From: Auraticoccus monumenti
Lineage (GTDB): Bacteria; Actinomycetota; Actinomycetes; Propionibacteriales; Propionibacteriaceae
Assembly (NCBI RefSeq): GCF_900101785.1
Contig: NZ_LT629688.1
Location: 434,001 to 498,000, forward strand
DNA length: 64,000 nt
Direction of reading: 5' to 3'
Shown here: piece after piece, positions 1 to 64,000 of the stretch
Numbering within the stretch: the first letter of the stretch is position 1
Layout of the letters: each line of letters starts with the position of its first letter
The notes under the pieces: generated by a model
Databases searched by the model: none
What the model was told of the DNA's origin: nothing
The model's input: only the letters and a program-made list of their open reading frames with translations
Translations under genes and position numbers: made by a program

Positions 1-484
1 GGGGATCGCTGCAGTCGCTGTCCTCGCGGACGAACATCTGCGCGCCGGAGGTGTAGTAGCCGTCGGTGAAGTCCACCGCGTTGTCGCGCTCGGGGGTGGG
101 GGTCATGGACCCGATCACCACGTCGTAGCGACGGCTCTGCAGACCCTGCACGAGGGTGTCGAAGCGTCCGGTCTGGGTGTCGGGCTGCAGCCCCATCTCG
201 GTCGCGACGGCGTCGGCGATGTCCTTGTCGAAGCCGACCAGCTCGTCGCCCTCGTAGTAGCTGAAGGGGCGGTACTCACCGCTCGAGGCCGCGACCAGCG
301 TCCCCTCGGTGATCAGCGCGTCGCTGCCGCTGTCGGCCGGTTCGCCCTCGGTGCCACCGCCGCCGCCGCCGCAGCCGCTGAGCACGAGGGAGGACGCGGC
401 GAGCAGGCCCACGAGCGCCCGCGGACCGCGTCGTCCGGCGGCCGGGCTCTGGGTGGTGCGGGATCGGCGGGTGGGGATCTGCAC
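1..484 (-). CDS. ABC transporter substrate-binding lipoprotein, family 3 type (partial)
   Basis: The gene runs off the left edge, so only the first 161 residues are visible. It starts at GTG 484 behind a strong AGGAGGA site. A basic n-region, hydrophobic core and lipobox LSGC, followed by a run of glycines, show a lipoprotein anchored on the outer face of the membrane. The mature start (TLVAASSGEYRPFSYYEG, then FDKDIADAVATEMGL) is the typical first lobe of family 3 solute-binding proteins for polar amino acids or glutamine. This would deliver substrate to an ABC permease, whose genes presumably lie outside the window. The exact ligand cannot be told. Confidence 0.88.
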   Translation of the reverse strand, partial: MQIPTRRSRTTQSPAAGRRGPRALVGLLAASSLVLSGCGGGGGGTEGEPADSGSDALITEGTLVAASSGEYRPFSYYEGDELVGFDKDIADAVATEMGLQPDTQTGRFDTLVQGLQSRRYDVVIGSMTPTPERDNAVDFTDGYYTSGAQMFVREDSDCSDP

Positions 485-673
485 GGTTCTCCTCCTGGGC
501 GCACGGGGCGCCTGGTCTCGGTCGCGGCCGGGTCCGGCCACCAGGCAAACAGCCGCCGACGGTACCAACCGGGGTCGACGCCTGCTCCACCGGTACCCCG
601 ACATGCCCTGGCCACACCCGGAGATGCGCCGCGACGGCCCGGAAGGCGTGGGGGCCCGTGGAACCATGGAGGC

Positions 674-1063
674 ATGCTGCTCCGACTCCTCGCCAACGCC
701 GCGGCCCTCGGCGTCGCCACGCTGCTGCTGCCGGGCATCACCCTGGGTGGTGGCTCCCCGGTCCGGATGGTCCTGGTGCTGCTGGCCGTCGCCCTGGTCT
801 TCGGCATCGTCAACGCCGTGGTGAAGCCGATCTTCACCGTGGTCACGCTCCCCGTGGTGCTGCTCTCCCTCGGGGTCTTCCTGCTGGTCATCAACGCGCT
901 GATGCTCTGGCTCACCTCCGCGATCGGCGGCTGGTTCGGGCTGGGCTGGCACGTCGACGGGTTCTGGAACGCCCTCTTCGGCGCCCTCATCATCTCGGTG
1001 GTCAGCTTCGTGCTGAACGCGTTCATCGGCGACGACCGCCGTCGTGGTCGGCGTCGCGCGTGA
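674..1063 (+). CDS. 4-TM phage holin superfamily IV membrane protein
   Basis: The 129-residue protein is almost entirely hydrophobic, with four predicted membrane spans (about residues 5-20, 27-50, 55-80 and 95-117) and a basic tail ending RRRGRRRA. The motif VNAVVKPIFTVVTLPV is typical of the PF04020 family. Despite the name, members are common chromosomal membrane proteins in actinobacteria and no phage gene lies nearby. Its stop overlaps the GTG of the phosphatase gene downstream (GTGA), so the two are probably translationally coupled. The function is unknown. Confidence 0.85.
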   Translation: MLLRLLANAAALGVATLLLPGITLGGGSPVRMVLVLLAVALVFGIVNAVVKPIFTVVTLPVVLLSLGVFLLVINALMLWLTSAIGGWFGLGWHVDGFWNALFGALIISVVSFVLNAFIGDDRRRGRRRA

Positions 1064-1131
1064 GCGCGCCCGATCAGGACGGCGTGAGCGCGCCCGACCA
1101 GGACGGCGTGAGCGCGCCCGACCAGGACGTC
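1060..1131 (+). repeat. Three 24-bp tandem repeats at the start of the phosphatase gene
   Basis: Three near-identical 24-bp units begin at 1060, 1084 and 1108. Each opens with GTGAGCGCGCCCGA and each carries an in-frame GTG. In the overlapping holin frame the same units give TGA stops. They code for two VSAPDQDG units and a third that diverges after VSAPDQD. Slippage would add or remove start codons without changing frame. Confidence 0.9.
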
Positions 1132-1599
1132 CGCGAGGTCGTGTTCGTCTGCTGGGGCAACATCTGCCGCTCCCCGATGGCCGAGCGGGTGGCCCGCAAG
1201 TGGGCCGAGAACCAGGGGCTGGACGGCGTCCGCTTCACCAGCGCGGGCACCAGCACCGAGGAGCTGGGCAACCCCGTGGACCCCCGGGCCCGGGTCTGGC
1301 TGGAGCGCCACGGCTACGACGCCGACGACCACGTCGCCTCCCAGGTCTCCGCCGACGAGATCGCCGGTGCGGAGCTGGTGGTGGCGATGGAGGACGTCCA
1401 CGTGCGCCGGATGGAGCAGATCACCGGCCACCGCAACGACAACGTCCGGCTGCTCACCGACTTCGACCCGGCCGCACCCGAGGGCGCAGGCGTCCCCGAC
1501 CCCTGGTACGGCGGGGGGGAGGGCTTCGGGGACACCCTGGCCAGCATCGAGGCGGCCATGCCGGGCCTCTTCAGGGCTTTGCAGGGGCATCGGCCCTAA
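1060..1599 (+). CDS. Low molecular weight protein-tyrosine phosphatase
   Basis: This is a cytoplasmic phosphatase of the LMW-PTP family, which dephosphorylates phosphotyrosine. The P-loop CWGNICRS (Cys31, Arg37 if translation starts at 1060) follows the VVFV strand, and the general-acid loop is DPWYGG near the C-terminus. From 1060 it is 179 aa; without the N-terminal repeats it is about 155 aa, the usual family length. The start is uncertain because three in-frame GTG codons (1060, 1084, 1108) sit in a 24-bp tandem repeat that codes for [11 protein letters not shown] 1060 overlaps the stop of the holin-family gene. MprA follows 10 nt downstream. Confidence 0.92.
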
Positions 1600-1609
1600 G
1601 GTGGGGCCC

Positions 1610-2305
1610 ATGCACATCCTGGTGGTGGACGACGACCAGGCCGTCCGTGACTCCCTCGCCCGCTCGCTGCAGTACAGCGGCTACGAGGTCAGCACCGCCA
1701 GCGACGGCGTCGAGGCCCTGGCCCGGCTGTCCGCGGTGCGCCCGGACGCCGTGATCATGGACGTGATGATGCCGCGGCTGGACGGCCTGGAGACCACCCG
1801 GATGCTCCGCTCCACCGGCAACGACGTGCCGATCCTGGTGCTCACCGCCCGCGACGCCGTCGGCGACCGGGTGGACGGGCTGGACGCCGGCGGCGACGAC
1901 TACATGGCCAAGCCGTTCGCCCTGGACGAGCTGCTGGCCCGGTTGCGGGCCCTGGTGCGGCGGGCCGGGACGGTCAACGAGTCCCTGGACCCGACCGCCC
2001 AGCACCTCACCTTCAGCGACCTCTCGCTCAACACCCAGACCCGTGAGGTGCTGCGCGGCAACCGCTCGATCAGCCTGACCCGGACCGAGTTCGCGCTGCT
2101 GCAGGCCTTCATGGAGAACCCGCGGCGGGTGCTGGAGCGCGGCTGGCTGCTGAACGAGGTGTGGGGGTTCGACTTCCCCACCACCGCGAACTCGCTCGAG
2201 GTCTACATCGGCTACCTCCGTCGCAAGACCGAGGCCGAGTCCGAGCCGAGGTTGATCCACACGGTGCGTGGCGTGGGCTACGTGCTGCGTGAAACCCCAC
2301 CGTGA
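1610..2305 (+). CDS. mprA: MprA-like OmpR-family response regulator
   Basis: The 231-aa protein has a receiver domain (residues 1-120: acidic pocket DDD at 7-9, phospho-acceptor Asp51 in [12 protein letters not shown], and a Lys in AKPFAL) followed by a winged-helix DNA-binding domain with the recognition stretch [16 protein letters not shown]. The wording of the receiver ([20 protein letters not shown]) closely resembles MprA of mycobacteria. ATG 1610 is preceded by AAGGTGGGG. The partner kinase starts 14 nt after the stop, so the two form one operon. The likely role is an envelope-stress response, by homology. Confidence 0.95.
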
Positions 2306-2318
2306 TCGAGGGCCCGCC

Positions 2319-3752
2319 GTGATCTGGCAGTGGTTGGGCTCCCCCACGCTGGGGCGCCGGATCTCCGTGCTGACCGCCCTGGCCGTCGCCTGCACCGTGG
2401 CCCTGACCGGGGTCGCCGGCTGGCTGGTGACCAGGGTGTCGCTGTACCAGCAGCTGGACGACGAGCTGACCGAGATCGCGAGCTTCACCTCCGACTCGGT
2501 CTCCGCCGACATCTCCACCCTGGGCGGCCTGGACGCCGAGGCGCTGCGCACGGTCAACGTCTCCCTGCTGGTGCTGGGCACCGACGGCTCGGTCCGGCGC
2601 GTGCCCGGTGCGTCCACCTCGCTGGTGTGGGGCGCGGAGGAGATGGCCGTGGCCCGGCTGGGCCAGGGGTCGTCCGCGCGGGAGGGCCGGGCCGACAACG
2701 GCAACCTGTACCGGATCGTCGCGGTGCCGATGGAGATCGAGGAGGAGGGCAGCTACGCCCTGGTGATCGGGCGGCCGCTGCAGCCCTACACCTCGATCCT
2801 GCGCTCGCTGGCCCTGGTGATGGGCACGTTCGGCGGGCTGGCCGCCGTGGGCTCGGCCTTCATCGGCTACGCCGTCGCCCGCTCCAGCCTGAGACCGGTG
2901 CGCGAGCTGAGCGGGGCGGTGTCGCGGGTGACGGTGACCGACCACCTGGACCCGATCGAGGTGCACGGGGACGACGAGCTCTCCCAGCTGACCCGCTCGT
3001 TCAACACGATGCTGTCCTCGCTCAGCCTGTCCCGCGAGCGCCAGCGCCGCCTGATCGCCGACGCCGGCCACGAGCTCCGCACCCCGCTGACCAGCCTCCG
3101 CACCAACATCGAGCTGCTGGTGGCCGACGACCGCACCGGGATGCTGCCCGAGGGCGCCCGGGCGGAGATCCTGCGCGACGTCGCCGCCCAGCTGGCGGAG
3201 TTCACCACCCTGGTCGGGGACCTGGTCCAGCTGGCTCGCGAGGACCGGGTGGAACCGTCCCCGGAGCCGATCGACCTGCGCGAGGTCACCCGCAACGCGA
3301 TCGAGCGGGCCCGCCGCCGCGGACCCGGGCTGACCTTCGACGTCGAGCTCAACCCGCTCTACCTGATCGGCGAGCCCGACACCCTGGAGCGGGCCATCAC
3401 CAACCTGCTCGACAACGCGGTGAAGTTCTCCCCTCCCGGTGGCACCGTGCACGTCCTGCTGGAGGGTGACCGGCTGCGGATCTCCGACCAGGGGCCGGGG
3501 ATCACCGACGAGGACCTGCCCCACATCTTCGACCGCTTCTACCGCGCCGACTCCTCCCGCAACACCCCCGGCACCGGTCTCGGCCTCTCCATCGTGGCGA
3601 CCACGGTGGCCCGGCACGGCGGCTGGGTGCGGGCCGGGCGCTCGGCCGAGGGCGGGGCGGAGTTCACCGTCCAGCTGCCCGGCAGCACCACCCTGGCCGA
3701 GGTGGACGACGAGGGCGACGAGACCCAGATCCTCACCCGGATCAGCGACTGA
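2319..3752 (+). CDS. mprB: MprB-like sensor histidine kinase
   Basis: The 477-aa membrane kinase has two membrane spans (about residues 15-35 and 165-190) bracketing a sensor domain outside the cell, then HAMP, a dimerisation/phospho-acceptor domain with the H-box DAGHELRTPLTSLRTN, and an ATPase domain with NLLDNAVKFS (N-box), SDQGPGIT (G1) and GTGLGLSIV (G2). GTG 2319 was chosen because it gives a natural N-terminus (VIWQWLGSPTLGRR) just after mprA. It should phosphorylate the adjacent MprA-like regulator. A subtilase gene follows about 150 bp downstream and may be a target. Confidence 0.94.
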   Translation: MIWQWLGSPTLGRRISVLTALAVACTVALTGVAGWLVTRVSLYQQLDDELTEIASFTSDSVSADISTLGGLDAEALRTVNVSLLVLGTDGSVRRVPGASTSLVWGAEEMAVARLGQGSSAREGRADNGNLYRIVAVPMEIEEEGSYALVIGRPLQPYTSILRSLALVMGTFGGLAAVGSAFIGYAVARSSLRPVRELSGAVSRVTVTDHLDPIEVHGDDELSQLTRSFNTMLSSLSLSRERQRRLIADAGHELRTPLTSLRTNIELLVADDRTGMLPEGARAEILRDVAAQLAEFTTLVGDLVQLAREDRVEPSPEPIDLREVTRNAIERARRRGPGLTFDVELNPLYLIGEPDTLERAITNLLDNAVKFSPPGGTVHVLLEGDRLRISDQGPGITDEDLPHIFDRFYRADSSRNTPGTGLGLSIVATTVARHGGWVRAGRSAEGGAEFTVQLPGSTTLAEVDDEGDETQILTRISD

Positions 3753-3823
3753 GGCACGAGGCGGCTCCGGTTCCGGTCACGGACCGACAACGAATTCGTC
3801 CAGGCACTGGTCAGCACCCCCGC

Positions 3824-3840
3824 CGAACCCATATGGTTCG
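3824..3840. promoter_or_regulatory. Short palindrome upstream of the subtilase gene
   Basis: CGAACC and GGTTCG form perfect 6-bp arms around the 5-nt centre CATAT. The site lies 60 bp before the subtilase start, in the 148-bp gap after mprB. The AT-rich centre in GC-rich DNA suggests an operator or promoter element. Whether MprA binds it cannot be judged from sequence. Confidence 0.35.
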
Positions 3841-3900
3841 CGCGGACCCGGTGTCACGGGCCCGGCCCCGGCGGCCCACGCCGCGTCGCAGGAGTCCCCC

Positions 3901-5712
3901 GTGAGCCCCCTCCCCCGCCCCTCCCGCCGCGCCACCCGTGCGGCCCTCGCCCTCCTCCTGGCCCCCGCCCTGCTGCTGGGTCTCTCGCCGGCGGTCAGCC
4001 AGGCCGACGAGCCCGCCGAGCGCTACCTCGTCCGTGCGGAGAGCCGCAGCAGCGCGGAGCGGATCTCCTCCCGCTCCGACGGCCAGCCGGCCCCGCGGCC
4101 CCGCTTCGCCGGGCGCACCAGCGGCGACTTCACCGTCGAGCTCACCGCCCGGGAGGCCGACCGCCTCGCCGACCAGCCGGGGATCGAGCGCGTGGTCAAG
4201 GACGTCCAGATCCGGCTCACCCCTGCCACGGTCAGCGCCGGTGCGGGCACCTCCGCCGCCGTGCCCTGGGGGCTGGACCGCATCGACCAGCGCAGCCGCA
4301 CCCTCGACGGCGCCTACACCACCCGCACCACCGGCGAGGGCGTGGTCGTCGCCGTGGTCGACTCCGGCATCAACGCCGCGCACCAGGACTTCACCGACCG
4401 CGTCCTCGACGGCTACGACTACTTCTCCGTCGACGAGACGCCCGAGGACTGCAACGGGCACGGCACCCACGTGGCCGGCACCGCGGCCGGGAGCACCTAC
4501 GGCGCGGCGCCCGACGCCTGGGTGCTGCCGCTCCGCGTCTTCGACTGCAACGGTGACGCCTACCTCAGCGACGTGCTCTACGCCTTCCAGGACCTCGGCC
4601 ACTACGCCCGCAGCATCGAGGAGCGGGTGGTCGTGAACTTCTCCGGGGGCGTCTACACCGGCGGGCTCGACGCCGACGGCCGTGAGCTGGTCGCCGACAC
4701 CGAGGCCGCGATCAGCGCCCTGTACGACGCCGGTGCTCCCGTGGTCACCGCCGCCGGCAACGAGGACACCGACGCCTGCAGCTCCAGCCCGGGCCGGTTC
4801 GGCCGCGCGATCAACGTGGCCGCCTCGGACCGCTCGGACCGGCGCGCGCCCTTCTCCGACCAGGGCCGCTGCGTCGACCTCTTCGCCCCCGGCGTGGGGA
4901 TCCGCTCGGCCTGGAAGGGCTCGACCAGCGCCACCGCCACCCTCGACGGCACCTCGATGGCGGCACCGCACGTCACCGGGGTCGTCGCCCGCTTCCTGGA
5001 GCGCGAGCCCCGGGCCAGCAGCGGCCAGGTCTGGGGCGCCGTGCGCGACCTGAGCACCTGGGACGTCGTCGCCGACCGCGCCGGCAGCCCGAACCGGCTG
5101 GTGTACTCCGACGTCCGCTTCGCCGCCCCGGGCGCGCCGACGTCGACGGTGCTCACGACCGACCACGCCGCCAAGAGCGTCCTGCTGACCTGGAAGGCCC
5201 CGCTGCGCGACAACGGCCGCGTGGTCACCGGGTACCGCGTCACCCGGTCCGGCACCGACTCCCGTGGCCGCGGGCCCGAGAGCGTGCTGGTGCCCAAGGG
5301 AGAGCTGAACCGGACCTTCCGCTACCTTGTCCCGGGCCGCAGCTACACCTTCACGGTGGCCGCGGTGAACGCGATCGGCACCGGCAAGACCGTCAGCAAG
5401 ACCACCACGGTGGTCGCCGCGCCGAGCAAGGTGGCCAAGCCGGTCGTGACGTCGGGGCTGACCACCGACACCGCGACGTCGATCAAGGTGGACTGGTCCA
5501 AGCCCTCCGGCGGGGCACCGACCCGCTACCTGGTCACGGTGCGCCGGACCAGCGACGGCGGCACCAAGACCGTCGAGGTGGCCGCGCCGACCACCTGGGT
5601 CAAGGTCACCGGGCTGAGCAGGGGCAAGACCTACACCGCCACGGTGCGGGCCGTGAACGTGGCCGGCACCAGCGCGACCTCCACCGCGTCCGGGACCGCC
5701 ACCGCCCGCTGA
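3901..5712 (+). CDS. Secreted S8 serine protease (subtilisin-like) with two FN3 domains
   Basis: The 603-aa protein has a signal peptide (residues 1-35, ending about AVSQADE) and an I9-type propeptide (about 40-105). The subtilase domain carries Asp154 (VVDSG), His187 (HGTHVAG), Asn287 (AAGN, oxyanion) and Ser352 (GTSMAAP). Two fibronectin type III domains follow (about 400-490 and 497-603). It should be secreted and activated by propeptide cleavage, and the FN3 domains may bind substrate or the cell wall. GTG 3901 follows GGAG and gives a proper signal peptide. The position after mprAB suggests control by that system, which would parallel the MprAB-protease link of mycobacteria, though there the protease is HtrA-like. 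Confidence 0.93.
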   Translation: MSPLPRPSRRATRAALALLLAPALLLGLSPAVSQADEPAERYLVRAESRSSAERISSRSDGQPAPRPRFAGRTSGDFTVELTAREADRLADQPGIERVVKDVQIRLTPATVSAGAGTSAAVPWGLDRIDQRSRTLDGAYTTRTTGEGVVVAVVDSGINAAHQDFTDRVLDGYDYFSVDETPEDCNGHGTHVAGTAAGSTYGAAPDAWVLPLRVFDCNGDAYLSDVLYAFQDLGHYARSIEERVVVNFSGGVYTGGLDADGRELVADTEAAISALYDAGAPVVTAAGNEDTDACSSSPGRFGRAINVAASDRSDRRAPFSDQGRCVDLFAPGVGIRSAWKGSTSATATLDGTSMAAPHVTGVVARFLEREPRASSGQVWGAVRDLSTWDVVADRAGSPNRLVYSDVRFAAPGAPTSTVLTTDHAAKSVLLTWKAPLRDNGRVVTGYRVTRSGTDSRGRGPESVLVPKGELNRTFRYLVPGRSYTFTVAAVNAIGTGKTVSKTTTVVAAPSKVAKPVVTSGLTTDTATSIKVDWSKPSGGAPTRYLVTVRRTSDGGTKTVEVAAPTTWVKVTGLSRGKTYTATVRAVNVAGTSATSTASGTATAR

Positions 5713-5721
5713 CCCGGGGGG

Positions 5722-6681
5722 TCAGGACCGCCCGCGGGTGGCCCGCGGGGTGTGCGTCGGCAGCGTGAAGCGGGGCCCGCGCCGGGGCGGGCGCGGCGCC
5801 TCCAGCTCCAGCAGCAGCTGCACCCGGTAGCGGTGGCCGCGGTAGGGCTCCAGCGCCTCGGTGGCGGCGGCGTCGTCGAGCTTCTCCCCCAGCAGGGCGT
5901 AGCTGATCGCCCCGCCCACGTGGTAGTCCCCCACGCTCCAGGCGTCGGTGTCGCCGTGGGCGCGCTGGCGGACCTCCGCCGACGTCCAGTGGCCGATGCC
6001 GGGGATGGAGCGCAGCGCGCGGTCCGCCTCGCGGTGCGGCCCCTCGAGGGTGCGCTCCAGGGCGGCGGCCCGGGTGGCACCGCGGACCAGGGGTGCGCTG
6101 CGCCGCTGCTCCACCCCCGCCGCGAGGTAGCGCCAGCTCGGGATCCGGGCCCAGGTCCGGGCCTCGGGCGGCAGCAGCAGGCCCGCGGCCAGGGAGTCCG
6201 GGTCCTGCGCCGGGCCGGGGGCGGGCTCGCCGAACTCGCGGACCAGCAGCCGGAAGGCCAGGAAGGCCTCCTTCCCGGTGACCACCTGCTCCAGGCAGGC
6301 CGGCGCCAGCGACTCGTGCACCCGGTCGCTGGCCCCGATCCGCAGCCCGGGACGGCGCCGGAGCACCTCGGTCAGCAGCGGGTGGCGGGGCTCGAAGCCG
6401 GCGTGGTCGTCCTCGGCGCCGAGCAGCCGCGGCGCCTGCTCCAGGGTCCACCCCGCGCCCGGACCCCAGGCCTCCACCCGCACCCCGTCCGCCAGCGCCA
6501 CCCAGACGCTGGTGGCCGGGCCCTCGGGCGTCCGGCTGGCCCGCCACCACTGACCGGGCCCGACCCGGCGGTGGGTCGGGTCACCGGGCCCGTGGCGCAG
6601 CTTGGCCAGGTTGACCTGGAGGCAGAGCGCCGGGTCGCCGTCGAGGCGCACCAGCCGCACCGGGCCCCCCGCGGTGCTCAC
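5722..6681 (-). CDS. DNA-3-methyladenine glycosylase 2 (AlkA-type, HhH-GPD)
   Basis: The protein is about 319 aa. Its C-terminal half holds the helix-hairpin-helix SIPGIGHWTSAEV followed by the catalytic Asp in WSVGDYHVGG, the arrangement of AlkA-family base-excision glycosylases that remove alkylated bases. The N-terminal half is an AlkA-like beta domain. GTG 6681 was chosen because it overlaps the stop of the upstream DUF3152 gene by four bases (GTGA); an ATG at 6702 in the same frame is an alternative. No Ada-like fusion is present. Confidence 0.88.
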   Translation of the reverse strand: MSTAGGPVRLVRLDGDPALCLQVNLAKLRHGPGDPTHRRVGPGQWWRASRTPEGPATSVWVALADGVRVEAWGPGAGWTLEQAPRLLGAEDDHAGFEPRHPLLTEVLRRRPGLRIGASDRVHESLAPACLEQVVTGKEAFLAFRLLVREFGEPAPGPAQDPDSLAAGLLLPPEARTWARIPSWRYLAAGVEQRRSAPLVRGATRAAALERTLEGPHREADRALRSIPGIGHWTSAEVRQRAHGDTDAWSVGDYHVGGAISYALLGEKLDDAAATEALEPYRGHRYRVQLLLELEAPRPPRRGPRFTLPTHTPRATRGRS

Positions 6682-7586
6682 CGGTCGCTCGACTTCACCC
6701 ACGGGTGCGGTTCGCAGGCGCCGACGCCCTTGGTCTGCTGCAGCATGATCGGCGCCGGCTCGCCCTCGCCCGGGCAGTCGACGTGGTCGTAGCCCAGCCG
6801 GTGGCCCACCTCGTGGTTGACCAGGTAGCGGCGGTAGTTCGTGATGTCGTCCCCGTAGGCCTTCGCGCCGAGCACCCAGCGCTTGGCGTTGAGCACCACG
6901 TTGTCGCCGTTGCGGCAGGACACCTCGCCGCGGGTCTGCAGCGGTGCGCAGAGCACGTCGGTGGTGCCCGGGGTGACCACGTAGACGGTGAAGTCGACGG
7001 CGTCGCCGGGCTCCACCAGCTGGAAGCGGACCGAGCCGTCACCGGTCCAGCTCCGCTCGTCGTCGAGGGTGGCCGCGATCTCACCACCGGTGTCCCCGGG
7101 GTCCAGGTCGAGGTTCTCCTCGATCAGCACCCGGTAGCGCAGCAGCTGGCCGGAGCGTGAGCCCGGACGGGTCGGACGGTCGACGGTGACGTACTCCTGC
7201 GGCCCGGAGGCGGGCACGGACGGGGTCTTCGGCGCCTTCTCCGAGGGGTCGGGGTCCGGCACGTCCTCGGCGTCCTGGTCGGGTCCGGGGGTGGTGCTGG
7301 TGGCCTCCTCCGACCCGCCGGTCCCGGTCGGGGTCGGGGTGGCCGCGCTGGGCGGGGGCAGCGGGGGGACGTCCGCGGCCTGCGGCTGCTGGGCCGCGCC
7401 CAGGGTGCGGACGCCGATGATGGCCCCGGGGAGGGCCAGCAGCAGCACCGCGACGAGCACCCAGAGCCGGAAGTTCGACTTCCGGGGGAGGCTCCGTCGG
7501 GGACGCGCGCGCCCCGGTGAGGGCCGTCGGCCTCGGGTAGGGTGCGACGCGTCGGCGGGGGGATCCGTCGGTTCGGTCACGTCCAC
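6678..7586 (-). CDS. DUF3152 family membrane-anchored protease-like protein
   Basis: This protein of about 302 aa has a short basic cytoplasmic start, one membrane span (about residues 40-62), a Pro/Thr/Ser/Asp-rich linker (about 70-130) and a C-terminal DUF3152 domain outside the cell. The domain carries HEVGHRLGYDH, a zinc-metalloprotease signature of the HExxHxxGxxH type, then CPGEGEPAPIMLQQT. Two pairs of Cys (LCAPL, SCRNG; DCPGE, ACEPH) may form disulfides. The activity of the family is not established to my knowledge. The start may be TTG 7589, GTG 7586 or GTG 7580. It is divergent from the YibE/F gene with only 16 bp between. Confidence 0.88.
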   Translation of the reverse strand: MDVTEPTDPPADASHPTRGRRPSPGRARPRRSLPRKSNFRLWVLVAVLLLALPGAIIGVRTLGAAQQPQAADVPPLPPPSAATPTPTGTGGSEEATSTTPGPDQDAEDVPDPDPSEKAPKTPSVPASGPQEYVTVDRPTRPGSRSGQLLRYRVLIEENLDLDPGDTGGEIAATLDDERSWTGDGSVRFQLVEPGDAVDFTVYVVTPGTTDVLCAPLQTRGEVSCRNGDNVVLNAKRWVLGAKAYGDDITNYRRYLVNHEVGHRLGYDHVDCPGEGEPAPIMLQQTKGVGACEPHPWVKSSDR

Positions 7587-7602
7587 CAAGACTAGGCGAC
7601 AG

Positions 7603-8877
7603 ATGTCTCACACCCACCTTCACCACAGCGGGCCCTCCACCCCGGAGTCGGCCGACCGGCAGCGGCGGGCCATGCGGATCATGGTCGTGGTGCTGGTGCC
7701 GCTGGCGGTCTGGACGCTGGTGGGGCTGATCGTGATGTGGCCCACCGACGTGGCCGACCACATCCGCTCCGACGCCTCGACCTACTCCGTCGAGGGCGTG
7801 ACCACCCCCGAGGGGCGGGTGGTCAGCGTCAACGAGATCAACTGCGACGGTCTCGAGGGGTCGAACCCGTCCTTCGAGAGCATCTGCGCCGACCTGTCGG
7901 TGGAGCTGCTGCAGGGGCCCGAGCGCGGGCAGACGGTCGGCGTCACCCTGACCGAGGCGGTCTACTCCTCCGGCGTCGAGCCGGGCCAGCGGGTCAAGCT
8001 GATCCGGGTGCCGATCCCCGACGCCCCGGCCGGCTACCAGTTCTCCGACTTCAGCCGGCAGGTGCCGCTGGTGGTGTTCGGGCTGCTGTTCGTGGGGGCC
8101 ATCGTGGCCGTCGCCCGGCTGCGGGGTCTGGTGGCGATGATCGGGCTCGGCTTCGCCGGGTTCGTGATGATCCAGTTCATGTTCCCCGCCCTGGTCAGCG
8201 GGTCGAACCCGGTGATGGTCGGTCTGATCGGCAGCTCGGCCATCATGTTCGTGGTGCTGTACACCACGCACGGGTTCAGCGCGCGGACGTCGACGGCGCT
8301 GATCGGGACGCTGTTCGGGCTGGTGATCTCGGCGGCGCTCTCCTACGCGGCGGTGAAGTGGGCCCACCTGACCGGGGTGGCGGCCGAGGACGACTTCCTG
8401 CTCTCCACCTCCGCACCGGACCTGCAGCTGTCGTCGGTGGTGATCCTGGGCATCATCATCGCCAGCCTCGGCGCCCTCAACGACGTCACCATCACCCAGG
8501 CCTCGGCGGTGTGGGAGCTGGCCGAGAGCGAGAAGGACGTCGGCAAGATCTTCACCCGGGCGATGCGGATCGGCCGGGACCACATCGCCTCCACCGTCTA
8601 CACCATCGCCTTCGCCACCGCCGGCGCGTCGCTGGGGGTGCTGCTGCTGATCACCATCTACGCCCGGCCGGCGATCGAGATCGTGCAGCAGGAGCAGTTC
8701 GCCGCCGAGGTGCTGCGGACCATGGTCGGCTCGATCGGTCTCGTCGCGGCGCTGCCGCTGACCACCGCGGTCGGGGCGGCGCTGGTCAGCCTGACCCGCC
8801 GCCAGGGCGAGCCGGAGCTGAACCCCGACGAGGACCGTCCCCGCAACGAGGGCGACGAGCTGCTCGACGTGCAGTGA
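7603..8877 (+). CDS. YibE/F family integral membrane protein
   Basis: The 424-aa protein has a His-rich start (MSHTHLHHSG), one N-terminal span (about residues 24-45), a globular external domain of about 90 residues (an OB-like region around EGRVVSVNEINCDG), then seven further spans. LGALNDVTITQASAVWEL and GRDHIASTVYTIAFATAGASLG are the conserved core of the YibE/F family. The role is unproven; some members are annotated as possible exporters. ATG 7603 is the only sensible start and has no clear ribosome site. Confidence 0.9.
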   Translation: MSHTHLHHSGPSTPESADRQRRAMRIMVVVLVPLAVWTLVGLIVMWPTDVADHIRSDASTYSVEGVTTPEGRVVSVNEINCDGLEGSNPSFESICADLSVELLQGPERGQTVGVTLTEAVYSSGVEPGQRVKLIRVPIPDAPAGYQFSDFSRQVPLVVFGLLFVGAIVAVARLRGLVAMIGLGFAGFVMIQFMFPALVSGSNPVMVGLIGSSAIMFVVLYTTHGFSARTSTALIGTLFGLVISAALSYAAVKWAHLTGVAAEDDFLLSTSAPDLQLSSVVILGIIIASLGALNDVTITQASAVWELAESEKDVGKIFTRAMRIGRDHIASTVYTIAFATAGASLGVLLLITIYARPAIEIVQQEQFAAEVLRTMVGSIGLVAALPLTTAVGAALVSLTRRQGEPELNPDEDRPRNEGDELLDVQ

Positions 8878-8984
8878 GCCGTCCGGGCTGACCGCGCTCC
8901 GGGGGCCTCGTCGCCCGTGCGGGGGTGCCCGGCGGTGTCCCCCGGACCGTTGCCAGGGCCCGCGGTGAGGAGCACCATGCCGCC

Positions 8985-9566
8985 ATGGCCACCGTGGAGC
9001 TGACCCCGCACAACTCCGTGCACCCCGAGACGCTGGAGCAGTGGCGCGCGTGGCTGGCCGAGCACCACGACCGTGGCGAGGGGGTCTGGGTGGTGCAGTG
9101 GAAGCGGCACACCGGCAGGCCGGCACCCGGCTACGACGAGATGGTCTGCGAGGCGCTGTGCTGGGGCTGGATCGACAGCACCGCCGGCACCGTGGACGCC
9201 GACCGCAACCGGATCTGGCTGGCGCCGCGGCGACCCGGCAGCGGGTGGTCCCGGCCGAACAAGGAGCGCCTGACCCGGGTGCTGGCGCAGGGACGGATGC
9301 AGCCCGCCGGCCAGCGCGTGCTGGACCGGGCCCACCAGGACGGGTCGTGGACCCTGCTGGACGACGTCGAGGACCTGGTGGTGCCCGAGGACCTGGCGGC
9401 CGCGCTGGCCGACCGGCCCGGCGCCCGGGACCACTGGGACTCCTTCAGCCCGTCCTCGCGCAAGATGGCGCTGACCTGGCTGGTCCAGGCGAGACGGCCC
9501 GCCACCCGGGCCAGGCGGGTCCAGCAGGTCGCCGCGGCGGCCGAGCGGGGTGAGAAGGCGCGTTGA
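8985..9566 (+). CDS. YdeI/OmpD-associated family protein
   Basis: This soluble 193-aa protein carries the family features ETLEQWRAWLAEHHDRGEGVWVV at the N-terminus (shown only in part: WRAWLAEHHDRGEGVW), VCEALCWGWIDS, and a C-terminal FDSFSPSSRK-like stretch (DSFSPSSRKMALTWL). The family is widespread in actinobacteria and bacteroidetes with unclear function, and some members are linked to antimicrobial peptide tolerance. ATG 8985 is preceded by GGTGAGGAG about 14 nt away. It is monocistronic, between YibE/F and a secreted nuclease-like gene. Confidence 0.85.
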   Translation: MATVELTPHNSVHPETLEQWRAWLAEHHDRGEGVWVVQWKRHTGRPAPGYDEMVCEALCWGWIDSTAGTVDADRNRIWLAPRRPGSGWSRPNKERLTRVLAQGRMQPAGQRVLDRAHQDGSWTLLDDVEDLVVPEDLAAALADRPGARDHWDSFSPSSRKMALTWLVQARRPATRARRVQQVAAAAERGEKAR

Positions 9567-9682
9567 GCCGGCCGTTGCCCCTGCCGGTCACGGGGTCGTC
9601 ACCGACCCGTCACCGCGGCGACGGGCGCCCGCTCCCCCGACGGCGCAGGGTGGGGAGGTCCGCCCACCCCCAGGAGACACCC

Positions 9683-10540
9683 GTGCCCACCGCACTGATC
9701 CGCACCGCCACCGCCCTCGCCGCCCTGCTCACCGTCGTCGCCGCCACCCTGGTGCCGGCCGCCGCCGCTCCCGAGGCCCCGACGCCGCCCTACGAGGTCC
9801 GCGTGATGGCCTACAACATCCACCACGGCGCGGGGGTCGACGGCGTCCTCGACCTCGAGCGCACCGCCCGGGTGATCGAGGACTCCGGCGCCGACGTGGT
9901 CGGTCTGCAGGAGGTCGACCGGCACTTCGGCGCCCGCTCCGGGAACGTCGACCAGGCGCAGTGGCTGGCCCAGCGGCTGCGGATGCGGGTCACCTACGGC
10001 GCGAACCTCGACCTGGATCCCGCACCGGGCAGCACCCAGCGCCGCCAGTACGGCACGGCCGTGCTCAGCCGCTTCCCGATCGTCTCCGCCGAGAACCACC
10101 TGCTGACCAGCATCCCCTACCCCGAGCGCCCGACCGAGCAGCGCGGGCTGCTGCACGCCGAGCTGGACGTCCGCGGCACCCGGGTGGACTTCTGGACCAC
10201 CCACCTGGACCACCAGCGCCAGGAGCAGCGGCTCTCCCAGGTCGCCGAGATCGAGCAGCTGCTCTCCGCCACCGCCGACCGCCCCGGCTTCCTGGTCGGC
10301 GACCTCAACGCCACCCCCGACAGCGCCGAGGTGCTCCGGCTGGGCGACGACCTCGACGACCCGTTCGCGGGAGCCGCACCCGAGGGGAACACCTACCCCG
10401 CCGAGGCCCCGCGGACCCGGATCGACTACGTGCTCACCCGCGGCGTCACCACCTCCGACCCGGAGGTCGTCAGCACCCTCGCCTCGGACCACCTGCCCGT
10501 GGTCGTCACCGCCGGGATCCCCCGCCCGCGCCGGCGCTGA
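9683..10540 (+). CDS. Secreted endonuclease/exonuclease/phosphatase family protein
   Basis: The 285-aa protein starts at GTG 9683 behind CAGGAG. It has a signal peptide (residues 1-32, ending VPAAAAPEA) and a full EEP fold: MAYNIHHG (metal Asn), VVGLQEVD (metal Glu), TTHLDHQ (catalytic His), VGDLNATPD (Asp/Asn pair) and SDHLPVVV (final Asp-His). Such proteins cleave phosphodiesters in DNA, RNA, lipids or inositol phosphates; the substrate is not evident. A second secreted family member lies at 44.8 kb. Confidence 0.9.
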   Translation: MPTALIRTATALAALLTVVAATLVPAAAAPEAPTPPYEVRVMAYNIHHGAGVDGVLDLERTARVIEDSGADVVGLQEVDRHFGARSGNVDQAQWLAQRLRMRVTYGANLDLDPAPGSTQRRQYGTAVLSRFPIVSAENHLLTSIPYPERPTEQRGLLHAELDVRGTRVDFWTTHLDHQRQEQRLSQVAEIEQLLSATADRPGFLVGDLNATPDSAEVLRLGDDLDDPFAGAAPEGNTYPAEAPRTRIDYVLTRGVTTSDPEVVSTLASDHLPVVVTAGIPRPRRR

Positions 10541-10802
10541 GGCGCCGACCCCGCGCCGCTCGACGGCTCCGGGCCGTCCCGCACCATCCTGTCCGGAGGA
10601 GCACGACAGCCCGCCACGAGCCCCGGCTTGCTCGCACGAGCAGGGTCGTGCACGTCGCGACGCCTACCGCTGCTGCGGGGTGGCCCGGGCCAGGCGCCGG
10701 CCGCCACGGCTCGTGGGTCGCCACCGTCGCCCTGGTGTCCGGGTGCGGGCGCAGCGGTCCCCTGTGCGTCGCGCGCGGCGGCTCCCTGGGTGAGGTCCGC
10801 GG

Positions 10803-11780
10803 TCAGCTCGCCGCGGCGTCCCACCAGTCGAGGACGCGGGTGGCGTGGAAGGTGAGCCAGCGCGAGGGCTCGCCGACGGGGACGTCCTCCTCGAACCAGA
10901 CGTCGCCGGGGTGGCGGCGCTGCTGCACCCAGGTGCCGTCGGGCTCGCGACCCGCGCGGACCGACTCGACCGCCTCGGCCAGCCGGAGGTCGGGGGCGAC
11001 CCCGTCGTGCAGGGCGGCCGCGCGGAAGTGGTCGAGGGCGTGCAGGGCGCTGTAGAAGGAGCGGAAGGGGTAGGCGAGGTGGGTCACCCGCGGCGTGATC
11101 AGCTCACCGGTGGAGAGCCGTCGCAGCAGCCGGCGCTCCAGCAGGTGCTCCTGACCCCGTAGCCGGGCGGCCCGCAGCTCCTCCGAGCCGCCGGTGGCCA
11201 CCTCGTGGACCAGCAGGCCCTCCAGCGAGTTCAGGGTGCTGGTGACCGAGCTGCGGGTGGAGCCCTCGACCCACTCGCAGTTCCAGCCGCCGTCGGGCAG
11301 CTGGTGGTCCAGGAACCACTGGGCGATGCCCGAGACGTCGGCTCCGAGCCAGACGCCGCTGGCCAGTGTCCAGGCGTTGATGCAGCAGTCGACCTCACCT
11401 CCCCAGAAGGGCAGGTCGTCGTACTCCCAGCGGCAGCTGACGGCCAGCTTCTCGACCGTGCCGGCGAGGACGTCGGCCTCCACACCCCACTCGCGCAGGC
11501 TCTTCAGCGACCACGTCGTCGCCGTCCACGGCTGCCCGGGATCCTCACCGGACTCCGGGGAGGAGAACTCGAAGCCGGCGGGGAAGAAGGCGCCCCCGGC
11601 CCACTGCCCGTCGGGGTCCTGCTTCGACAGCAGCTCCGCCCCGAACCCCTCCGTGGGCACCCGGGCCCTGGTCGCCTGCCACACCTCCGGCGGTGCCCCG
11701 GCCAGGTCGCGCTCCACCTGCCAGCGCAGCGCCGGGTCGGAGTCGAGCAGCCAGTCGAGCACCTGCGGGTCGGGCGTCAT
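10803..11780 (-). CDS. Squalene-cyclase/prenyltransferase-fold protein of unknown function
   Basis: The 325-aa soluble protein has repeating alpha-alpha units of the terpenoid cyclase / prenyltransferase beta fold: QDPDGQWAGG, HQLPDGGWNCEWVEGS, GREPDGTWVQQRRHPG. These QW-like repeats resemble squalene-hopene cyclase, but the protein is half as long and the catalytic DxDD motif is not visible, so it is unlikely to be a classical cyclase. Similar stand-alone proteins in actinobacteria are annotated only by fold. It starts at ATG 11780. The 262 bp between it and the upstream plus-strand gene contains nothing I can assign. Confidence 0.75.
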   Translation of the reverse strand: MTPDPQVLDWLLDSDPALRWQVERDLAGAPPEVWQATRARVPTEGFGAELLSKQDPDGQWAGGAFFPAGFEFSSPESGEDPGQPWTATTWSLKSLREWGVEADVLAGTVEKLAVSCRWEYDDLPFWGGEVDCCINAWTLASGVWLGADVSGIAQWFLDHQLPDGGWNCEWVEGSTRSSVTSTLNSLEGLLVHEVATGGSEELRAARLRGQEHLLERRLLRRLSTGELITPRVTHLAYPFRSFYSALHALDHFRAAALHDGVAPDLRLAEAVESVRAGREPDGTWVQQRRHPGDVWFEEDVPVGEPSRWLTFHATRVLDWWDAAAS

Positions 11781-11880
11781 GGGGCCACGCTAGCCACGCC
11801 GCCGGGTCCCGAGGGGCGCATCGCCGGAGGTCCCGGCCGACCCGGAGGCACCCGGGTGCGTCACCGCACGGCGGTCGAGG

Positions 11881-13422
11881 TCAGTGCGTGCGTCGACCCG
11901 CGACGACGGTGGCCCGCACCTGCACCGACTGCAGCAGCGCGGCCGCCTCGGCGGTGGAGCCGGTCGGGGCCAGCGGGTCGCGGTCGACCAGCACCAGATC
12001 GCCCGGGCCCCCGACCTCCAGCCGCCGGACCCCACCGGTGGAGGCCGCCAGCGCCTGGGCGGGGGTGATGGCCTCCTCGGCGTGCCAGGGCTCACGGTCG
12101 TCGGCGGAGCGGTGGACGGCGGCGGCCATGGCCAGCCAGGGGTCCAGCGGGGCCACCGGGGCGTCGGAGCCCAGCGAGAGCTCCAGCCCGGCGGCCAGCA
12201 TCGAGGCGAACATGAAGCAGCGGTCCGCACGGCCCGGCCAGTTGAGCTCGGTCACGTCGCGGTCGTCCCACAGGTGGAAGGGCTGGACGCTGGCCCGCAC
12301 CCCGAGCGCGGCGAGCCGGTGCAGGTCCTCGTGACGGGCGAGCTGGAGGTGCTCGATGCTGCCGCGGACACCGGTCCGCTCGAAGGCGTCCGCCACCGCT
12401 CCCACCGCCGCGTCGCCGATGGCGTGCACCGCCGCCTCCAGCCCGGCGGCGTGGGCGCGTCCCAGCAGCTGCTGCAGCTCCTCGGCCGCGAAGTTCACCG
12501 TGCCGTGCAGGTGCTGCGCGCCCGGGTGGGGGTCGACCCCGACCGCGTAGGGCTCGCAGCACCAGGCCGTGCGGGTGTTGAGCGACCCGTCGGAGATGAT
12601 CTTCAGCGGACCCATCCGCAGCAGCCCGTCGGGGTCCTGCTCCGGGGCCAGCGCCGACCCCGAGGACAGGCCCAGCGCGATGACCTCCTCCAGCCCGTCG
12701 GGGTAGACCCCCGCCCGGACCCGCACGCCGCTCACCCCGGCCAGCAGCCGCTGCGGCCAGAGCAGGTGGTTGGGGGCGAACTCGAAGTCGGTGAGCCCCA
12801 CCACGCCCCGCGCCGACGCGGCCCGGACCGCCGCGGCCACCCCCGCCTCGTTCTGGGCGTCGGCCCCGGGCAGCCCCAGCAGCAGCGGCTGCGCCTCGAA
12901 CCAGTCCCGCTCCTCCACCGGGCCCTCGCGCAGGGGCAGCCCGACCAGACGCAGCGCGGCCGAGCTCATCCAGCAGCCGTGCACGTCGCCGGTGATGAGG
13001 AGCACCGGGTGGTCGCCGGCGACGGAGTCCAGCTCGGACACCAGGGCGGGTTCGGTCCAGTGACCGGTGCGGTGCCCGAAACCGGTGACCACCGCGTCGG
13101 TCGGCGCCCCGCGCGCCTCCAGCTCGGCGACCCGCCGGCCCACCAGGTCCAGCACCTGCCTGGGGGTGGTGGTACCCGCGGTGTCCAGGCGGCCGAAGGT
13201 CAGCCCCCACTGGCCGAGGTGCACGTGCTGGTCCCACAGACCGGGGAGCACCCAGCCGCCGTCGGCGTCGAGGACCTCGGCGCCACGGGTCGTCAGGCGT
13301 TCGCCGACCTCGGCCACCAGGCCCCGCTCGAGCCGGACGTCGAACCGGCCCCCGGCGGGTCCACCGACCCGTCGGACGCCCCTGAGCAGCAGCGGCGGCG
13401 CCGCGTCGGACTGGTCGTGCAC
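11881..13422 (-). CDS. Amidohydrolase family protein (YtcJ-like)
   Basis: The 513-aa metal-dependent hydrolase starts at GTG 13422. The N-terminal beta-sandwich leads to GLWDQHVHLGQWG (HxH metal site). The barrel carries LLITGDVHGCWMSS, the carboxylated-Lys region LKIISDGSLNTRTAW, HAIGDAAV, SIEHLQLA and the final metal Asp in LGSDAPVAPLDPW. This pattern matches amidohydrolase_3 / YtcJ-type enzymes, whose natural substrates are usually unknown. It is divergent from the DHA2 efflux gene, with a 199-bp gap. Confidence 0.9.
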   Translation of the reverse strand: MHDQSDAAPPLLLRGVRRVGGPAGGRFDVRLERGLVAEVGERLTTRGAEVLDADGGWVLPGLWDQHVHLGQWGLTFGRLDTAGTTTPRQVLDLVGRRVAELEARGAPTDAVVTGFGHRTGHWTEPALVSELDSVAGDHPVLLITGDVHGCWMSSAALRLVGLPLREGPVEERDWFEAQPLLLGLPGADAQNEAGVAAAVRAASARGVVGLTDFEFAPNHLLWPQRLLAGVSGVRVRAGVYPDGLEEVIALGLSSGSALAPEQDPDGLLRMGPLKIISDGSLNTRTAWCCEPYAVGVDPHPGAQHLHGTVNFAAEELQQLLGRAHAAGLEAAVHAIGDAAVGAVADAFERTGVRGSIEHLQLARHEDLHRLAALGVRASVQPFHLWDDRDVTELNWPGRADRCFMFASMLAAGLELSLGSDAPVAPLDPWLAMAAAVHRSADDREPWHAEEAITPAQALAASTGGVRRLEVGGPGDLVLVDRDPLAPTGSTAEAAALLQSVQVRATVVAGRRTH

Positions 13423-13469
13423 GGGGGCAGTCTGCCACCGTCCGGACGTCCTCCTCGGCGGGGGAATAA

Positions 13470-13492
13470 GTGTCTGACACCCGTGCTTGACT
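13470..13492 (+). promoter_or_regulatory. Possible operator and -35 element before the efflux gene
   Basis: A perfect inverted repeat GTGTC-T-GACAC (13470-13480) is followed by TTGACT (13487-13492), a good -35 hexamer. I cannot place a matching -10 at normal spacing, so the promoter call is weak. The position, 130-150 bp before the pump gene and in the divergent gap, suits a regulator site. Confidence 0.3.
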
Positions 13493-13621
13493 GTTCTAGC
13501 CTCGCACTCGCCCGCGACCGACGCCCCTGGACGTCGGCCGCCCGCCCGGGGCCACACTCGTCGATGAGTTCTCCTGCTCGCTCTGGTCAGCACCGCCATG
13601 ACCGCCTCGAAAGGCTCGCCC

Positions 13622-15136
13622 GTGACCGACTCCCCACCCTCCAGCGCACCGGCCACGCAGGACACCCGAGGGATCATCCCGATCCTGCTGCTGTCGGCGT
13701 TCGTCCTGATCCTCAACGAGACCACGATGTCGGTGGCCGTCCCCCGTCTGATGGAGGCCTTCTCGGTCGAGGCGACGACGGCGCAGTGGCTGACCACCGC
13801 CTTCCTGCTCACCATGGCCGTGGTCATCCCGCTCAGCGGTTTCATCCTGCAGCGGCTCACCACCCGCAGCGTCTTCTTCCTCTCCCTGGGGCTGTTCAGC
13901 ACCGGCACCCTGCTGTGCGCGCTCGCCCCGGCCTTCAGCCTGCTGCTGCTCGGTCGGATCATCCAGGCCAGCGGCACCGCGGTGATGATGCCGCTGCTGA
14001 TGACCACGGTGCTGACCCTGGTCCCGATCAACCGCCGCGGCGTCGTGATGGGCAACATCTCCATCGTGATCGCGGTGGCCCCGGCCCTCGGCCCGACCGC
14101 CTCCGGCCTGATCCAGGACGCGCTCGGCTGGCGGTGGGTCTTCGGCCTGGTGCTGCCGATCGCGCTCACCATGCTGGTGGCCGGTGCGTTGCGGCTGAAG
14201 AACTTCGGCGAGACCACCAAGGCCCCGGTCGACCTCCCCTCGGTGGTCCTCTCGGCCTTCGGCTTCGGCGGCCTGGTCTACGCGCTGACCCAGATCGGTG
14301 AGGGCTTCGGCGACGGCAACATCGGCAACCTGCTGGTGCCGCTCGCGGTGGGCGTCGTCGCGCTGGGTCTGTTCGTCCGGCGCCAGATCGCGCTGCAGAA
14401 GGAGGACCGTCCGCTGCTCGACCTGCGCACGTTCCGCAGCCGCACCTTCACCCTCGCCCTGGGCATCATGATGGTGGCCTTCGGGGCGCTGCTGGGCTCA
14501 GGCATCCTGCTCCCGATCTACCTGCAGGACCTCCGCGGTCTCACCCCCGCCCAGACCGGTCTCTTCGTGATGCCCGGCGGGATCATCATGGGCCTGATGG
14601 GGCCGCTGGTCGGCCGTCTGTACGACAAGGTCGGTCCGCGCGTCCTGGTGCTGCCCGGGGTGAGCGTGCTGGCGGTGCTGCTCTTCGCCTTCAGCCGCGC
14701 CGGCCTGGACACGCCGCTGGTGATGCTGGTGGTGCTCTACACCGGTCTGATGATGGCCATCGGGTTCACCTTCACCCCGACCATGACGGCCGGGCTCAAC
14801 AGCCTGGCCCGCCAGCAGTACTCCCACGGCTCCGCGCTGGTGGGCACGCTGCAGCAGGTCGCCGGCGGTGCGGGCACCGCGCTGCTGGTCACGGTGATGG
14901 CGGTGCGGGGGGCCTCGCTGTCCGGTCGCGGCGTGGGGGCCGAAGAGGCCCAGATGGGCGGCATCGAGCTGGCCTTCATGGTCGCCTCCGTCCTGGCCCT
15001 GGTGGCGATCGCGCTGGCCACGATGCTGCCTGGTCGTCCGCCGACGGCCGACACGGTCGAGGTCTCGGCCGATGTCGAGCCGTCCGACGAGGAGCTGCTG
15101 GCCTCGGAGGGTGGCGTCAGCCAGGCACGCGCCTGA
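13622..15136 (+). CDS. DHA2-type (14-TM) multidrug MFS transporter
   Basis: The 504-aa inner-membrane pump has 14 predicted spans. Motif C-like APALGPTASGLIQDALGWRW marks it as a proton-driven antiporter of the DHA2 drug:H+ family. ETTMSVAVPRLMEAF and TTAFLLTMAVVIPLSGF in the first spans are typical. GTG 13622 was chosen because GAAAGG lies 7 nt before it; an in-frame ATG at 13598 lacks a ribosome site. A strong hairpin terminator follows. Substrates probably include hydrophobic drugs. Confidence 0.9.
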   Translation: MTDSPPSSAPATQDTRGIIPILLLSAFVLILNETTMSVAVPRLMEAFSVEATTAQWLTTAFLLTMAVVIPLSGFILQRLTTRSVFFLSLGLFSTGTLLCALAPAFSLLLLGRIIQASGTAVMMPLLMTTVLTLVPINRRGVVMGNISIVIAVAPALGPTASGLIQDALGWRWVFGLVLPIALTMLVAGALRLKNFGETTKAPVDLPSVVLSAFGFGGLVYALTQIGEGFGDGNIGNLLVPLAVGVVALGLFVRRQIALQKEDRPLLDLRTFRSRTFTLALGIMMVAFGALLGSGILLPIYLQDLRGLTPAQTGLFVMPGGIIMGLMGPLVGRLYDKVGPRVLVLPGVSVLAVLLFAFSRAGLDTPLVMLVVLYTGLMMAIGFTFTPTMTAGLNSLARQQYSHGSALVGTLQQVAGGAGTALLVTVMAVRGASLSGRGVGAEEAQMGGIELAFMVASVLALVAIALATMLPGRPPTADTVEVSADVEPSDEELLASEGGVSQARA

Positions 15137-15147
15137 CCTGACCTGTC

Positions 15148-15182
15148 GAGGGGCCCGGGACGCTGGTCGTCCCGGGCCCCTC
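15148..15182 (+). terminator. Hairpin terminator after the MFS gene
   Basis: A perfect 15-bp stem, GAGGGGCCCGGGACG paired with CGTCCCGGGCCCCTC, encloses the loop CTGGT. It lies 11 nt after the pump stop codon. There is no long T-run, as is common in actinobacteria. Confidence 0.85.
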
Positions 15183-15294
15183 GTGCGTCCGACGCCGGTC
15201 AGGAGGGTGACGGCACGGGTCCTGCGAACTACACGTGTGTGGTTCTCCCCAGCTGTGGACGACCCTGTGGACGACGATGTGGTTGGGTGGCGCG

Positions 15295-16206
15295 ATGGAC
15301 CGCACCTGGAGCGAGCAGCACCTCCCCGAGCTCGACGGCAGCACGGTGCTGGTCACCGGCGCCACCAGCGGCGTGGGTCTGGAGACGGCCCGGCAGCTGG
15401 TCGCCCGGAGGGCGCACGTGGTGCTGGCCGTCCGCGACGCCGAGCGCGGGCACCGGGTCGCCGAGGAGATCGGCGCCGACGCCAGGGGCAGCGCCGAGGT
15501 GCTCCGGGTGGACCTCGCCGACCTGGCCTCGGTCCGGGCCGCGGCGGGTGCCTGGGGCGGACGTCCGTTGGACGTCCTGGTCAACAACGCCGGGGTCGCC
15601 GCCACCACCCGTCGGGAGACCGCCGACGGCTTCGAGCTCGCGCTGGGCACCAACTTCCTCGGCCCCTTCGCGCTGACCAACCTGCTGCTGCCGCAGGTGC
15701 GCCGACGCGTCGTGGTGGTGGCCTCCGGCGCGCACCGCCACGGTCGGATCGACCTCGAGGACCCGCACTTCCGCCGTCGCCGGTTCTCCGTCGCCGCCGC
15801 CTACACCCAGTCGAAGCTGGCCGACATGCTCTGGGGCCTGGAGCTGGGCGAGCGGCTCCGCGCCGCCGGGTCGCCGGGCGAGGTGCTGCTGGCCCACCCC
15901 GGGTGGGCGCTGACGAACCTGCAGCGCGCCACCCGCAGCGACCGGGTCAACGCGGTCGTGACCGCGGTCTGCTCGCTGTTCGCCCAGTCCAGCGCGATGG
16001 GGGCGCTGCCCACCCTGGTCGCCGCCACCGCGGACCTGCCGCCGGGGAGCTACGTCGGCCCCGACGGGCCCGGCGAGATGCGTGGGCTGCCGACCCTGGT
16101 CGGCCGCGCCCCTCGGGCCCGGGACCACGAGACCGCCCGCCGGCTCTGGGAGCTCGCCGAGCGGGAGACCGGCACCTCCTTCCCGGTGCTCCACGACCGC
16201 ACCTAG
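15295..16206 (+). CDS. SDR family oxidoreductase (retinol-dehydrogenase/WW-oxidoreductase-like)
   Basis: The 303-aa NAD(P)-dependent enzyme has a Rossmann TGATSGVG, NNAG at the end of strand 4, the catalytic Ser in VVVASGAHR and YTQSK as the Tyr/Lys pair. The long insertion after Ser (ahrhgridledphf region) is typical of the retinol-dehydrogenase-like branch. ATG 15295 follows GGTGG; the extra upstream reading frame lacks a ribosome site. The substrate is unknown. Confidence 0.88.
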   Translation: MDRTWSEQHLPELDGSTVLVTGATSGVGLETARQLVARRAHVVLAVRDAERGHRVAEEIGADARGSAEVLRVDLADLASVRAAAGAWGGRPLDVLVNNAGVAATTRRETADGFELALGTNFLGPFALTNLLLPQVRRRVVVVASGAHRHGRIDLEDPHFRRRRFSVAAAYTQSKLADMLWGLELGERLRAAGSPGEVLLAHPGWALTNLQRATRSDRVNAVVTAVCSLFAQSSAMGALPTLVAATADLPPGSYVGPDGPGEMRGLPTLVGRAPRARDHETARRLWELAERETGTSFPVLHDRT

Positions 16207-16261
16207 ACGACCCACCGAGCCGGGTCGGGAGCCGGCACCGGAGCCGGAGCCGGAGCGAGGG

Positions 16262-17083
16262 TCACCGGCCGGACCCGCCACCGCCGTCCTCCGGCGCACC
16301 GCCGGTGCCGGTGACCGGCACGTCGGGCGGGGCGGGCTCGGGCGCGGCCCCGGTCACCCCGGCGCCCACCTGCTCCCGGGCCAGCGCGCCGGCGCGCACC
16401 AGGACGTCGAGCTGCGCCTCGTTGTACAGCTCCCCGAGCGTCTCGAGGAAGGTCTCCTGCGTCTCCTGCGGGCTCCTCGACAGGTGCTCGGCAGGCTCCA
16501 GCAACCACGGGAAGTCGGAGAGGTGCCGGGCGATGCTGAGGCCCAGGGCCTCGGCGATGCGCTGGCGGGTGGGCTCGTCGGCGTCGGGGGTGAGGGCATC
16601 CAGCTCGGCGCCCGCGCCGGCCGGCTCCGACGCCACCATCCGCTTGAGGTCCGACATCGCCGAGTCGTCGTAGAGCTGGGAGTAGACGAGCACGAGTGAG
16701 CGGTCGGAGTCGGACAGCCGGTCCGCGACGTCCTCGAAGCCGGCCGGTACGTCCGTGGTGGTGGACCCGTCGAGGATCGCCCGGATCTCCGCCCGGGCCC
16801 GCTGCAGGCGCTCGATGCTCGAGGCCAGGTCGGCGTCGATGGCGAGCAGCGCACGGGAGGAGTCGCTGCCCTGGGCGGTCCCGACCGTCTCGATCTGCGC
16901 CAGCGGGACCCCCAGGTCCCGGAGCCGACGGATCTGCAGCAGCCGCACGAGGTGCCGTGCCCGGTACTGCTTGTAGCCGTTGGACGTCCGCTCCGGTTCC
17001 TCGAGCAGGCCCGCGCGGTGGTAGTGCCGGACGGTGTTCACCGTCGTCCCGGCGAGCTCCGCCACCTCGCGCGTGCTCCACAT
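16262..17083 (-). CDS. MerR family transcriptional regulator
   Basis: The 273-aa regulator starts at ATG 17083, with AGGAG 8 nt before it. The N-terminal winged helix (MWSTREVAELAGTTVNTVRHYHRAGLLEEPER) is given here only by its key parts: STREVAELAGTTVNTVRHYH and SNGYKQYRARHLVRLLQI. A coiled-coil dimerisation helix follows (about 85-115), then a long effector domain of about 120 residues unlike metal sensors (no Cys cluster), and a Pro/Gly-rich tail. It is divergent from the small multidrug exporter, and both promoters have the 19-bp spacer that MerR regulators twist, so it very probably controls itself and the exporter. Confidence 0.92.
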   Translation of the reverse strand: MWSTREVAELAGTTVNTVRHYHRAGLLEEPERTSNGYKQYRARHLVRLLQIRRLRDLGVPLAQIETVGTAQGSDSSRALLAIDADLASSIERLQRARAEIRAILDGSTTTDVPAGFEDVADRLSDSDRSLVLVYSQLYDDSAMSDLKRMVASEPAGAGAELDALTPDADEPTRQRIAEALGLSIARHLSDFPWLLEPAEHLSRSPQETQETFLETLGELYNEAQLDVLVRAGALAREQVGAGVTGAAPEPAPPDVPVTGTGGAPEDGGGGSGR

Positions 17084-17133
17084 CCCGACCGCTCCTCTCC
17101 CGGCGGACGCAGGGGTCCCGTCGGCGTCCGCCC

Positions 17134-17164
17134 ATTGAAGACCGTGTTCCCGGCACAGGGTCAA
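17134..17164 (-). promoter_or_regulatory. MerR-type promoter of the merR gene
   Basis: On the minus strand, TTGACC (17164-17159), a 19-nt spacer and TTCAAT (17139-17134) form a promoter with the over-long spacer typical of MerR-controlled genes. The spacer holds the inverted repeat GACC-x-TGTG ... GAACACGGTC, the likely operator. It lies about 50 bp before the merR start. Confidence 0.8.
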
Positions 17165-17199
17165 ACGAGGGCCTCCGCACCGCCCGGGCGGGCCCGGGC

Positions 17200-17230
17200 T
17201 TGACCCTGTGGTGAGAACACGGTCTGGAGT
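17200..17230 (+). promoter_or_regulatory. MerR-type promoter of the small multidrug exporter
   Basis: TTGACC (17200-17205), a 19-nt spacer and TGGAGT (17225-17230) face the exporter gene. The spacer differs from that of the merR promoter at only four or so positions in the middle (GGTGA versus CCGGG region), and both carry CTGTG and GAACACGGTC. The weak -10 suggests that activation by the regulator is needed. Confidence 0.8.
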
Positions 17231-17293
17231 GGGGTCATCACGTCGGCGGGCGGCCGAGCCGCTCCCTCGACGCACGTCACCGAGGAGAGAGAC

Positions 17294-17992
17294 ATGAACA
17301 ACCCCTACGACTGGCTGCAGGACCTGATGGAACGGGTCCCTGACCTGCTGCAGCCCCTGATCGTCGCCCTGGCCGCCGCCATCCCCTACGTCGAGGGCGA
17401 GGGAGCCGTGGCCCTGGGCATCATCGCCGGCATCCACCCGGTGGTCGCGGCCCTGGCCGCCATCACGGGGAACATCCTGTGCGTCGTGGGGGTCGTCCTC
17501 CTGGGCTCCCGTCTCCGCGGCGGCGTTCTCCGCCGCCGGGCACGAGCGGGGAGGCCGGAGGAGGCGTCGGTCGCGTCCTCCGCGGACGGGTCCGGCGCCG
17601 CCACCCTCGGAGCACCCGCCACGACCGACGGTCCGGACGCCGGGGCGAGCGGCACCGGTACCGGCGCGAGCGGTGCGGGTGCGGGGACGACCGCCGCCGT
17701 CGCGGTCGACCCCGGCACGGGCGGGGACGACGGGGGTGAGACCGCCGGGGCGAAGCCGACCCGCCGGTCCAGGGGACGGGCCCGGCTCCGACGCTGGATG
17801 GTGAAGTTCGGCGTCCCCGGGGCCAGCCTGCTGGCGCCCCTCGCCCTCCCCACCATGCTGACCGCGGCGTTCTTCGTCGCCTCGGGGGTCCGCAAGGAGT
17901 GGGTCATCCTCTGGCAGGTCGTGGCGATCGTCCTCTGGACGGGTGCCGTCGCAGCGGCCGCCACCGGGATCCTCGCGGTCCTCGGCTGGTGA
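17294..17992 (+). CDS. Small multidrug export family membrane protein
   Basis: The 232-aa protein matches the COG2426-type small multidrug exporters in its membrane part: an N-terminal helix pair (LIVALAAAIPYVEGEGAVAL, then ALAAITGNILCVVGVVLL) and a C-terminal pair (LLAPLALPTMLTAAFFVASG, then a final span). A central cytoplasmic or external insert of about 85 residues is rich in Gly, Ala, Thr and Asp and looks disordered. ATG 17294 follows GAGGAGAGAGAC. It should be induced by the divergent MerR regulator; the substrate is unknown. Confidence 0.83.
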   Translation: MNNPYDWLQDLMERVPDLLQPLIVALAAAIPYVEGEGAVALGIIAGIHPVVAALAAITGNILCVVGVVLLGSRLRGGVLRRRARAGRPEEASVASSADGSGAATLGAPATTDGPDAGASGTGTGASGAGAGTTAAVAVDPGTGGDDGGETAGAKPTRRSRGRARLRRWMVKFGVPGASLLAPLALPTMLTAAFFVASGVRKEWVILWQVVAIVLWTGAVAAAATGILAVLGW

Positions 17993-18004
17993 GCAGGCCG
18001 CCCA

Positions 18005-18029
18005 CCGCCTCCCCGCAGGGGGTAGGCGG
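18005..18029. terminator. Bidirectional hairpin between convergent genes
   Basis: CCGCCTCCC pairs with GGG-T-AGGCGG with one bulge, in the 54-bp gap between the exporter and the convergent alcohol dehydrogenase. It could stop transcription from both sides. Confidence 0.5.
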
Positions 18030-18046
18030 GGCTCGGCGTCGGACCG

Positions 18047-19081
18047 TCAGCCCAGGCTGATCACGGTGATGCCGGCGGTCGTCGGCTCGCCGTCCAGGCC
18101 GACCAGGGCGTCCGGCGCCCCGGAGAGCTGGACCACCCGGCCGACCAGCTCGCCCGGGCGGAGCCGACCGGAGGCGACCAGCTCCAGCAGGGCCGGGTAG
18201 TCCACCGCGGGCATGCCGTGCGACCCGTGCAGGGACAGCTCCTGGGCCACCACCGGTCCCATCGGCACCGGTGGCGTCCCGTCCTCGCCGAGCAGCAGCC
18301 CGACCTGGACGTGACGGCCGCGGCGTCGCAGGCAGTGCACCGACGCGGCCACCGTGGCGGGGACCCCCACCGCGTCCACCGAGACGTGGGCCCCACCGCC
18401 GGTGAGCTCGTGCACCCGCTCGACCAGGTCCGGGCCCGGGGCCAGCACCGTCTCGGCCCCCAGCTCCGAGGCCCGCCGCCGCGGCCCCTCGGCGACGTCG
18501 ACGGCCACCACCCGGGCACCCAGCGCGCGGGCGATCATCACCGCCGACAACCCGACCCCGCCGCAGCCGTGCACCACCAGCCACTCCCCCGCCGCCAGGC
18601 GGCCGTGCACGGTGAGCGCCCGGTGGGCGGTGGCCACCCGGCAGCCCAGGGCCGCCGCGGCCACCGCGTCGACGTCGTCCGGCAGCCGCACCAGGTTCGT
18701 CGCGGCCGCGGTGACGACCACCAGCTCGGCGAAGGACCCGTCGGTGGTGAAGCCCGGCTGCACCTGGTCCGGGCACACCTGCGCCTGGCCGTCGCGGCAC
18801 CAGCCGCAGCGCCCGCAGCCCTGCACGAACGGGGCGGTCACCCGGTCCCCTACCTGCCAGCCCCGCACCCTGGACCCGACCGCGTGGACCGTGCCGGCGA
18901 ACTCGTGACCGGGCACCATCGGCAGCGGCACGGGGTCGTGGCCGCGCCAGGCGTGCCAGTCCGAGCGGCAGACCCCCGTCGCCTCCACCCGCACCAGGAC
19001 ACCGTCGTCGGGGCAGGACGGCTCGGGCAGCTCGACCAGCTCGGGTCGGAGGCCGTAGCCGGGGTAGCGGACCGCACGCAC
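18047..19081 (-). CDS. Zinc-dependent alcohol dehydrogenase family protein
   Basis: The 344-aa medium-chain dehydrogenase starts at GTG 19081. Catalytic zinc ligands are visible in VCRSDWHAW and VPGHEFAG. The structural zinc lobe is CGRCGWCRDGQAQVC (four Cys). The NAD(P)-binding Rossmann stretch is VHGCGGVGLSAV, then RVVAVDVAE, where the Asp favours NAD. It oxidises or reduces an alcohol/aldehyde pair in the cytoplasm. It is divergent from an IclR regulator (116 bp gap), which could control it. Confidence 0.9.
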   Translation of the reverse strand: MRAVRYPGYGLRPELVELPEPSCPDDGVLVRVEATGVCRSDWHAWRGHDPVPLPMVPGHEFAGTVHAVGSRVRGWQVGDRVTAPFVQGCGRCGWCRDGQAQVCPDQVQPGFTTDGSFAELVVVTAAATNLVRLPDDVDAVAAAALGCRVATAHRALTVHGRLAAGEWLVVHGCGGVGLSAVMIARALGARVVAVDVAEGPRRRASELGAETVLAPGPDLVERVHELTGGGAHVSVDAVGVPATVAASVHCLRRRGRHVQVGLLLGEDGTPPVPMGPVVAQELSLHGSHGMPAVDYPALLELVASGRLRPGELVGRVVQLSGAPDALVGLDGEPTTAGITVISLG

Positions 19082-19197
19082 CCGACCACCGTAGGGCCGT
19101 AGCGGCCGCCGCACACCAGGACCCGCGGCCCGGTCCCGTGCCGTACGCTCGGCGCAGCCGCGCCACCGGCGGCGCCGCACCACCTCCGGGACGAGAC

Positions 19198-19890
19198 GTG
19201 AGCACGCTGCAGACGCTGGACCGCGGGATCCGCGCCCTCGAGGTCGTGGCCGCCTCCGACGGTCTCAGCATCCCCGAGCTCTCGGCCCGGCTGGGCGTGG
19301 CCCGGGCCATCGGGCACCGGCTGGCCACCACCCTGGAGACGCACGGTCTGGTGGTGCGCGACGCCGCCGGCCGGCTGCACCTGGGGGCCGGGCTGGCCGT
19401 CCTGGCCGGACGCTGGTGGCCCAGCGTGCTCACCCGCGCCCCCGCCGTGCTGCAGGACCTGGCCGAGCGGACCGCCGCCACCGGCTTCCTGGCCGTCGCC
19501 GAGGGGGAGGAGGCCGTGGTGGTGCTGGCCTGCGACCCGGGCACGTCGGTGCTGCGGGTCGGCTACCGGGTGGGCAGCCGCCATCCGCTCTCCCGCGGCG
19601 CCTCGGGCCTGGCCCTGCGGGCCGCCCGCCCGGAGCTCCCGGGCGACCCGGAAGCCGTCCGGGAGGCGCGTCGACGCGGGTGGGCGGCGACCCGCGGACA
19701 GCTGCAGGACGGAGCGGTCGGGGTGGCCGCCGCACTCCCCCGCAGCGGGAGCGCCTGGTCGCCGGAGGCCTGCGTCGGCGTGGTCTCGCTCGGTGACTTC
19801 GACGTCGACGCGGCTGCCCCGCAGGTGCTCACCGCGGCCGCCTCGCTCACCGGAGCGGACGGGGAACCGCCGGCAGCACCCGCCCCCTGA
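19198..19890 (+). CDS. IclR family transcriptional regulator
   Basis: The 230-aa protein starts at GTG 19198. The N-terminal winged helix (LQTLDRGIRALEVVAAS, SIPELSARLGVARAIGHRL) is followed by a shortened IclR effector domain with the GFLAVAEGEEAVVVLACDPG and SRHPLSRGASGLAL segments. Its last 44 bases overlap the end of fahA on the other strand. Location beside fahA/hmgA suggests control of tyrosine/homogentisate breakdown, as IclR proteins commonly do for aromatic pathways; the divergent alcohol dehydrogenase is the alternative target. Confidence 0.88.
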   Translation: MSTLQTLDRGIRALEVVAASDGLSIPELSARLGVARAIGHRLATTLETHGLVVRDAAGRLHLGAGLAVLAGRWWPSVLTRAPAVLQDLAERTAATGFLAVAEGEEAVVVLACDPGTSVLRVGYRVGSRHPLSRGASGLALRAARPELPGDPEAVREARRRGWAATRGQLQDGAVGVAAALPRSGSAWSPEACVGVVSLGDFDVDAAAPQVLTAAASLTGADGEPPAAPAP

Positions 19891-21076
19891 CCTCACCCAG
19901 GGTCAGCCGTCCCCCACCTCCGGCGGGAGCCGAGCAGCGCAGCACCACCTCGTCACCGTCCTCCAGGAAGGTGCGCTCACCGTCGCCCACCCGCAGCGGG
20001 TCCCGGCCGCCCCAGCTCAGCTCCAGCAGCGAGCCCCGGGTGCCGGGCTCCGGGCCGGACACCGTGCCGGAGCCGAGCAGGTCACCGGTGCGCAGCGAAG
20101 CCCCGTTGACCGTGGTGTGGGCCAGCAGCTGCGCGGGCGACCAGTACATCGCGGCGTAGCAGGGGCGCGAGACCACCACCCCGTCGAGCTCGACCTCCAG
20201 GTTCAGGTCCAGCCCGGCGCGCGGACCCACCCGCAGGTACGGCAGCGGCTCCGGGTCCTGGCCCGGCAGGTCGCACCAGGCGGCGTCGAGGGCCTCCAGC
20301 GGGGTGACCCAGGCGCTCACCGAGGTCGCGAAGGACTTGCCGAGGAAGGGGCCCAGCGGCACGTACTCCCAGGCCTGGACGTCGCGGGCGGACCAGTCGT
20401 TGAGCACGACCACCCCGAAGACGTGCTCGGCGAGGTCGTCCACCGCCACCGGCTGGCCCTGCACCGAGCCGACCCCGACCACGAACCCCAGCTCGGCCTC
20501 CAGGTCCAGGCGCCGGGTGGGGCCGAAGGTGGGAGCCGGGTCGTCGGGCCCCTTGCGCTGGCCGTGCGGGCGGACGACGTCGGTGCCGGAGACCACGACC
20601 GTGCCGGCCCGGCCGTGGTATCCGACGGGCAGGTGCTTCCAGTTGGGCAGCAGCGGCTCCCCGTCGGGACGGAGGATCCGTCCCACGTTGGTGGCGTGGT
20701 GCTCGGAGGCGTAGAAGTCGACGTAGTCGGCCACCTCGAAGGGCAGCTGCAGGACCACGTCGTCGAGGTGGTGCAGGGCGGGCGAGACCTGCTCGGCCCG
20801 CGAGCGGTCGGTCAGGACGTCGGTCAGCCAGGCCCGCAGCCGCCGCCAGGCCGGTCGACCCAGCGCCATCAGCGGGTTGAGCGAGGCGGCCTCGCACGCG
20901 GCGGCCAGGTCGTCGTGCTCGCCACGCAGCAGCGCCGCCGGGGCCAGCACCCAGTCCCCGATCCGCACCCCGACCCGCGGTGCGTCGGTCCCCGCGGAGA
21001 ACACCCCGTAGGGCAGGTGGTCGACGTCGAACCCCGACCCGGCGGCGCCGGACCCCCAGCTCTGGCGGGTGCTCAT
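19847..21076 (-). CDS. fahA: Fumarylacetoacetase
   Basis: The 409-aa enzyme hydrolyses fumarylacetoacetate to fumarate and acetoacetate, the last step of tyrosine breakdown. Metal and catalytic residues are in YVDFYASEHHATN (Asp and catalytic His), LEAELGFVVG (two metal Glu) and LNDWSARDVQAWEYVPLGPF (metal Asp). The C-terminal GTVSGPEPGTRGSLLELSW is also typical, and the length matches the family. It starts at ATG 21076 and is divergent from hmgA with a 115-bp shared control region. Confidence 0.96.
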   Translation of the reverse strand: MSTRQSWGSGAAGSGFDVDHLPYGVFSAGTDAPRVGVRIGDWVLAPAALLRGEHDDLAAACEAASLNPLMALGRPAWRRLRAWLTDVLTDRSRAEQVSPALHHLDDVVLQLPFEVADYVDFYASEHHATNVGRILRPDGEPLLPNWKHLPVGYHGRAGTVVVSGTDVVRPHGQRKGPDDPAPTFGPTRRLDLEAELGFVVGVGSVQGQPVAVDDLAEHVFGVVVLNDWSARDVQAWEYVPLGPFLGKSFATSVSAWVTPLEALDAAWCDLPGQDPEPLPYLRVGPRAGLDLNLEVELDGVVVSRPCYAAMYWSPAQLLAHTTVNGASLRTGDLLGSGTVSGPEPGTRGSLLELSWGGRDPLRVGDGERTFLEDGDEVVLRCSAPAGGGGRLTLGEVRGRVLPAVPRPLR

Positions 21077-21116
21077 CCTCGACCTCCTCGCGCCGGTGCG
21101 GGCCGGTGCCCCGGCG

Positions 21117-21172
21117 TTGACACGTCCGCCAGCCTAACGAAGGATGCTGAGTGGACGAGACGTCCGCTCAGC
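21117..21172. promoter_or_regulatory. Promoter element and 27-bp palindrome between fahA and hmgA
   Basis: A consensus -35 TTGACA (21117-21122) faces hmgA. Just downstream, GCTGAGTGGACG (21146-21157) and CGTCCGCTCAGC (21161-21172) form 12-bp arms around AGA, with one mismatch. It lies 20 bp before the hmgA start, ideal for a repressor. The adjacent IclR protein is the likely ligand, but that is inference. Confidence 0.6.
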
Positions 21173-21191
21173 GGACCGAGGAGAGGGCGAC

Positions 21192-22379
21192 GTGGCCTAC
21201 TACCGCCGGCTGGGAGAGGTACCTCCCACCCGCCACACCCAGCACCGCGGCGACGACGGGCGGCTGCTCCGGGAGGAGCTGATGGGTGAGGAGGGGTTCT
21301 CCTCGGACTCCTCGCTGCTCTACCACCGCGGCGTCCCCTCGGCGGTCGTGGCCGGTGACGTCTGGACGCTCCCCGACCAGGGCCGCACCCCCAACCACCC
21401 CCTCCTGCCCCGCCACCTCCGGCTGCACCAGCTGCTGCCCGACGGCACCGGGGCCGACGCGGTGACCGGGCGCCGTCTGGTGCTGGGCAACGCCGACGTC
21501 CGGATCGGCTACGTGCTCACCGGAACCGACCCCTCCCCGCTCTACCGCAACGCCATCGGCGACGAGTGCGTCTACGTCGAGACCGGCAGCGGCACGGTGG
21601 AGACCGTCTTCGGCGCCCTGTCCTACCAGGCCGGGGACTACGTGCTCGTGCCGCGCGCCACCACGCACCGATGGCTGCCGGCCGAGCCGTCGCGCCTCTA
21701 CGCCATCGAGGGCAGCGGCCACATCGCACCGCCGAGGCGGTACCTGTCGCGCTACGGCCAGCTGCTCGAGCACGCCCCCTACTGCGAGCGCGACCTGCAC
21801 GGGCCCGCCGAGCCGCTGCTGGCCGAGGGCGACGACGTCGACGTGCTGGTCAGGCACCGGACGTCGGCGGGGGTGGTCGGCACGGTGCTGACCTACGCCA
21901 CGCACCCCTTCGACGTCGTCGGCTGGGACGGCTGCCTGTACCCCTACACCTTCAACGTCGAGGACTACATGCCGATCACCGGCAAGGTGCACCAGCCGCC
22001 GCCCGTGCACCAGGTCTTCGAGGGGCACAACTTCGTGGTCTGCAACTTCCTGCCGCGCAAGGTGGACTACCACCCGCTGAGCATCCCGGTGCCCTACTAC
22101 CACTCCAACGTCGACTCCGACGAGGTGATGTTCTACGTCGGCGGGGACTACGAGGCCCGCAAGGGCTCCGGCATCGGGCTCGGCTCGGTGTCGCTGCACC
22201 CGGGCGGGTTCGCCCACGGCCCGCAGCCCTCGGCCATCGAGGCCTCGCTGGGTGCGGAGCGCTTCGACGAGTCCGCGGTGATGGTGGACACCTTCGCCCC
22301 GCTCGAGCTGGGCGAGGCCGCGCTGGCCTGCGAGGACCCCGGCTACCCCTGGAGCTGGGCCGCGGACGCCCGCTCCTGA
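21192..22379 (+). CDS. hmgA: Homogentisate 1,2-dioxygenase
   Basis: The 395-aa iron enzyme opens the ring of homogentisate to maleylacetoacetate. Cupin motifs seen are NAIGDECVYVETGSG, DYVLVPRATTHRW and the C-terminal set with GHNFVVCNFLPRKVDYHP, VPYYHSNVDSDEVMFYVGG and SLHPGGFAHGPQP, which hold the Fe ligands (His/Glu/His). GTG 21192 follows GAGGAGAGGG. It pairs with fahA across a divergent promoter. No maleylacetoacetate isomerase or HPPD gene is in the window. Confidence 0.96.
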   Translation: MAYYRRLGEVPPTRHTQHRGDDGRLLREELMGEEGFSSDSSLLYHRGVPSAVVAGDVWTLPDQGRTPNHPLLPRHLRLHQLLPDGTGADAVTGRRLVLGNADVRIGYVLTGTDPSPLYRNAIGDECVYVETGSGTVETVFGALSYQAGDYVLVPRATTHRWLPAEPSRLYAIEGSGHIAPPRRYLSRYGQLLEHAPYCERDLHGPAEPLLAEGDDVDVLVRHRTSAGVVGTVLTYATHPFDVVGWDGCLYPYTFNVEDYMPITGKVHQPPPVHQVFEGHNFVVCNFLPRKVDYHPLSIPVPYYHSNVDSDEVMFYVGGDYEARKGSGIGLGSVSLHPGGFAHGPQPSAIEASLGAERFDESAVMVDTFAPLELGEAALACEDPGYPWSWAADARS

Positions 22380-22406
22380 CCCGCGGGGCGCCCCTAGTGT
22401 GGGGCG

Positions 22407-23753
22407 GTGCCCGTCGCCCCTCCCCCGACCCCCGACCCAGGCACCCGCGCCGACCGTCGCGGGCTGGACCGAGAGATCTTCGCCCTGGCCGTGCCCGCCT
22501 TCGCCACGCTCGTGTCCGAGCCGCTGCTGATCATCGTGGACACCGCCGTGGTCGGCCACCTCGGGACGTCCTCCCTGGCCGGGCTCGGGGCGGCGGCCAG
22601 CGTCCTCGGCGTGGTCGTCTCGCTGTCGATCTTCCTGGCCTACGGCACCACCGCCACCGTCGCGCGGCGACTGGGGGCCGGTGACCTGCGCGGCGCCCTC
22701 TCCGGCGGTCTGGACGGGCTGAGCCTGGCCCTGCTGATCGGCGCCGTGGGGGCGGGAGGGCTGGTCCTGCTGGCCGGCCGACTGGTCGGGCTGTACTCCG
22801 ACGACCCCACCGTGGTGGCCCAGGGCACCACCTACCTGAGGGTGGTGGCGCTCGCCCTCCCGTCGATCCTGGTGGTGCTGGCCGCGACCGGCGTGCTCCG
22901 CGGGCTGCAGGACACCCGGACCCCGCTCTACGTGGCGGTGGCCACCAACGTGGTCAACATGGGGCTCTCGATCGGGCTGGTGCACGGCGCCGGCCTGGGC
23001 ATCGTGGGCGCGGCCACCGGGACGGTGCTGGCCCAGACCGCGGGGGCGCTGTACCTGGCCCGGACGGTGCTGCGGGGCGCCCACCGGCAGGGGGTGCGGT
23101 GGCGCTGGCACCCGGCGGGGGTGCTCGCGGCGGTGCGGACCGGGGTCTGGCTGGTGCTGCGCACGGCCGGCATGCAGGCGACGATCCTCACCACCACCGT
23201 GGTGGCCGCGAGCCTGGGGGTGCTCAGCCTGGCCTCGCACCAGGTGGTGAACAGCCTGTGGGTGCTGCTGGCCTTCGCCCTGGACGCGATCGCCATCGCC
23301 GCCCAGGCCATCGTCGGACGCTACCTGGGCGCCGGGCAGGTCGCCCTGGTCCGCAGCCTGATGGGCCGGATGGTGATGTGGGGGGTGCTGGCCGGGGTGC
23401 TCTTCGGGGCGGTGGTGTGGGCGTCGAGCCCGCTGTACGTGCCGCTGTTCTCCCCCGACCCGGAGGTGCAGCGGCTGGTCGGCGAGGTGCTGCTGGTGGT
23501 CGCGCTGATCACCCCGCTGAGCGGTGTGGTCTTCGTCCTCGACGGGGTCCTGATCGGGGCCGGGGACGCCCGCTACCTGGGGCTGGCCAGCCTGGTGACC
23601 ACGGTGGTCTACGTCCCGCTGGCCCTGCTGGTCGGCTGGAGCGGGGCGGGCCTGGTGTGGCTCTGGGCGGCCTACAGCGTCTGGATGCTGGCCCGGGCGG
23701 TGACGCTGGTCCTCCGCTCCCGCGGCACCCGCTGGATGCGGGTCGGCGCCTGA
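22407..23753 (+). CDS. MATE family efflux transporter (DinF-like)
   Basis: The 448-aa inner-membrane protein has 12 predicted spans in two similar halves. The N-terminal VPAFATLVSEPLLIIVDTAVVGHLG is recognisable in its parts VPAFATL and DTAVVGHLGT, and ATGVLRGLQDTRTPLYV and HQVVNSLWVLLAFALDAIAIAAQ are DinF-branch features. It exports cationic drugs or metabolites against Na+ or H+. GTG 22407 lies 27 nt after hmgA, so co-transcription is possible though the functions differ. Confidence 0.9.
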   Translation: MPVAPPPTPDPGTRADRRGLDREIFALAVPAFATLVSEPLLIIVDTAVVGHLGTSSLAGLGAAASVLGVVVSLSIFLAYGTTATVARRLGAGDLRGALSGGLDGLSLALLIGAVGAGGLVLLAGRLVGLYSDDPTVVAQGTTYLRVVALALPSILVVLAATGVLRGLQDTRTPLYVAVATNVVNMGLSIGLVHGAGLGIVGAATGTVLAQTAGALYLARTVLRGAHRQGVRWRWHPAGVLAAVRTGVWLVLRTAGMQATILTTTVVAASLGVLSLASHQVVNSLWVLLAFALDAIAIAAQAIVGRYLGAGQVALVRSLMGRMVMWGVLAGVLFGAVVWASSPLYVPLFSPDPEVQRLVGEVLLVVALITPLSGVVFVLDGVLIGAGDARYLGLASLVTTVVYVPLALLVGWSGAGLVWLWAAYSVWMLARAVTLVLRSRGTRWMRVGA

Positions 23754-23760
23754 TCGGTCC

Positions 23761-24216
23761 TCAGCCGCCGCTCGGGCCGAGGACGCGCTCGATCCGCTCG
23801 AGCTGGTAGGCCGTCATCGCAGGGAGGGCCTCGGGGCGGAACCAGCCGACCTCCAGGGACTCGTCGTCGGCGACCCGCGCCTCCCCCGAGACGTGGCGGC
23901 AGCGGTAGAGCAGGTTGAGGAACTGGCAGACGTCGCCGTTGGCGTAGGTGACCGGCTCCTCGCTGTGCACCTCGACCAGCTCCTCCACCCGTGCGGTGAC
24001 GCCGGTCTCCTCGGTGATCTCGCGGAGGATGCCCTCGGCCGGCTGCTCCCCCGGTTCGAGGATGCCGCTGGGGATGGTCCACCGGCCGTTGTCGCTGCGG
24101 CGCTCGAGCAGGACCCGCCCGTCGTCGTCGGTCACCACGGCGGACACCCCTGGGAGCCAGAGCCGGTGGTGGCCGACCATCGTGCGCAGCTCGGTGATGA
24201 AGTCCGGGATCGGCAT
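23761..24216 (-). CDS. NUDIX hydrolase
   Basis: The 151-aa cytoplasmic hydrolase has a complete Nudix box: GILEPGEQPAEGILREITEE plus TGV (G-x5-E-x7-RE-x2-EE-x-G). ATG 24216 follows AAGGG. The exact substrate (nucleotide sugar, oxidised nucleotide or other diphosphate) cannot be read from sequence. It is convergent with the MATE gene at 7 bp and divergent from the VOC gene. Confidence 0.9.
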   Translation of the reverse strand: MPIPDFITELRTMVGHHRLWLPGVSAVVTDDDGRVLLERRSDNGRWTIPSGILEPGEQPAEGILREITEETGVTARVEELVEVHSEEPVTYANGDVCQFLNLLYRCRHVSGEARVADDESLEVGWFRPEALPAMTAYQLERIERVLGPSGG

Positions 24217-24264
24217 GGGCCAACCCTTCCACACCTGTCAGTGGCCCGGTCTAGCGTCACCAGC

Positions 24265-24642
24265 ATGACGATGACGTTGGCGATGATCACCCTGGACAGC
24301 GACGACCCGGCACCCCTGGCCCGCTGGTGGGCCGAGCGCCTGGGCGGATCGGTGGTGGAGGAGAACGACGGGTACTTCCTGATCGTGTCCCTCCCCGGCA
24401 CCGACCACCTGATGGCTTTCCAGCAGGTGCCGGACCCGACCCCGGGCAAGAACAAGATGCACCTGGACCTGGTGGCCGGGGGCTCGCTCGAGGCGGAGGT
24501 GACCGAGCTGGTGGCTGTCGGCGCCACCGAGGTGGCTCGGCACGAGCTGGGCGGTTTCGCCTGGGTCACGCTGGCCGACCCGCAGGGCAACCAGTTCTGC
24601 GTCTCCGAACCGCACTCCCAGTCCTCCGGCACCGACGGGTGA
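24265..24642 (+). CDS. VOC family protein (glyoxalase/bleomycin-resistance fold)
   Basis: The 125-aa protein has the paired beta-alpha-beta-beta-beta modules of the VOC fold: MITLDSDDPAPLARWWAERLG, read here as LDSDDPAPLARWW, then KNKMHLDLVAG, and a closing ADPQGNQFCVSE with the usual metal-ligand Glu. Similar short actinobacterial proteins are annotated only as VOC family. ATG 24265 was chosen as the first Met with a full first beta strand. Confidence 0.87.
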   Translation: MTMTLAMITLDSDDPAPLARWWAERLGGSVVEENDGYFLIVSLPGTDHLMAFQQVPDPTPGKNKMHLDLVAGGSLEAEVTELVAVGATEVARHELGGFAWVTLADPQGNQFCVSEPHSQSSGTDG

Positions 24643-24672
24643 GGCCCGGCGGCGCCGTTGCTCGCCGACGCA

Positions 24673-24708
24673 GCAGGGCCCGCCGGACGGGAGTCCGACG
24701 GGCCCTGC
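24673..24708. terminator. Terminator of the rpsF-ssb-rpsR-rplI operon
   Basis: GCAGGGCCCG pairs with CGGGCCCTGC, and CGGAC with GTCCG, separated by one C/A mismatch, with loop GGGA. It lies 17 bp beyond the end of rplI and just after the convergent VOC gene, so it can serve both. Confidence 0.85.
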
Positions 24709-24724
24709 AGGGTCGTTGTCCGCC

Positions 24725-25174
24725 TCAGGAGGCGGGGACGACCTCCACCGGCAGGTGGGCGGTGACGCCCTCGTGGAGCTTGACGCCCACGGTGTGGCGA
24801 CCGACCTGCTTGATCGGCTTGCCGACCTCGATGGTGCGCTTGTCGACCGAGGGGCCACCGGCCCGCTTGATCGCCCCGGCCAGGTCGGCGGCGGTGACCG
24901 CGCCGAACAGGCGGCCGGAGTCACCGGCGTTCACCGGCAGCGACACCGTCAGGCCCTCGAGCTGGTCGCGGACCTCCTGGGCGTGCTCGATGCCACGGAT
25001 CTCACGGGCGTCGCGCGCCCGCTTGATGCCGTCGATCTGCTTCTCCGCGCCACGGGTCCAGCGGATGGCCTGGCCCTGCGGCAGCAGGAAGTTGCGGCCG
25101 TAGCCGTCACGGACCTCGACGACGTCGCCGGGGATGCCGAGGTTCGAGACCTCGGTGGTCAGGATGAGCTTCAT
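24725..25174 (-). CDS. rplI: 50S ribosomal protein L9
   Basis: The 149-aa protein has the N-terminal rRNA-binding domain MKLILTTEVSNLGIPGDVVEV, with GYGRNFLLPQGQA as the family signature, a long connecting helix (about 45-75) and the C-terminal domain (SGRLFGAVTAADLA). L9 binds 23S rRNA near the L1 stalk and helps keep the reading frame. It is last in the operon, 17 bp after rpsR and ahead of the terminator. Confidence 0.98.
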   Translation of the reverse strand: MKLILTTEVSNLGIPGDVVEVRDGYGRNFLLPQGQAIRWTRGAEKQIDGIKRARDAREIRGIEHAQEVRDQLEGLTVSLPVNAGDSGRLFGAVTAADLAGAIKRAGGPSVDKRTIEVGKPIKQVGRHTVGVKLHEGVTAHLPVEVVPAS

Positions 25175-25191
25175 GTCTGTCCCGTCCCTTC

Positions 25192-25437
25192 TCAGCGAGC
25201 CGTGGAGGCGTAGGGCAGCAGGGCCATCTCACGCGCGTTCTTAATCGCGATGGCGACCTTGCGCTGGTCCTGCACGGAGAGGCCGGTGACCCGACGGGCC
25301 CGGATCTTCCCGCGCTCGGAGATGAACTTCCGCAGCGTGGCGGTGTCCTTGTAGTCGACCTTGCCGAGGCGGACGGTCTTGACCGGGCCCGCGCCCTTCT
25401 TGGGGTTCTTCATCGGTGGCTTGCGCTGTGCGGCCAT
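25192..25437 (-). CDS. rpsR: 30S ribosomal protein S18 (cysteine-free form)
   Basis: The 81-aa protein carries the S18 core [25 protein letters not shown] in parts ([31 protein letters not shown]) and the ending [11 protein letters not shown]. No cysteine is present, so it is the zinc-free type; many actinobacteria also have a zinc-binding paralogue used when zinc is plentiful. S18 pairs with S6 on the platform of the small subunit. It sits between ssb and rplI in the usual order. Confidence 0.98.
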
Positions 25438-25550
25438 TGTGGTGCTCCTCTGTATCGAGCCCGGCGGGTGAGCCGGAATGTGCCTGCCGGTACTGACCGG
25501 CGTGAATGTGGTTCTGGGACCGGGCGCTGCCCGGCCTTACGAGCGTGGGA

Positions 25551-26162
25551 TCAGAACGGAGGTTCGTCGGTCTGGGCCTGCGCCCAGGGGTCCGAACCGG
25601 CCGCGCCGCCGGAGCTGCCACCGCGGTTGCCGCCGCCGGACCAGGAGTCCTGGCCGCCGCCGCCGCCACCGGACCCCCCGGAGCCGCCGCCGTAGCCGCC
25701 ACCCCCGCCGGAGCTGCCTCCGCCGGAGTAGCCGCCACCGCCACCGCCGCCGTTGCCGCCGCCACCGTTGTAGCCACCGCCACCGCCGCCAGCACCGCTG
25801 GAGGTGCGGGTGACCTTGGCCGTCGCGTAACGCAGCGCCGGGCCGATCTCGTCGACGTCGACCTCGAACACCGTGCGCCGCTCGCCCTCGCGGGTCTCGT
25901 AGCTGCGTGACTTGAGCCGGCCCTGGACGATGACCCGCATGCCCTTCTGGAGCGACTCGGCCACGTTCTCCGCGGCCTGCCGCCAGACGGCGCAGTTGAG
26001 GAACATCGCGTCCCCGTCCTTCCACTCGCCGCTCTGGCGGTCGAAGGTGCGGGGGGTCGAGGCCACGGTGAAGTTGGCCACGGCCGCCCCGGACGGGGTG
26101 AACCGCAGCTCGGGGTCGGCGGTCAGGTTGCCGACCAGGGTGATGACGGTGTCGCCTGCCAT
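25551..26162 (-). CDS. ssb: Single-stranded DNA-binding protein
   Basis: The 203-aa SSB has an OB fold (residues 1-115: [52 protein letters not shown]), a flexible linker of about 75 residues made almost only of Gly and Ser, and the acidic tip DEPPF that docks repair and replication proteins. It coats single-stranded DNA. The long glycine linker (25.60-25.80 kb) has extreme GGN codon bias and is prone to slippage. It is in the conserved rpsF-ssb-rpsR-rplI operon. Confidence 0.98.
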
Positions 26163-26282
26163 GGTGTCTCCGGGATCAGTTCAGGTGGTGGTGTCCGGTT
26201 CACTGTGCCACGCGTCACCGACGCCGGGGCGCCCGTGACGGGGATCAGTGGACAACTCGTCCTCGGCACGCCGAGGACGGGC

Positions 26283-26588
26283 TCAGCTCTTCTTCTGCTT
26301 CTCCGGGACGGGACGCATCACCTTGGTGCGCATGATGGCCTCGTTGATGGAGAACAGACGGTCCATCTCCTTGACCGCGTCGGGCTCAGAGGTGAGCCCG
26401 ATGATGGCGTAGATGCCCTCGGTCTTCTTCTGGATCTCGTAGGCCAGGCGGCGCTTGCCCCAGACGTCCACGTTCTCGATGGTGCCACCGGCGTCGGTGA
26501 TCACCTTGGTGTACTGCTCCAGGATGGGGTTCACCTGGCGCTCGTCGGTGTCGGGATCGATGATCACCATGACTTCGTACTTACGCAT
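26283..26588 (-). CDS. rpsF: 30S ribosomal protein S6
   Basis: The 101-aa protein carries RKYEVMVIIDPDTDERQV, VDVWGKRRLAYEIQKKTEG and the RLFSINEAIMRTKVMRP ending of S6, which binds S18 and 16S rRNA. ATG 26588 is preceded by GGAGGTGG. A GTG at 26600 is in frame but sits inside that ribosome site. It heads the operon; ssb follows after 120 bp. Confidence 0.98.
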   Translation of the reverse strand: MRKYEVMVIIDPDTDERQVNPILEQYTKVITDAGGTIENVDVWGKRRLAYEIQKKTEGIYAIIGLTSEPDAVKEMDRLFSINEAIMRTKVMRPVPEKQKKS

Positions 26589-26738
26589 CGCGTACTCCAC
26601 CTCCTCTGGTCTCGGCGGCCACGGGACGTCCCCGTGGCAGGAGGGCGATTGCAGACCTGGCCCGTTCGGTGGGCCAGGACGGTCGACAGGTCGACCAGCG
26701 TCGGACTCTACCGCCTGGCGCCACCGCAGCGGTAATCG

Positions 26739-28826
26739 TCACCGGTCCAGCAGGTGGCCGTGCGCCCGCTCCCACTCAGCCACCACGTGCGGCATCAGGT
26801 GACCCTCGACCAGGCCGTCCACGCTGCGACCCAGCGGGAGCGGACGTCCCGGCGCGTCCGGCAGCAGGGGCGCCGTGGGCGGGCGCTCCTGCAGGACGGT
26901 CACCACGTCGCCCTCGGTCCGGTAGGCCCGGACGAGACCCCGGCGCGCGGAGTCCAGCAGCTGCGACGCGGTCGTCCCGCAGCGGGCGGCGACGTAGCCG
27001 GTGGTGGCGGTGCTCACCCCGGCGGCGTTGAAGGTGACGGCGGTGTCTCCCGACGCCATCGCGGCGACCGCGGCGAGGCGCCCGCCCAGGGAGTGCCCGC
27101 TCCAGATCAGGACGTCGCGCAGGGGCGTGCCGTGGAGGGCGTCGACCAGGGCCAGCACGTCGGCCACCTGCGGGGACAGCACCAGCCCGCCGGTCAGGTC
27201 CTCGACCAGGAAGTCCGCCACCAGGTCGCCGGAGAAGTCGGTGCCGGCGAAGGACAGCACCCAGGCCGGCCCGGTGAAGAGGGCGGCGCTGAAGCCCGAG
27301 CGCTCGTCGGACAGGAGGGCCGGGTCCAGACCCACCTCCTGCGGCTCGACGCGGCGCCAGCCGGCCGGCAGGTCCGGCCCGGGCCCGCCGCTGGCGGCCG
27401 CGCTCCAGTGCTGCTGGACCAGCGCGACGGCGTGGTCCAGCGCGACCGGGTCGGGGCCGGCCACGGCGGCGGTCGGGCTGCCGGGAGCGGTGGCGCCCGG
27501 TGGTCCGGGGTCGGTCTCGCCGCGGAGCAGCGCGGCGGCGCGGGACAGGGCCGGACCGGCGGCGTCGAGACGGCCCAGCTCGGCGGTCCCCGACACCACC
27601 AGCCCCTCGAGGAGGTCGGCGACCGCCTCCAGCCGCTCGGCCAGCGCGTCGGCGACCGGGAGCGGGAGGAGCGTCGCAGGCGCTGACGACGCAGTCAGCG
27701 TGGCGGGTGCGGAGCACGCGTCCGGTGCAGGCGGCCACCCCGGCGCGACTGCCGGTGCGGGCGGGACCGTCGGTGCGGGCGGGACCGTCGTTGCGGGCGG
27801 GTCCGTGGGGGTGACGGTCGGGGCGGGCGGGTCCGCGGGGGCGACCGTCGGCGCGGGCGGGTCCGCGTGGGCGACCGTCGGGGCGGGCGGGTCCGCGGTG
27901 GCCGCCGTCGGGGCCGGTGGGTCCGCGGTGGCCGCCGTCGTCGGCCTGACCGAGCTGGTACTCGTCGACCGGGCCGCCGCCGGCCCGTCCGCTGCGACCA
28001 GCCAGCCGAGGACGCGGGCCCTGGTGGCCTCCACCTCGGCGGCCACCCGGACGCAGGTCGCACCGACCTCGCGGCAGAGGGCGGCGTGGGCGCGCAGGAC
28101 CTCGGCCAGCGCGGCCCGCTCGTCCGGGGACGACCCGTCGGAGGAGTCCGCGAGCCGGTCCGCCCGCTCCTCGAGCGCGGTCGCCACCTCCTCCCAGGAG
28201 CGCTGCGCGGCGCGCACCAGCTCGGGCCGGCCGGACAGACCGGCCCAGACCTGGCGCAGCACCCCGGCGAGGTCCTCCGGCCAGGCGGTCCAGGCCGCGA
28301 CGGGGAGGTCGGCGAACCGGGCCGTGGGCACGCCGAGCCCGTCCGCGAGGGCCAGGTCGGAGACGTCCCGGGTCTCGTCCGAGCCGGACCCGTCCACCGG
28401 CTCGACCGGGGAGGGCGAGGCGTCGGGACGTCCGGCACCACCTCCCTGCGGCACCCGCCCCGACCGCTCGAGGAGGACCTCGGCGGCCGAGCGGAGGGCG
28501 GCCCCGTCCGGCGTCGCCGACCCCTCCGCGACGTCGACCTCCGCCGCGACCAGCGCGCGGTGCCCGCCGCCGACGGAGGCCAGCGCCACCGCGGCGGCGT
28601 CGGTGAGCAGCAGACCCACCGCGGACGGGTCCAGCGGCGGCGGCTCCACCCCGGCGACGCCGACCGCCAGCACCGCCGTCGGCAGGTGGAGCCCGGGCGG
28701 GGAGGGGACGGGGAGCGGGGCCGGGAGCGCCCTGCGGGGCCCGTCCGTCCCCCGCAGCCGGGCGGCCTCGGAGCGGAGCACCGCGACCGTGCCGAGCGGC
28801 GGCACCACGCTTCGCACGCTGAGCAC
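26739..28826 (-). CDS. Large alpha/beta-hydrolase-like protein with Pro-rich repeat linker
   Basis: The protein is about 695 aa. No family name is certain. The N-terminal 290 residues are Ala/Arg-rich with helical, possibly coiled-coil stretches (around 190-290), and there is no signal peptide. A tandem repeat linker of PPAPT units follows (about 295-365), then more helical sequence, and then a C-terminal lipase-like domain with VLSFAGTDFSGD, the nucleophile elbow WSGHSLGGRLAA, and FNAAGVSTATTGYV. A downstream Asp (TEGDVVTVLQE) and His (LMPH) could complete the triad. This resembles class 3 lipase / Mbeg1-like (DUF2974) proteins. GTG 28826 was chosen for its 5-nt distance from GGAGGAGG. Confidence 0.72.
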   Translation of the reverse strand: MLSVRSVVPPLGTVAVLRSEAARLRGTDGPRRALPAPLPVPSPPGLHLPTAVLAVGVAGVEPPPLDPSAVGLLLTDAAAVALASVGGGHRALVAAEVDVAEGSATPDGAALRSAAEVLLERSGRVPQGGGAGRPDASPSPVEPVDGSGSDETRDVSDLALADGLGVPTARFADLPVAAWTAWPEDLAGVLRQVWAGLSGRPELVRAAQRSWEEVATALEERADRLADSSDGSSPDERAALAEVLRAHAALCREVGATCVRVAAEVEATRARVLGWLVAADGPAAARSTSTSSVRPTTAATADPPAPTAATADPPAPTVAHADPPAPTVAPADPPAPTVTPTDPPATTVPPAPTVPPAPAVAPGWPPAPDACSAPATLTASSAPATLLPLPVADALAERLEAVADLLEGLVVSGTAELGRLDAAGPALSRAAALLRGETDPGPPGATAPGSPTAAVAGPDPVALDHAVALVQQHWSAAASGGPGPDLPAGWRRVEPQEVGLDPALLSDERSGFSAALFTGPAWVLSFAGTDFSGDLVADFLVEDLTGGLVLSPQVADVLALVDALHGTPLRDVLIWSGHSLGGRLAAVAAMASGDTAVTFNAAGVSTATTGYVAARCGTTASQLLDSARRGLVRAYRTEGDVVTVLQERPPTAPLLPDAPGRPLPLGRSVDGLVEGHLMPHVVAEWERAHGHLLDR
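27781..27950. repeat. 30-bp tandem repeats coding for a Pro-rich linker
   Basis: Units of exactly 30 bp start at 27781, 27811, 27841, 27871 and 27901, with a partial sixth. Consensus halves are GCGACCGTCGGGGCGGGCGG and GTCCGCG-GG. On the coding (minus) strand they give ADPPAPTVAP-like decapeptides. This is a coding VNTR, not a CRISPR array. Confidence 0.9.
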
Positions 28827-28906
28827 CACGACCTCCTCCGCACCGCACCGTCGCGCCGCACCCTAACGGCCCGCGCCGACGGGTCGGGGTCTGCCAGACT
28901 CCATGC

Positions 28907-30451
28907 GTGCCCGCCGTGATCCCAGCCCCCCGGTCCGTGCACGAGCTCGAGGGTGAGCTCGTGCTTCCTGCAGGTGCGACCGTGAGCGGTCCACCGGAGG
29001 CGAGGGCGGTGGTCCGCCGGCTGCTCTCCCCCGGCACCGGCCTGGCCCTGGAGGCCGCCGACCGGGGCACCCTGGACGTGGCCCTGGACGACTCCCTCGG
29101 CGAGGAGGCCTACCGGCTCGAGGTGGGCGACGACGTCCGGATCACCGCCGGCGGACTGGCGGGCGTCGGCTGGGCGGTGCAGACCCTGCGCCAGCTGCTG
29201 CCGCCGAGCACGTTGACCCCGGGCGGCACCGGCGAGGCCCTCGTCCTGCCCCGGGTGCGGATCGAGGACGAGCCCCGGTTCGGCTGGCGCGGGGTGATGA
29301 TCGACGTCTGCCGCCACTTCATGCCGCTGCGCGACCTCTACGCCTTCGTCGACCTGCTGGCCCTGCACAAGTACAACGTGCTGCACCTGCACCTGACCGA
29401 GGACCAGGGCTGGCGCTTCGAGAGCCTGCTCCATCCGCGACTGCACACCGTCGGGAGCACCCGGCCGCAGAGCCAGATCGGCCCCGGGGGCCCGCTCGAC
29501 GGCACCCCGCACGGCGGCTGGTACACCCAGGACCAGCTCCGCAGCCTGGTCGCCTACGCCGCCGAGCGCGGCATCACGATCGTCCCCGAGATCGAGTTCC
29601 CCGGGCACGTCACCGCCGCCCTCAAGGCCTACCCCGAGCTCGCCGTCCCCGGCCACCGGGTGGACGAGGTGGGCATCGCGCCGGGCATCTACGACAACGT
29701 GATCAGCACCGACGACGCCTCCATGGCCGTCGTCCTGGACGTGTTCACCGAGCTGCTCGACGTCTTCCCCTCGACCTTCATCCACGTCGGCGGGGACGAG
29801 GCGCCGCGGGTGCAGTGGCTGGGCAGCGAGGAGAGCACGGCGCTGGCCGAGCACCGCGGGCTCCCCGACGCCGGGCACCTGCAGCGCTGGTTCACCGAGC
29901 AGCTGCGGGACTGGCTGGCCGAGCGCGGACGCCGTCTGATCGGCTGGGACGAGATCTGCGACGAGGGTCCGCTGCCCGGCGCGGCGGCGATGGCCTGGCG
30001 GGGACCGGAGAAGGGCGTGGAGGCCGCCCGAGCCGGTCTGGACGTGGTGATGGCCCCCATCACCGCCACCTACTTCGACTACTACCCCTCCGAGCTGGCC
30101 GAGGAGCCCTACTCGATCGGCGGGCTGATCACGACCGAGACCGCCTACGGCTTCGAGCCGCTGGAGGGTCTGGACGAAGCCAGCGCGGCCCGGGTGCTGG
30201 GGACCCAGTGCCAGGTGTGGACCGAGTACATGCCCGACCTGTCGCGGGTGGAGTACATGCTGTGGCCGCGGGCCTGCGCCCACGCCGAGGTGGCTTGGTC
30301 GGACCCGGCTGGACGCTCCTTCGCCGAGTTCAGCGAGCGGCTGGCCCAGCACACGGCCCGGCTGGACGCCCTGGGCGTCAACCACCGTCCAGAGTCCGGT
30401 CCGCTGCCGCACCAGCAGGGTGGCACCGGGGTGTTCCGCCGGATCAACTGA
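28907..30451 (+). CDS. Beta-N-acetylhexosaminidase, GH20
   Basis: The 514-aa enzyme has an N-terminal GH20b domain (to about residue 120) and a catalytic barrel starting FGWRGVMIDVCRHFMPL. The substrate-assisted pair is HVGGDEAP (Asp-Glu). Substrate Trp and Tyr positions include LTEDQGWRFES and TQCQVWTEY. No signal peptide is seen, so it probably acts in the cytoplasm on imported GlcNAc oligosaccharides or muropeptides. GTG 28907 is the start. The 4-bp-spaced mug gene follows in the same direction. Confidence 0.93.
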   Translation: MPAVIPAPRSVHELEGELVLPAGATVSGPPEARAVVRRLLSPGTGLALEAADRGTLDVALDDSLGEEAYRLEVGDDVRITAGGLAGVGWAVQTLRQLLPPSTLTPGGTGEALVLPRVRIEDEPRFGWRGVMIDVCRHFMPLRDLYAFVDLLALHKYNVLHLHLTEDQGWRFESLLHPRLHTVGSTRPQSQIGPGGPLDGTPHGGWYTQDQLRSLVAYAAERGITIVPEIEFPGHVTAALKAYPELAVPGHRVDEVGIAPGIYDNVISTDDASMAVVLDVFTELLDVFPSTFIHVGGDEAPRVQWLGSEESTALAEHRGLPDAGHLQRWFTEQLRDWLAERGRRLIGWDEICDEGPLPGAAAMAWRGPEKGVEAARAGLDVVMAPITATYFDYYPSELAEEPYSIGGLITTETAYGFEPLEGLDEASAARVLGTQCQVWTEYMPDLSRVEYMLWPRACAHAEVAWSDPAGRSFAEFSERLAQHTARLDALGVNHRPESGPLPHQQGGTGVFRRIN

Positions 30452-30456
30452 CGCCG

Positions 30457-31041
30457 ATGGGCTTCACCCGAGCCGAGCTGGAGTCCTTCCGCGACGCCGT
30501 CGTGCCCGACCTGGTGGGGCCGGGTCTGCGGCTGCTGTTCGTGGGGATCAACCCCGGGCTGTGGACCGCCGCCACCCGGACCCACTTCGCCCACCCCGGC
30601 AACCGGTTCTGGCCGGCGCTGCGCCGGGCCGGGGTGGTCGACGTCGACGTGGACCGCTCGACCGGCTTCACCGAGGACGACCGAGCGGCCGTGCTGGCCC
30701 GGGGCATCGGCATCACCAACCTGGCCCCACGGGCCACCGCACGCGCCGACGAGCTGACCCGCGAGGAGCTGCGGGAGGGGTTCGCCCGGCTGGAGGCCAC
30801 CGTGACCGAGCACCGGCCGGGGGTGGTGGCGGTGGCCGGCATCACCGCCTGGCGGACCGCCACCGGACGTCCGCGCGACCGCCTCGGCCGCCAGGACCAG
30901 GAGCTGGCCGGAGCCGCCCTCTGGCTGGTGCCGAACCCCAGCGGGCTGAACGCCCACGAGACCCTGGACTCCCTGGCCCGCGCCTACGCCGCCCCCGCCG
31001 TGGAGGCGGGTCTGCTCCCCTTCCCCACGACCGACGCCTGA
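30457..31041 (+). CDS. mug: G:T/U mismatch-specific DNA glycosylase (Mug/TDG family)
   Basis: The 194-aa repair enzyme removes uracil or thymine mispaired with G. The catalytic motif LLFVGINPGLWTA has the essential Asn, followed by HFAHPGNRFWPALRRAG and the lesion-recognition loop VPNPSGLNAH. ATG 30457 lies 5 nt beyond the GH20 stop, so translation may be coupled. Length and motifs match the family. Confidence 0.93.
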   Translation: MGFTRAELESFRDAVVPDLVGPGLRLLFVGINPGLWTAATRTHFAHPGNRFWPALRRAGVVDVDVDRSTGFTEDDRAAVLARGIGITNLAPRATARADELTREELREGFARLEATVTEHRPGVVAVAGITAWRTATGRPRDRLGRQDQELAGAALWLVPNPSGLNAHETLDSLARAYAAPAVEAGLLPFPTTDA

Positions 31042-31132
31042 CCCCCCGCCCCGCCTGACCCGTCCGTCCCGTCCCCGCGAGGCCCTGCCTGCGAGGGCCT
31101 GCCTGCGCGGCCCTGCCCCGAGTCCGTGCCCG

Positions 31133-31211
31133 GCGAGATCCCACGTTGCCCCGTCTAGGCACACCTAGCCCCGTCTATAGGCGGGGGGACGTGGGTGCAG
31201 ACGGGGCAACG
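31133..31211. repeat. 79-bp structured repeat, copy A
   Basis: This copy matches copy B (31407-31485) at 72 of 79 positions. The ends CGTTGCCCCGTCT (31144-31156) and AGACGGGGCAACG (31199-31211) are perfect 13-bp inverted repeats. Between them sit CTAGG-CACA-CCTAG (31155-31168) and CCCCGTCTA/TAGGCGGGG (31169-31186, one mismatch). The fold would be a three-way junction. It is followed by about 20-bp tandem GGGGCAACG units to 31249. Confidence 0.85.
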
Positions 31212-31406
31212 CGGACGTGATGGGGCAACGTCGGTCGTGACGGGGCGAAGGGCCCGCGTAGAGACGGCCCTGCTCTCCCTCGGACGGCGGCGGCGCTCCA
31301 CCCTGGCCCGCCTCACCCACGGCCCGCGGCCAGATCGGCACGCCGCGCCCGCCTCGCCCCTGACCCGTCCCGGCCAGCCCAAACACGCCCCGGGCGACCC
31401 CTCCCC

Positions 31407-31485
31407 GCGAAATCCCACTTAGCCCCCTCTAGGCACACCTAGCCCCGTCTATAGACGGGGGTACGTGGGCGCAGACGGGGCAACG
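31407..31485. repeat. 79-bp structured repeat, copy B
   Basis: This is a direct-orientation copy of 31133-31211. The outer left arm has decayed (CTTAGCCCCCTCT), but the inner hairpin CCCCGTCTATAGACGGGG (31443-31460) is a perfect 18-bp palindrome, and CTAGG-CACA-CCTAG is kept. Keeping or restoring pairing in the inner hairpin while the outer arm changes hints at selection on that hairpin. Confidence 0.85.
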
Positions 31486-31567
31486 TCGGTCGCGTCGTGG
31501 TGGCGCGCCGGGGGGATTCGCGCTGAACTCTCCGTATCGGTTGCCGGTGGACGGACCTTTCGTGGCG

Positions 31568-31582
31568 TACAATATGAATTGT
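31568..31582 (+). promoter_or_regulatory. Possible -10 element with overlapping palindrome
   Basis: TACAAT (31568-31573) is a near-perfect -10 hexamer. It overlaps ACAAT-ATGA-ATTGT (31569-31582), an inverted repeat with 5-bp arms. No good -35 at 16-18 bp is visible. It lies about 100 bp before the GNAT gene in an unusually AT-rich stretch. Confidence 0.4.
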
Positions 31583-31680
31583 CGTCGAAGCCGGTATCAC
31601 AAGAACTTCTTTCCGCTCAATGGTCACTTTGTCGCTCGAAACCGTTGATTCTCTTGGCGAGGGGGTGACACCCTCACGGC

Positions 31681-32610
31681 ATGCCCCTTCCTGAGCCCTC
31701 CTCGTCGACGCCTGCCACCACCGTCCGTCCGGCCCGTGACGGTGAGCATCTGCCACCGGACGTGCCCCCGCTGCGACCCAGCAGCGACGACCCCTGGCGT
31801 CGCAGCCTCGTCGCCGAGCGCGACGGGGTCGCCGTGGGAACCGCCACCATCGCCCTGGCCGCCGTGACCGACACCTACTTCTGCGAGGTCCACGTCACCG
31901 AGCCCCTCCGTCGGCAGGGGATCGGGACCGAGCTGTACCGGGCGGCCTGCACGGCGGCGGCCCGCCCGCTGCCGGTGATCGGCCGCGCGATGGGGTCCCA
32001 GCCGCTGAGGCGGCAGTTCGCCGAGTCGATCGGGTGCGAGGTGGCGGTGCACTGCCCCGAGCCCTGGGCCGACCCGACGACTGAGCCGTGGCGGCGGTGG
32101 ATCGACGAGCACCCCGTTCCGGCGGGCTACCGGGTGGCGCCGGTGCGCGAGCACGATCCGGCGGCGGTCGAGGCCGCCTGGAGCAGCTACTTCACCTGGT
32201 CCCACACACCGTTCGGGGACGTCCGCACCGAGCGGCTGCCCCAGGCGTGGCTCCGCTACAGCGCCGGGCTCGACCGCGACCTGTCCATGGTGGCGAGCGA
32301 CGCCCACGGTCAGCCGGTCGCCCTCAGCCTGGTGTCCCCCGACGTCTGGGACGGTCGGACGCTGGTGGTCAGCGAGACGGTGCAACGCGACCAGCCCGCC
32401 GGCACGACGCTGCTGCAGGCGGTCGTCGCCGCGTCGCTGCGGGTCCTGGGCCAGCGCGGCACCCGGCTGGTCGAGCTCGAGGGCCACAGCACGGACACCC
32501 ACTCCCCCGAGCTGGTGGCCAGCCTGCCCCCGCACGAGGCCGACCCGATGGACCTGCTGCGGCTCCGACGCCTCCCCGGCACGCCCGCGGCTGTCGGAGC
32601 GGGTCGTTAG
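31681..32610 (+). CDS. GNAT family N-acetyltransferase
   Basis: The 309-aa protein has an N-terminal GNAT domain with the acetyl-CoA-binding motif LRRQGIGTELYRAA (about residues 78-92), and a second, weaker GNAT-like half (about 150-300: VREHDPAAVEAAW, LVVSETVQRDQPAGTTLLQA, LVELEGHSTDTHSPEL). Tandem-GNAT layout is common in actinobacteria, for example mycothiol synthase, but the key features of MshD are not clear here. The acceptor is unknown. An imperfect hairpin (31659-31675) lies just before the ATG. Confidence 0.82.
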   Translation: MPLPEPSSSTPATTVRPARDGEHLPPDVPPLRPSSDDPWRRSLVAERDGVAVGTATIALAAVTDTYFCEVHVTEPLRRQGIGTELYRAACTAAARPLPVIGRAMGSQPLRRQFAESIGCEVAVHCPEPWADPTTEPWRRWIDEHPVPAGYRVAPVREHDPAAVEAAWSSYFTWSHTPFGDVRTERLPQAWLRYSAGLDRDLSMVASDAHGQPVALSLVSPDVWDGRTLVVSETVQRDQPAGTTLLQAVVAASLRVLGQRGTRLVELEGHSTDTHSPELVASLPPHEADPMDLLRLRRLPGTPAAVGAGR

Positions 32611-32620
32611 GGTCAGCAGC

Positions 32621-33415
32621 ATGCAGACACCACCGATGGGGGCCCACGTCGACCAGACCGACCCGATCGCCGAGGCGCGCGCCCGCGGCGCCCAGCTGTC
32701 GCAGTTCTTCCTGGGCGACCCGCAGGGGTGGAAGGGGCCGGTGGTGGCCTACGCAGGCGGCGCCGCGGCGCTGAGGGCCGACGCCGAGGCGGCCGGGGTG
32801 GCGCTCTACGTGCACGCCCCGTACGTGCTCAACGTGGCCACCACCAACAACCGGATCCGCATCCCCAGCCGGAAGCTGCTGCAGCAGACGGTCACCGCGG
32901 CGGCCGAGATCGGGGCGGCCGGGGTCGTCGTGCACGGCGGCCACGTCGGCAAGGACGACGACCCGGCCAAGGGCTTCGACAACTGGCGCAAGGCGGTCGA
33001 CCAGCTGGACGCGCCGGTGCCGATCCTGATCGAGAACACCGCCGGCGGCACCAACGCGATGGCCCGCCACCTCGACCGGATCGCCCAGCTGTGGGAGGCC
33101 GTCACGGCCGCCGAGGGTGGGGACCGGGTCGGCTTCTGCCTCGACACCTGCCACTTCCACGCCGGGGGCGAGGAGATGTCGGGTCTGGTCGACCGGGTGC
33201 GCGCCATCACCGGCCGGATCGACCTGGTGCACGCCAACGACTCCCGTGACGCCTTCGACTCCGGCGCGGACCGCCACACCACCTGGGGCCAGGGTCAGGT
33301 CGACCCCGAGGGCGCGCTGCAGGTCGTCCGCGAGGCCGGGGCGCCGATCGTGGTGGAGACGCCTGGCGAGGGGCACCTGGACGACCTGGCCTGGCTGCGG
33401 ACGGCGTTCGCCTGA
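32621..33415 (+). CDS. nfo: Endonuclease IV-type AP endonuclease (deoxyribonuclease IV)
   Basis: The 264-aa TIM-barrel enzyme cuts abasic sites in DNA. Zinc ligands can be placed in YVHAPYVLNV (His), VVVHGGHVGKDD (His), ILIENTAGG (Glu), GFCLDTCHFHAGG (Asp, His), DLVHANDSRD (His, Asp) and IVVETPGEG (Glu). It is slightly shorter than E. coli Nfo (about 285 aa). ATG 32621 is used; ATG 32636 is also possible. It follows the GNAT gene by 10 bp and is probably co-transcribed. Confidence 0.92.
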   Translation: MQTPPMGAHVDQTDPIAEARARGAQLSQFFLGDPQGWKGPVVAYAGGAAALRADAEAAGVALYVHAPYVLNVATTNNRIRIPSRKLLQQTVTAAAEIGAAGVVVHGGHVGKDDDPAKGFDNWRKAVDQLDAPVPILIENTAGGTNAMARHLDRIAQLWEAVTAAEGGDRVGFCLDTCHFHAGGEEMSGLVDRVRAITGRIDLVHANDSRDAFDSGADRHTTWGQGQVDPEGALQVVREAGAPIVVETPGEGHLDDLAWLRTAFA

Positions 33416-33437
33416 GCCGACGACCGACGACCGACAG

Positions 33438-33473
33438 CAAGTACTTTCCAACCAAGAAAATACTTGCTAGTTT
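33438..33473 (+). promoter_or_regulatory. Operator and leaderless promoter of the membrane protein/HTH pair
   Basis: CAAGTACTTT (33438-33447) and AAAATACTTG (33457-33466) are inverted arms with one mismatch. TTTCCA (33445-33450), 17 nt and TAGTTT (33468-33473) form a promoter. The expected start of transcription falls on the ATG at 33480, and no ribosome site precedes it. The operator overlaps the -35 and spacer, which suits repression by the HTH protein of the operon. Confidence 0.6.
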
Positions 33474-33479
33474 TCACTC

Positions 33480-33935
33480 ATGTCCTCCGCGCCGCACGAA
33501 TCCACCGCTCTCCTCGACCAGGCCGACCGGATGGGCCGCGCCGCCCTCCGGGCCAGCCGGACCTACGCCACCTACCTCGTCCTGTTCGGCCTCGTCTGCC
33601 TGGGCACGCTGACCCTCTTCGCCACCGCCCCGCTGCGGGTGGCGCTGCTGGTCGGCATGCCGGTGTTCGCCGTCGCGGTGACCCTGCTCAGCGTCTGGCA
33701 GGGCCGCCAGCCGGCCCGCCCGCGCCACATGACGGCGGTGCACCTGACCACGATCGGCGTCTTCGCGGCGCTCTGGGCCGGCAGCATGGTGCTGGGTACC
33801 CGGTCCGGACCAAGCTGGTTCCTGGTCGGTGGCGGTGCCATCGTCGTGGTCACGTTGCTCGCGGCCGTGGTGGTCACCAAGCTGGCCCGGCGGTCCGTCG
33901 CCGGCGGCACCGACGCCCGCCCGGTCGCCCCGTGA
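33480..33935 (+). CDS. Four-span membrane protein of unknown function
   Basis: The 151-aa protein has four predicted spans (about residues 30-50, 54-72, 84-104 and 112-132) and short hydrophilic ends. I do not recognise the family. It ends in a GTGA overlap with the downstream HTH gene, so the two are co-translated. Such membrane-protein/HTH pairs are common in actinobacteria; the HTH protein usually represses its own operon. Confidence 0.75.
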   Translation: MSSAPHESTALLDQADRMGRAALRASRTYATYLVLFGLVCLGTLTLFATAPLRVALLVGMPVFAVAVTLLSVWQGRQPARPRHMTAVHLTTIGVFAALWAGSMVLGTRSGPSWFLVGGGAIVVVTLLAAVVVTKLARRSVAGGTDARPVAP

Positions 33936-34234
33936 CCACGTCCGAGCACCCCAGGCACCGGCTCGACGAGGTGGTGCACGCGCCCGTGCGCTTCTCGATC
34001 CTGGCCTTCCTGGCCGGGGTGGACCGGGCCAAGTTCGCCCTGGTCCGCGACACCGTCGAGGTGTCGGACTCCACCCTGTCCAAGCAGGCCACGATCCTGG
34101 AGTCCGCCGGCTACCTCGAGATCCTGAAGGGCCACGTGGGGAAGCGTCCCCGCACCTGGTTCCGGCTCACCCCCGAGGGCCGGACGGCCTTCGCCGCCCA
34201 CGTCGCGGCTCTGCGGGAGCTCGCCGGGGGTTGA
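33932..34234 (+). CDS. Winged-helix transcriptional regulator (MarR_2/HTH_27-like)
   Basis: The 100-aa protein is a single winged helix: HAPVRFSILAFLAGVDRAKF (helix 1), VSDSTLSKQATILESAGYL (recognition helix) and GKRPRTWFRLTPEGRTAF (wing). This is the short family found beside membrane proteins in many Gram-positives. GTG 33932 overlaps the upstream stop (GTGA). The CAAGTA/TACTTG palindrome at 33438-33466 is its likely operator. Confidence 0.88.
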   Translation: MTTSEHPRHRLDEVVHAPVRFSILAFLAGVDRAKFALVRDTVEVSDSTLSKQATILESAGYLEILKGHVGKRPRTWFRLTPEGRTAFAAHVAALRELAGG

Positions 34235-34259
34235 GCGGTGCGGGGACCCTCCCCGCCGG

Positions 34260-34826
34260 TCAGCCGGCGGCCAGGCGCCGGCGTCGCACCTCGGCCCGCA
34301 GCCGCTCGGAGGTGATCCCCGCCGCGGCCAGCAGGTGGTGGCCAGCCCCGCCCTCGGCCCGGGCCACCCCGAGCAGCACGTGCTCCGTGCCCAACCGGCG
34401 GTCCCCCAGCTCCAGCGCCTCCCGCAGGGAGTGCTCCAGGCTCTGCCTCGCCCCCGCGTCGAAGGGGATGTGGCCGGTGAGCGCCTTGCGCTGGGCGGCG
34501 GCGGTCCGCTCCAGCGCCCCCGGGCCGAACGACTCCTCCACCCGGGTGCGGACCTCGTCGAGGTCGATCCCCAGCCGGGCCAGCCGGTCACCGTCGGGCG
34601 CCGGACCAGCCGCGCCGGGCAGCCGGTCCACCGCCGCCCGGACGTCGACGGCCCCCATCCCCAGGGCGGTCAGCAGCTCCGCCGCTGCCGTGTCGGGCCC
34701 GTGGACCGCCTCGGCCAGGCAGACCAGCAGGTTCTCGCTGCGGACCGTGGACTGGCCGCGACCGCGGGCGTCCTCCTGGGCGAGCACCACGACCTGCTTC
34801 GCACCTGCGCTGAACCTCTCGAACAT
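34260..34826 (-). CDS. Free-standing Clp N-terminal (ClpC N-domain) protein, ClpC2-like
   Basis: The 188-aa protein is made only of Clp_N repeats. MFERFSAGAKQVVVLAQEDAR and TGHIPFDAGARQSLEHSL with LGTEHVLLGVARAEGG closely follow the N-domain of ClpC1, but no AAA+ module follows. The positions that in ClpC1 contact cyclomarin (Phe2, Val14, and the Phe and Glu of GHIPF...LE) are kept here as Phe2, Val14, Phe122 and Glu131, judging from memory of the ClpC1 sequence. It may act as a decoy or sensor for ligands of the ClpC N-domain. ATG 34826 follows GGGAG and lies 9 nt after the HTH gene. Confidence 0.85.
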   Translation of the reverse strand: MFERFSAGAKQVVVLAQEDARGRGQSTVRSENLLVCLAEAVHGPDTAAAELLTALGMGAVDVRAAVDRLPGAAGPAPDGDRLARLGIDLDEVRTRVEESFGPGALERTAAAQRKALTGHIPFDAGARQSLEHSLREALELGDRRLGTEHVLLGVARAEGGAGHHLLAAAGITSERLRAEVRRRRLAAG

Positions 34827-34835
34827 CTCGCTCCC

Positions 34836-35051
34836 TCACCGTTCCAGTCGTCGGTACTTGCGGTGCACGGCCTGCTTGCTCACCTGGAGCACCGCCGCGA
34901 TCTGCTGCCAGGACCAGCCCAGCCGTCGCGCGTTGGCCACCTGCAGCTCCTCCAGCGACTCCTGGAGGACCCTCAGCGCGGCCACCGCGGCCAACCCCTC
35001 GTGCGGGTCGGGGCTCGAGGCCGCCGCCGTCACTCGTGTCGCATCGGTCAT
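34836..35051 (-). CDS. Small HTH DNA-binding protein partnered with the Clp_N protein
   Basis: The 71-aa protein has one amphipathic helix (VAALRVLQESLEELQVANAR) and a helix-turn-helix LGWSWQQIAAVLQVSKQAVH with a basic end RKYRRLER. As I recall, mycobacterial ClpC2 carries a similar HTH (ASWSDIGKSMGVTKQAA) fused in front of its Clp_N part, so here that layout is split into two genes. ATG 35051 falls on the predicted transcription start and has no ribosome site, so the message is likely leaderless. It should bind the two TTGAC-type palindromes just upstream. Confidence 0.85.
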   Translation of the reverse strand: MTDATRVTAAASSPDPHEGLAAVAALRVLQESLEELQVANARRLGWSWQQIAAVLQVSKQAVHRKYRRLER

Positions 35052-35054
35052 GAC

Positions 35055-35097
35055 GTCAACATATGTTGACGACACTCCTGCGTCAATACTTGTTGAC
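35055..35097 (-). promoter_or_regulatory. Leaderless promoter with one palindrome over each hexamer
   Basis: On the minus strand -35 TTGACG (35086-35081), a 17-nt spacer and -10 TATGTT (35063-35058) form a near-ideal promoter, with +1 expected at the ATG (35051). GTCAACATATGTTGAC (35055-35070) is a perfect 16-bp palindrome over the -10. GTCAATACTTGTTGAC (35082-35097) is a near-perfect one over the -35. Their centres are 27 bp apart. This is a textbook autorepression layout. Confidence 0.85.
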
Positions 35098-35157
35098 GAC
35101 CTTCGGTCCACGCTCGTCCACCGGGAGGCCTGACCAGGCTCTCGCTAGGCTCGCGGC

Positions 35158-37221
35158 GTGACCCGCAGCGTGTACATCGCCTCGCCCGAGGGGGTGACCG
35201 GGAAGTCGACGGTCGCCCTCGGCCTGCTCGACCAGCTGGTGCGGGAGGTGGGCTCGGTGGCGGTGCTGAGGCCCCTCGTGCACGGCGACCAGCGCGACAC
35301 CATCATCGACCTGCTGCTGGACCAGCCGGGGATGGAGCAGCACTACGAGGAGGCCCTCGGCGTCAGCTACGCCGACGCCCACGCCGACCCCGACGAGGCG
35401 CTGAGCCGGATCGTGCACACCCACGGCGAGCTGGCCGAGCGCTACCGCGCGGTGCTCGTCCTCGGCTCGGACTACACCGACGTCTCCACCCCCACCGAGC
35501 TCGCCCTCAACGCCCGGATCGCCTCCAACCTCGGCGCCCAGGTGGTGCTGGTGGTCAGCGGCGTCGACCGCGGCCCGGAGGACGTCGTGGTCACCGCCGA
35601 GCAGGCCCGGGCCGCCTTCACCGCGGCCCACGCCCAGGTCACCGTGGTGGTCGCCAACCGCGTCGCACCGGAGCGGCTGGAGGCCACCCGCGAGCTGCTG
35701 CTGGAGCGCCTGCCCGGGCTGACCACCGCTGCCCTGCCGGAGAGCCGGGTGCTGTCCGCGCCGTCGGTGCGGCGCCAGCTCGAGGCCGCCAGGGCCACCG
35801 TGCTGCGCGGCAACGACAGCTGGCTGGACCGGGAGTCCCTCGACGTCCTGGTCGCCGGGATGACGCTGCCCAACGTGCTGACCCGGCTCCGGCCGGAGAT
35901 GACGGTGATCGCGGCCTCGGACCGCCCCGAGGTGCTGGCCGGGCTGGTGCTGGCCCACCGCTCGGGCACCTTCCCGCCGCTGGCCGGGATCATCCTGGTG
36001 GGTGGGTACGAGGTGCCGGAGTCGATCATGCGGCTGCTCGAGGGCGTGGACTCCGACCTGCCGATCGCGGTCACCGACCTCGGCACCTTCGCCACCGCGG
36101 ACCGGCTGTCGCGGCTGCACGGGCCGATGATCGTCGGCTCCACCCGCAAGGTGGAGGCCGCCCGGACGCTGTGGGCCGACCACGTCGACTCCGCCGCCAT
36201 GTCCGGGGTCCTGGACCTGCCGCCCACGACGGTGCGGACCCCGCTGATGTTCGAGTACCAGCTGCTGGAGCGGGCCCGCTCGGACCGGCGCCACATCGTG
36301 CTGCCGGAGTCCGGGGACGAGCGGGTGCTGGAGGCGGCGGCCATCCTGCTGCGCCGCGGCGTCGCCGACCTGACCCTGCTCGGGGAGGAGAACGACGTCC
36401 GCGCCCGGGCCTCCGCCCTCGGCTTCGACCTCGACGCCGCGCGGGTGGTCTCCACCCGGGACCCCGAGCTGCTCGAGCGCTTCGCGGCCGAGTACGCCCG
36501 GCTCCGCGCCCACAAGGGCGTCACCCCGGAGCAGGCCCGGGAGCGGCTGGTCGACGGGTCCTACTTCGGCACCATGATGGTGCAGCTGGGGCTGGCGGAC
36601 GGCATGGTCTCCGGCGCGGTCAACACCACCGCGCACACGATCCGGCCGGCGCTGGAGTTCGTGAAGACCCGGCCGGGGGTGCGCAGCGTCTCCAGCGTCT
36701 TCCTGATGTGCCTGGCGGACCGGGTGCTGGCCTACGGCGACTGCGCGGTGATCCCCGAGCCGACCGCCGAGCAGCTGGCCGACATCGCGGTCTCCTCCGC
36801 CGACACCGCCCGCGCCTTCGACATCGAGCCGCGGGTGGCGATGCTGTCCTACTCCACCGGCAGCAGCGGGTCCGGCGCGGAGGTGGAGAAGGTGCGGGAG
36901 GCCACGGCCCTGGTGCGCGAGCGCGCCCCGGAGCTGCCGCTGGAGGGGCCGATCCAGTACGACGCCGCCATCGACCCCTCGGTGGCCCGGACGAAGCTGC
37001 CGGACTCCCTGGTGGCGGGCCGGGCCACGGTGTTCGTCTTCCCCGACCTGAACACCGGCAACAACACCTACAAGGCGGTGCAGCGCAGCGCCGGCGCAGT
37101 AGCCGTCGGGCCGGTGCTGCAGGGGCTCAACAAGCCGGTCAACGACCTCTCCCGCGGCGCCACGGTCGACGACATCGTGAACACCGTGGCCATCACCTGC
37201 GTGCAGGCCCAGACCCTCTGA
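35158..37221 (+). CDS. pta: Phosphate acetyltransferase
   Basis: The 687-aa enzyme makes acetyl phosphate from acetyl-CoA. It is the long form: an N-terminal P-loop-like domain (YIASPEGVTGKSTVALGLL, residues 5-23), a central DRTGG domain (about 215-320), and the C-terminal PTA_PTB catalytic domain (about 365-680) with HIVLPESGDERVLEAA, DGMVSGAVNTTAHTIRPAL and VFPDLNTGNNTYKAVQR. GTG 35158 is the start. Its usual partner ackA lies 1.6 kb downstream, beyond a TetR/SDR pair. Confidence 0.96.
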   Translation: MTRSVYIASPEGVTGKSTVALGLLDQLVREVGSVAVLRPLVHGDQRDTIIDLLLDQPGMEQHYEEALGVSYADAHADPDEALSRIVHTHGELAERYRAVLVLGSDYTDVSTPTELALNARIASNLGAQVVLVVSGVDRGPEDVVVTAEQARAAFTAAHAQVTVVVANRVAPERLEATRELLLERLPGLTTAALPESRVLSAPSVRRQLEAARATVLRGNDSWLDRESLDVLVAGMTLPNVLTRLRPEMTVIAASDRPEVLAGLVLAHRSGTFPPLAGIILVGGYEVPESIMRLLEGVDSDLPIAVTDLGTFATADRLSRLHGPMIVGSTRKVEAARTLWADHVDSAAMSGVLDLPPTTVRTPLMFEYQLLERARSDRRHIVLPESGDERVLEAAAILLRRGVADLTLLGEENDVRARASALGFDLDAARVVSTRDPELLERFAAEYARLRAHKGVTPEQARERLVDGSYFGTMMVQLGLADGMVSGAVNTTAHTIRPALEFVKTRPGVRSVSSVFLMCLADRVLAYGDCAVIPEPTAEQLADIAVSSADTARAFDIEPRVAMLSYSTGSSGSGAEVEKVREATALVRERAPELPLEGPIQYDAAIDPSVARTKLPDSLVAGRATVFVFPDLNTGNNTYKAVQRSAGAVAVGPVLQGLNKPVNDLSRGATVDDIVNTVAITCVQAQTL

Positions 37222-37270
37222 CCGACGGCCCGCTGCCCTGACGAGGGGTCAGTTGCTCCCCCGGCCCGTC

Positions 37271-37876
37271 CTACCGGTCCCCGACGACCCCGCGGGCCCA
37301 GGCCCGCGCGGTGGAGTCGGCGAGCTCGCTGATGTGCTCGTCGGGGAGGACGTGCTGCACGCTCCCCCCGACGGCGAGGGTGGCCACACCGTGGGCCAGC
37401 GCCCACAGCTCAGCGGCCCGTCGGGTGGTGTCGGCCTGCGCAAGGTACGGGCTCAACGCGGCCTCGAACCGCTCCTGGACCCCTGTCGCCTGCCGGAGGA
37501 GGTCCTCGTGCTCCGTCTTGTCGACCCCGTGGGCGAACATCACCTCGAAGCGGGCGGGGTCCTGACGGGCGAAGCTCAGGTACTCGGTGGCGAGCTGCCC
37601 CGCCAGGTCGGTGAGGGCGTCCGCAGCGGGCAGCCGTGCGAACCGCTCCTCGAGCTCGGTGAATCCCCGGACCGCCGCGGCGGCGAGCATCGCCCCGCGG
37701 TCGGCGAAGTGCCGGTAGGGGGCGGAGGAGGAGACCCCCACGCGGCGGGCGGCCTCGGACACGCTGAAGCCACGGGCGCCGCGCTCGCGCACCAGCTCCG
37801 TCGTCGCCGCCAGCAGCGCGTTGCGCAGGTCGCCGTGGTGGTAGCCACGCTCAGCACCCACCGGTCCACCTGCCAT
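37271..37876 (-). CDS. TetR family regulator with WHG-type C-terminal domain
   Basis: The 201-aa regulator has an N-terminal HTH (RNALLAATTELVRERGARGF, then EAARRVGVSSSAPYRHFADR) and a C-terminal ligand domain with the WALAHGVATLAVGG stretch typical of the WHG subgroup. ATG 37876 gives the usual short N-terminus; the frame stays open further upstream without a ribosome site. It is divergent from an SDR gene across a 100-bp AT-richer gap and probably represses it. Confidence 0.88.
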   Translation of the reverse strand: MAGGPVGAERGYHHGDLRNALLAATTELVRERGARGFSVSEAARRVGVSSSAPYRHFADRGAMLAAAAVRGFTELEERFARLPAADALTDLAGQLATEYLSFARQDPARFEVMFAHGVDKTEHEDLLRQATGVQERFEAALSPYLAQADTTRRAAELWALAHGVATLAVGGSVQHVLPDEHISELADSTARAWARGVVGDR

Positions 37877-37892
37877 GTTGCATGCCCTTACA

Positions 37893-37903
37893 TTAGCGTC
37901 TAA
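37893..37903. promoter_or_regulatory. Candidate TetR operator between TetR and SDR genes
   Basis: TTAG-CGT-CTAA is a perfect inverted repeat with a 3-nt centre. It sits 17 bp before the TetR start and 74 bp before the SDR start in the AT-richest part of the gap. Outer ACAT and ATGT (37890-37911 area) may extend it. Confidence 0.45.
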
Positions 37904-37976
37904 CCTCATGTGAGAACTTGACACATCCAGTGGTGTGCCGTGCCCCCAGCACGCACGCCGACCAGGAAGGCACCGC

Positions 37977-38759
37977 ATGCGCTACGCAGGAACCACGGCT
38001 CTGGTCACGGGGGCGAGCTCCGGCATCGGCGCGGAGTTCGCCCGGCGTCTCGCGCGCCGCGGCGCCGACGTCGTCGTGGTGGCCCGCCGGGCTGACGTGC
38101 TCGACACGCTCGCTGCCACCATCCGCTCCGAGACGGGACGGCAGGTCCGTGTGGTCGCGGCCGACCTGTCCGAGGACCGTGCCGGGTACCGGCTGGCCGG
38201 ACACCTCGCCGAGGCCGGGGTCAGGGTCGGCACCGTCATCAACTGCGCCGGGACCGGTCTGACCAAGGACTTCGTGGACAGCAGCCAGCAGGAGATCAGC
38301 CGGCAGCTGCGCGTCAACGCCGAGGCGACCGTCGACGTCTCGCACGCGTTCCTCCCGCAGCTGCTCGAGTCCGGTGAGGGCGCGCTCGTCAACGTCGCCA
38401 GCCTCACCGGCTACCTCCCGGTTCCGGGGATGGCGGTGTACGCGGCATCGAAGGCGTTCGTCATCCGGTTCACCGAGGCACTCGCCCACGAGCTGCGCGG
38501 GAGCCGGCTGACCGTCCTGGCCCTCTCCCCGGGGCCCACCGCGACGGAGTTCTACCGCGCCTCGGGCACCCCCACCACCGGGGTGCGCTTCCAGACCCCG
38601 GCCGAGGTCGTGACGACCGCGTTCCAGGCGCTAGGACGCAGGAACCCACCGCTGAGCGTCATCTCCGGGACCAGGAACCGCTGGCTCGGGCGGGTGGCCA
38701 CGTCGCTACCCACCCGCACCCTGCTGCACCTCACGGCACCACGGCCCGCCGCGTCCTGA
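37977..38759 (+). CDS. SDR family NAD(P)-dependent oxidoreductase
   Basis: The 260-aa enzyme has TGASSGIG (cofactor), NCAG in place of NNAG, the catalytic Ser in VNVASLTGYLPVPG and YAASK (Tyr/Lys). The VVARR after strand 2 suggests NADP preference. The C-terminal end resembles the DltE/YqjQ-like branch. ATG 37977 follows AGGAAGG. It pairs with the divergent TetR; the substrate is unknown. Confidence 0.88.
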   Translation: MRYAGTTALVTGASSGIGAEFARRLARRGADVVVVARRADVLDTLAATIRSETGRQVRVVAADLSEDRAGYRLAGHLAEAGVRVGTVINCAGTGLTKDFVDSSQQEISRQLRVNAEATVDVSHAFLPQLLESGEGALVNVASLTGYLPVPGMAVYAASKAFVIRFTEALAHELRGSRLTVLALSPGPTATEFYRASGTPTTGVRFQTPAEVVTTAFQALGRRNPPLSVISGTRNRWLGRVATSLPTRTLLHLTAPRPAAS

Positions 38760-38858
38760 CCCCACAGACCACGTGCCCGGAGCACGGTGCCGAGACGGCC
38801 CACGAGCCAGGAGCGTCCGTTCAGCGGTGCTGGGGTCGGGCTGGGTAGCCTGCCGGTC

Positions 38859-40043
38859 ATGCGCAGCGTCCTCGTGCTCAACAGCGGCTCCTCCTCGCTG
38901 AAGTACCAGCTGGTCGACGCCGACTCCGAGGAGGTGCTGGCTGAGGGGGGTGTGCAGCGCATCGGTGAGAGCGGCGCGACCTCCAGCCACTCCTCCGGCG
39001 GCCGGCGCACCGACGGCGACGGCCGACCGGTGGCCGACCACGCCGAGGCCCTGGCCCTGGTGGTGTCGGCCTTCGCCGAGCACGGGCCGCACCTGGACGA
39101 CGTCGACCTGGTGGCCGTGGGGCACCGGGTGGTGCACGGCGGGGACCGCAGCGAGCCGACCGTGATCACCGACGAGGTGCTGGCCGAGATCGAGGACCTG
39201 CAGGTGCTCGCCCCGCTGCACAACCGGGCGGCGGCGACGGGCATCCGCGCGGCCCGCGAGCTGCGTCCCGACCTCCCGCACGTGGCCGTCTTCGACACCG
39301 CCTTCTTCGCCTCCCTCCCCGCCGCCGCGAGCACCTACGCCATCGACGCCGAGGTGGCCGCCCGGCACCGGATCCGCCGCTACGGGTTCCACGGCACCAG
39401 CCACGCCTGGGTCTCGGCCCGCGGCGCTGAGCTGGTCGGCCGGCCGTTGTCGGAGCTGCGCCAGATCGTGCTGCACCTGGGCAACGGGGCCTCGGCCTCG
39501 GCCGTCGACGGCGGCCGCCCGGTGGACACCTCGATGGGGCTGACCCCGCTGGAGGGGCTGGTGATGGGCACCCGCAGCGGCGACCTCGACCCGGCCGTGG
39601 TGCTGACGCTGGCCCGCGCCGGCTGGAGCACCGAGGACCTGGACGCCCTGCTCAACAAGCGCTCCGGGCTGCTCGGGCTCAGCGGGGTCAACGACTTCCG
39701 CGCCCTGATGGAGCGGGTGGACGCCGGCGACGAGGCCGCCCGGCTCGCCCTCGACGTCTACGTGCACCGGCTCGTCCGCTACGTCGGCGGCTACCACGCC
39801 CTGCTCGGTGGGGCCGAGCTGCTGACCTTCACCGCCGGGGTGGGTGAGAACGCCCCCCGGCTGCGGGCGGCGGTGGTGCAGCGGCTGCGCCCGCTCGGCT
39901 TCGTCCTGGACGAGGAGGCCAACGGCGCCGACCGCCGGGACGCCCGCACCATCTCGACCCCGGACTCCCCCGTCACGGTGGCCGTGGTGCCCACCAACGA
40001 GGAGCTGGCCATCGCGCGGCAGGCGCTGGAGGCGGTCGGCTGA
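38859..40043 (+). CDS. ackA: Acetate kinase
   Basis: The 394-aa enzyme converts acetyl phosphate and ADP to acetate and ATP. Family signatures are VLVLNSGSSSLKYQL at the N-terminus (ASKHA phosphate loop), RRYGFHGTSHAWVS, LHLGNGASASAVDGG, DTSMGLTPLEGLVMGTRSGDLDP and FTAGVGENAP. ATG 38859 gives the standard start. It works with Pta (35158-37221) and is followed 44 bp later by murQ. Confidence 0.97.
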   Translation: MRSVLVLNSGSSSLKYQLVDADSEEVLAEGGVQRIGESGATSSHSSGGRRTDGDGRPVADHAEALALVVSAFAEHGPHLDDVDLVAVGHRVVHGGDRSEPTVITDEVLAEIEDLQVLAPLHNRAAATGIRAARELRPDLPHVAVFDTAFFASLPAAASTYAIDAEVAARHRIRRYGFHGTSHAWVSARGAELVGRPLSELRQIVLHLGNGASASAVDGGRPVDTSMGLTPLEGLVMGTRSGDLDPAVVLTLARAGWSTEDLDALLNKRSGLLGLSGVNDFRALMERVDAGDEAARLALDVYVHRLVRYVGGYHALLGGAELLTFTAGVGENAPRLRAAVVQRLRPLGFVLDEEANGADRRDARTISTPDSPVTVAVVPTNEELAIARQALEAVG

Positions 40044-40086
40044 GCCGTCGCTGGCGCCCGGAGGGGCGGTTCGGCAGGCTACGGGC

Positions 40087-40989
40087 ATGGCCCCTGACAT
40101 CACGTCCCTGACCACCGAGACCGTCGACGAGTCGCTGGCCGACCTCGACACCCGTCCGGTGGGCGAGCTCGCCGCCCTGATGAACCAGCGCGACCAGGAG
40201 GTGCCCCGGGCCGTCGAGGCGGCCCTGCCCCAGATCACCGCGGCCATCGAGGCCGTGGTCGAGCGGATGGCCCGCGGCGGGCGGCTGGTCTACGTCGGCG
40301 CCGGGACGCCCGGGCGGCTCGGGGTGCTGGACGCCTCGGAGTGCGTCCCCACCTTCAACACCCCGCCCGGGCTGGTCACCGGTCTGATCGCCGGCGGGCC
40401 GACCGCGCTGACCACCGCGGTGGAGGGCGCCGAGGACTCCGCCGAGCTCGGCCGCGAGGACGTCGCAGGGCTCGGGGTCGGCCCGGACGACGCGGTGGTG
40501 GGCATCGCCTCCAGCGGCCGCACCCCCTACGTGCTGGGCGCCGTGGAGGCCGCCCGCGCGGCCGGCGCGCTGACGGTCGGGCTCTCCAACAACGCCGGCT
40601 CGGCGCTCTCGGCGGCGGTCGACCGACCGATCGAGGTGGTGGTGGGCCCGGAGCTGGTGACCGGCTCCACCCGGCTCAAGTCCGGCACCTCGCAGAAGCT
40701 GGTGCTCAACATGATCTCCACCATCACGATGGTCCGGCTCGGCAAGACCTACGGGAACCTGATGGTCGACGTCCGGGCGTCCAACGAGAAGCTGGTGGCC
40801 CGGGCCACCGGGATCGTGCAGCGCATCGCCGACGTGGACGCCGGGACGGCCGCCGCGGCCCTGACCGAGAGCGACCTCTCGGTCAAGGACGCCGTGGTCC
40901 GGCTCCGGCTGGGGGTCTCCGCCGAGGAGGCGCGCACACGACTGGACGCCGCGGGCGGACGCCTCCGCGAGGCCCTCGGCGAGGCCTGA
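40087..40989 (+). CDS. murQ: N-acetylmuramic acid 6-phosphate etherase
   Basis: The 300-aa SIS-domain lyase splits MurNAc-6-P into GlcNAc-6-P and D-lactate in wall recycling. Typical motifs are YVGAGTPGRLGVLDASECVPTF in parts (VYVGAGTPGRLGVLDAS), GIASSGRTPYVLGA, TGSTRLKSGTSQKLVLNM and GKTYGNLMVDV. It normally has ...GTSGRL..., so the Pro in place of Ser in GTPGRL is unusual and may affect sugar-phosphate binding. ATG 40087 is the start. No phosphotransferase or MurNAc kinase gene is adjacent. Confidence 0.94.
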   Translation: MAPDITSLTTETVDESLADLDTRPVGELAALMNQRDQEVPRAVEAALPQITAAIEAVVERMARGGRLVYVGAGTPGRLGVLDASECVPTFNTPPGLVTGLIAGGPTALTTAVEGAEDSAELGREDVAGLGVGPDDAVVGIASSGRTPYVLGAVEAARAAGALTVGLSNNAGSALSAAVDRPIEVVVGPELVTGSTRLKSGTSQKLVLNMISTITMVRLGKTYGNLMVDVRASNEKLVARATGIVQRIADVDAGTAAAALTESDLSVKDAVVRLRLGVSAEEARTRLDAAGGRLREALGEA

Positions 40990-41039
40990 GCGGGTCTGCG
41001 CCGTCGCCGCGGGGCGTCCGGGGGAGGAACCCCGTCGGA

Positions 41040-41819
41040 TCAGCCCTGCAGCAGGGACTGGGCCCCGTCCACCCACACCTCGGTGCCGCTGATGTGGCTC
41101 GAGGCGTCGGAGGCCAGGAACAGCACCAGCTGGGCCACCTGCTCCGCCGACCCCGGCTCGCCGCCGGTCAGCGGGATCTGCCCCCGCGGGAACTCGACGG
41201 GGATCATGACGTCCTCGTTGGCCGCCTCGGTGTTGTCGGAGATCTCGGTCTCGATCGCGCCGGGGCAGACCACGTTGAGGCGGATCCCCTTCGGCCCGAG
41301 CTCGACGGCCAGCATCTTGGTCAGCGCCACCTGCCCGGCCTTGCTGCTCGCGTAGGCCGAGGCGCCGGAGTTGGAGAACATCCGGGTGCCGTTCACGGAG
41401 GAGACCACCACCACCGAGCCGCCCTGCCGCTTCAGGTGCGGTACCGCGTGCTTGATGGTGAGGAAGGTCCCCGTGAGGTTGATGTCCAGGGTGCTGCGGA
41501 AGTCCTCCGCCGTGAGCTCCTCGATCCCGGCCCAGGTCCCGTTCACCCCCGCGTTGGCCACCACGACGTCGAGCCGACCCAGCTCCTGGACCGTCCCCTC
41601 CACGGCGGCGACCAGGGCCTCCTCGTCGCTGACGTCGGCCAGCAGGGTGATGGCGCGCCCGCCGTCCCCCTCGATCTCGGCCGCCGCCTCCTCGAGCTCC
41701 TCCGCGGTGCGACCCACCAGGGCCACCGCCGCTCCCTCGCGGGCCAGCAGCCGCGCCGAGGCCCGGCCGATCCCGGAGCCCGCACCGGTCACCAGGGCCA
41801 CCTTGTCCTGCATGCTCAT
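41040..41819 (-). CDS. SDR family oxidoreductase (glucose-dehydrogenase/FabG-like)
   Basis: The 259-aa enzyme has TGAGSGIG, NAG in VVVANAGVNG, the catalytic Ser in VVVVSSVNGTR, YASSK and the C-terminal SHISGTEVWVDGAQSL typical of classical SDRs. ATG 41819 is used; an in-frame ATG lies 6 bp later. It is convergent with murQ and divergent from another SDR (129 bp gap). The substrate is not evident. Confidence 0.88.
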   Translation of the reverse strand: MSMQDKVALVTGAGSGIGRASARLLAREGAAVALVGRTAEELEEAAAEIEGDGGRAITLLADVSDEEALVAAVEGTVQELGRLDVVVANAGVNGTWAGIEELTAEDFRSTLDINLTGTFLTIKHAVPHLKRQGGSVVVVSSVNGTRMFSNSGASAYASSKAGQVALTKMLAVELGPKGIRLNVVCPGAIETEISDNTEAANEDVMIPVEFPRGQIPLTGGEPGSAEQVAQLVLFLASDASSHISGTEVWVDGAQSLLQG

Positions 41820-41948
41820 CTCCGTCGCTCCTCCCTCGGCGCCCGACGTCCGGCGGCCGCCACGGGACGACCCTAGCCACCGTCCCGGGCGGCGGACCGG
41901 GCGGTGGTGACCCCGGTCCCGGGCGTGCTGTCCACTAGCCTGAGCGCC

Positions 41949-42722
41949 ATGACGACTGCGCTGGTGACCGGGGCGACGGCGGGGATCGGGGCCACGTTCG
42001 CCCGCCACCTGGCCTCCCGCGGGCACGACCTGGTCCTGGTGGCCCGCGACGAGGAGCGGCTGCGGGTCTCGGCCGCCGAGCTCTCCCGGGTCTACGGGGT
42101 CGAGGTCGAGGTGCTCCGTGCCGACCTGTCCGACGTGGAGCAGACCCGGGCCGTGGCCGCCCGCGCCGAGGACGCCGACCGGCCAGTTGATCTCGTGATC
42201 AACAACGCCGGGTTCGGGCTGCACAGCCCGCTGCTGGACCCCGACACCAGCACCCACGAGCGCGCACTGGACGTGATGTGCCGGGCGGTGCTGCTCATCG
42301 GCGGCGCCGCGGGCCGCGCCATGAGCGCCCGCGGCAGCGGTTCGATCATCAACGTCTCCAGCACCGCCGGGTGGGTCACCCTCGGCCACTACTCGGCCAT
42401 CAAGGCCTGGGTCACCGCCTACACCGAGGGGCTGGCGGTGGAGCTCCGGGGCACCGGGGTCACGGCGACGGCGCTCGCGCCGGGCTGGGTGCACACCGAG
42501 TTCCACGAGCGGGCCGGCATCCGCGCCGGGAAGATCCCCGAGATCGCCTGGGTGGACGTGGACCGGCTGGTCGGCGAGTGCCTGGACGACGCCGCCCGCG
42601 GCAAGGTGATCAGCATCCCCACCCGACGCTGGAAGGTGGCCATCCAGGTGGCCCGCCACACCCCGCGCCGCACCATCCGCTGGGTGTCGTCGGCGCTCAG
42701 CTCCTCCCGACGCCCGCACTGA
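41949..42722 (+). CDS. SDR family NAD(P)-dependent oxidoreductase
   Basis: The 257-aa enzyme has TGATAGIG, INNAGFGLHSPLLD, Ser in INVSSTAGWV and YSAIKAWV as the Tyr/Lys motif. It resembles the ketoacyl-reductase-like SDRs of mycobacteria (YqjQ/DltE type) and, broadly, the TetR-paired SDR at 37977. The next gene, a Gfo/Idh/MocA oxidoreductase, starts 20 nt downstream, so they form an operon. Confidence 0.87.
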   Translation: MTTALVTGATAGIGATFARHLASRGHDLVLVARDEERLRVSAAELSRVYGVEVEVLRADLSDVEQTRAVAARAEDADRPVDLVINNAGFGLHSPLLDPDTSTHERALDVMCRAVLLIGGAAGRAMSARGSGSIINVSSTAGWVTLGHYSAIKAWVTAYTEGLAVELRGTGVTATALAPGWVHTEFHERAGIRAGKIPEIAWVDVDRLVGECLDDAARGKVISIPTRRWKVAIQVARHTPRRTIRWVSSALSSSRRPH

Positions 42723-42742
42723 CCGAACCCGAGAGGCCACAC

Positions 42743-43762
42743 ATGACCGAGTCCGTCCTGGACGCCGTGCCGGACCCCCGCGAAGCACCCCCGGTGCGGT
42801 GGGGGGTGGTGGCCCCGGGTGGCATCGGGCGCACCTTCGTCCGCGCCGTCCAGCAGCACACCCGCTCGGAGGTGGTGGCGGTCGGCTCCCGCAGCGCCGA
42901 TCGGGCCGCCGACTTCGCCCGGGAGCACGGGGTGGCCCGCAGCCACGGCAGCTACGCCGAGCTGGTGGCCGACGACGAGGTCGAGGCGGTCTACGTCGCC
43001 TCCCCCCACTCCGAGCACGCCGAGCAGGCGCTGATGGCCCTCGAGGCCGGCAAGCACGTGCTGGTCGAGAAGGCCTTCACCCGCAACCTGGCCGAGGCCG
43101 AGCGGGTGCTGGCCGTCGCCGAGGAGCGGGGTCTGTTCGCCATGGAGGCCATGTGGACCCGGCACCTGCCGCACGTGGCCGCCATCCACCGGCTGCTGGC
43201 CGACGGGGCGATCGGGGAGGTCATCTCGGTCACCGCGCAGCACGGGCAGGCCTTCCCGCTCGACCCCGGTCACCGGATGTACGACCCGGCGCTGGCCGGC
43301 GGCGCGCTGCTCGACCTCGGGGTCTACCCGGTGTCCTTCGTCCTCGACGTCCTGGGGGCACCGTCCTCGGTGTCGGCCTCGGGCTCGCTGACCGAGACCG
43401 GGGTGGACGGCCAGGTCGCGCTGACCCTCGGCTACCCCGGTCGCGCCCAGGGGGTGGCCCACACCACGCTGTGGTCGCGGACGCCCAACGCGGCGTGCAT
43501 CAGCGGGACCACCGGGCGGATCGAGGTGGAGCGCACCTTCTTCACGCCGACCACCGTCACCGTGGTGCCGCACGAGGGCGAGCCCCGCGAGCTGGACGGC
43601 AGGATCGAGGGCGGGTTCCAGTTCCAGGTGGCTGAGGCGGCCCGCCGCATCGCCGCCGGTGAGCGGGAGAGCCCACGGATGAGCTGGCAGCACACCCGCG
43701 ACGTGATGGGCGTGCTCGACGAGGCCCGGCGCCAGGTGGGCGTGCGCTACCCCGGGGAGTGA
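42743..43762 (+). CDS. Gfo/Idh/MocA family oxidoreductase
   Basis: The 339-aa NAD(P)-dependent enzyme has an N-terminal Rossmann domain (WGVVAPGGIGRTFVRAV; VGSRSADRAADFA), the conserved VLVEKAFTRN (EKP variant EKA with the catalytic Lys) and a C-terminal alpha/beta domain with GGALLDLGVYPVSF. The EKA in place of EKP occurs in the dihydrodiol-dehydrogenase-like branch. It probably acts on a sugar or polyol. ATG 42743 follows GAGAGG. Confidence 0.88.
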   Translation: MTESVLDAVPDPREAPPVRWGVVAPGGIGRTFVRAVQQHTRSEVVAVGSRSADRAADFAREHGVARSHGSYAELVADDEVEAVYVASPHSEHAEQALMALEAGKHVLVEKAFTRNLAEAERVLAVAEERGLFAMEAMWTRHLPHVAAIHRLLADGAIGEVISVTAQHGQAFPLDPGHRMYDPALAGGALLDLGVYPVSFVLDVLGAPSSVSASGSLTETGVDGQVALTLGYPGRAQGVAHTTLWSRTPNAACISGTTGRIEVERTFFTPTTVTVVPHEGEPRELDGRIEGGFQFQVAEAARRIAAGERESPRMSWQHTRDVMGVLDEARRQVGVRYPGE

Positions 43763-43763
43763 G

Positions 43764-43813
43764 CCCGGACGACGCCGTCCGGGTCGGCCCCCGCCCGCGG
43801 CGCCGGGCGGGGG
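43764..43813. terminator. Two tandem hairpin terminators
   Basis: CCCGGACG-ACGC-CGTCCGGG (43764-43783) begins two bases after the oxidoreductase stop. CCCCCGCCCG-CGGCGC-CGGGCGGGGG (43788-43813) follows. Both stems are perfect. They separate the convergent oxidoreductase and coiled-coil membrane protein genes. Confidence 0.8.
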
Positions 43814-43873
43814 CGCTCCGCTGACCCCGGGGAGGCTCGGCCGGCCTGCGCTGCGGACCCCTGACCGGGCGGC

Positions 43874-44614
<741 letters not shown>

Positions 44615-44776
44615 GACCGCTCCACTCTCGACAGGTTGACCTCGAACGTACTGCACCCCCACCCCGACGCGGGTGATCCAGCGGCATCCCGCCCGCTCGA
44701 GGACGCGACGCAGACGGTCACCCACTGTTCACCCGTCGCGGCGGAAGCTGTCGGTCCCCTCTGGCAGGGTCGGACC

Positions 44777-46018
44777 ATGCCGAACCGCACGTCACGCCAG
44801 CTGGCCGCCGTCGCCGCCACCGCCCTGCTGGGCGCCTCCTCGATCGCCGTCGGGTCCAGCCAGCCCGCCGAGGCCGCCCCTCCCGGCTCGGTGCGCTTCG
44901 CCACCTTCAACGCCTCGCTGAACCGGGCGACGCAGGGCGGGTTGGTCGCCGACCTGTCCACGCCGGACAACGCGCAGGCCCGCACCATCGCCGAGATCGT
45001 GCAGCGCAACCGGCCCGACGTGGTGCTGCTGCAGGAGTTCGACCACGACGCCGCCGGCCGGGGTGTCGACCTCTTCGCCGAGAACTACCTGGGCCGCTCC
45101 CAGGACGGGGCCGACCCGATCGAGTACCCGTACTCCTTCAGCGCCCCGGTCAACACCGGGGTCCCCAGCGGTCTGGACCTCAACGGCGACGGCACGGTGG
45201 GCGGTCCGGACGACGCGTGGGGCTTCGGCGTCTTCCCCGGCCAGTACGGCATGGTCGTGTACTCCCGGCACCCGATCGCGGTCGAGGACGTCCGCACCTT
45301 CCAGCTGTTCCGCTGGGCCGACATGCCCGGCGCCCTGCTGCCCGACGACCCGAGCACCCCCGAGCCGGCCGACTTCTTCGACGCCGAGGAGCTCGAGCAG
45401 GTCCGGCTGTCCAGCAAGTCGCACTGGGACGTCCCGATCCGGATCGGCCAGCGCCAGGTGCACCTGCTGGCCAGCCACCCGACGCCGCCGGTCTTCGACG
45501 GCCCGGAGGACCGCAACGGCCGGCGCAACAGCGACGAGATCCGCTTCTGGTCCGACTACGTCTCCGGCCCCAGCGCGTCGCGCTACGTCTACGACGACGA
45601 GGGCGTGCGCGGCGGGCTGAGGCCGGGCTCGATGTTCGTGGTGGCCGGCGACCAGAACTCCGACCCCGAGGACGGGGACTCCCTGCCCGGCTCGATCAGC
45701 CAGCTGCTGGACAACCCGAAGGTCGGCAGCGGCCAGGTCCCCACCAGCGAGGGCGCGGTCGAGGCCACGGAGCTGCAGGGCGGGCCCAACCTCCTGCACA
45801 CCGCCCCGCCGGCCCAGGACACCGCCGACTTCGCCGAGCCGCCGGGCAACATCCGCGTCGACTACGTGCTCCCCAGCCGCCAGCTGCGCACCGTCGACGC
45901 CGGCGTCTTCTGGCCGACCAGCGACGACCCGCTGTCCCGCCTGACCGGCACCTTCCCGTTCCCCTCCTCCGACCACCGCCTGGTCTGGGTCGACGTGCGT
46001 GTGCCCGGGGCCCGTTGA
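44777..46018 (+). CDS. Secreted endonuclease/exonuclease/phosphatase family protein (long form)
   Basis: The 413-aa protein has a signal peptide (residues 1-35, AVGSSQPAEAAPPG) and an EEP domain: ATFNASLNR (metal Asn), VVLLQEFDHD (metal Glu), LLASHPTPP (His), VAGDQNSDPEDGD (Asp/Asn) and SSDHRLVWVDV (Asp-His). An insert DLNGDGTVGGPDDAW looks like a calcium-binding loop. Similar long forms in actinobacteria are annotated as secreted nucleases or phosphatases. ATG 44777 is the start; a strong hairpin follows. Confidence 0.9.
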   Translation: MPNRTSRQLAAVAATALLGASSIAVGSSQPAEAAPPGSVRFATFNASLNRATQGGLVADLSTPDNAQARTIAEIVQRNRPDVVLLQEFDHDAAGRGVDLFAENYLGRSQDGADPIEYPYSFSAPVNTGVPSGLDLNGDGTVGGPDDAWGFGVFPGQYGMVVYSRHPIAVEDVRTFQLFRWADMPGALLPDDPSTPEPADFFDAEELEQVRLSSKSHWDVPIRIGQRQVHLLASHPTPPVFDGPEDRNGRRNSDEIRFWSDYVSGPSASRYVYDDEGVRGGLRPGSMFVVAGDQNSDPEDGDSLPGSISQLLDNPKVGSGQVPTSEGAVEATELQGGPNLLHTAPPAQDTADFAEPPGNIRVDYVLPSRQLRTVDAGVFWPTSDDPLSRLTGTFPFPSSDHRLVWVDVRVPGAR

Positions 46019-46043
46019 GCGCCGGGCAGCCGGTCGGTACGGT

Positions 46044-46089
46044 GCCGCCCTCCCTCGCGGTCGACGTCCGCCACGAGGGAGGGGGCGGC
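46044..46089 (+). terminator. Hairpin terminator after the secreted EEP gene
   Basis: GCCGCCCTCCCTCG (46044-46057) pairs with CGAGGGAGGGGGCGGC (46074-46089), with a two-base bulge and a 16-nt loop. It lies 25 bp after the stop codon. Confidence 0.75.
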
Positions 46090-46192
46090 CGGTCGACGCC
46101 CACCGCGGCGACCAGGTGGCAGGGCATCCACCTGCCCTGCCCGGGGTCCGGCCCAGAATGCGTCGCTGGGCCCGGGGCCCTACTCTGAGCGG

Positions 46193-47230
46193 GTGCCAGG
46201 CAGAGAGCGCTACACGTCGCGCACCCAGGCGGGGGCGCGATTCGTGGCCCAGCGGGGTCTGCTGCGCCCGGTGGTCTGGGCCATCACCGACGTGCAGGTC
46301 CACGGTCGCGAGAACCTCGACAACTTCAGCGGGCCCTACGTCGTGGTCTCCAACCACAGCAGCCACCTGGACACGCCGTTGATCATGGGCGCCCTGCCGC
46401 GCCGGCTCTCCCGCTACCTGGCGGCCGGTGCCGCGGCGGACTACTTCTTCAAGAGCTGGTGGAAGTCCGCCCCCACCGCCCTGTTCTTCAACGCCTTCCC
46501 GGTGGAGCGCGGCGGCACCCGCAACCGCAAGGGGCTGGCCGGCAAGCTGCTCTCCGACGGCGTGCCGCTGCTGCTGTTCCCTGAGGGAACCCGCTCCCGG
46601 ACCGGCCAGATGGCCCGCTTCAAGCCCGGTGCGGCGGCGTTGTGCATCAGCCGCAACGTCCCGTGCATCCCGGTGGCCCTGGTCGGCGCGCACGAGGCCA
46701 TGCCGCACGGCACGGGCTGGGTGCGCCGCGGACGTCCGCGGGTGCACGTGGTGATCGGCAGCCCGATGTGGGCGCGTCCCGGTGAGGCCGCCGCCCGCTT
46801 CTCCGAGCGGATCGCCAAGGTGATCAGCGACATGCACGACCAGACGGCCCTGGCCGTCGGTCTCCCCCGCCTGATCGAGTACGCCAGCCTGGCCGCCGAG
46901 CGCGAGGCGCGGGAGGCCCTCCTGGCCCGCGGCGACGACGAGACCCGCGAGGTGATCGAGGAGCAGGCGCAGCAGTCCCTCGGCTCGGGCGAGACGGTGG
47001 CCACCGAGGGCCCCGCCGCACCGCCGGAGGACGACGGCGAGGACGGGACGCCGCGGAGGACGCGCGAACGACAGCTCCTCGTGCCTGGCCTGCGCCGGAT
47101 GGGCACGCGGCTGGTCCGCCGCGGTCCGCGCGTCCCCGAGCGGGGTCGGGGCGACCAGGACCGGGACCGGACGCGCAGGCGTCGCAGCGACGAGGACCGC
47201 AGCAGTGCGGACGAGGAGGAGACGTCATGA
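46193..47230 (+). CDS. Lysophospholipid (1-acylglycerol-3-phosphate-type) acyltransferase
   Basis: The 345-aa membrane-associated enzyme has the PlsC signatures NHSSHLD (HX4D, catalytic His), VERGG, FPEGTRSR (acceptor phosphate binding) and VPCIPVALVG. About 100 residues of charged, disordered tail follow (from about 240). GTG 46193 is the start. Its end overlaps the next gene by ATGA, so it is tightly coupled to an alkyl-DHAP-synthase-like protein, which suggests a shared role in unusual glycerolipid synthesis. Confidence 0.9.
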   Translation: MPGRERYTSRTQAGARFVAQRGLLRPVVWAITDVQVHGRENLDNFSGPYVVVSNHSSHLDTPLIMGALPRRLSRYLAAGAAADYFFKSWWKSAPTALFFNAFPVERGGTRNRKGLAGKLLSDGVPLLLFPEGTRSRTGQMARFKPGAAALCISRNVPCIPVALVGAHEAMPHGTGWVRRGRPRVHVVIGSPMWARPGEAAARFSERIAKVISDMHDQTALAVGLPRLIEYASLAAEREAREALLARGDDETREVIEEQAQQSLGSGETVATEGPAAPPEDDGEDGTPRRTRERQLLVPGLRRMGTRLVRRGPRVPERGRGDQDRDRTRRRRSDEDRSSADEEETS

Positions 47231-48930
47231 AGGGCGTGCAGCACATGAAGTGGTGGGGGTGGGGCCTCGACGGCATCTCCTTCCACCACGAGGACAAGCC
47301 GAAGTTCGCCCCGTTCGTGCGTGAGCGGGTGGGCATCGACGTCACCACCCCCGCCGCCCGACCGCCGCTGCGCTTCGAGGAGCTCGACGTCCCCGAGCCC
47401 CGGCTCGACGACGACCTCCGCAGCACGCTGGCCGGTCTGGTCGGCGAGGAGTACGTGACCACCGACGCCATGGAGCGGGTGGTGCACACCTTCGGCAAGA
47501 GCGTCCGCGACCTGATCCGGATCCGCCGCGGCGAGCTCGGCCGGATGCCCGACGTCGTCGTCTACCCCGACAGCACCGACGAGGTGGCACGGGTGGTCGA
47601 CGCCGTGGTGGCCGCCGACGCCGTGCTGATCCCCTTCGGGGGCGGCAGCAACATCGCCGGGTCCCTGGAGGTGCCGCGCGGGGAGACCCGCACGGTGGTG
47701 TCGGTCGACCTGGGCCGGATGAACAAGCTGCTGGAGATCGACGAGGAGTCCGGGCTGGCCCTGATCCAGGCCGGCGCCCTCGGCCCGCACCTGGAGGAGC
47801 AGCTGCAGCAGCGCGGCTGGACCATCGGGCACTTCCCCGACTCCTTCAGCCACTCCACCCTGGGCGGCTGGATCGCCACCCGGTCCTCGGGCATGCAGTC
47901 CGACCGCTACGGCGACATCGCCGACATCACCCGCGGCCTGACCATGGCCATGCCCGGCAAGGTCCTCACCCTGCGGCCGCTGCCGAGCTCCTCCACGGGC
48001 CCGTCGGTGCGCGAGATGGTGCTGGGCAGCGAGGGCCGTCTCGGGGTCATCACCGAGGCCTGGGTGAACGTCAAGCGCGTCGCCGAGGAGCGCGTGGTGC
48101 TCGGGTACTTCTTCCCCGACTTCGCCACCGGGCTGGAGGCACTGCGCGAGATCCACAAGTCCGACGCCACCCCGCTGGTGGGCCGCGTCTCCGACGAGCG
48201 CGAGACCCAGTTCTCGCTGGCCACGTCCAAGAAGAGCAAGGGCATCAGCAAGTACGTCACGAAGGGGTTGATGGCCTACCTCACCCGCAAGGGCTGGGAC
48301 CTGCAGAAGCTGTGCCTCAGCTTCATCGGCTTCGAGGGCAGCCGGTCCCACGTGGCCCTGCAGCAGCGGCTGGTCCGTGAGATCGTCACCCGTCACGGCG
48401 GCATCGTCGTCGGCAAGGGCCCGGGCGTGCTCTACGACCAGAAGAAGTTCGACACGCCCTACCTGCGCGACTTCCTGCTGGACCGGGGCGCCGCCGCCGA
48501 CGTGTCGGACACCGCAGCCCCGTGGTCGAAGCTGAAGCCCCTCTACGACAACGTGATCGCCGCCGCCGAGGGGGCCTTCGCCGAGATCGGCTGCCAGGGC
48601 TACATCATGTGCCACCTCTCGCACAACTACCACTCCGGCGCCTGCCTGTACTTCACCTTCGCCGTGGCCCACGAGGGGCCGGGCGTGATCGAGAAGTACG
48701 ACGTGGTGAAGCGGGCCATCCAGTCCGAGTTCATCCGCTCCGGCGGGACGCTCTCGCACCACCACGGCGTCGGGGTCGAGCACTCGCCGTGGCTGGCCGA
48801 GGACGTCTCCCCGGCCGGTCAGGAGCTGATCGGCGGCCTGCTGGACTTCGCCGACCCCAAGCACAACCTCAACCCCGGCAAGATCGTCCACACCGGCACC
48901 CCCGGCGTCTCGGTGCTGTCCGAGCAGTGA
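47227..48930 (+). CDS. FAD-binding oxidase, alkyldihydroxyacetonephosphate synthase-like
   Basis: The 567-aa flavoprotein starts MKGVQHMKWWGWG, a hallmark of the AGPS branch of FAD-linked oxidases. The PCMH FAD domain has VLIPFGGGSNIAGSLEV and the FSHSTLGGWIATRSSGMQS phosphate loop. The C-terminal domain has the His cluster SHHHGVG and LNPGKI. Eukaryotic AGPS swaps an acyl for an alkyl chain to start ether lipids; bacterial members are usually annotated only by homology. Translational coupling to the acyltransferase supports a lipid role. Alternative: a D-lactate/glycolate-type oxidase. Confidence 0.88.
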   Translation: MKGVQHMKWWGWGLDGISFHHEDKPKFAPFVRERVGIDVTTPAARPPLRFEELDVPEPRLDDDLRSTLAGLVGEEYVTTDAMERVVHTFGKSVRDLIRIRRGELGRMPDVVVYPDSTDEVARVVDAVVAADAVLIPFGGGSNIAGSLEVPRGETRTVVSVDLGRMNKLLEIDEESGLALIQAGALGPHLEEQLQQRGWTIGHFPDSFSHSTLGGWIATRSSGMQSDRYGDIADITRGLTMAMPGKVLTLRPLPSSSTGPSVREMVLGSEGRLGVITEAWVNVKRVAEERVVLGYFFPDFATGLEALREIHKSDATPLVGRVSDERETQFSLATSKKSKGISKYVTKGLMAYLTRKGWDLQKLCLSFIGFEGSRSHVALQQRLVREIVTRHGGIVVGKGPGVLYDQKKFDTPYLRDFLLDRGAAADVSDTAAPWSKLKPLYDNVIAAAEGAFAEIGCQGYIMCHLSHNYHSGACLYFTFAVAHEGPGVIEKYDVVKRAIQSEFIRSGGTLSHHHGVGVEHSPWLAEDVSPAGQELIGGLLDFADPKHNLNPGKIVHTGTPGVSVLSEQ

Positions 48931-48938
48931 GCGCCCCT

Positions 48939-48975
48939 CCCGGGACCCCCTGACCACCGGTCGGGGCGTCCCGGG
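48939..48975 (+). terminator. Hairpin terminator after the AGPS-like gene
   Basis: CCCGGGA (48939-48945) pairs with TCCCGGG (48969-48975). The inner part (CCCC-TGACC with GGTCG-GGG) extends the stem around a small loop. It lies 8 bp after the stop. Confidence 0.75.
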
Positions 48976-48994
48976 CCCGGCGGGCCGCGGTGGC

Positions 48995-49384
48995 TCAGCC
49001 GCGGAAGCGGTCGCCCAGGTCGACCACGGTGCCCTGGACGGCACCGGTCAACCAGTCCGGGATGTGCTCGTGGCCGGGGGCCGGCTGGGCGCTGAGGACC
49101 ACCGACAGCGGGCGCCCGGCCTCGGTCAGCAGGGTGGCCATCGTGGCGGTCGGACCGCCCGTCGCCTCCTCCAGGGCCTGGCAGACCGACGCCCGGTCAC
49201 TGGCCCAGACGTGCTCGAGGAAGATCTCGGTGGTCGCCTCCACCGGGTGCTCGGTGAACCCGAGCATGGCCACCAGCTCGCTGGACCAGGCCCAGACGTC
49301 CTCGTCCAGGACGGCGGTGAAGGAGCCCGTGCGGAGCAGCCCGCTGGCGACCGTGCCGGGTTCGCGACGCAGGTCGAGGCTCAT
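48995..49384 (-). CDS. Small PAS-domain protein
   Basis: The 129-aa protein looks like a single PAS fold of the PAS_3 type: FTAVLDEDVWAWSSELVAMLG, read as DVWAWSSELVAMLGF, then EIFLEHVWASDRASVCQALEEA, and a final beta part (PLSVVLSAQPAPG). No kinase, ANTAR or GGDEF output domain is attached. It may be a stand-alone sensor or an ANTAR-protein relative that lost its output. ATG 49384 follows GGAGG. Confidence 0.65.
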   Translation of the reverse strand: MSLDLRREPGTVASGLLRTGSFTAVLDEDVWAWSSELVAMLGFTEHPVEATTEIFLEHVWASDRASVCQALEEATGGPTATMATLLTEAGRPLSVVLSAQPAPGHEHIPDWLTGAVQGTVVDLGDRFRG

Positions 49385-49988
49385 GGAGCCTCCGTTCCGA
49401 CGGTGCTCATGGGGTCCTCGTCTCGGCTGGGTGTGCCTCGCTCGTGCACCGGCCCTACCCACCACCGCCGCGCGCTCACGTCCGCGCCCCGATCGGCTCA
49501 CCTGGTGGGACCGGGGTGCTGTGCGCTGAGGGCCGACGACCGAGGGGAGGGCGTGTGCCCGGCCGACACCGTCGGTCGTGACACGTCGGCGGTGACGGTG
49601 ATCAGACCGTCACGGTCGGCACCGTCGGCTCGCCGCGGGGTCGTCGCCCGGGCCGGCTCAGGGCCGCTCGTCCTGGCCCGACCGGGCGGTGCTGAGCGCG
49701 AGGGCCCGTCTCGGCGGTCCCGACGCCACGCCCCGTGTCCTGCGGATGCAGTCGCTGGGCGATCGGGCACGGCTCGTCAGTCAGACGAACCCGACCAGCC
49801 GTTGCCCTCCCCGAGCCCTGGCACGTGAGCGAAGGGCACCTGGTCTTTTCCTGTCGTCGTGTGGGCTCTCGACACCTCTGGGTACCCCTGTTGCTGGGAC
49901 GCCGTGAGAGAGCAACGACTCGCTCCGGTAGCCCCACACGGCGCGTCAACTCCGTCCGTGTACGCCACGACGACAAGAGGTGCATCGC
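49385..49988. other. 604-bp intergenic region without a convincing gene
   Basis: The reading frames here have no homology I recognise and no consistent third-position GC pattern. A clean hairpin GTGACGGT-GATCAG-ACCGTCAC lies at 49592-49613, and GTTGCT/AGCAAC (49890-49916) brackets a 15-nt loop. GGGTAC (49880-49885) about 105 bp before the PRC gene resembles the -10 of SigB/SigF-type stress promoters, but the matching GTTT-like -35 is weak. The last 150 bp are less GC-rich and probably hold the promoter. Confidence 0.55.
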
Positions 49989-50846
49989 ATGACGATCAAC
50001 ACTGAGCAGGCCCAGCGCTTCATCGGCGGCCGCAACAAGGTCTACGACAGCAGCGGGGACAAGATCGGTACCGCCGAGCAGATCTACCTCGACGAGACCA
50101 GCGGCCAGCCCAGCTGGGTCACCGTCAACACCGGGCTCTTCGGGACCTCCGAGTCCTTCGTGCCCCTCGAGGGCGCCCGCATCGACGGCGACGACCTGGT
50201 GGTCCAGTACGACAAGGCCCGCGTGAAGGACGCCCCGCGTGTCGACCCCGACGGCCACCTGTCCGAGGCCGAGGAGGCCACGCTGTACGACTACTACGGC
50301 GTCGGCGGCGGCACCCGCACCGGCGGGTACGACGACGTGGACCGCACCCGCGGCACCGACACCCACGGCACCGACACGCACGGCACCGACGCCCACGGCA
50401 CCGACACCCGCGCCGGCTTCACCGAGGGCCACGACACCTCCGGCCCGACCACCGACGACGCGATGACGCGCTCCGAGGAGCAGCTGCACGTCGGCACCGA
50501 GCGCCGCGAGGCCGGGCGTGCCCGTCTCCGCAAGTACGTGGTCACCGAGAACGTGACCCAGACGGTGCCCGTGCAGCGCGAGGAGGTCCGGGTCGAGCGC
50601 GAGCCGATCACCGACGCCAACCGCGGTGACGCCCTCGACGGCCCCGCCATCTCCGAGGAGGAGCACGAGGTCGTCCTGCACGAGGAGCGCCCCGTGGTCG
50701 ACAAGGAGGCCGTGCCGGTCGAGCGCGTCCGCCTGGGCACCGAGACGGTGACCGACCAGCAGACCATCTCCGAGGAGGTCCGCAAGGAGCAGATCGAGAC
50801 CGCCGGCGTCGACGACGACACCCGCCACGACGGCCCCACCCGCTGA
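49989..50846 (+). CDS. PRC-barrel and DUF2382 (YsnF/AvaK) domain protein
   Basis: The 285-aa soluble protein has an N-terminal PRC barrel (residues 5-80: NKVYDSSGDKIGTAEQIYLD, SFVPLEGARIDGDDLVV), a repeat linker of GTDTH units (about 121-140), and a C-terminal DUF2382 domain (about 160-270: EEQLHVGTERREAGRARLRKY, then EEVRVEREPI, EEHEVVLHEERPVVDKE). The family is linked to general stress responses (YsnF). ATG 49989 follows AAGAGGTG. A four-span membrane protein follows in the same operon. Confidence 0.92.
   Translation: MTINTEQAQRFIGGRNKVYDSSGDKIGTAEQIYLDETSGQPSWVTVNTGLFGTSESFVPLEGARIDGDDLVVQYDKARVKDAPRVDPDGHLSEAEEATLYDYYGVGGGTRTGGYDDVDRTRGTDTHGTDTHGTDAHGTDTRAGFTEGHDTSGPTTDDAMTRSEEQLHVGTERREAGRARLRKYVVTENVTQTVPVQREEVRVEREPITDANRGDALDGPAISEEEHEVVLHEERPVVDKEAVPVERVRLGTETVTDQQTISEEVRKEQIETAGVDDDTRHDGPTR
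50351..50410 (+). repeat. Four 15-bp tandem repeats in the PRC/DUF2382 gene
   Basis: Units at 50351, 50366, 50381 and 50396 share CGGCACCGACxCxCA and code for GTDTH-type pentapeptides. They form the linker between the two domains. Confidence 0.9.
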
Positions 50847-50875
50847 ACCGCACCACCAACTGAGAGCAGGGCGAG

Positions 50876-51523
50876 ATGAGTCAGGCCATGGACCCCCAGG
50901 ACGGCGAGCGGACGAGAGCGTCCGACCACGACCTGGACCGTGACGACACCGTCGCCGGCACGCCCCGGCGTGACCGCCGGGAGGTCGTGGCGCGGGAGAA
51001 GGAGGAGTTCGGGGGCATGAAGTTCGGTGCCTGCTTCTTCGGGTGGCTGACCGCCACCGGGACCGCGGTGCTGCTCACCGCCCTGCTCACCGCCATCGGC
51101 GCCGGGGTGGGACTGGCCCAGCAGGTCGACCCGGCCGCTGCGGCGCAGAACCCCGAGACCGTCGGTCTCGTCGGCGGCATCGTGCTGCTGGTGATCGTGC
51201 TGGTGGCCTACTTCGCCGGCGGGTACGTCGCCGGTCGGATGGCCCGCTTCAACGGTGCCAAGCAGGGCCTGGGGGTCTTCCTCTGGGCCGTGATCATCGC
51301 CGTGGTCGTGGCCGTCCTGGGGCTGATCGCCGGCAACCAGTTCGACGTCCTGGCCAACCTCAACGGGTTCCCGAGGCTCCCGGTCAACGAGGGCGCGCTC
51401 ACCACGGGCGGCATCATCACCGCTGTCGTGCTGGTGCTGGCGGCCCTGGCCGGGGCGGTCCTCGGTGGCCTCGCCGGGATGCGGTACCACCGCAGGGTCG
51501 ACAAGGTCGGCCTGGGTCACTGA
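50876..51523 (+). CDS. Four-span membrane protein downstream of the PRC/DUF2382 gene
   Basis: The 215-aa protein has a charged start (residues 1-45), then four spans (about 55-80, 98-118, 130-150 and 178-200), with GGYVAGRMARFNGAKQGLGVFLW between the second and third. This glycine-rich pattern is like the YrzE/TIGR04086-type small membrane proteins that often accompany PRC-barrel stress proteins. The function is unknown. ATG 50876 lies 29 nt after the upstream stop; a terminator follows. Confidence 0.78.
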   Translation: MSQAMDPQDGERTRASDHDLDRDDTVAGTPRRDRREVVAREKEEFGGMKFGACFFGWLTATGTAVLLTALLTAIGAGVGLAQQVDPAAAAQNPETVGLVGGIVLLVIVLVAYFAGGYVAGRMARFNGAKQGLGVFLWAVIIAVVVAVLGLIAGNQFDVLANLNGFPRLPVNEGALTTGGIITAVVLVLAALAGAVLGGLAGMRYHRRVDKVGLGH

Positions 51524-51539
51524 CCCGCTGCACACTCCT

Positions 51540-51575
51540 CAGCGCCCGGTCCGCCTCACGGCGGTCCGGGCGCTG
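51540..51575 (+). terminator. Terminator of the PRC/DUF2382 operon
   Basis: CAGCGCCCGG-T-CCGCC pairs with GGCGG-T-CCGGGCGCTG around TCAC (51540-51575), interrupted only by one T/T mismatch. It is also placed to stop the LacI gene on the other strand. Confidence 0.85.
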
Positions 51576-51668
51576 TGCTGCCCGGTGGCACGGTGCAGGA
51601 GCGGTCGCCGGGTCAGGTCGACGACCGGCCGGGCACCGGAGCCCAGCCGGGAGCCGCGGCGGGCAGGG

Positions 51669-52679
51669 TCACGCCGGCACCGGGCCGGTGCTGCGCCGGA
51701 CCACGAGCCGGGCGTCCACGCGGTGCGGGCTCTCGCGGCCGTCCTGGGGCACCAGCCCCAGCCGCCACCAGGCCTGCGCCCCGACCGCCGACGGGTCGGT
51801 GACCACCGTGGTCAGCGGGGGGTGGGAGTAGGCGGCGTAGGGGACGTCGTCGACGCCGGCCACCGAGAGCCGGTCCGGGACCGGGACCCCCCGCTCGGCC
51901 AGGGCGGCCAGCAGCCCCAACGCGGTCATGTCGTTGAAGACCATCACGGCCGTCACGTCGGCCGCGAGCACGGCGTCGCAGGCGCCCCAGCCGTCGGCCA
52001 GCGTGGTGCCCCCGAAGCGCACCTCGACCTGCATCTCGGGGTGGAGCCGGCGGAACTGGGCGATGCCGTCGAGCCGGGCGGCGTTGGAGGCCGACACCTC
52101 CCGGCCGGAGAGGTAGAGGACGCGCCGGTGACCCAGCGAGTGCAGGTGCTCCAGCACCAGCTCGGCGCAGTGGTCCGAGGCGTTCACCACGTTGGTCACG
52201 TCCTGCTCCAGGTCGCGCCGGTTGACCACCACTGCCGGGGCCAGCTCCTCCAGCAGGCCGGCGACCACCGAGGTCTCCGAGCGCGGCGAGCACAGCACGA
52301 TGGCGTCCGCACGACGTCGCAGGTCACGGGCCAGCACGGGCTCGTCGGACACCTTCTCCCTGGAGTCGGCGACCAGCACCCGGAACCCGTCGTCCAACGC
52401 AGCACCGGAGAGACCGTGCAGCACGCCGTGGAAGCTCGGGTTCCCCAGGTCCGGCACGATCAGCGCGACGGTGTCGGTGCGGCCGTTGACCAGGCCGCGG
52501 GCCAGCGGGGAGGGGGCGTAGCCCAGGTCGGTGGCGGCGGTGCGGACCCGGTCGGCCAGCGTGGCGTCCACCGTCTGGCGGCCGTTCATCACGCGGGAGA
52601 CCGTGGCCAGCGACACCCCGGCCGTCCGGGCGACGTCGGCGATCGTCACCCCGCGGCGCGACCCAGCTCGCTGAGACAT
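51669..52679 (-). CDS. LacI family transcriptional regulator
   Basis: The 336-aa repressor has a classical LacI HTH (VTIADVARTAGVSLATVSRV, MNGRQTVDATLADRV) with hinge helix SPLARGL, then a two-lobed sugar-binding domain (TVALIVPDLGNPSFHGVLHG; VAGVDDVPYAAYSHPPLTTV). ATG 52679 follows AGGGGG. It is divergent from the first Gfo/Idh/MocA gene, and LacI-type operators (GAAAACGCTTTC and variants) occur before both units of the sugar locus. The inducer is probably a galactoside, given the GH42 enzyme. Confidence 0.94.
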   Translation of the reverse strand: MSQRAGSRRGVTIADVARTAGVSLATVSRVMNGRQTVDATLADRVRTAATDLGYAPSPLARGLVNGRTDTVALIVPDLGNPSFHGVLHGLSGAALDDGFRVLVADSREKVSDEPVLARDLRRRADAIVLCSPRSETSVVAGLLEELAPAVVVNRRDLEQDVTNVVNASDHCAELVLEHLHSLGHRRVLYLSGREVSASNAARLDGIAQFRRLHPEMQVEVRFGGTTLADGWGACDAVLAADVTAVMVFNDMTALGLLAALAERGVPVPDRLSVAGVDDVPYAAYSHPPLTTVVTDPSAVGAQAWWRLGLVPQDGRESPHRVDARLVVRRSTGPVPA

Positions 52680-52836
52680 CTCGACCCCCTCGTCAGCGGC
52701 GCGGCCCGGACGAGCGGACACCGTGTTCCCGCGCGATGCTACCCAGGGGCGGGGTCCGGGGCCGGGACGCCGCACCCCCGCCCTGTCGGGTGGGCCCCTC
52801 GACGTGGCATCCTCGCCCCTGGTACACATGGACCGC

Positions 52837-52850
52837 AGAAAACGCTTTCT
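52837..52850. promoter_or_regulatory. LacI-family operator before the oxidoreductase genes
   Basis: AGAAAACGCTTTCT is an inverted repeat with the central CG of LacI-family sites. It lies 17 bp before the ATG at 52867 and overlaps the leader region, so bound repressor would block transcription. Confidence 0.8.
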
Positions 52851-52866
52851 ACCGTCAAGGACGACT

Positions 52867-54189
52867 ATGCCCCGCGAACGCTACGGAATCATCGGCACCG
52901 GCTCCCGAGCAGGGATGTACATCGGGGCGATCACCGGAGAGCACGCCGACAAGGCCGAGCTCGTCGCCTGGAGCGACACCAACCCCGGCCGCCAGGACCA
53001 CTACGACGCCGTCGTGGCCGCGGCGGGCTCCCCGCTGCCGAGCCGGTGGGCCCCCGCCGACGTCGAGGCCATGGTGGCCGAGGAGCGCCTGGACCGCGTC
53101 GTGGTGACCAGCCCGGACCACACCCACGCCGAGTACGTCTCCCGGGTGCTGCTCGCCGGCGCCGACGTCGTGGTGGAGAAGCCGCTGACCATCGACGCCG
53201 AGGGCGTGCGCCGCATCGCGGCCGCCGTCGCCGAGAGCGGTCGTCAGGTCGTCACCACGTTCAACTACCGCTACAGCCCGCGCAACAGCAGCCTCAAGAC
53301 GCTGATCAGCGAGGGGCGGGTGGGCCAGGTGACCAGCGTCCACTTCGAGTGGGTGCTGGACACCGCCCACGGCGCGGACTACTTCCGTCGCTGGCACCGC
53401 CAGAAGCAGAACTCCGGCGGCCTGCTGGTGCACAAGGCCTCCCACCACTTCGACCTGGTCAACTGGTGGATCGACGCCCACCCGACCCGGGTCTTCGCCA
53501 GCGGCGGCCTGCGCTTCTACGGCCGCGAGAACGCCGAGAGCCGTGGTCTCGGTCCCCGCCCCGAGCGTGGCACCGGGCACGCGGCGGGGGACCCCTTCGC
53601 CCTCGACCTCAGCCAGGACGCCCGCAACAAGGCCCTCTACCTCGACAACGAGCACCACGACGGCTACCTGCGCGACCGCGACGTCTTCGACGAGGGCATC
53701 GACATCGAGGACAACCTGTCGCTGCTGGTCGACTACGACAACGGCGCCACCATGAGCTACTCCCTCAACGCCCACTCCCCCTGGGAGGGCTACCGGGTGA
53801 TGGTGAACGGCACCGAGGGGCGGGCCGAGCTCGAGGTCGTCGAGCGGGCGGCCGTCGTGGTGGGCCCCGAGAGCCTCGGCATCGTCGACCCCACCGCCAC
53901 CCCGGCCGACTTCGGCGTCGACGAGGTGCGTCCGGAGAGCGAGCGGCTGCTGCTCCAGCGCCACTGGGAGCGCGCCACCGAGGTGGAGATCCCGGCCGGG
54001 GTCGGCGGCCACGGCGGCGGTGACGCCTACCTGCTGCAGCACCTGTTCTCCCGCACCACCACCGACGAGCCGCTGCACCGGGTCTCCGGTCTGGAGGACG
54101 GCGTGGCGGCGGTCTCGGTCGGCATCGCCGGCAACCGGTCGCTGGAGACCGGTCTGCCCGTGGTCGTCGCCGAGCTGGACCTGCGGTGA
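52867..54189 (+). CDS. Gfo/Idh/MocA family oxidoreductase (sugar locus, first)
   Basis: The 440-aa enzyme has the Rossmann GIIGTGSRAGMYIGA, the catalytic VVVEKPLTID (EKP) and a long C-terminal domain with GGLLVHKASHHFDLVNWW. At 440 residues it is longer than typical inositol dehydrogenases (about 340) and resembles the large Gfo/Idh members found in sugar-utilisation loci. ATG 52867 follows AAGGA. It overlaps the next gene by four bases. It probably oxidises or epimerises a sugar taken up by the nearby ABC system. Confidence 0.9.
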   Translation: MPRERYGIIGTGSRAGMYIGAITGEHADKAELVAWSDTNPGRQDHYDAVVAAAGSPLPSRWAPADVEAMVAEERLDRVVVTSPDHTHAEYVSRVLLAGADVVVEKPLTIDAEGVRRIAAAVAESGRQVVTTFNYRYSPRNSSLKTLISEGRVGQVTSVHFEWVLDTAHGADYFRRWHRQKQNSGGLLVHKASHHFDLVNWWIDAHPTRVFASGGLRFYGRENAESRGLGPRPERGTGHAAGDPFALDLSQDARNKALYLDNEHHDGYLRDRDVFDEGIDIEDNLSLLVDYDNGATMSYSLNAHSPWEGYRVMVNGTEGRAELEVVERAAVVVGPESLGIVDPTATPADFGVDEVRPESERLLLQRHWERATEVEIPAGVGGHGGGDAYLLQHLFSRTTTDEPLHRVSGLEDGVAAVSVGIAGNRSLETGLPVVVAELDLR

Positions 54190-55316
54190 GCGGACCCGCC
54201 CGCGCCGGCCGGGTGCTGCGGGCGGCGGTGGTCGGCGCCGGCGCGGTGTCGCGTCTGCACGTCCGGGCCCTCGAGGCCTCCCCGCACGCCCGCCTGGTGG
54301 CGGTCACCGACCAGCAGCGCGAGCGCGCCGAGGCGCTGGTCGACGGGTGCACCCCCGACCCGGACGGCAGCCTGCCCCGCGTCCACGACGACCTGGCCAC
54401 CCTGCTGGCCACCGAGCAGGTCGACGTCGTCCACATCTGCACCCCGCCAGGTCCGCACCGCGAGCAGACCGAGGCGGCCGTCGCGGCCGGGGCCCACGTG
54501 GTCTGCGAGAAGCCGCCGGCGCTGAGCCTGGACGACCTCGAGGCGATGACCGACGCCGCGCGCCGGGCGGGGCGCGAGCTCGCCGTGGTGTTCCAGCAGC
54601 GCACCGGCAGCGCGGTCGAGCACGTCCGCGGACTGCTGACCTCGGGCCGGCTCGGCCGTCCGCTGGTGGCTCTCTGCCACACCCTCTGGTACCGCGACGC
54701 CGACTACTTCGCCGAGCCGTGGCGAGGCCGCTGGGCCACCGAGGGCGGCGGCACCACGCTCAGCCACAGCGTCCACCAGATCGACCTGATGGTCCACCTG
54801 CTCGGCGACTGGGCCTCGGTCCGGGCCGACCTGTGGCGGCTGGACCGCGAGGTCGAGACCGAGGACGTCTCCACCGCCACGGTGCGCTTCGCCGGGGGCA
54901 CGGTGGCCTCGCTGGTGGCCAGCGTCCTGTCCCCGCGCCAGACCAGCTCGCTGCGGATCGACACCGAGCACGCCACCGTCACCCTCGACCACCTCTACGG
55001 CCACGGCCACGACCACTGGCGGATCACCCCTGCCGCGCACGTCACGACCGAGGAGGCAGCGGGGTGGGCGCTGCCCGCCGCGGAGCGACCCAGCTCCCAC
55101 GACGACCTCGTCGCCTCGGTGTACGCCTCGCTGGCCGGGGGACGGCCGCTGCCCGACGTGGTGACCGCCCCGGCCCGGGCGCTGGAGATCGTCACGGCGA
55201 TCTACGCCTCCGCCGAGCTCGGCAGCGAGGTCACCCCGGAGCAGCTGCGCACCGACCCGCACCGCGCCGGTCTGAAGAGCACCGTCCGCGACCTCAGGAC
55301 CGTCCCCGCACGCTGA
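54186..55316 (+). CDS. Gfo/Idh/MocA family oxidoreductase (sugar locus, second)
   Basis: The 376-aa enzyme has AAVVGAGAVSRLHVRAL, VDVVHICTPPGPH, HVVCEKPPALS (EKP with catalytic Lys) and GGGTTLSHSVHQIDLMVHLLG in the C-terminal domain. GTG 54186 overlaps the stop of the first oxidoreductase (GTGA), so the two are made together and may act on the same sugar, for example as a keto-sugar pair. The gene ends 545 bp before the ABC transporter genes. Confidence 0.9.
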   Translation: MSGPARAGRVLRAAVVGAGAVSRLHVRALEASPHARLVAVTDQQRERAEALVDGCTPDPDGSLPRVHDDLATLLATEQVDVVHICTPPGPHREQTEAAVAAGAHVVCEKPPALSLDDLEAMTDAARRAGRELAVVFQQRTGSAVEHVRGLLTSGRLGRPLVALCHTLWYRDADYFAEPWRGRWATEGGGTTLSHSVHQIDLMVHLLGDWASVRADLWRLDREVETEDVSTATVRFAGGTVASLVASVLSPRQTSSLRIDTEHATVTLDHLYGHGHDHWRITPAAHVTTEEAAGWALPAAERPSSHDDLVASVYASLAGGRPLPDVVTAPARALEIVTAIYASAELGSEVTPEQLRTDPHRAGLKSTVRDLRTVPAR

Positions 55317-55369
55317 GCCGCACCGGCCCCGGACACCTCCCCAGGATCCGCCCCCGCCCCTGATCGCCT

Positions 55370-55606
55370 GTATGTCGTTCCGCTCTCGGCCGGCGTGTCA
55401 CGGCGTGTCGCGCTGTACCGACCTCTTGGCCCACACGTGTGCAGGGATGCGCCGCTGTCGTCTCCTGGGGTGACCGCGGCTCCAGCGTGCGCTCACGGCC
55501 AGCACAGCGGACACCTCCACCCAGGTCAGCCCTGCAGGGCTGTACGCCGTGGGCTCGGTACAGCGCGACACGCCACGCCACGCCGGTGGCGATCGCGACG
55601 ACATAC
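55370..55606. repeat. 237-bp element with 52-bp inverted arms
   Basis: The left arm 55370-55421 and right arm 55555-55606 are inverted copies with 43 of 52 positions identical. The inner 20 bases (GGCGTGTCGCGCTGTACCGA and its complement) match perfectly, and the outer nine (GTATGTCGT) too. Further paired blocks continue inward (GCCCAC/GTGGGC, GCAGGG/CCCTGC). The RNA would fold into one long hairpin. A MITE-like remnant or a structured RNA are both possible. Confidence 0.85.
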
Positions 55607-55744
55607 ACGCGGGCAGGGGCGGCCGGAGATCACCGGTCGCGAGTCGAGCGTCCGGCAGCCCGGTCTCGCGCGGCGCCCTGCAGAGTCGGCGGGGGCGGCA
55701 GACCGGTCAGGCAAGCACCGGCCCGAAGCCGCACGGTCACAGGA

Positions 55745-55814
55745 TTGAATCGTTTTTAGGACGGGCTTGCATCGGACCCCACGACTACCTACCCTCGGAC
55801 CGGTAAGCGCTTTC
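55745..55814 (+). promoter_or_regulatory. Promoter with two LacI-type operators before the sugar ABC operon
   Basis: TTGCAT (55767-55772), a 17-nt spacer and TACCCT (55790-55795) form the promoter. TTGAATCGTTTTTA (55745-55758) lies just upstream and GTAAGCGCTTTC (55803-55814) just downstream of the -10. Both carry the central CG of LacI-family sites and resemble the site at 52837-52850. Confidence 0.78.
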
Positions 55815-55861
55815 TCACGCCCACCTGACCCGAGCGACAACGACGTTCCGGAAGGACAACG

Positions 55862-57148
55862 ATGTTCCCATTCACCCGAGGTCGCCGTGCGGCCGCCGCT
55901 GTCGCCCTGACCCTGAGTGGCGCGCTGGTCCTCAGCGCCTGCGGAGGCGGCGGTGGCGAGGAGGGCGCGGAGGGGCCGGTCACCCTCGACTTCGCCTTCT
56001 GGGGCAACGACGCCCGCGCCGCGATGTACACCGAGGCCATCGACGCCTTCACGCAGCAGAACCCCGACGTCACCGTCAACGTCCAGTTCCTCGGCTTCCC
56101 CGAGTTCTGGGAGCGGCGCCAGGTCGAGGCCGCCGGCGGTGACCTGCCCGACGTGATGCAGTTCGACTACTCCTACCTGCGCCAGTACGGCGAGGAGGGC
56201 ATGCTGCTCGAGCTGGACGAGTACGTCGGCAACGGGCTGGAGACCTCGACCCTGGACCCCGCGGTGCTGGACACCGGCAAGGTGGACGGCACCCAGTACG
56301 GCGTGCCCACCTCGACCAACGCGTGGACGCTGTTCCAGAACGACGACCTGCTGGCCGAGGCCGGGGTCGACCCCTACCCCGGTGGCGGCAGCTGGGAGGA
56401 GTACAACGCCTGGTCGAAGTCGGTGACGGAGGCCACCGACGGCGAGGTGGACGGCACCACCGGCTACACCCGGATCCAGAACTTCGAGATCTGGCTGCGG
56501 GCCCAGGGCGGCCAGCTCTTCACCGAGGACGCCCAGCCCGGTTTCACCAAGGACCAGCTGCGTGAGTTCTTCAACCTCAGCCAGCCGACCCGGGAGGAGA
56601 ACGGCGGCGGCGTCTCCGGTCAGGAGGCCGAGGAGGTCTACCCGCTGTCGGCCTTCGACGCCGGTCTGGGCGCCAGCGAGCTCACCTGGGACAACTTCGG
56701 GGCCAACTACAAGTCCAACCTGGGCGAGGACGTCGAGCTCAGCATGGTCGAGCCGCCCGTCACCGTCGAGGGCGCCCAGGACCTGTACCTGAAGCCGTCG
56801 ATGCTGCACACCATCTCGGCCGAGACCGAGCACCCCGAGGAGTCTGTGGCCCTCGTCGACTTCCTGGTGAACTCCCCCGAGGTCGGCGCCGCCTTCGGCA
56901 CCAACCGTGGTCTGCCCGCCTCCAGCTCCCAGCTCGAGGGCGTCGACCTGGGTGACATGGACAGCGACATCAAGGCCTACGAGGAGTCCATCGCCCCCCG
57001 CCTGGGTGCCGCCCCGCCGGCCCCGATCAACGGCTTCGGCAGCGTCGAGGAGGAGTTCCGCACCACCGGCACCGACCTCGGCCTGGGGGTCATCACCGTG
57101 GACGAGGCGGTCGACCAGATCTTCCGCGAGATGGAGAACCTGATCTGA
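55862..57148 (+). CDS. Sugar ABC transporter substrate-binding lipoprotein (family 1)
   Basis: The 428-aa binding protein has a signal peptide with lipobox VLSAC followed by a Gly/Glu linker. The mature part has VTLDFAFWGNDARAAMYTEA, LPDVMQFDYSYLRQYGEEG, GVPTSTNAWTLFQNDDLLAEAG and the C-terminal PEESVALVDFLVNSPEV, all typical of family 1 (oligosaccharide) solute-binding proteins. It should capture a galactoside or related sugar for the two permeases that follow. ATG 55862 follows GGAAGGA. Confidence 0.94.
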   Translation: MFPFTRGRRAAAAVALTLSGALVLSACGGGGGEEGAEGPVTLDFAFWGNDARAAMYTEAIDAFTQQNPDVTVNVQFLGFPEFWERRQVEAAGGDLPDVMQFDYSYLRQYGEEGMLLELDEYVGNGLETSTLDPAVLDTGKVDGTQYGVPTSTNAWTLFQNDDLLAEAGVDPYPGGGSWEEYNAWSKSVTEATDGEVDGTTGYTRIQNFEIWLRAQGGQLFTEDAQPGFTKDQLREFFNLSQPTREENGGGVSGQEAEEVYPLSAFDAGLGASELTWDNFGANYKSNLGEDVELSMVEPPVTVEGAQDLYLKPSMLHTISAETEHPEESVALVDFLVNSPEVGAAFGTNRGLPASSSQLEGVDLGDMDSDIKAYEESIAPRLGAAPPAPINGFGSVEEEFRTTGTDLGLGVITVDEAVDQIFREMENLI

Positions 57149-57196
57149 TCTGGCCGCCCACCCGCTGACCCGTCACGACCACCTGGAGGAACGAGC

Positions 57197-58192
57197 ATGA
57201 CCGACACCAGCGCCTACCCGGCGCACACTCCGGTGGCCGTGACGGCCGCCCGCACGGAGGTCGACGTCCGTGCGGGCGACCGGCCGCCGAAGGCGCGCAA
57301 GCCGCGTCTCGGCCGGGACTCCGTCGCCGGGTACGCCTTGCTGCTGCCCTGGATGATCGGCTTCGTCGGGCTGACCGTGGGTCCCATGGTCGTCTCCCTG
57401 TACCTGTCGTTCACCCGGTACAACCTCTTCGGGGACCCGAAGTGGGTGGGTCTGGACAACTACGTCCGGCTGTTCACCAACGACCCGACGTACCTGCAGT
57501 CGGTCCAGGTCACCGCCATCTACGTCTTCCTGGGCACACCGATCAAGCTCGCCGCCGCGCTCGCCGTGGCCATGATGCTCAACTACCACGACCGCGGCTC
57601 GGCCTTCTTCCGCTCCGCGTTCTACGCCCCGTCGCTGATCGGGGCGAGCGTCAGCGTGGCCATCGTGTGGCGGGCCATGTTCAACTCCGAGGGCCCGGTC
57701 GACACCGGTCTGGGCGCGATCGGGCTCGACCTCGGCGGCTGGGTGGGCAACGTCAAGCTGGTGCTGCCGATGATGATCATCCTGGCGGTCTGGCAGTTCG
57801 GCGCCCCCATGGTCATCTTCCTGGCGGGGCTGAAGCAGGTGCCCAAGGAGCTGTACGAGGCCGCCGACGTCGACGGCGCCAGCCCCGTGAGCAAGTTCTT
57901 CCGGGTGACCCTGCCGATGCTGTCCCCGGTCATCTTCTTCAACCTGCTGCTGGAGACGATCAACGCCTTCCAGGTGTTCTCCTCGGCCTACATCATCTCC
58001 AACGGCTCCGGCGGCCCGGCCGGGCAGACGAACTTCTACACCCTGTACCTGTACAGCCGCGCCTTCTCCGACCGCCAGATGGGCTACGCCTCGGCCATGG
58101 CCTGGGTGCTGCTCATCGTGGTGGCGATCATCGCGGCGGTGCTGTTCCGCACCTCCAGGTCCTGGGTGCACTACGGAGGCGACAACAAGTGA
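57197..58192 (+). CDS. Sugar ABC transporter permease (MalF/UgpA type)
   Basis: The 331-aa inner-membrane protein has six predicted spans after a long N-terminal tail. The EAA loop is EAADVDGASPVSKFFRVTLP, which docks the ATPase. GTP-independent features (YALLLPWMIGFVGLTVGPM) match the MalF branch. ATG 57197 follows GGAGG. Its stop overlaps the GTG of the next permease. No ATPase gene is found in the locus. Confidence 0.94.
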   Translation: MTDTSAYPAHTPVAVTAARTEVDVRAGDRPPKARKPRLGRDSVAGYALLLPWMIGFVGLTVGPMVVSLYLSFTRYNLFGDPKWVGLDNYVRLFTNDPTYLQSVQVTAIYVFLGTPIKLAAALAVAMMLNYHDRGSAFFRSAFYAPSLIGASVSVAIVWRAMFNSEGPVDTGLGAIGLDLGGWVGNVKLVLPMMIILAVWQFGAPMVIFLAGLKQVPKELYEAADVDGASPVSKFFRVTLPMLSPVIFFNLLLETINAFQVFSSAYIISNGSGGPAGQTNFYTLYLYSRAFSDRQMGYASAMAWVLLIVVAIIAAVLFRTSRSWVHYGGDNK

Positions 58193-59100
58193 GCACGTCC
58201 ACGACCGTCCGGGCCGGCAGCACCGGTCCCGCCGCTCCCACGCCGGCGCCCCGACGCAAGCCGGCCCGCCGTCGTCTCGGCCCCGTGCTCTGGGTCGTCG
58301 CGATGGTCCTGCTGACCGTGCTGGTGCTCTACCCGCTGGTGTGGCTCGTCTTCGCCAGCTTCAAGCCCTCGCCGGAGTTCGGCTCCAACCGGGGGCTGCT
58401 GCCGGACGAGCCGACGGTGGCCAACTTCTTCAAGGTGGTCGAGGGCATCGCCGGGACACCGCTGTGGCGCTACTTCGCCAACTCGCTGCTGATCGCCGGG
58501 CTGTCGGTGGTGGGCACCGTGCTGTCCTCGGCGATGGCCGCCTACGCCTTCGCCCGGATCCAGTTCGTCGGCGCGCGGCTCTTCTTCGCCGCCATGATCG
58601 GCACGCTGCTGCTGCCGTTCCACGTGCTGCTGATCCCGCAGTACATCATCTTCCAGCGCCTCGACCTGATCGACACCTACATCCCGCTGATCCTGCCCAA
58701 GTTCCTGGCCATCGAGGCGTTCTTCGTTTTCCTGATGGTCCAGTTCATCCGGGGGCTGCCGCGGGAGCTGGACGAGGCGGCCCGGATCGACGGCGCGGGG
58801 CACTTCCGCACCTTCGTGTCGATCATCCTGCCGCTGATCCGCCCGGCGGTGATCACCTCCTCGATCTTCGCCTTCATCTGGACCTGGAACGACTTCCTGT
58901 CCCCGCTGCTCTACGTCACCAGCCCCGAGAAGTACCCGCTGCCGATCGCGCTGCGGCTCTACAACGACGCCACCAGCACGTCGGACTACGGCGCCACCGT
59001 GGCCGTGTCGCTGCTGGCCCTGCTGCCGGTGCTGATCTTCTTCATCGTCTTCCAGCGGTTCATCGTGACGGGCGTGGCGACGCAGGGTCTGAAAGGCTGA
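58189..59100 (+). CDS. Carbohydrate ABC transporter permease (MalG/UgpE type)
   Basis: The 303-aa protein has six predicted spans and the EAA loop DEAARIDGAGHFRTFVSIIL. VLYPLVWLVFASFKPSPEF near the start and the closing FQRFIVTGVATQGLKG are standard for MalG-type permeases. GTG 58189 overlaps the upstream stop (GTGA). It forms the channel with the MalF-type partner. Confidence 0.94.
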   Translation: MSTSTTVRAGSTGPAAPTPAPRRKPARRRLGPVLWVVAMVLLTVLVLYPLVWLVFASFKPSPEFGSNRGLLPDEPTVANFFKVVEGIAGTPLWRYFANSLLIAGLSVVGTVLSSAMAAYAFARIQFVGARLFFAAMIGTLLLPFHVLLIPQYIIFQRLDLIDTYIPLILPKFLAIEAFFVFLMVQFIRGLPRELDEAARIDGAGHFRTFVSIILPLIRPAVITSSIFAFIWTWNDFLSPLLYVTSPEKYPLPIALRLYNDATSTSDYGATVAVSLLALLPVLIFFIVFQRFIVTGVATQGLKG

Positions 59101-59105
59101 CCCCC

Positions 59106-59792
59106 GTGGCCCCGAGCAGACGAGCACCGGCAGGACGCCGGTCGCCGCGTCAGCGTGCTCGGGCCGAACGCCGGGAGGCCCTGTCGGGGTCGGGCCCGGT
59201 CCGCTCCGAGCAGGGGCCGGGCCGCTGGCCCGGTGCCACCGGGGCCTTCGCCCTGTTCGGCGAGGTGATGGTCGCCGGGGTCGTCGTGCTGCTCGTCGCA
59301 CTCCCCCTGATCACCCTGCCGCTAGCCCTGGCGCTCGGCGTCCGGCACCTGCGGCGCTACCTGCTGGCCGAGTCGCACGGGGTCGGTGAGGTGCTGGCCG
59401 ACCTGCGCCAGGGGGTGCTGGGTTCGCTGCTGGTGGGGCTGGTCACCCTCCTGCTCGGCACGGCCCTCGCCCTCGACGTCGCCCTCGGCACCGCCGGCGT
59501 GCTGCCGGGTGGTCGGGTCGTCGTGGTCGCCGGCTGGGTCGGCCTGGCCGTGCTCGGCACCGTGCTGGTGGTCGCCGCGCGCGCCTGGTCCCCCGCGACC
59601 GGGTGGCGCGCGGCCCTGCGGGCGGTCCCCCAGGAGCTCGGCACGGACCCCGTGGGCGCCTGCTACGTCGCGGTCGCGGTCGGTTTCGTGGCCCTGCTGA
59701 CCTGGCAGCTGCCGCCCCTGGTGCTCCCCGGCCTGGGCCTGCTGGTCTTCGCCTCCCTGGCCGTGCCCGAGCGACTCCTCGCCCGCGGCTGA
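59106..59792 (+). CDS. YesL-like (DUF624) membrane protein
   Basis: The 228-aa protein starts at GTG 59106, five bases after the permease. A basic Arg-rich N-terminus (about 40 residues) leads to five predicted spans. FALFGEVMVAGVVVLLVALP and VRHLRRYLLAESHGVGEVLADLRQG fit the DUF624/YesL pattern of small membrane proteins that sit in sugar ABC operons. Its role is unproven. The family call is moderate because the sequence is strongly biased to Leu/Val. Confidence 0.65.
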   Translation: MAPSRRAPAGRRSPRQRARAERREALSGSGPVRSEQGPGRWPGATGAFALFGEVMVAGVVVLLVALPLITLPLALALGVRHLRRYLLAESHGVGEVLADLRQGVLGSLLVGLVTLLLGTALALDVALGTAGVLPGGRVVVVAGWVGLAVLGTVLVVAARAWSPATGWRAALRAVPQELGTDPVGACYVAVAVGFVALLTWQLPPLVLPGLGLLVFASLAVPERLLARG

Positions 59793-59839
59793 CCGTCCCA
59801 CCCACCCGGCGCCACGGAGGCGCCAGAGAGGACCGACCC

Positions 59840-61834
59840 GTGCACTACGGCGGCGACTACAACCCCGAGCAGTGGCCCAGCGAGGTGTGGCGCGAGGACG
59901 TCGCCCGGATGCAGGAGGCCGGCGTCACCATGGTGAGCGTCGGGATCTTCTCCTGGGCCCGGATCTCCCCACGGGAGGGGGTCTTCGACCTGGAGTGGCT
60001 GGACGAGGTGATCGAGCTGCTGCACGAGGGCGGGATCGCGGTCGACCTCGCGACCGCCACCGCCTCACCCCCGCCGTGGGTCACCAGGACCTACCCCGGG
60101 GTGCTGGCCCAGGACGCCGACGGCGCCACCTACTGGCCGGGCAGCCGCCAGCAGTACTCCCACGCCTCCCCGGACTACCGCCGGCTGGCGGCCGAGCTGA
60201 CGCGCACCATCGCCGAGCGCTACGCCGAGCACCCCGGCGTGGTGATGTGGCACGTCAACAACGAGTACGCCTGCCACCTGCCGGTGGACTACTCCGACGC
60301 CGCGGCGGTGGGGTTCCGGGCGTGGCTGCGGGCCCGCTACGGCGACGTCACCGAGCTCAACCGGGCGTGGGGCACCGCGTTCTGGTCCCAGCGCTACGAC
60401 TCCTTCGAGGAGGTGCTGCCGCCGCGGAAGGCGCCGTACAGCGTCAACCCCACCCAGCTGCTGGACTTCTCCCGCTACACCAGCGACTCCTTCCTGGAGC
60501 TCTACACCACCGAGCGCGACATCATCCGCGACGCCGGCGCGACCCAGCCGATCACCACCAACTTCATGGGCGCCCACCCGCCGCTGGACTACTGGCGCTG
60601 GGCCGCGGAGGTGGACGTGGTCTCCGACGACGCCTACCCCGACCCCAACGACCCCGAGTCCTTCCGTGCGGCCGCCTTCGCCCGCGACCTGATGCGCTCG
60701 CTGAAGCCCGGGAAGCCTTGGCTGCTGATGGAGCAGTCCACCAACGCGCTGAACTGGCGACCCACCAACGCCCCCAAGGCGCCGGGGCAGATGGCCGCGA
60801 TCAGCATGCAGGCCGTGGCGCGGGGTGCCGACGGCGTGCTGTTCTTCCAGTGGCGCCAGTCCGCCGGCGGGTCGGAGAAGTTCCACTCCGCGATGCTGCC
60901 GCACGCCGGCACCCGCACCCGGACCTGGCGGGAGGTGGTGGAGCTGGGCGCGGACCTGGCCGCGCTGCCCGAGCTGCCCGCCCCCGGTGGCGAGGCCAGG
61001 GTCGCGCTGGTGCTGGACTGGGACAGCTGGTGGGCGGTGGAGAACCCCGACCACCCGGTGGTCCTCGAGCTGCTGCCGCTGGTCCAGCGCTGGTACCGGG
61101 CGCTGCACCGTCGCCACGTGATGGTCGACCTGGTCCCGCCCACCGGTGACCTGTCGGCGTACTCGCTGGTGGTGCTGCCGCAGACCTACCTGCTGACCGC
61201 CGACGGCGCGGCCAACCTGCTGGCCTTCGCCGAGCGTGGCGGCCACCTGCTGGTCACCCCGTTCACCGACGTCGTCGACTCCGACGACCGCTTCCGGGCG
61301 GGCGGCTACCTGACCCAGCTGGGCCCGGCCCTGGGGGTCTGGCTGGAGGACTTCGGCGCCCTGGACCACCCCGGCGGCACCGGCCAGTCCAGCGCGCCGG
61401 TGCGGGCGACCGCCGGCGACCTGCCGGCCTTCACCGGCGGGCTGTTCGCCGAGGAGGTGCACGTCGAGGACGTCGAGGGCCCGGCCGAGGTGGTGGCTAC
61501 CTTCGAGAGCGGGCGCCTGGACGGCTGGCCGGCGCTGACCCGCCGGGCCGTCGGCTCCGGCACCGGCTGGCACCTGGCCACCGTCCCCGACGAGGACGGC
61601 ACGGACGTCCTGGTCGGCTGGCTGCTGGAGCAGGTCGGGGTCGAGCCGGTGTGGAGCGGACTCCCCGTCACCGTGGAGGCCGCCCGCCGCGGTGACGTGG
61701 TGACCCTGATCAACCACGGCACCGAGCCGGTGGTCGTCGACCTCGGCGACCACACCACGCTGGCCTCCTCCGACGAGCTCGGCACCGGCCGGGTGGAGCT
61801 GCCGTCCTTCGGCTGGGTGCTGCTCCGCCCCTGA
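59840..61834 (+). CDS. Beta-galactosidase, GH42
   Basis: The 664-aa enzyme has the GH42 start HYGGDYNPEQWP, the acid/base Glu142 in HVNNEYACH and the nucleophile Glu298 in WLLMEQS. A trimerisation (beta-gal M) domain (about 375-590, VALVLDWDSWWAVENPDHP) and a small C-terminal beta domain follow. It has no signal peptide, so it cleaves imported galactosides in the cytoplasm. GTG 59840 follows GAGAGGA. It closes the LacI-controlled operon. Confidence 0.95.
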   Translation: MHYGGDYNPEQWPSEVWREDVARMQEAGVTMVSVGIFSWARISPREGVFDLEWLDEVIELLHEGGIAVDLATATASPPPWVTRTYPGVLAQDADGATYWPGSRQQYSHASPDYRRLAAELTRTIAERYAEHPGVVMWHVNNEYACHLPVDYSDAAAVGFRAWLRARYGDVTELNRAWGTAFWSQRYDSFEEVLPPRKAPYSVNPTQLLDFSRYTSDSFLELYTTERDIIRDAGATQPITTNFMGAHPPLDYWRWAAEVDVVSDDAYPDPNDPESFRAAAFARDLMRSLKPGKPWLLMEQSTNALNWRPTNAPKAPGQMAAISMQAVARGADGVLFFQWRQSAGGSEKFHSAMLPHAGTRTRTWREVVELGADLAALPELPAPGGEARVALVLDWDSWWAVENPDHPVVLELLPLVQRWYRALHRRHVMVDLVPPTGDLSAYSLVVLPQTYLLTADGAANLLAFAERGGHLLVTPFTDVVDSDDRFRAGGYLTQLGPALGVWLEDFGALDHPGGTGQSSAPVRATAGDLPAFTGGLFAEEVHVEDVEGPAEVVATFESGRLDGWPALTRRAVGSGTGWHLATVPDEDGTDVLVGWLLEQVGVEPVWSGLPVTVEAARRGDVVTLINHGTEPVVVDLGDHTTLASSDELGTGRVELPSFGWVLLRP

Positions 61835-61842
61835 CGCCCTGC

Positions 61843-61919
61843 GCCGTCAGGACGCGCTCCTGACGACCCGACAGGTCCGTGGGAGGCCTGACGGGTCGTG
61901 GGAAGCAGGTCCTGACGGC
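61843..61919 (+). terminator. Terminator region with competing hairpins
   Basis: CGTCAGGA-CGCGC-TCCTGACG (61845-61865) is a perfect small hairpin. Alternatively GCCGTCAGGAC (61843-61853) can pair with GTCCTGACGGC (61909-61919), enclosing CGACCCG-A-CAGG (61864-61875) paired with CCTG-A-CGGGTCG (61887-61898). The two folds exclude each other. A plain terminator after the GH42 gene is the simplest reading. Confidence 0.65.
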
Positions 61920-61994
61920 GGGTCCGCGGGCCGCGGCCGGTCGTGGCGGACCCCGGCCGGGCGGTCCTCCCGCCCGGCGTAGGGTCGTGAGCCC

Positions 61995-62573
61995 ATGACG
62001 TCCACACCTGGCCGCCGGCTCCGCAAGGACGCCGCGGAGAACGCCGAGCGGCTGCTGGCGGCCGCCGTGCGCTCGGGTCTGGCCGAGGGCAGGTTCGTCC
62101 CGCTGGAGCAGATCGCCGCCGAGGCGGGGGTGGGGATCGGCACGCTCTACCGCCGCTACCCCAACCGGGAGGCGCTGCTGGAGGCGATGGCCGTCCGCGC
62201 CTACCGGCTGATCCTGGCCGAGGCCGAGGACGCGCTGGTCTCCGGCGAGACCGGTCACGACGCCATCAGCCGGTTCCTGCACCAGACCTTCGCCCACCGC
62301 GACGAGCTGGCGCTGCCCCTGCACGGCGCGCCGATGACCGAGGGCACCGAGTCCGCGGAGCTGCGGCAGCGGATGAGGGAGACCATGGGCGCGATCGTGG
62401 AGCGTGGTCACCAGGACGGTTCGGTCCGCCCGGAGGTGACGGCAGGGACCGTGGTGCGGTTCGGGGCGATGCTCGCGCAGCCGATGTCCAACGTCCCCGG
62501 CTGGGCCGAGGCCGCCGCGGAGCAGCGCGCGGTGTTCCTGCGCGGCATCGCCTCCGACCCCGACGGGTCCTAG
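61995..62573 (+). CDS. TetR family transcriptional regulator
   Basis: The 192-aa regulator has the N-terminal HTH (RLLAAAVRSGLAEGRF, EQIAAEAGVGIGTLYRRYPNREALLEAM) given here by its key part GVGIGTLYRRYPNREALLEA, and a C-terminal ligand domain of the SbtR-like type. It ends with a 4-bp tail-to-tail overlap with the NmrA-type gene. It may regulate that gene and the FAD oxidase beyond it. Confidence 0.9.
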   Translation: MTSTPGRRLRKDAAENAERLLAAAVRSGLAEGRFVPLEQIAAEAGVGIGTLYRRYPNREALLEAMAVRAYRLILAEAEDALVSGETGHDAISRFLHQTFAHRDELALPLHGAPMTEGTESAELRQRMRETMGAIVERGHQDGSVRPEVTAGTVVRFGAMLAQPMSNVPGWAEAAAEQRAVFLRGIASDPDGS

Positions 62574-63436
62574 GCGGCCGCCCCGGCCCGGGTCACGTCC
62601 GCCACCCAGGCGGTGAGGTCCCGCACGTCGGGGACGAGCTGGCGGGTGAGGGCGAAGTCGGCCTGGTAGGCGGGGACGGTGGTGAACCACCGGAACATCG
62701 CCATCATGTCCTCGTCGTCACCGAGCACCTCGACCGGCAGGCTCTCGTAGCGCGTCGGGCGTCCCAGCACGGCGCCCACCCTCTCGGCCGCCTGGTCCAT
62801 GGTGAGCTCGTCGCCGGCGAGCTCGACGGCCCCGCCGCCGACGGCGGCCCGGTCCAGCAGGGCGCGCGCGGCGGCCGCACCGATGTCGCGGACGGCGACC
62901 ATCTGGATGGCCACGTCGCCGGGCACCGGCATCCGCAGCACCAGCTCACCGTGGCCCGCGCCGTCCAGCTGCGGGGCCAGGTTCTCCATGAAGAAGGTCG
63001 GCCGGAGGAGGGTGGTCGGGACGACCTCGGCGAGCCGCTGCTCGACCCGGCGCTTGCTCTCGAAGTGGGGGATCCCGGTCCCCCGCTCCGCCCCTCCGAC
63101 CGAGGAGTACACGACGTGCGGCACGCCGGCGCGAGCGGCGGCGTCGGCGACCCTGATGCCGCGGCGGGCCTCCCCCTCGGTGCCGTCGGGACCCTCGAAC
63201 GTGGTCATCAGGAAGAGCGCGGCGACGTCACGGAGGGGCTGGTCGAGCGACGCGTCGTCCTCCTGGTCGGCGACGACGAGCTCGACGCCGCGGTCGCCGA
63301 GGGATCGGGCGCTGGCGGAGGACGGGTCGCGGACGAAGGCGCGGACCGTCTGCCCCTCGGCGAGCAGGGCGTCCACCACGCTCCCGCCCTGGTGTCCGGT
63401 GGCGCCGATCACGGCGACGGGCTGGGTGTGGGTCAT
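62570..63436 (-). CDS. NmrA/HSCARG-like NAD(P)-binding protein
   Basis: The 288-aa protein is an atypical SDR: GATGHQGGSVVDALLAEG (glycine motif), VRAFVRDPSSASA (NADP preference), HVVYSSVGGAERGTGIPHFESKRR and PTTLLRPTFFMENLAP. These are NmrA/HSCARG features; members sense the NADP state or act as reductases. The usual YxxxK is replaced by HFESK, so catalysis is uncertain. ATG 63436 is the start. It is divergent from the FAD oxidase. Confidence 0.88.
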   Translation of the reverse strand: MTHTQPVAVIGATGHQGGSVVDALLAEGQTVRAFVRDPSSASARSLGDRGVELVVADQEDDASLDQPLRDVAALFLMTTFEGPDGTEGEARRGIRVADAAARAGVPHVVYSSVGGAERGTGIPHFESKRRVEQRLAEVVPTTLLRPTFFMENLAPQLDGAGHGELVLRMPVPGDVAIQMVAVRDIGAAAARALLDRAAVGGGAVELAGDELTMDQAAERVGAVLGRPTRYESLPVEVLGDDEDMMAMFRWFTTVPAYQADFALTRQLVPDVRDLTAWVADVTRAGAAA

Positions 63437-63506
63437 GGGATCTCCGATCGAAGTAGGTGTCGGTGTAAGCGGAGGAAATCCTCCACTATTCCCCTATGCT
63501 GGCGGC
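63437..63506. promoter_or_regulatory. Divergent control region with a 14-bp palindrome
   Basis: GGAGGA-AA-TCCTCC (63473-63486) is an inverted repeat in the 70-bp gap between the NmrA-type and FAD oxidase genes. TATGCT (63496-63501) is a plausible -10 for the oxidase and lies very close to its ATG (63507), so that message would be leaderless or nearly so. The TetR protein at 61995 is a candidate ligand. Confidence 0.5.
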
Positions 63507-64000
63507 ATGCTCGTCGCACCCGGTTCAGAGCCGTACGCCGCCGCCACCCAGCCCCACAACTCCTCCACCGAGCAGCGACCCGTGCGGGTCGCCGTCGTCT
63601 CCCGCCCCGAGGACCTCGCCCCCGCGCTCGAGGAGGTGGCCCTGCTCGCCCGCTCCTCGGGCACTCGTCTCGAGGTGGTCCCCCAGGCCACCGGCCACGG
63701 AGCCGGCGCACCGGTGGACGAGGGGACGGTCCTGCTCGACACCTCGGGGCTCGACGCCGTCTCGATCGACCCGGAGCGCCGCGTCGCGGTCGTCGGCGCC
63801 GGGGCCACCTGGGCCGCGGTCAACGCCGCCGCCGAGCAGCACGGCCTGCTCGGGCTGGCCGGATCGGCGCCGAGCGTCTCGGTGTCGGGCTACACCTTCG
63901 GCGGGGGCATCGGCTGGCTGGTCCGCCGCGACGGGCTGTCCAGCGGGGCCCTCCGCGCCGTCCACTACGTCGACGCCGCCGGTCGCTCCCGGACCGCGTC
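63507..64000 (+). CDS. FAD-linked oxidase, PCMH/berberine-bridge type (partial)
   Basis: The gene runs off the right edge after 164 codons. The visible part is the first half of a PCMH-type FAD domain: RPVRVAVVSRPEDLAPALEEV, VVPQATGHGAGAPVDEG (the GHG His is the usual flavin-attachment position), VVGAGATWAAVNAAAEQHGLLG and GSAPSVSVSGYTFGGGIGWLVRRDG. This matches actinobacterial BBE-like oxidases. ATG 63507 gives a natural start. The substrate cannot be told from the fragment. Confidence 0.85.
   Translation, partial: MLVAPGSEPYAAATQPHNSSTEQRPVRVAVVSRPEDLAPALEEVALLARSSGTRLEVVPQATGHGAGAPVDEGTVLLDTSGLDAVSIDPERRVAVVGAGATWAAVNAAAEQHGLLGLAGSAPSVSVSGYTFGGGIGWLVRRDGLSSGALRAVHYVDAAGRSRTA

Follow-up and report, generated by a model that had tools for sequence, protein, structure and literature searches.

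Closest described systems

REP-type repeats are known, to our knowledge, with one enzyme class, the RAYTs. RAYT genes are single-copy and bracketed by their own REP type, every paralog having a different repeat as its partner (PMC3116915, PMC3733652). The AbiEi proteins of AbiE type IV toxin-antitoxin systems have been proven to repress their own expression and to bind inverted repeats of about 23 bp, of which Rv2827c of Mtb binds four (PMC7319586). The locus presented here, a pair of repeats at 31133-31485 of the window (the whole 64,000-nucleotide stretch that was analysed), invites comparison with both. The two repeats are probably non-autonomous members of a REP-like family that is served by one AbiEi/Vsr-like partner gene elsewhere in the genome, and sequence comparison is suggestive of a hitherto undescribed counterpart to the established REP-repeat/transposase systems. 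No prior description of DUF559/AbiEi proteins with repeats, or of REP/RAYT in Actinobacteria, was found in the open-access literature.

Two repeats and their units

An earlier note on this DNA described copies at 31133-31211 and 31407-31485, directly repeated and identical at 72 of 79 positions, copy A having 13-bp inverted ends and copy B a perfect inner hairpin. All of this holds: the inverted ends of copy A are exact (CGTTGCCCCGTCT at 31144, AGACGGGGCAACG at 31199), the hairpin of copy B (CCCCGTCTATAGACGGGG) starts at 31443, and the direct repeat reaches 83 bp at 90% identity (31129-31211 and 31403-31485). The natural repeat unit, however, is not a 79-bp element but a palindromic module of 72 bp, assembled from four 16-bp units. 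Module A (31142-31213; 64.3 bits, E 4e-17), in register with 26 other modules, has two units on the forward strand (CACGTTGCCCCGTCTA, 31142-31157, unit scan score 27.1; CACCTAGCCCCGTCTA, 31162-31177, score 24.1) and two on the reverse strand (CACGTCCCCCCGCCTA, 31178-31193, score 18.4; CGCGTTGCCCCGTCTG, 31198-31213, score 16.5). Module B, 274 bp downstream of A (31416-31487; 64.7 bits, E 3e-17), has CACTTAGCCCCCTCTA (31416-31431, score 24.5) and CACCTAGCCCCGTCTA (31436-31451, score 24.1) on the forward strand, followed by CACGTACCCCCGTCTA (31452-31467, score 20.6) and GACGTTGCCCCGTCTG (31472-31487, score 21.4) on the reverse strand. About two more units at a pitch of roughly 20 bp form a degenerate tandem tail 3' of module A on the reverse strand (31216-31254; GATGGGGCAACG..., GACGGGGCGAAGG), recognised by sequence inspection and repeat search as a pattern match at 31218 with 2 mismatches and as repeat D2.

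Upstream of the pair lies a uracil-DNA glycosylase-superfamily gene (30457-31041, forward strand; Pfam UDG E 2.5e-19), whose stop codon is 101 bp 5' of module A; downstream, about 190 bp 3' of module B, is a GNAT acetyltransferase-like gene (31681-32610, forward strand; Pfam Acetyltransf_1 E 1.4e-9) that is missing at this site in a genome of the same genus (G001). Directly 5' of module A, three CCCGCGAGGCCCTG-like 14-bp repeats stand head-to-tail (31074-31117), and the stretch between module B and the GNAT gene (31545-31660; tacaatatgaattg...) is unusually AT-rich against a very GC-rich genome.

Both window copies, folded as single DNA strands, do better than 200 of 200 shuffles (z -4.7 and -3.8), and many more copies occur in the genome, which bears out the view that the structure is not due to chance. 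The three-way junction that had been proposed is a possible fold but not the minimum-energy one, which is a single long imperfect hairpin. Competition between inner and outer stems does arise, as a consequence of the repetition of the same 16-bp unit, and the arrangement of units resembles an array with four protein-binding sites. The suggestion of a small structured RNA was not supported: an Rfam scan gave no match, and across the 27 complete copies in the genome dyad-symmetric cells are Watson-Crick in 75.5% of cases against 74.7% after column shuffling, with 368 of 2000 shuffles reaching the observed value. Because symmetric module positions do not covary, an RNA selected for pairing is unlikely; the module pattern fits independent protein sites, and each module looks, from its sequence, like an array of four putative ones.

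Modules across the genome

When copy A was searched against the window's own genome (G000; 4,461,688 bp in one contig, with all genome-wide counts resting on sequence searches), many dispersed matches were found. They include 27 complete, indel-free 72-bp modules, both window repeats among them, and one further rearranged copy at 1412201. Four units of consensus CACnTnGCCCCnYCTA make up each module in the arrangement >> << at 20-bp pitch, and over the 27 aligned modules the unit offsets are invariant (0 and 20 forward, 36 and 56 reverse, with the dyad between TA and TA). The GCCCC core is almost invariant across all units. A model built from sequence only gives complete modules 58-74 bits and nearly everything else at most 28, the rearranged copy and partial matches excepted, and information content drops near background at the module edges.

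The copies are mostly intergenic. Pairs are frequent, at 161-187 bp from start to start, and a spacing of 172-176 bp recurs in two further genomes (G133 and G147). Some modules have tandem tails at 20-21 bp pitch, the longer ones at 1081.7 and 3759.2 kb. One tail (G000:C1:1081772-1081990; L065 9773-9991) comprises 11 units, all on one strand, with a pitch of 20 or 21 bp that is suggestive of a preserved helical phase. At G000:C1:1051000 (L064 from about 10000), a run of the heptamer GTGCGGG follows immediately 3' of a module. Most module sites are found between 0.17 and 2.09 Mb, within the first half of the contig, and beyond 3.2 Mb there are two clusters only.

A partner gene bracketed by modules

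One gene in this genome is bracketed by modules (G000:C1:2090293-2091255), with a module pair upstream and further modules on the 3' side. Homologous genes in G133 and G147 are bracketed likewise, which brings the number of such genomes to three. A family-wide model search recovered the same module layout with another core in G133 (GCACC) and in G147 (CTTCGCCCC), together with weak single matches in G149 and G083. At the sensitivity of the sequence model, modules are absent from nearly all of 198 family genomes; the 99%-complete G001 has neither modules nor partner gene. Exact-pattern and protein scans of the genome_contigs collection found nothing. Most close homologs are bracketed by their own diverged modules, with 19- or 20-bp pitch and other cores, and paralogs within one genome are bracketed by modules of completely different sequence.

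The partner product is a winged-helix protein of AbiEi type whose C-terminal domain has a putative Vsr/DUF559-like (PD-(D/E)XK-type) nuclease fold. Its AlphaFold model (mean pLDDT 88.4, pTM 0.85) has the AbiEi antitoxin 6y8q as its best PDB match in Foldseek (E 8e-5), with weaker matches to Vsr endonuclease (E 0.19) and the I-Bth0305I catalytic domain; the Vsr-like similarity is weak, at E 0.2-0.9 and probability 0.7-0.85. PADLOC AbiEi models match residues 13-180 (E 7e-15), and Pfam AbiEi_4 is found in 8 of 12 homologs, L114 falling below the cut-off; DUF559 (E 0.037) and MTES_1575 (E 0.0097) match weakly, in one homolog each. Nuclease-type residues are conserved, E197 in 35 of 35 homologs and D230, E241, D243 and K247 in 33-34 of 35. 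One homolog (L120, G083:C7) has ECHG for EFDG and QL for EK, and similar repeats still stand on both of its sides (z 14.5). No DDE, HUH or serine recombinase domain was found.

Recurrence across Actinomycetes

A profile of 12 homologs finds matches at E <= 1e-20 in 255 of the 394 genomes sampled from the class. Matching upstream and downstream flank repeats (z above 6) are present at 29 of 32 homolog loci, the best-scoring matches rather than a random sample, versus 0 of 32 when outer flanks at these loci are compared; 3 of the 32 lack matching repeats on both sides, and in a control of 60 other genes the maximum z was 6.3. The 80-bp flanking repeats of G307 and of G377 are each dispersed in at least 40 copies, and across 16 copies the G307 repeat has sharp ends at positions 0 and 79. 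Some homologs, that of G307 for example, lie between inverted repeats of about 80 bp that are also dispersed without the gene. Tsukamurella tyrosinosolvens provides two more cases: WP_074850915.1 (flank z 38), with its repeat at 10 places in the organism's records, and WP_074851054.1 (flank z 30), with its repeat at only 3.

Flank similarity tracks protein identity (Mantel r 0.58, 0 of 2000 permutations). The correlation comes from pairs with more than 50% identity and is therefore partly due to common descent of entire loci. The pairing of each gene with a private repeat is nonetheless well supported by these flank comparisons. No homolog of the partner gene was found in phage records or viral contigs. 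Carriage on plasmids was considered and set aside: the 3 matches are all "plasmid" records of one Tsukamurella strain, and they look like mislabelled chromosome contigs because the two inspected (NZ_LR134465.1 and NZ_LR134451.1; L217, L218; T. tyrosinosolvens NCTC13231) carry the chromosomal housekeeping genes rpmG, hadA and tatB.

Comparison with known systems

The likeness to REP/REPIN-RAYT systems (REPtrons) is one of organisation. Both consist of short imperfect palindromes between genes, often paired or clustered, and in both a distinct gene is bracketed by the same repeats, with several paralogs per genome that each have their own repeat type. The components differ. In place of a HUH/Y1 tyrosine transposase, the partner combines an AbiEi winged helix with a putative Vsr-like fold; the Y1_Tnp/RAYT-class transposase domain (PF01797) has 0 matches in G000 and G001, while control genomes were positive. 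Modules consist of four 16-bp units with a pitch of 19-20 bp and lack a GTAG or CGTC hairpin foot; the 27 aligned ones end CAC.../...GTG (or GTC). With both the RAYT enzyme and the hairpin foot tags absent, the system would work like REP-RAYT without being a member. The earlier label of "REP/BIME-type" is thus apt for dispersed copies tied to a bracketed gene and is not supported as a statement of family membership, the partner being unrelated.

Resemblance to AbiE (AbiEi; Mtb Rv2827c) resides in the N-terminal fold of the partner and in the sites. AbiEi and Rv2827c sites, two or four inverted repeats per promoter, can be likened to modules, and by this analogy the binding of Rv2827c to four repeats resembles the four-unit module. 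Unlike AbiE, the partner has an extra C-terminal Vsr-like domain, its repeat sites flank both sides of the gene and are dispersed in the genome, and no adjacent AbiEii/DUF1814 nucleotidyltransferase toxin gene was evident among the neighbour proteins inspected in G000, G133 and G147. IS elements with MITE derivatives offer a parallel in the G307 arrangement of a gene between inverted repeats with gene-less copies elsewhere; in contrast to IS elements, none of the recombinase domains named above was found, no target-site duplication is evident, and no genome was seen to carry several near-identical copies of the gene itself. To Vsr and the EDxHD homing endonucleases (I-Bth0305I) the link is weak C-terminal fold similarity with conserved acidic residues and a lysine, but the partner lies outside introns and inteins and goes with multi-copy palindromes.

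Evidence for possible movement

The unit at 1127174-1127446 is a reverse-complement copy (about 90% identical) of the module pair that precedes the partner gene (2089970-2090242). It comprises 26 bp, a module, a spacer of about 100 bp and a second module, and the two copies are 963 kb apart. Flanks of other module loci are unrelated, short low-scoring matches apart, and local tandem duplication explains the copies within clusters. A stretch of about 600 bp with three modules at the RNase J locus is missing from G001, where both flanks are preserved. This is the absence of a whole cluster rather than the precise gain of one module, and it could instead be a deletion in G001. No clear target-site duplication was seen, including in the comparison of the RNase J cluster with G001, and no known transposase signature was found at module ends. 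The groEL locus was unusable as an empty site because its two G001 flanks are on different contigs.

Proposed mechanism and alternatives

We infer that the partner binds, cuts and mobilises the modules. Tentatively, these loci could represent an undescribed class-wide mobile or selfish system, in which one AbiEi-Vsr-like protein recognises, cuts and spreads private palindromic modules, a REP-RAYT analogue with a separate origin in toxin-antitoxin and repair-nuclease components. Each 16-bp unit would bind one protein monomer through the AbiEi domain, and the >> << array would assemble a multimer whose nuclease domain may cut the module or nearby DNA; repair or transfer might then place single modules or pairs of them at further intergenic positions. 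Clusters also enlarge through local tandem duplication. A second protein class with private repeats would provide an independent test of how populations of repeats are maintained. Its homologs occur in about two thirds of the Actinomycetes genomes sampled, and it would also suggest a function for a large protein group whose only annotation is now "AbiEi antitoxin" or hypothetical; it might yield new sequence-specific nucleases with a target that can be read from the flanks of the gene.

It is unlikely that the modules are instead operators, through which an AbiEi-like regulator controls its own promoter and a dispersed regulon, with the nuclease-like domain incidental or a sensor. The proven autorepression by AbiEi proteins on inverted repeats (PMC7319586), the module pair upstream of the partner gene in G000 and the several modules within about 200 bp of a start codon would all suit such a role. 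It accounts poorly for the modules that bracket the 3' side of the gene, for the 11 units in one tandem tail, and for copy numbers of at least 40 with sharp repeat ends; by our own tally, moreover, the genes around 16 module sites are convergent at 5, co-directional at 10 and divergent at 1. Neighbouring genes have no functional relation, and the conservation of nuclease-type residues also counts against a regulator.

Highly improbable is a housekeeping role in which the modules bind a protein of chromosome organisation or segregation, as the sites of Noc, SlmA or MatP do. In its favor are the strictly helical spacing, the symmetry of the multi-site arrays and the intergenic location, yet such sites would hardly be absent from G001 and, within the model's sensitivity, from nearly all family genomes, or be clustered in position, or be entirely different from one paralog of the bracketed gene to the next. 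Action as RNA, in the form of bidirectional terminators or mRNA-stabilising intergenic hairpins, is very doubtful despite strong predicted hairpins and many modules 26-170 bp past a stop codon, for the modules lack a U-tract as well as covariation, and their conservation follows unit positions rather than paired positions.

Follow-up and report, generated by a model that had tools for sequence, protein, structure and literature searches.

The closest described relatives of the locus analyzed here are the REP/RAYT systems, in which dispersed palindromic repeats accompany a single chromosomal gene that has its own repeat on both sides, in inverted copies; the repeat differs from gene to gene, and some genomes contain orphan repeats (PMC2817692). 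In the related REPIN arrangement, inverted doublets predominate and the spacers are less conserved than the arms (PMC3116915). In this work we analyze a palindrome in a 64,000-nucleotide stretch of the Auraticoccus monumenti genome (hereafter the window; NZ_LT629688.1, positions 434,001 to 498,000) and find that its hairpin is one copy of a dispersed repeat family, R1, consisting of two inverted 89-bp units around a unique core. Like REPs, R1 repeats are dispersed and palindromic, a cognate gene lies between two inverted R1 copies (in the sister species only), and the family is orphan in the host of the window. We hold with moderate confidence that the window element carries no gene and is formed by two inverted copies of a palindrome-ended repeat, and that its cognate protein is an AbiEi-like/DUF559 nuclease that would spread the units in trans.

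A sequence-only reading had delimited an inverted-repeat element at 55370-55606. The arms it described (55370-55421 and 55555-55606) agree, as claimed, at 43 of 52 positions and include a perfect 9-bp outer end and a perfect 20-bp block, and the palindrome also passes the shuffled-sequence test proposed for it. When 55350-55626 is folded as RNA, z reaches -7.48 on the forward and -7.55 on the reverse strand, and none of 200 shuffles is equally stable on either strand; together with the further genomic copies, this stability rules out a chance palindrome. Complementarity continues beyond those arms, pairing 55345-55449 with 55527-55631 (105 nt at 74%), and repeat search and family alignment give the complementary arms a full extent of 55345..55631, including weakly conserved outer CGAC/GTCG-like bases. 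The borders of the element are better set by conservation among copies, which resolves it into 89-bp units and a core. The left unit (CCCTG...CAGGG; 55358..55446, forward strand) corresponds to a match of the R1 model at G000:C1:489358-489446 (73.5 bits, E 6.2e-20), and the inverted right unit (55530..55618, reverse strand) to one at G000:C1:489530-489618 (73.1 bits, E 8.1e-20); both belong to the training set of that model, and the left unit was first found by DNA search. The outer (55358..55379) and inner (55425..55446) ends of the left unit, both on the forward strand, form an imperfect terminal dyad, and the 83-nt core between the two units (55447..55529) is unique to the window copy. Open reading frames across the palindrome are short and, judged by eye, none is transposase-like, in agreement with the initial reading. 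Rfam covariance models gave no match at E <= 1 within 55200-55900, and a known RNA family was set aside on that ground.

The host genome, G000, is a single contig of 4,461,688 bases in which the window is C1:434001-498000; a DNA search for the further copies that the sequence-only reading had proposed to look for revealed many divergent ones there. Aligned copies define the R1 unit as an 89-bp sequence, CCCTGnnCGGCTGTATGTCGTC...GACGnCGTACACGTnnnCAGGG, with imperfect dyad symmetry between its ends: across the 64 full-length units, the 22-nt ends pair at a mean of 14.3 of 22 positions, as opposed to 6.2 after shuffling. The R1 model uses sequence only and was trained on the 23 units of the host, all of which score E <= 1e-17, the next match lying at E 0.008. 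These units are laid out as 10 inverted doublets and 3 singles, for a total of 13 sites. The sister species Auraticoccus cholistanensis (G001), the only other genome of the genus searched, holds 51 units, which were not used in training. Both genomes combined contain 31 doublets and 12 singles; every doublet is inverted and presents the same unit end to the outside. Unit length is nearly fixed, with 63 of 74 units matching across exactly 89 nt and the other 11 reflecting mostly trimmed match ends, one assembly gap and one true 1-nt deletion. The gap lies in G001:C8, near 75989 (L165), where an R1 unit runs into an N stretch and the assembly gap falls on the hairpin. Doublet cores measure 61-141 nt, except for one of 925 nt, and a comparison of 30 cores detected no similarity beyond shuffles, either among them or to the interior of the DUF559 gene described below.

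Outside the genus the family is sparse. Across 198 genomes of the bacterial family, searched with stricter filters and the best 22 candidates per genome, at least 12 have a match at E <= 0.001. Among the matches listed, the only genome beyond Auraticoccus with several is G068, from another genus (10 matches, best E 3e-15); nine further genomes have one weak match each among their best 22 candidates. Viral contigs contain no exact match to the outer end of the unit. The initial description of the element as MITE-like is apt in part: the copies are short, geneless, dispersed, inverted and at species-specific positions, but the building block measures 89 bp and not 237 bp, each core differs from the others, target-site duplications could not be defined, and the partner is likely a DUF559 nuclease rather than a transposase.

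In the open-reading-frame list, the element lies between two forward-strand genes. The upstream gene (54186..55316), which by eye we take to encode a Gfo/Idh-type oxidoreductase, stops 41 nt before the left unit; the downstream gene (55862..57148), presumably a sugar ABC substrate-binding lipoprotein, also by eye, starts 243 nt past the end of the element. A separate palindrome, TAAGCGCTTTC, lies outside the repeat element at window positions 55803-55815, upstream of the substrate-binding gene, and we take it to resemble operators of the LacI/GalR family. The suggestion that the element insulates two halves of a LacI regulon finds no support in a special tie to that regulon, since R1 copies adjoin unrelated genes.

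A second suggestion, that the upstream transcript ends in this hairpin, fits the nearby position of the upstream stop codon, but a search of 55200-55900 for intrinsic terminators (a GC stem followed by a T-run) yielded none. The same evidence bears on the broader, unlikely alternative that the units are kept as bidirectional terminators or mRNA-stabilizing hairpins, with the DUF559 link being secondary. Folding is strong on both strands, and a crude gene caller places the 43 R1 loci of the two Auraticoccus genomes in 9 convergent, 26 tandem and only 3 divergent gene arrangements, with 5 unclear; 3 divergent sites in 38 fall below an assumed quarter (p 0.014). Yet no terminator with a U-tract was found, a hairpin of this kind would not need a near-fixed 89-nt length, and it would leave the repeats flanking DUF559 genes unexplained. 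The consensus of a single unit folds weakly (-8.1 kcal/mol on one strand, -4.3 kcal/mol on the other). The arms pair better than permuted ones in the host (p 0.0004), whereas the sister species shows no such excess (p 0.40), so that co-variation of the arms is not a general rule of the hairpin and was dropped as such.

Comparison of the two species points to turnover of R1 sites. A counterpart region in the sister could be assigned for 10 of the 13 host sites (from matches on both flanks at 7 and on a single flank at 3), and R1 is present in none of the 10, with no match better than E 0.06. Neither target-site duplications nor exact empty sites can be read at these counterparts, because intergenic DNA has diverged too far between the species. 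At one such site (L012/L142; G001:C17:138800-143000), the place of R1 is taken in the sister by another long hairpin together with one copy of a DUF559-linked unit from G068 (E 3.2e-6), and different repeat families therefore use the same spot.

The dispersed, inverted and geneless nature of R1 would also suit a conventional MITE that depends on the transposase of an IS not detected here, with DUF559 as a passenger or bystander. We give this possibility little weight: it does not account for the association of DUF559 genes with different units throughout the bacterial family, no target duplication was seen at counterparts whose flanks are too diverged, and the Y1 transposase domain (PF01797) typical of RAYTs is absent from the host genome in an IS search that covered Y1 only. 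A RAYT as the partner of R1 in the host was rejected on the same ground, the bracketed gene of the sister matching DUF559/MTES_1575 instead.

The two genomes differ also in the similarity and number of their copies. Unit similarity is 0.815 within the sister, 0.747 within the host and 0.755 across genomes. More similar units in the sister are expected if only its units, with the gene present, are still spreading, and the values fit decay of an orphan family in the host, although they come from one species pair and age alone could explain the host value. Abundance follows the same order, again in one pair of species, with 51 units where the cognate gene is present and 23 where it is not. Single units are not more decayed than units in doublets (0.835 vs 0.828 and 0.886 vs 0.876, based on 3 and 6 full-length singles).

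The gene in question was located in the sister species at C9:517005-518107 (L059), where the only R1 doublet with a long core (925 nt) encloses an AbiEi-like and DUF559 gene whose stop codon falls inside the right R1 unit. Its product scores above the cut-off for DUF559 (23.3 vs 20.6 bits) and below the respective cut-offs for MTES_1575 and AbiEi_4. No cognate DUF559 gene of R1 was found in the host, and the R1 family is hence an orphan in the genome of the window. The absence of DUF559 remnants from the 30 cores, which resemble neither the gene interior nor each other, argues against the doublets being simple internal deletions of a DUF559 element, and this origin was set aside.

Among 26 aligned relatives of the protein, DUF559 matches all 26, MTES_1575 24 and AbiEi_4 7, and the commonest single AbiEi model of PADLOC matches 13. 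All 26 sequences have the nuclease residues D233, E244, D246 and D259 without exception, and the C-terminal part yields PDB profile matches to 3hrl (E 8e-13) and to 3r3p, annotated as a 'mobile intron protein' (E 2.5e-6), which we take to be an EDxHD homing endonuclease. Matches to AbiEi and defence-candidate models raise the possibility of an AbiEi/DUF559 defence nuclease, acting against phages or as a selfish addiction module, for which the repeats serve as labels of self DNA or from which they are left over. This appears very improbable, given that no partner toxin gene sits in the 925-nt interior (by eye, no adjacent AbiEii gene is found among the called ORFs within L059) and that phages and plasmids have hardly any relatives of the protein (0 and 1 record, respectively, at the reach of the search).

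AbiEi antitoxins bind inverted repeats in their own promoter, and the terminal dyads of R1 could likewise make the units immobile, operator-like sites bound by the AbiEi/DUF559 protein for auto-regulation and control of a regulon. Operators are, however, poorly reconciled with units that flank the gene left and right and occur mainly where genes end, with spaced inverted doublets, with the lack of shared positions in 10 of 10 counterpart regions of the sister, and with a host in which the cognate gene was not found; we regard this explanation as improbable.

Our preferred reading, in which the DUF559 protein acts on the repeats, draws on a wider survey of the bacterial family. DUF559 proteins occur in 52 of the 58 genomes sampled, and several other DUF559 genes in both Auraticoccus genomes are bracketed by repeats of differing sequence. 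To quantify this pattern, matched flanks, direct or inverted, were scored as two-sided repeats if they exceeded the 99th percentile of mispaired flanks. By this measure, 27 of 77 DUF559 genes carry two-sided repeats, as opposed to 0 of 55 neighbouring control genes (p 6.6e-8); 50 of the 77 fall below the threshold, and removal of the 9 discovery loci leaves 21 of 68 (p 9e-7). The set derives from 78 loci (9 discovery, 29 further and 40 taken in list order) minus L093; eight rows, mostly short contigs picked by eye before any sequence was seen, were skipped in the second batch of 20. In an earlier flank test, the 99th percentile of the null was exceeded by 28 of 78 loci for inverted and 23 of 78 for direct repeats; the maximum of that null, 351, probably arose where homologous loci were paired with each other. 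L082 passes this earlier test and fails the 77-locus one because a longest-ORF start shifts its left region. The start of the right repeat often lies no further than some ten bases from the stop codon of the DUF559 gene, and in clear cases the units are ~65-90 bp long with ~20-bp inverted ends.

Units flanking DUF559 genes are themselves commonly dispersed. With the best 40 candidates scored, five such units of the host recur at E <= 1e-5 in no fewer than 30 separate remote places (22, 4, 3, 1 and 0 by unit), so that four of the five are dispersed and the fifth has no remote copy at that threshold among its best 40 candidates; under the same scoring, six control 3′ flanks of the host yield no remote place at E <= 1e-5 (best non-self E 7.5e-5). 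The ~70-bp unit beside the host DUF559 gene at 2771841 forms clusters of two or three copies, direct or inverted, reminiscent of REP clusters (G000:C1 576096-576397, 538458-538831, 3397831-3398081, 3694546-3694742 and 1301368-1301585). The pattern reaches other genera: in G087, one of two DUF559-linked units has 4 remote copies (E < 1e-4); in G068, two of three DUF559 genes are bracketed and one unit has 3 remote copies. Since 27 of 77 genes are bracketed against 0 of 55 controls and four of five host units are dispersed, a DUF559 gene tends to come with a palindromic repeat family of its own, much as REPs belong to RAYT transposases, although the nuclease is unrelated.

The units also appear to change quickly. 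A syntenic DUF559 gene (L064, L065 and L179) is shared by G000, G001 and G068, from two genera, at 50-56% identity, in what we read as the same gene neighbourhood in the three species, and its flanking units are unrelated. We infer that repeat specificity has switched; unrelated units at a retained locus fit fast co-evolution, but also a non-essential unit. Three relic-like copies of a G068 DUF559-linked unit persist in G001. A search for units common to related DUF559 genes returned only 5 pairs above a score of 36, all with similar downstream DNA and therefore uninformative.

We infer from these observations that the nuclease mobilizes the repeats. The AbiEi-like part would recognize the dyad of the unit, and the DUF559 nuclease would cut there, either one strand or a folded single strand; repair or joining may then spread units or doublets in trans, by analogy with RAYTs, which are thought to spread REPs and REPINs. 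The species of the window would have lost, or never had, the cognate gene, and its copies would therefore be decaying relics. Gene 3′ ends presumably tolerate copies, and the hairpin may incidentally stop or stabilize transcripts. Against mobilization stand the singles, which are not more decayed, the cores devoid of gene remnants and the lack of a readable target duplication.

More generally, the bracketed DUF559 genes with their different repeats suggest a bacterial repeat-and-nuclease system that has gone unrecognized. Should each DUF559 protein own and spread a repeat family, a domain of obscure role would gain a function, many intergenic palindromes of high-GC actinobacteria would be explained, and caution would be warranted against taking such hairpins for ordinary terminators. 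A Caulobacter DUF559 protein is treated as a mismatch-repair endonuclease in one study (PMC12907096). The open-access literature searched, with that study and a paper retrieved for MTES_1575 (PMC3710099) among it, showed no link between DUF559 and repeats; an earlier description may exist elsewhere.

Compared with known systems, R1 shares with bacterial MITEs its short, geneless and dispersed copies with terminal inverted repeats, and departs from them in that its core is not shared and the related 'autonomous' copy carries a nuclease instead of a known transposase, the other cores having no remnant of it. Free-standing EDxHD/Vsr-fold homing endonucleases share the nuclease fold of the DUF559 protein, as its profile match to 3r3p illustrates, but DUF559 relatives lie outside introns and inteins, between genes and bracketed by repeats, and homing fails to explain the dispersed, non-homologous sites of R1. 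The N-terminal part is AbiEi-like, as in type IV AbiE toxin-antitoxin systems, but here it is fused to a nuclease, and no AbiEii partner accompanies it in the R1 copy. As in REPINs, doublets predominate (31 of 31 inverted), whereas the arms are 89 bp long, the spacers are unrelated and the singles are no more decayed than the doublets. The likeness to REP/RAYT extends to different DUF559 genes carrying different repeats, counted on the flanks in either orientation. The differences are that the R1 nuclease is DUF559/Vsr-like and RAYTs are HUH-tyrosine (Y1) enzymes of the IS200/IS605 type, that the unit measures 89 bp and REPs 20-40 bp, that DUF559 genes are flanked on both sides in 27 of 77 cases whereas for RAYTs such flanking is described as universal, and that R1 numbers 23-51 copies per genome as opposed to more than 100 for REPs. 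On this basis we tentatively put forward, as a possibility that we rate short of probable, a new class of mobile mini-elements: palindrome-ended actinobacterial repeats of ~80-90 bp spread by a resident AbiEi-like/DUF559 Vsr-fold endonuclease, forming an independently evolved REP/RAYT-like pair with fast switching of specificity. If so, this would be a second, independent partnership of the REP/RAYT type built on a different nuclease, and comparing the two would allow a test of why such pairs are maintained in bacteria.
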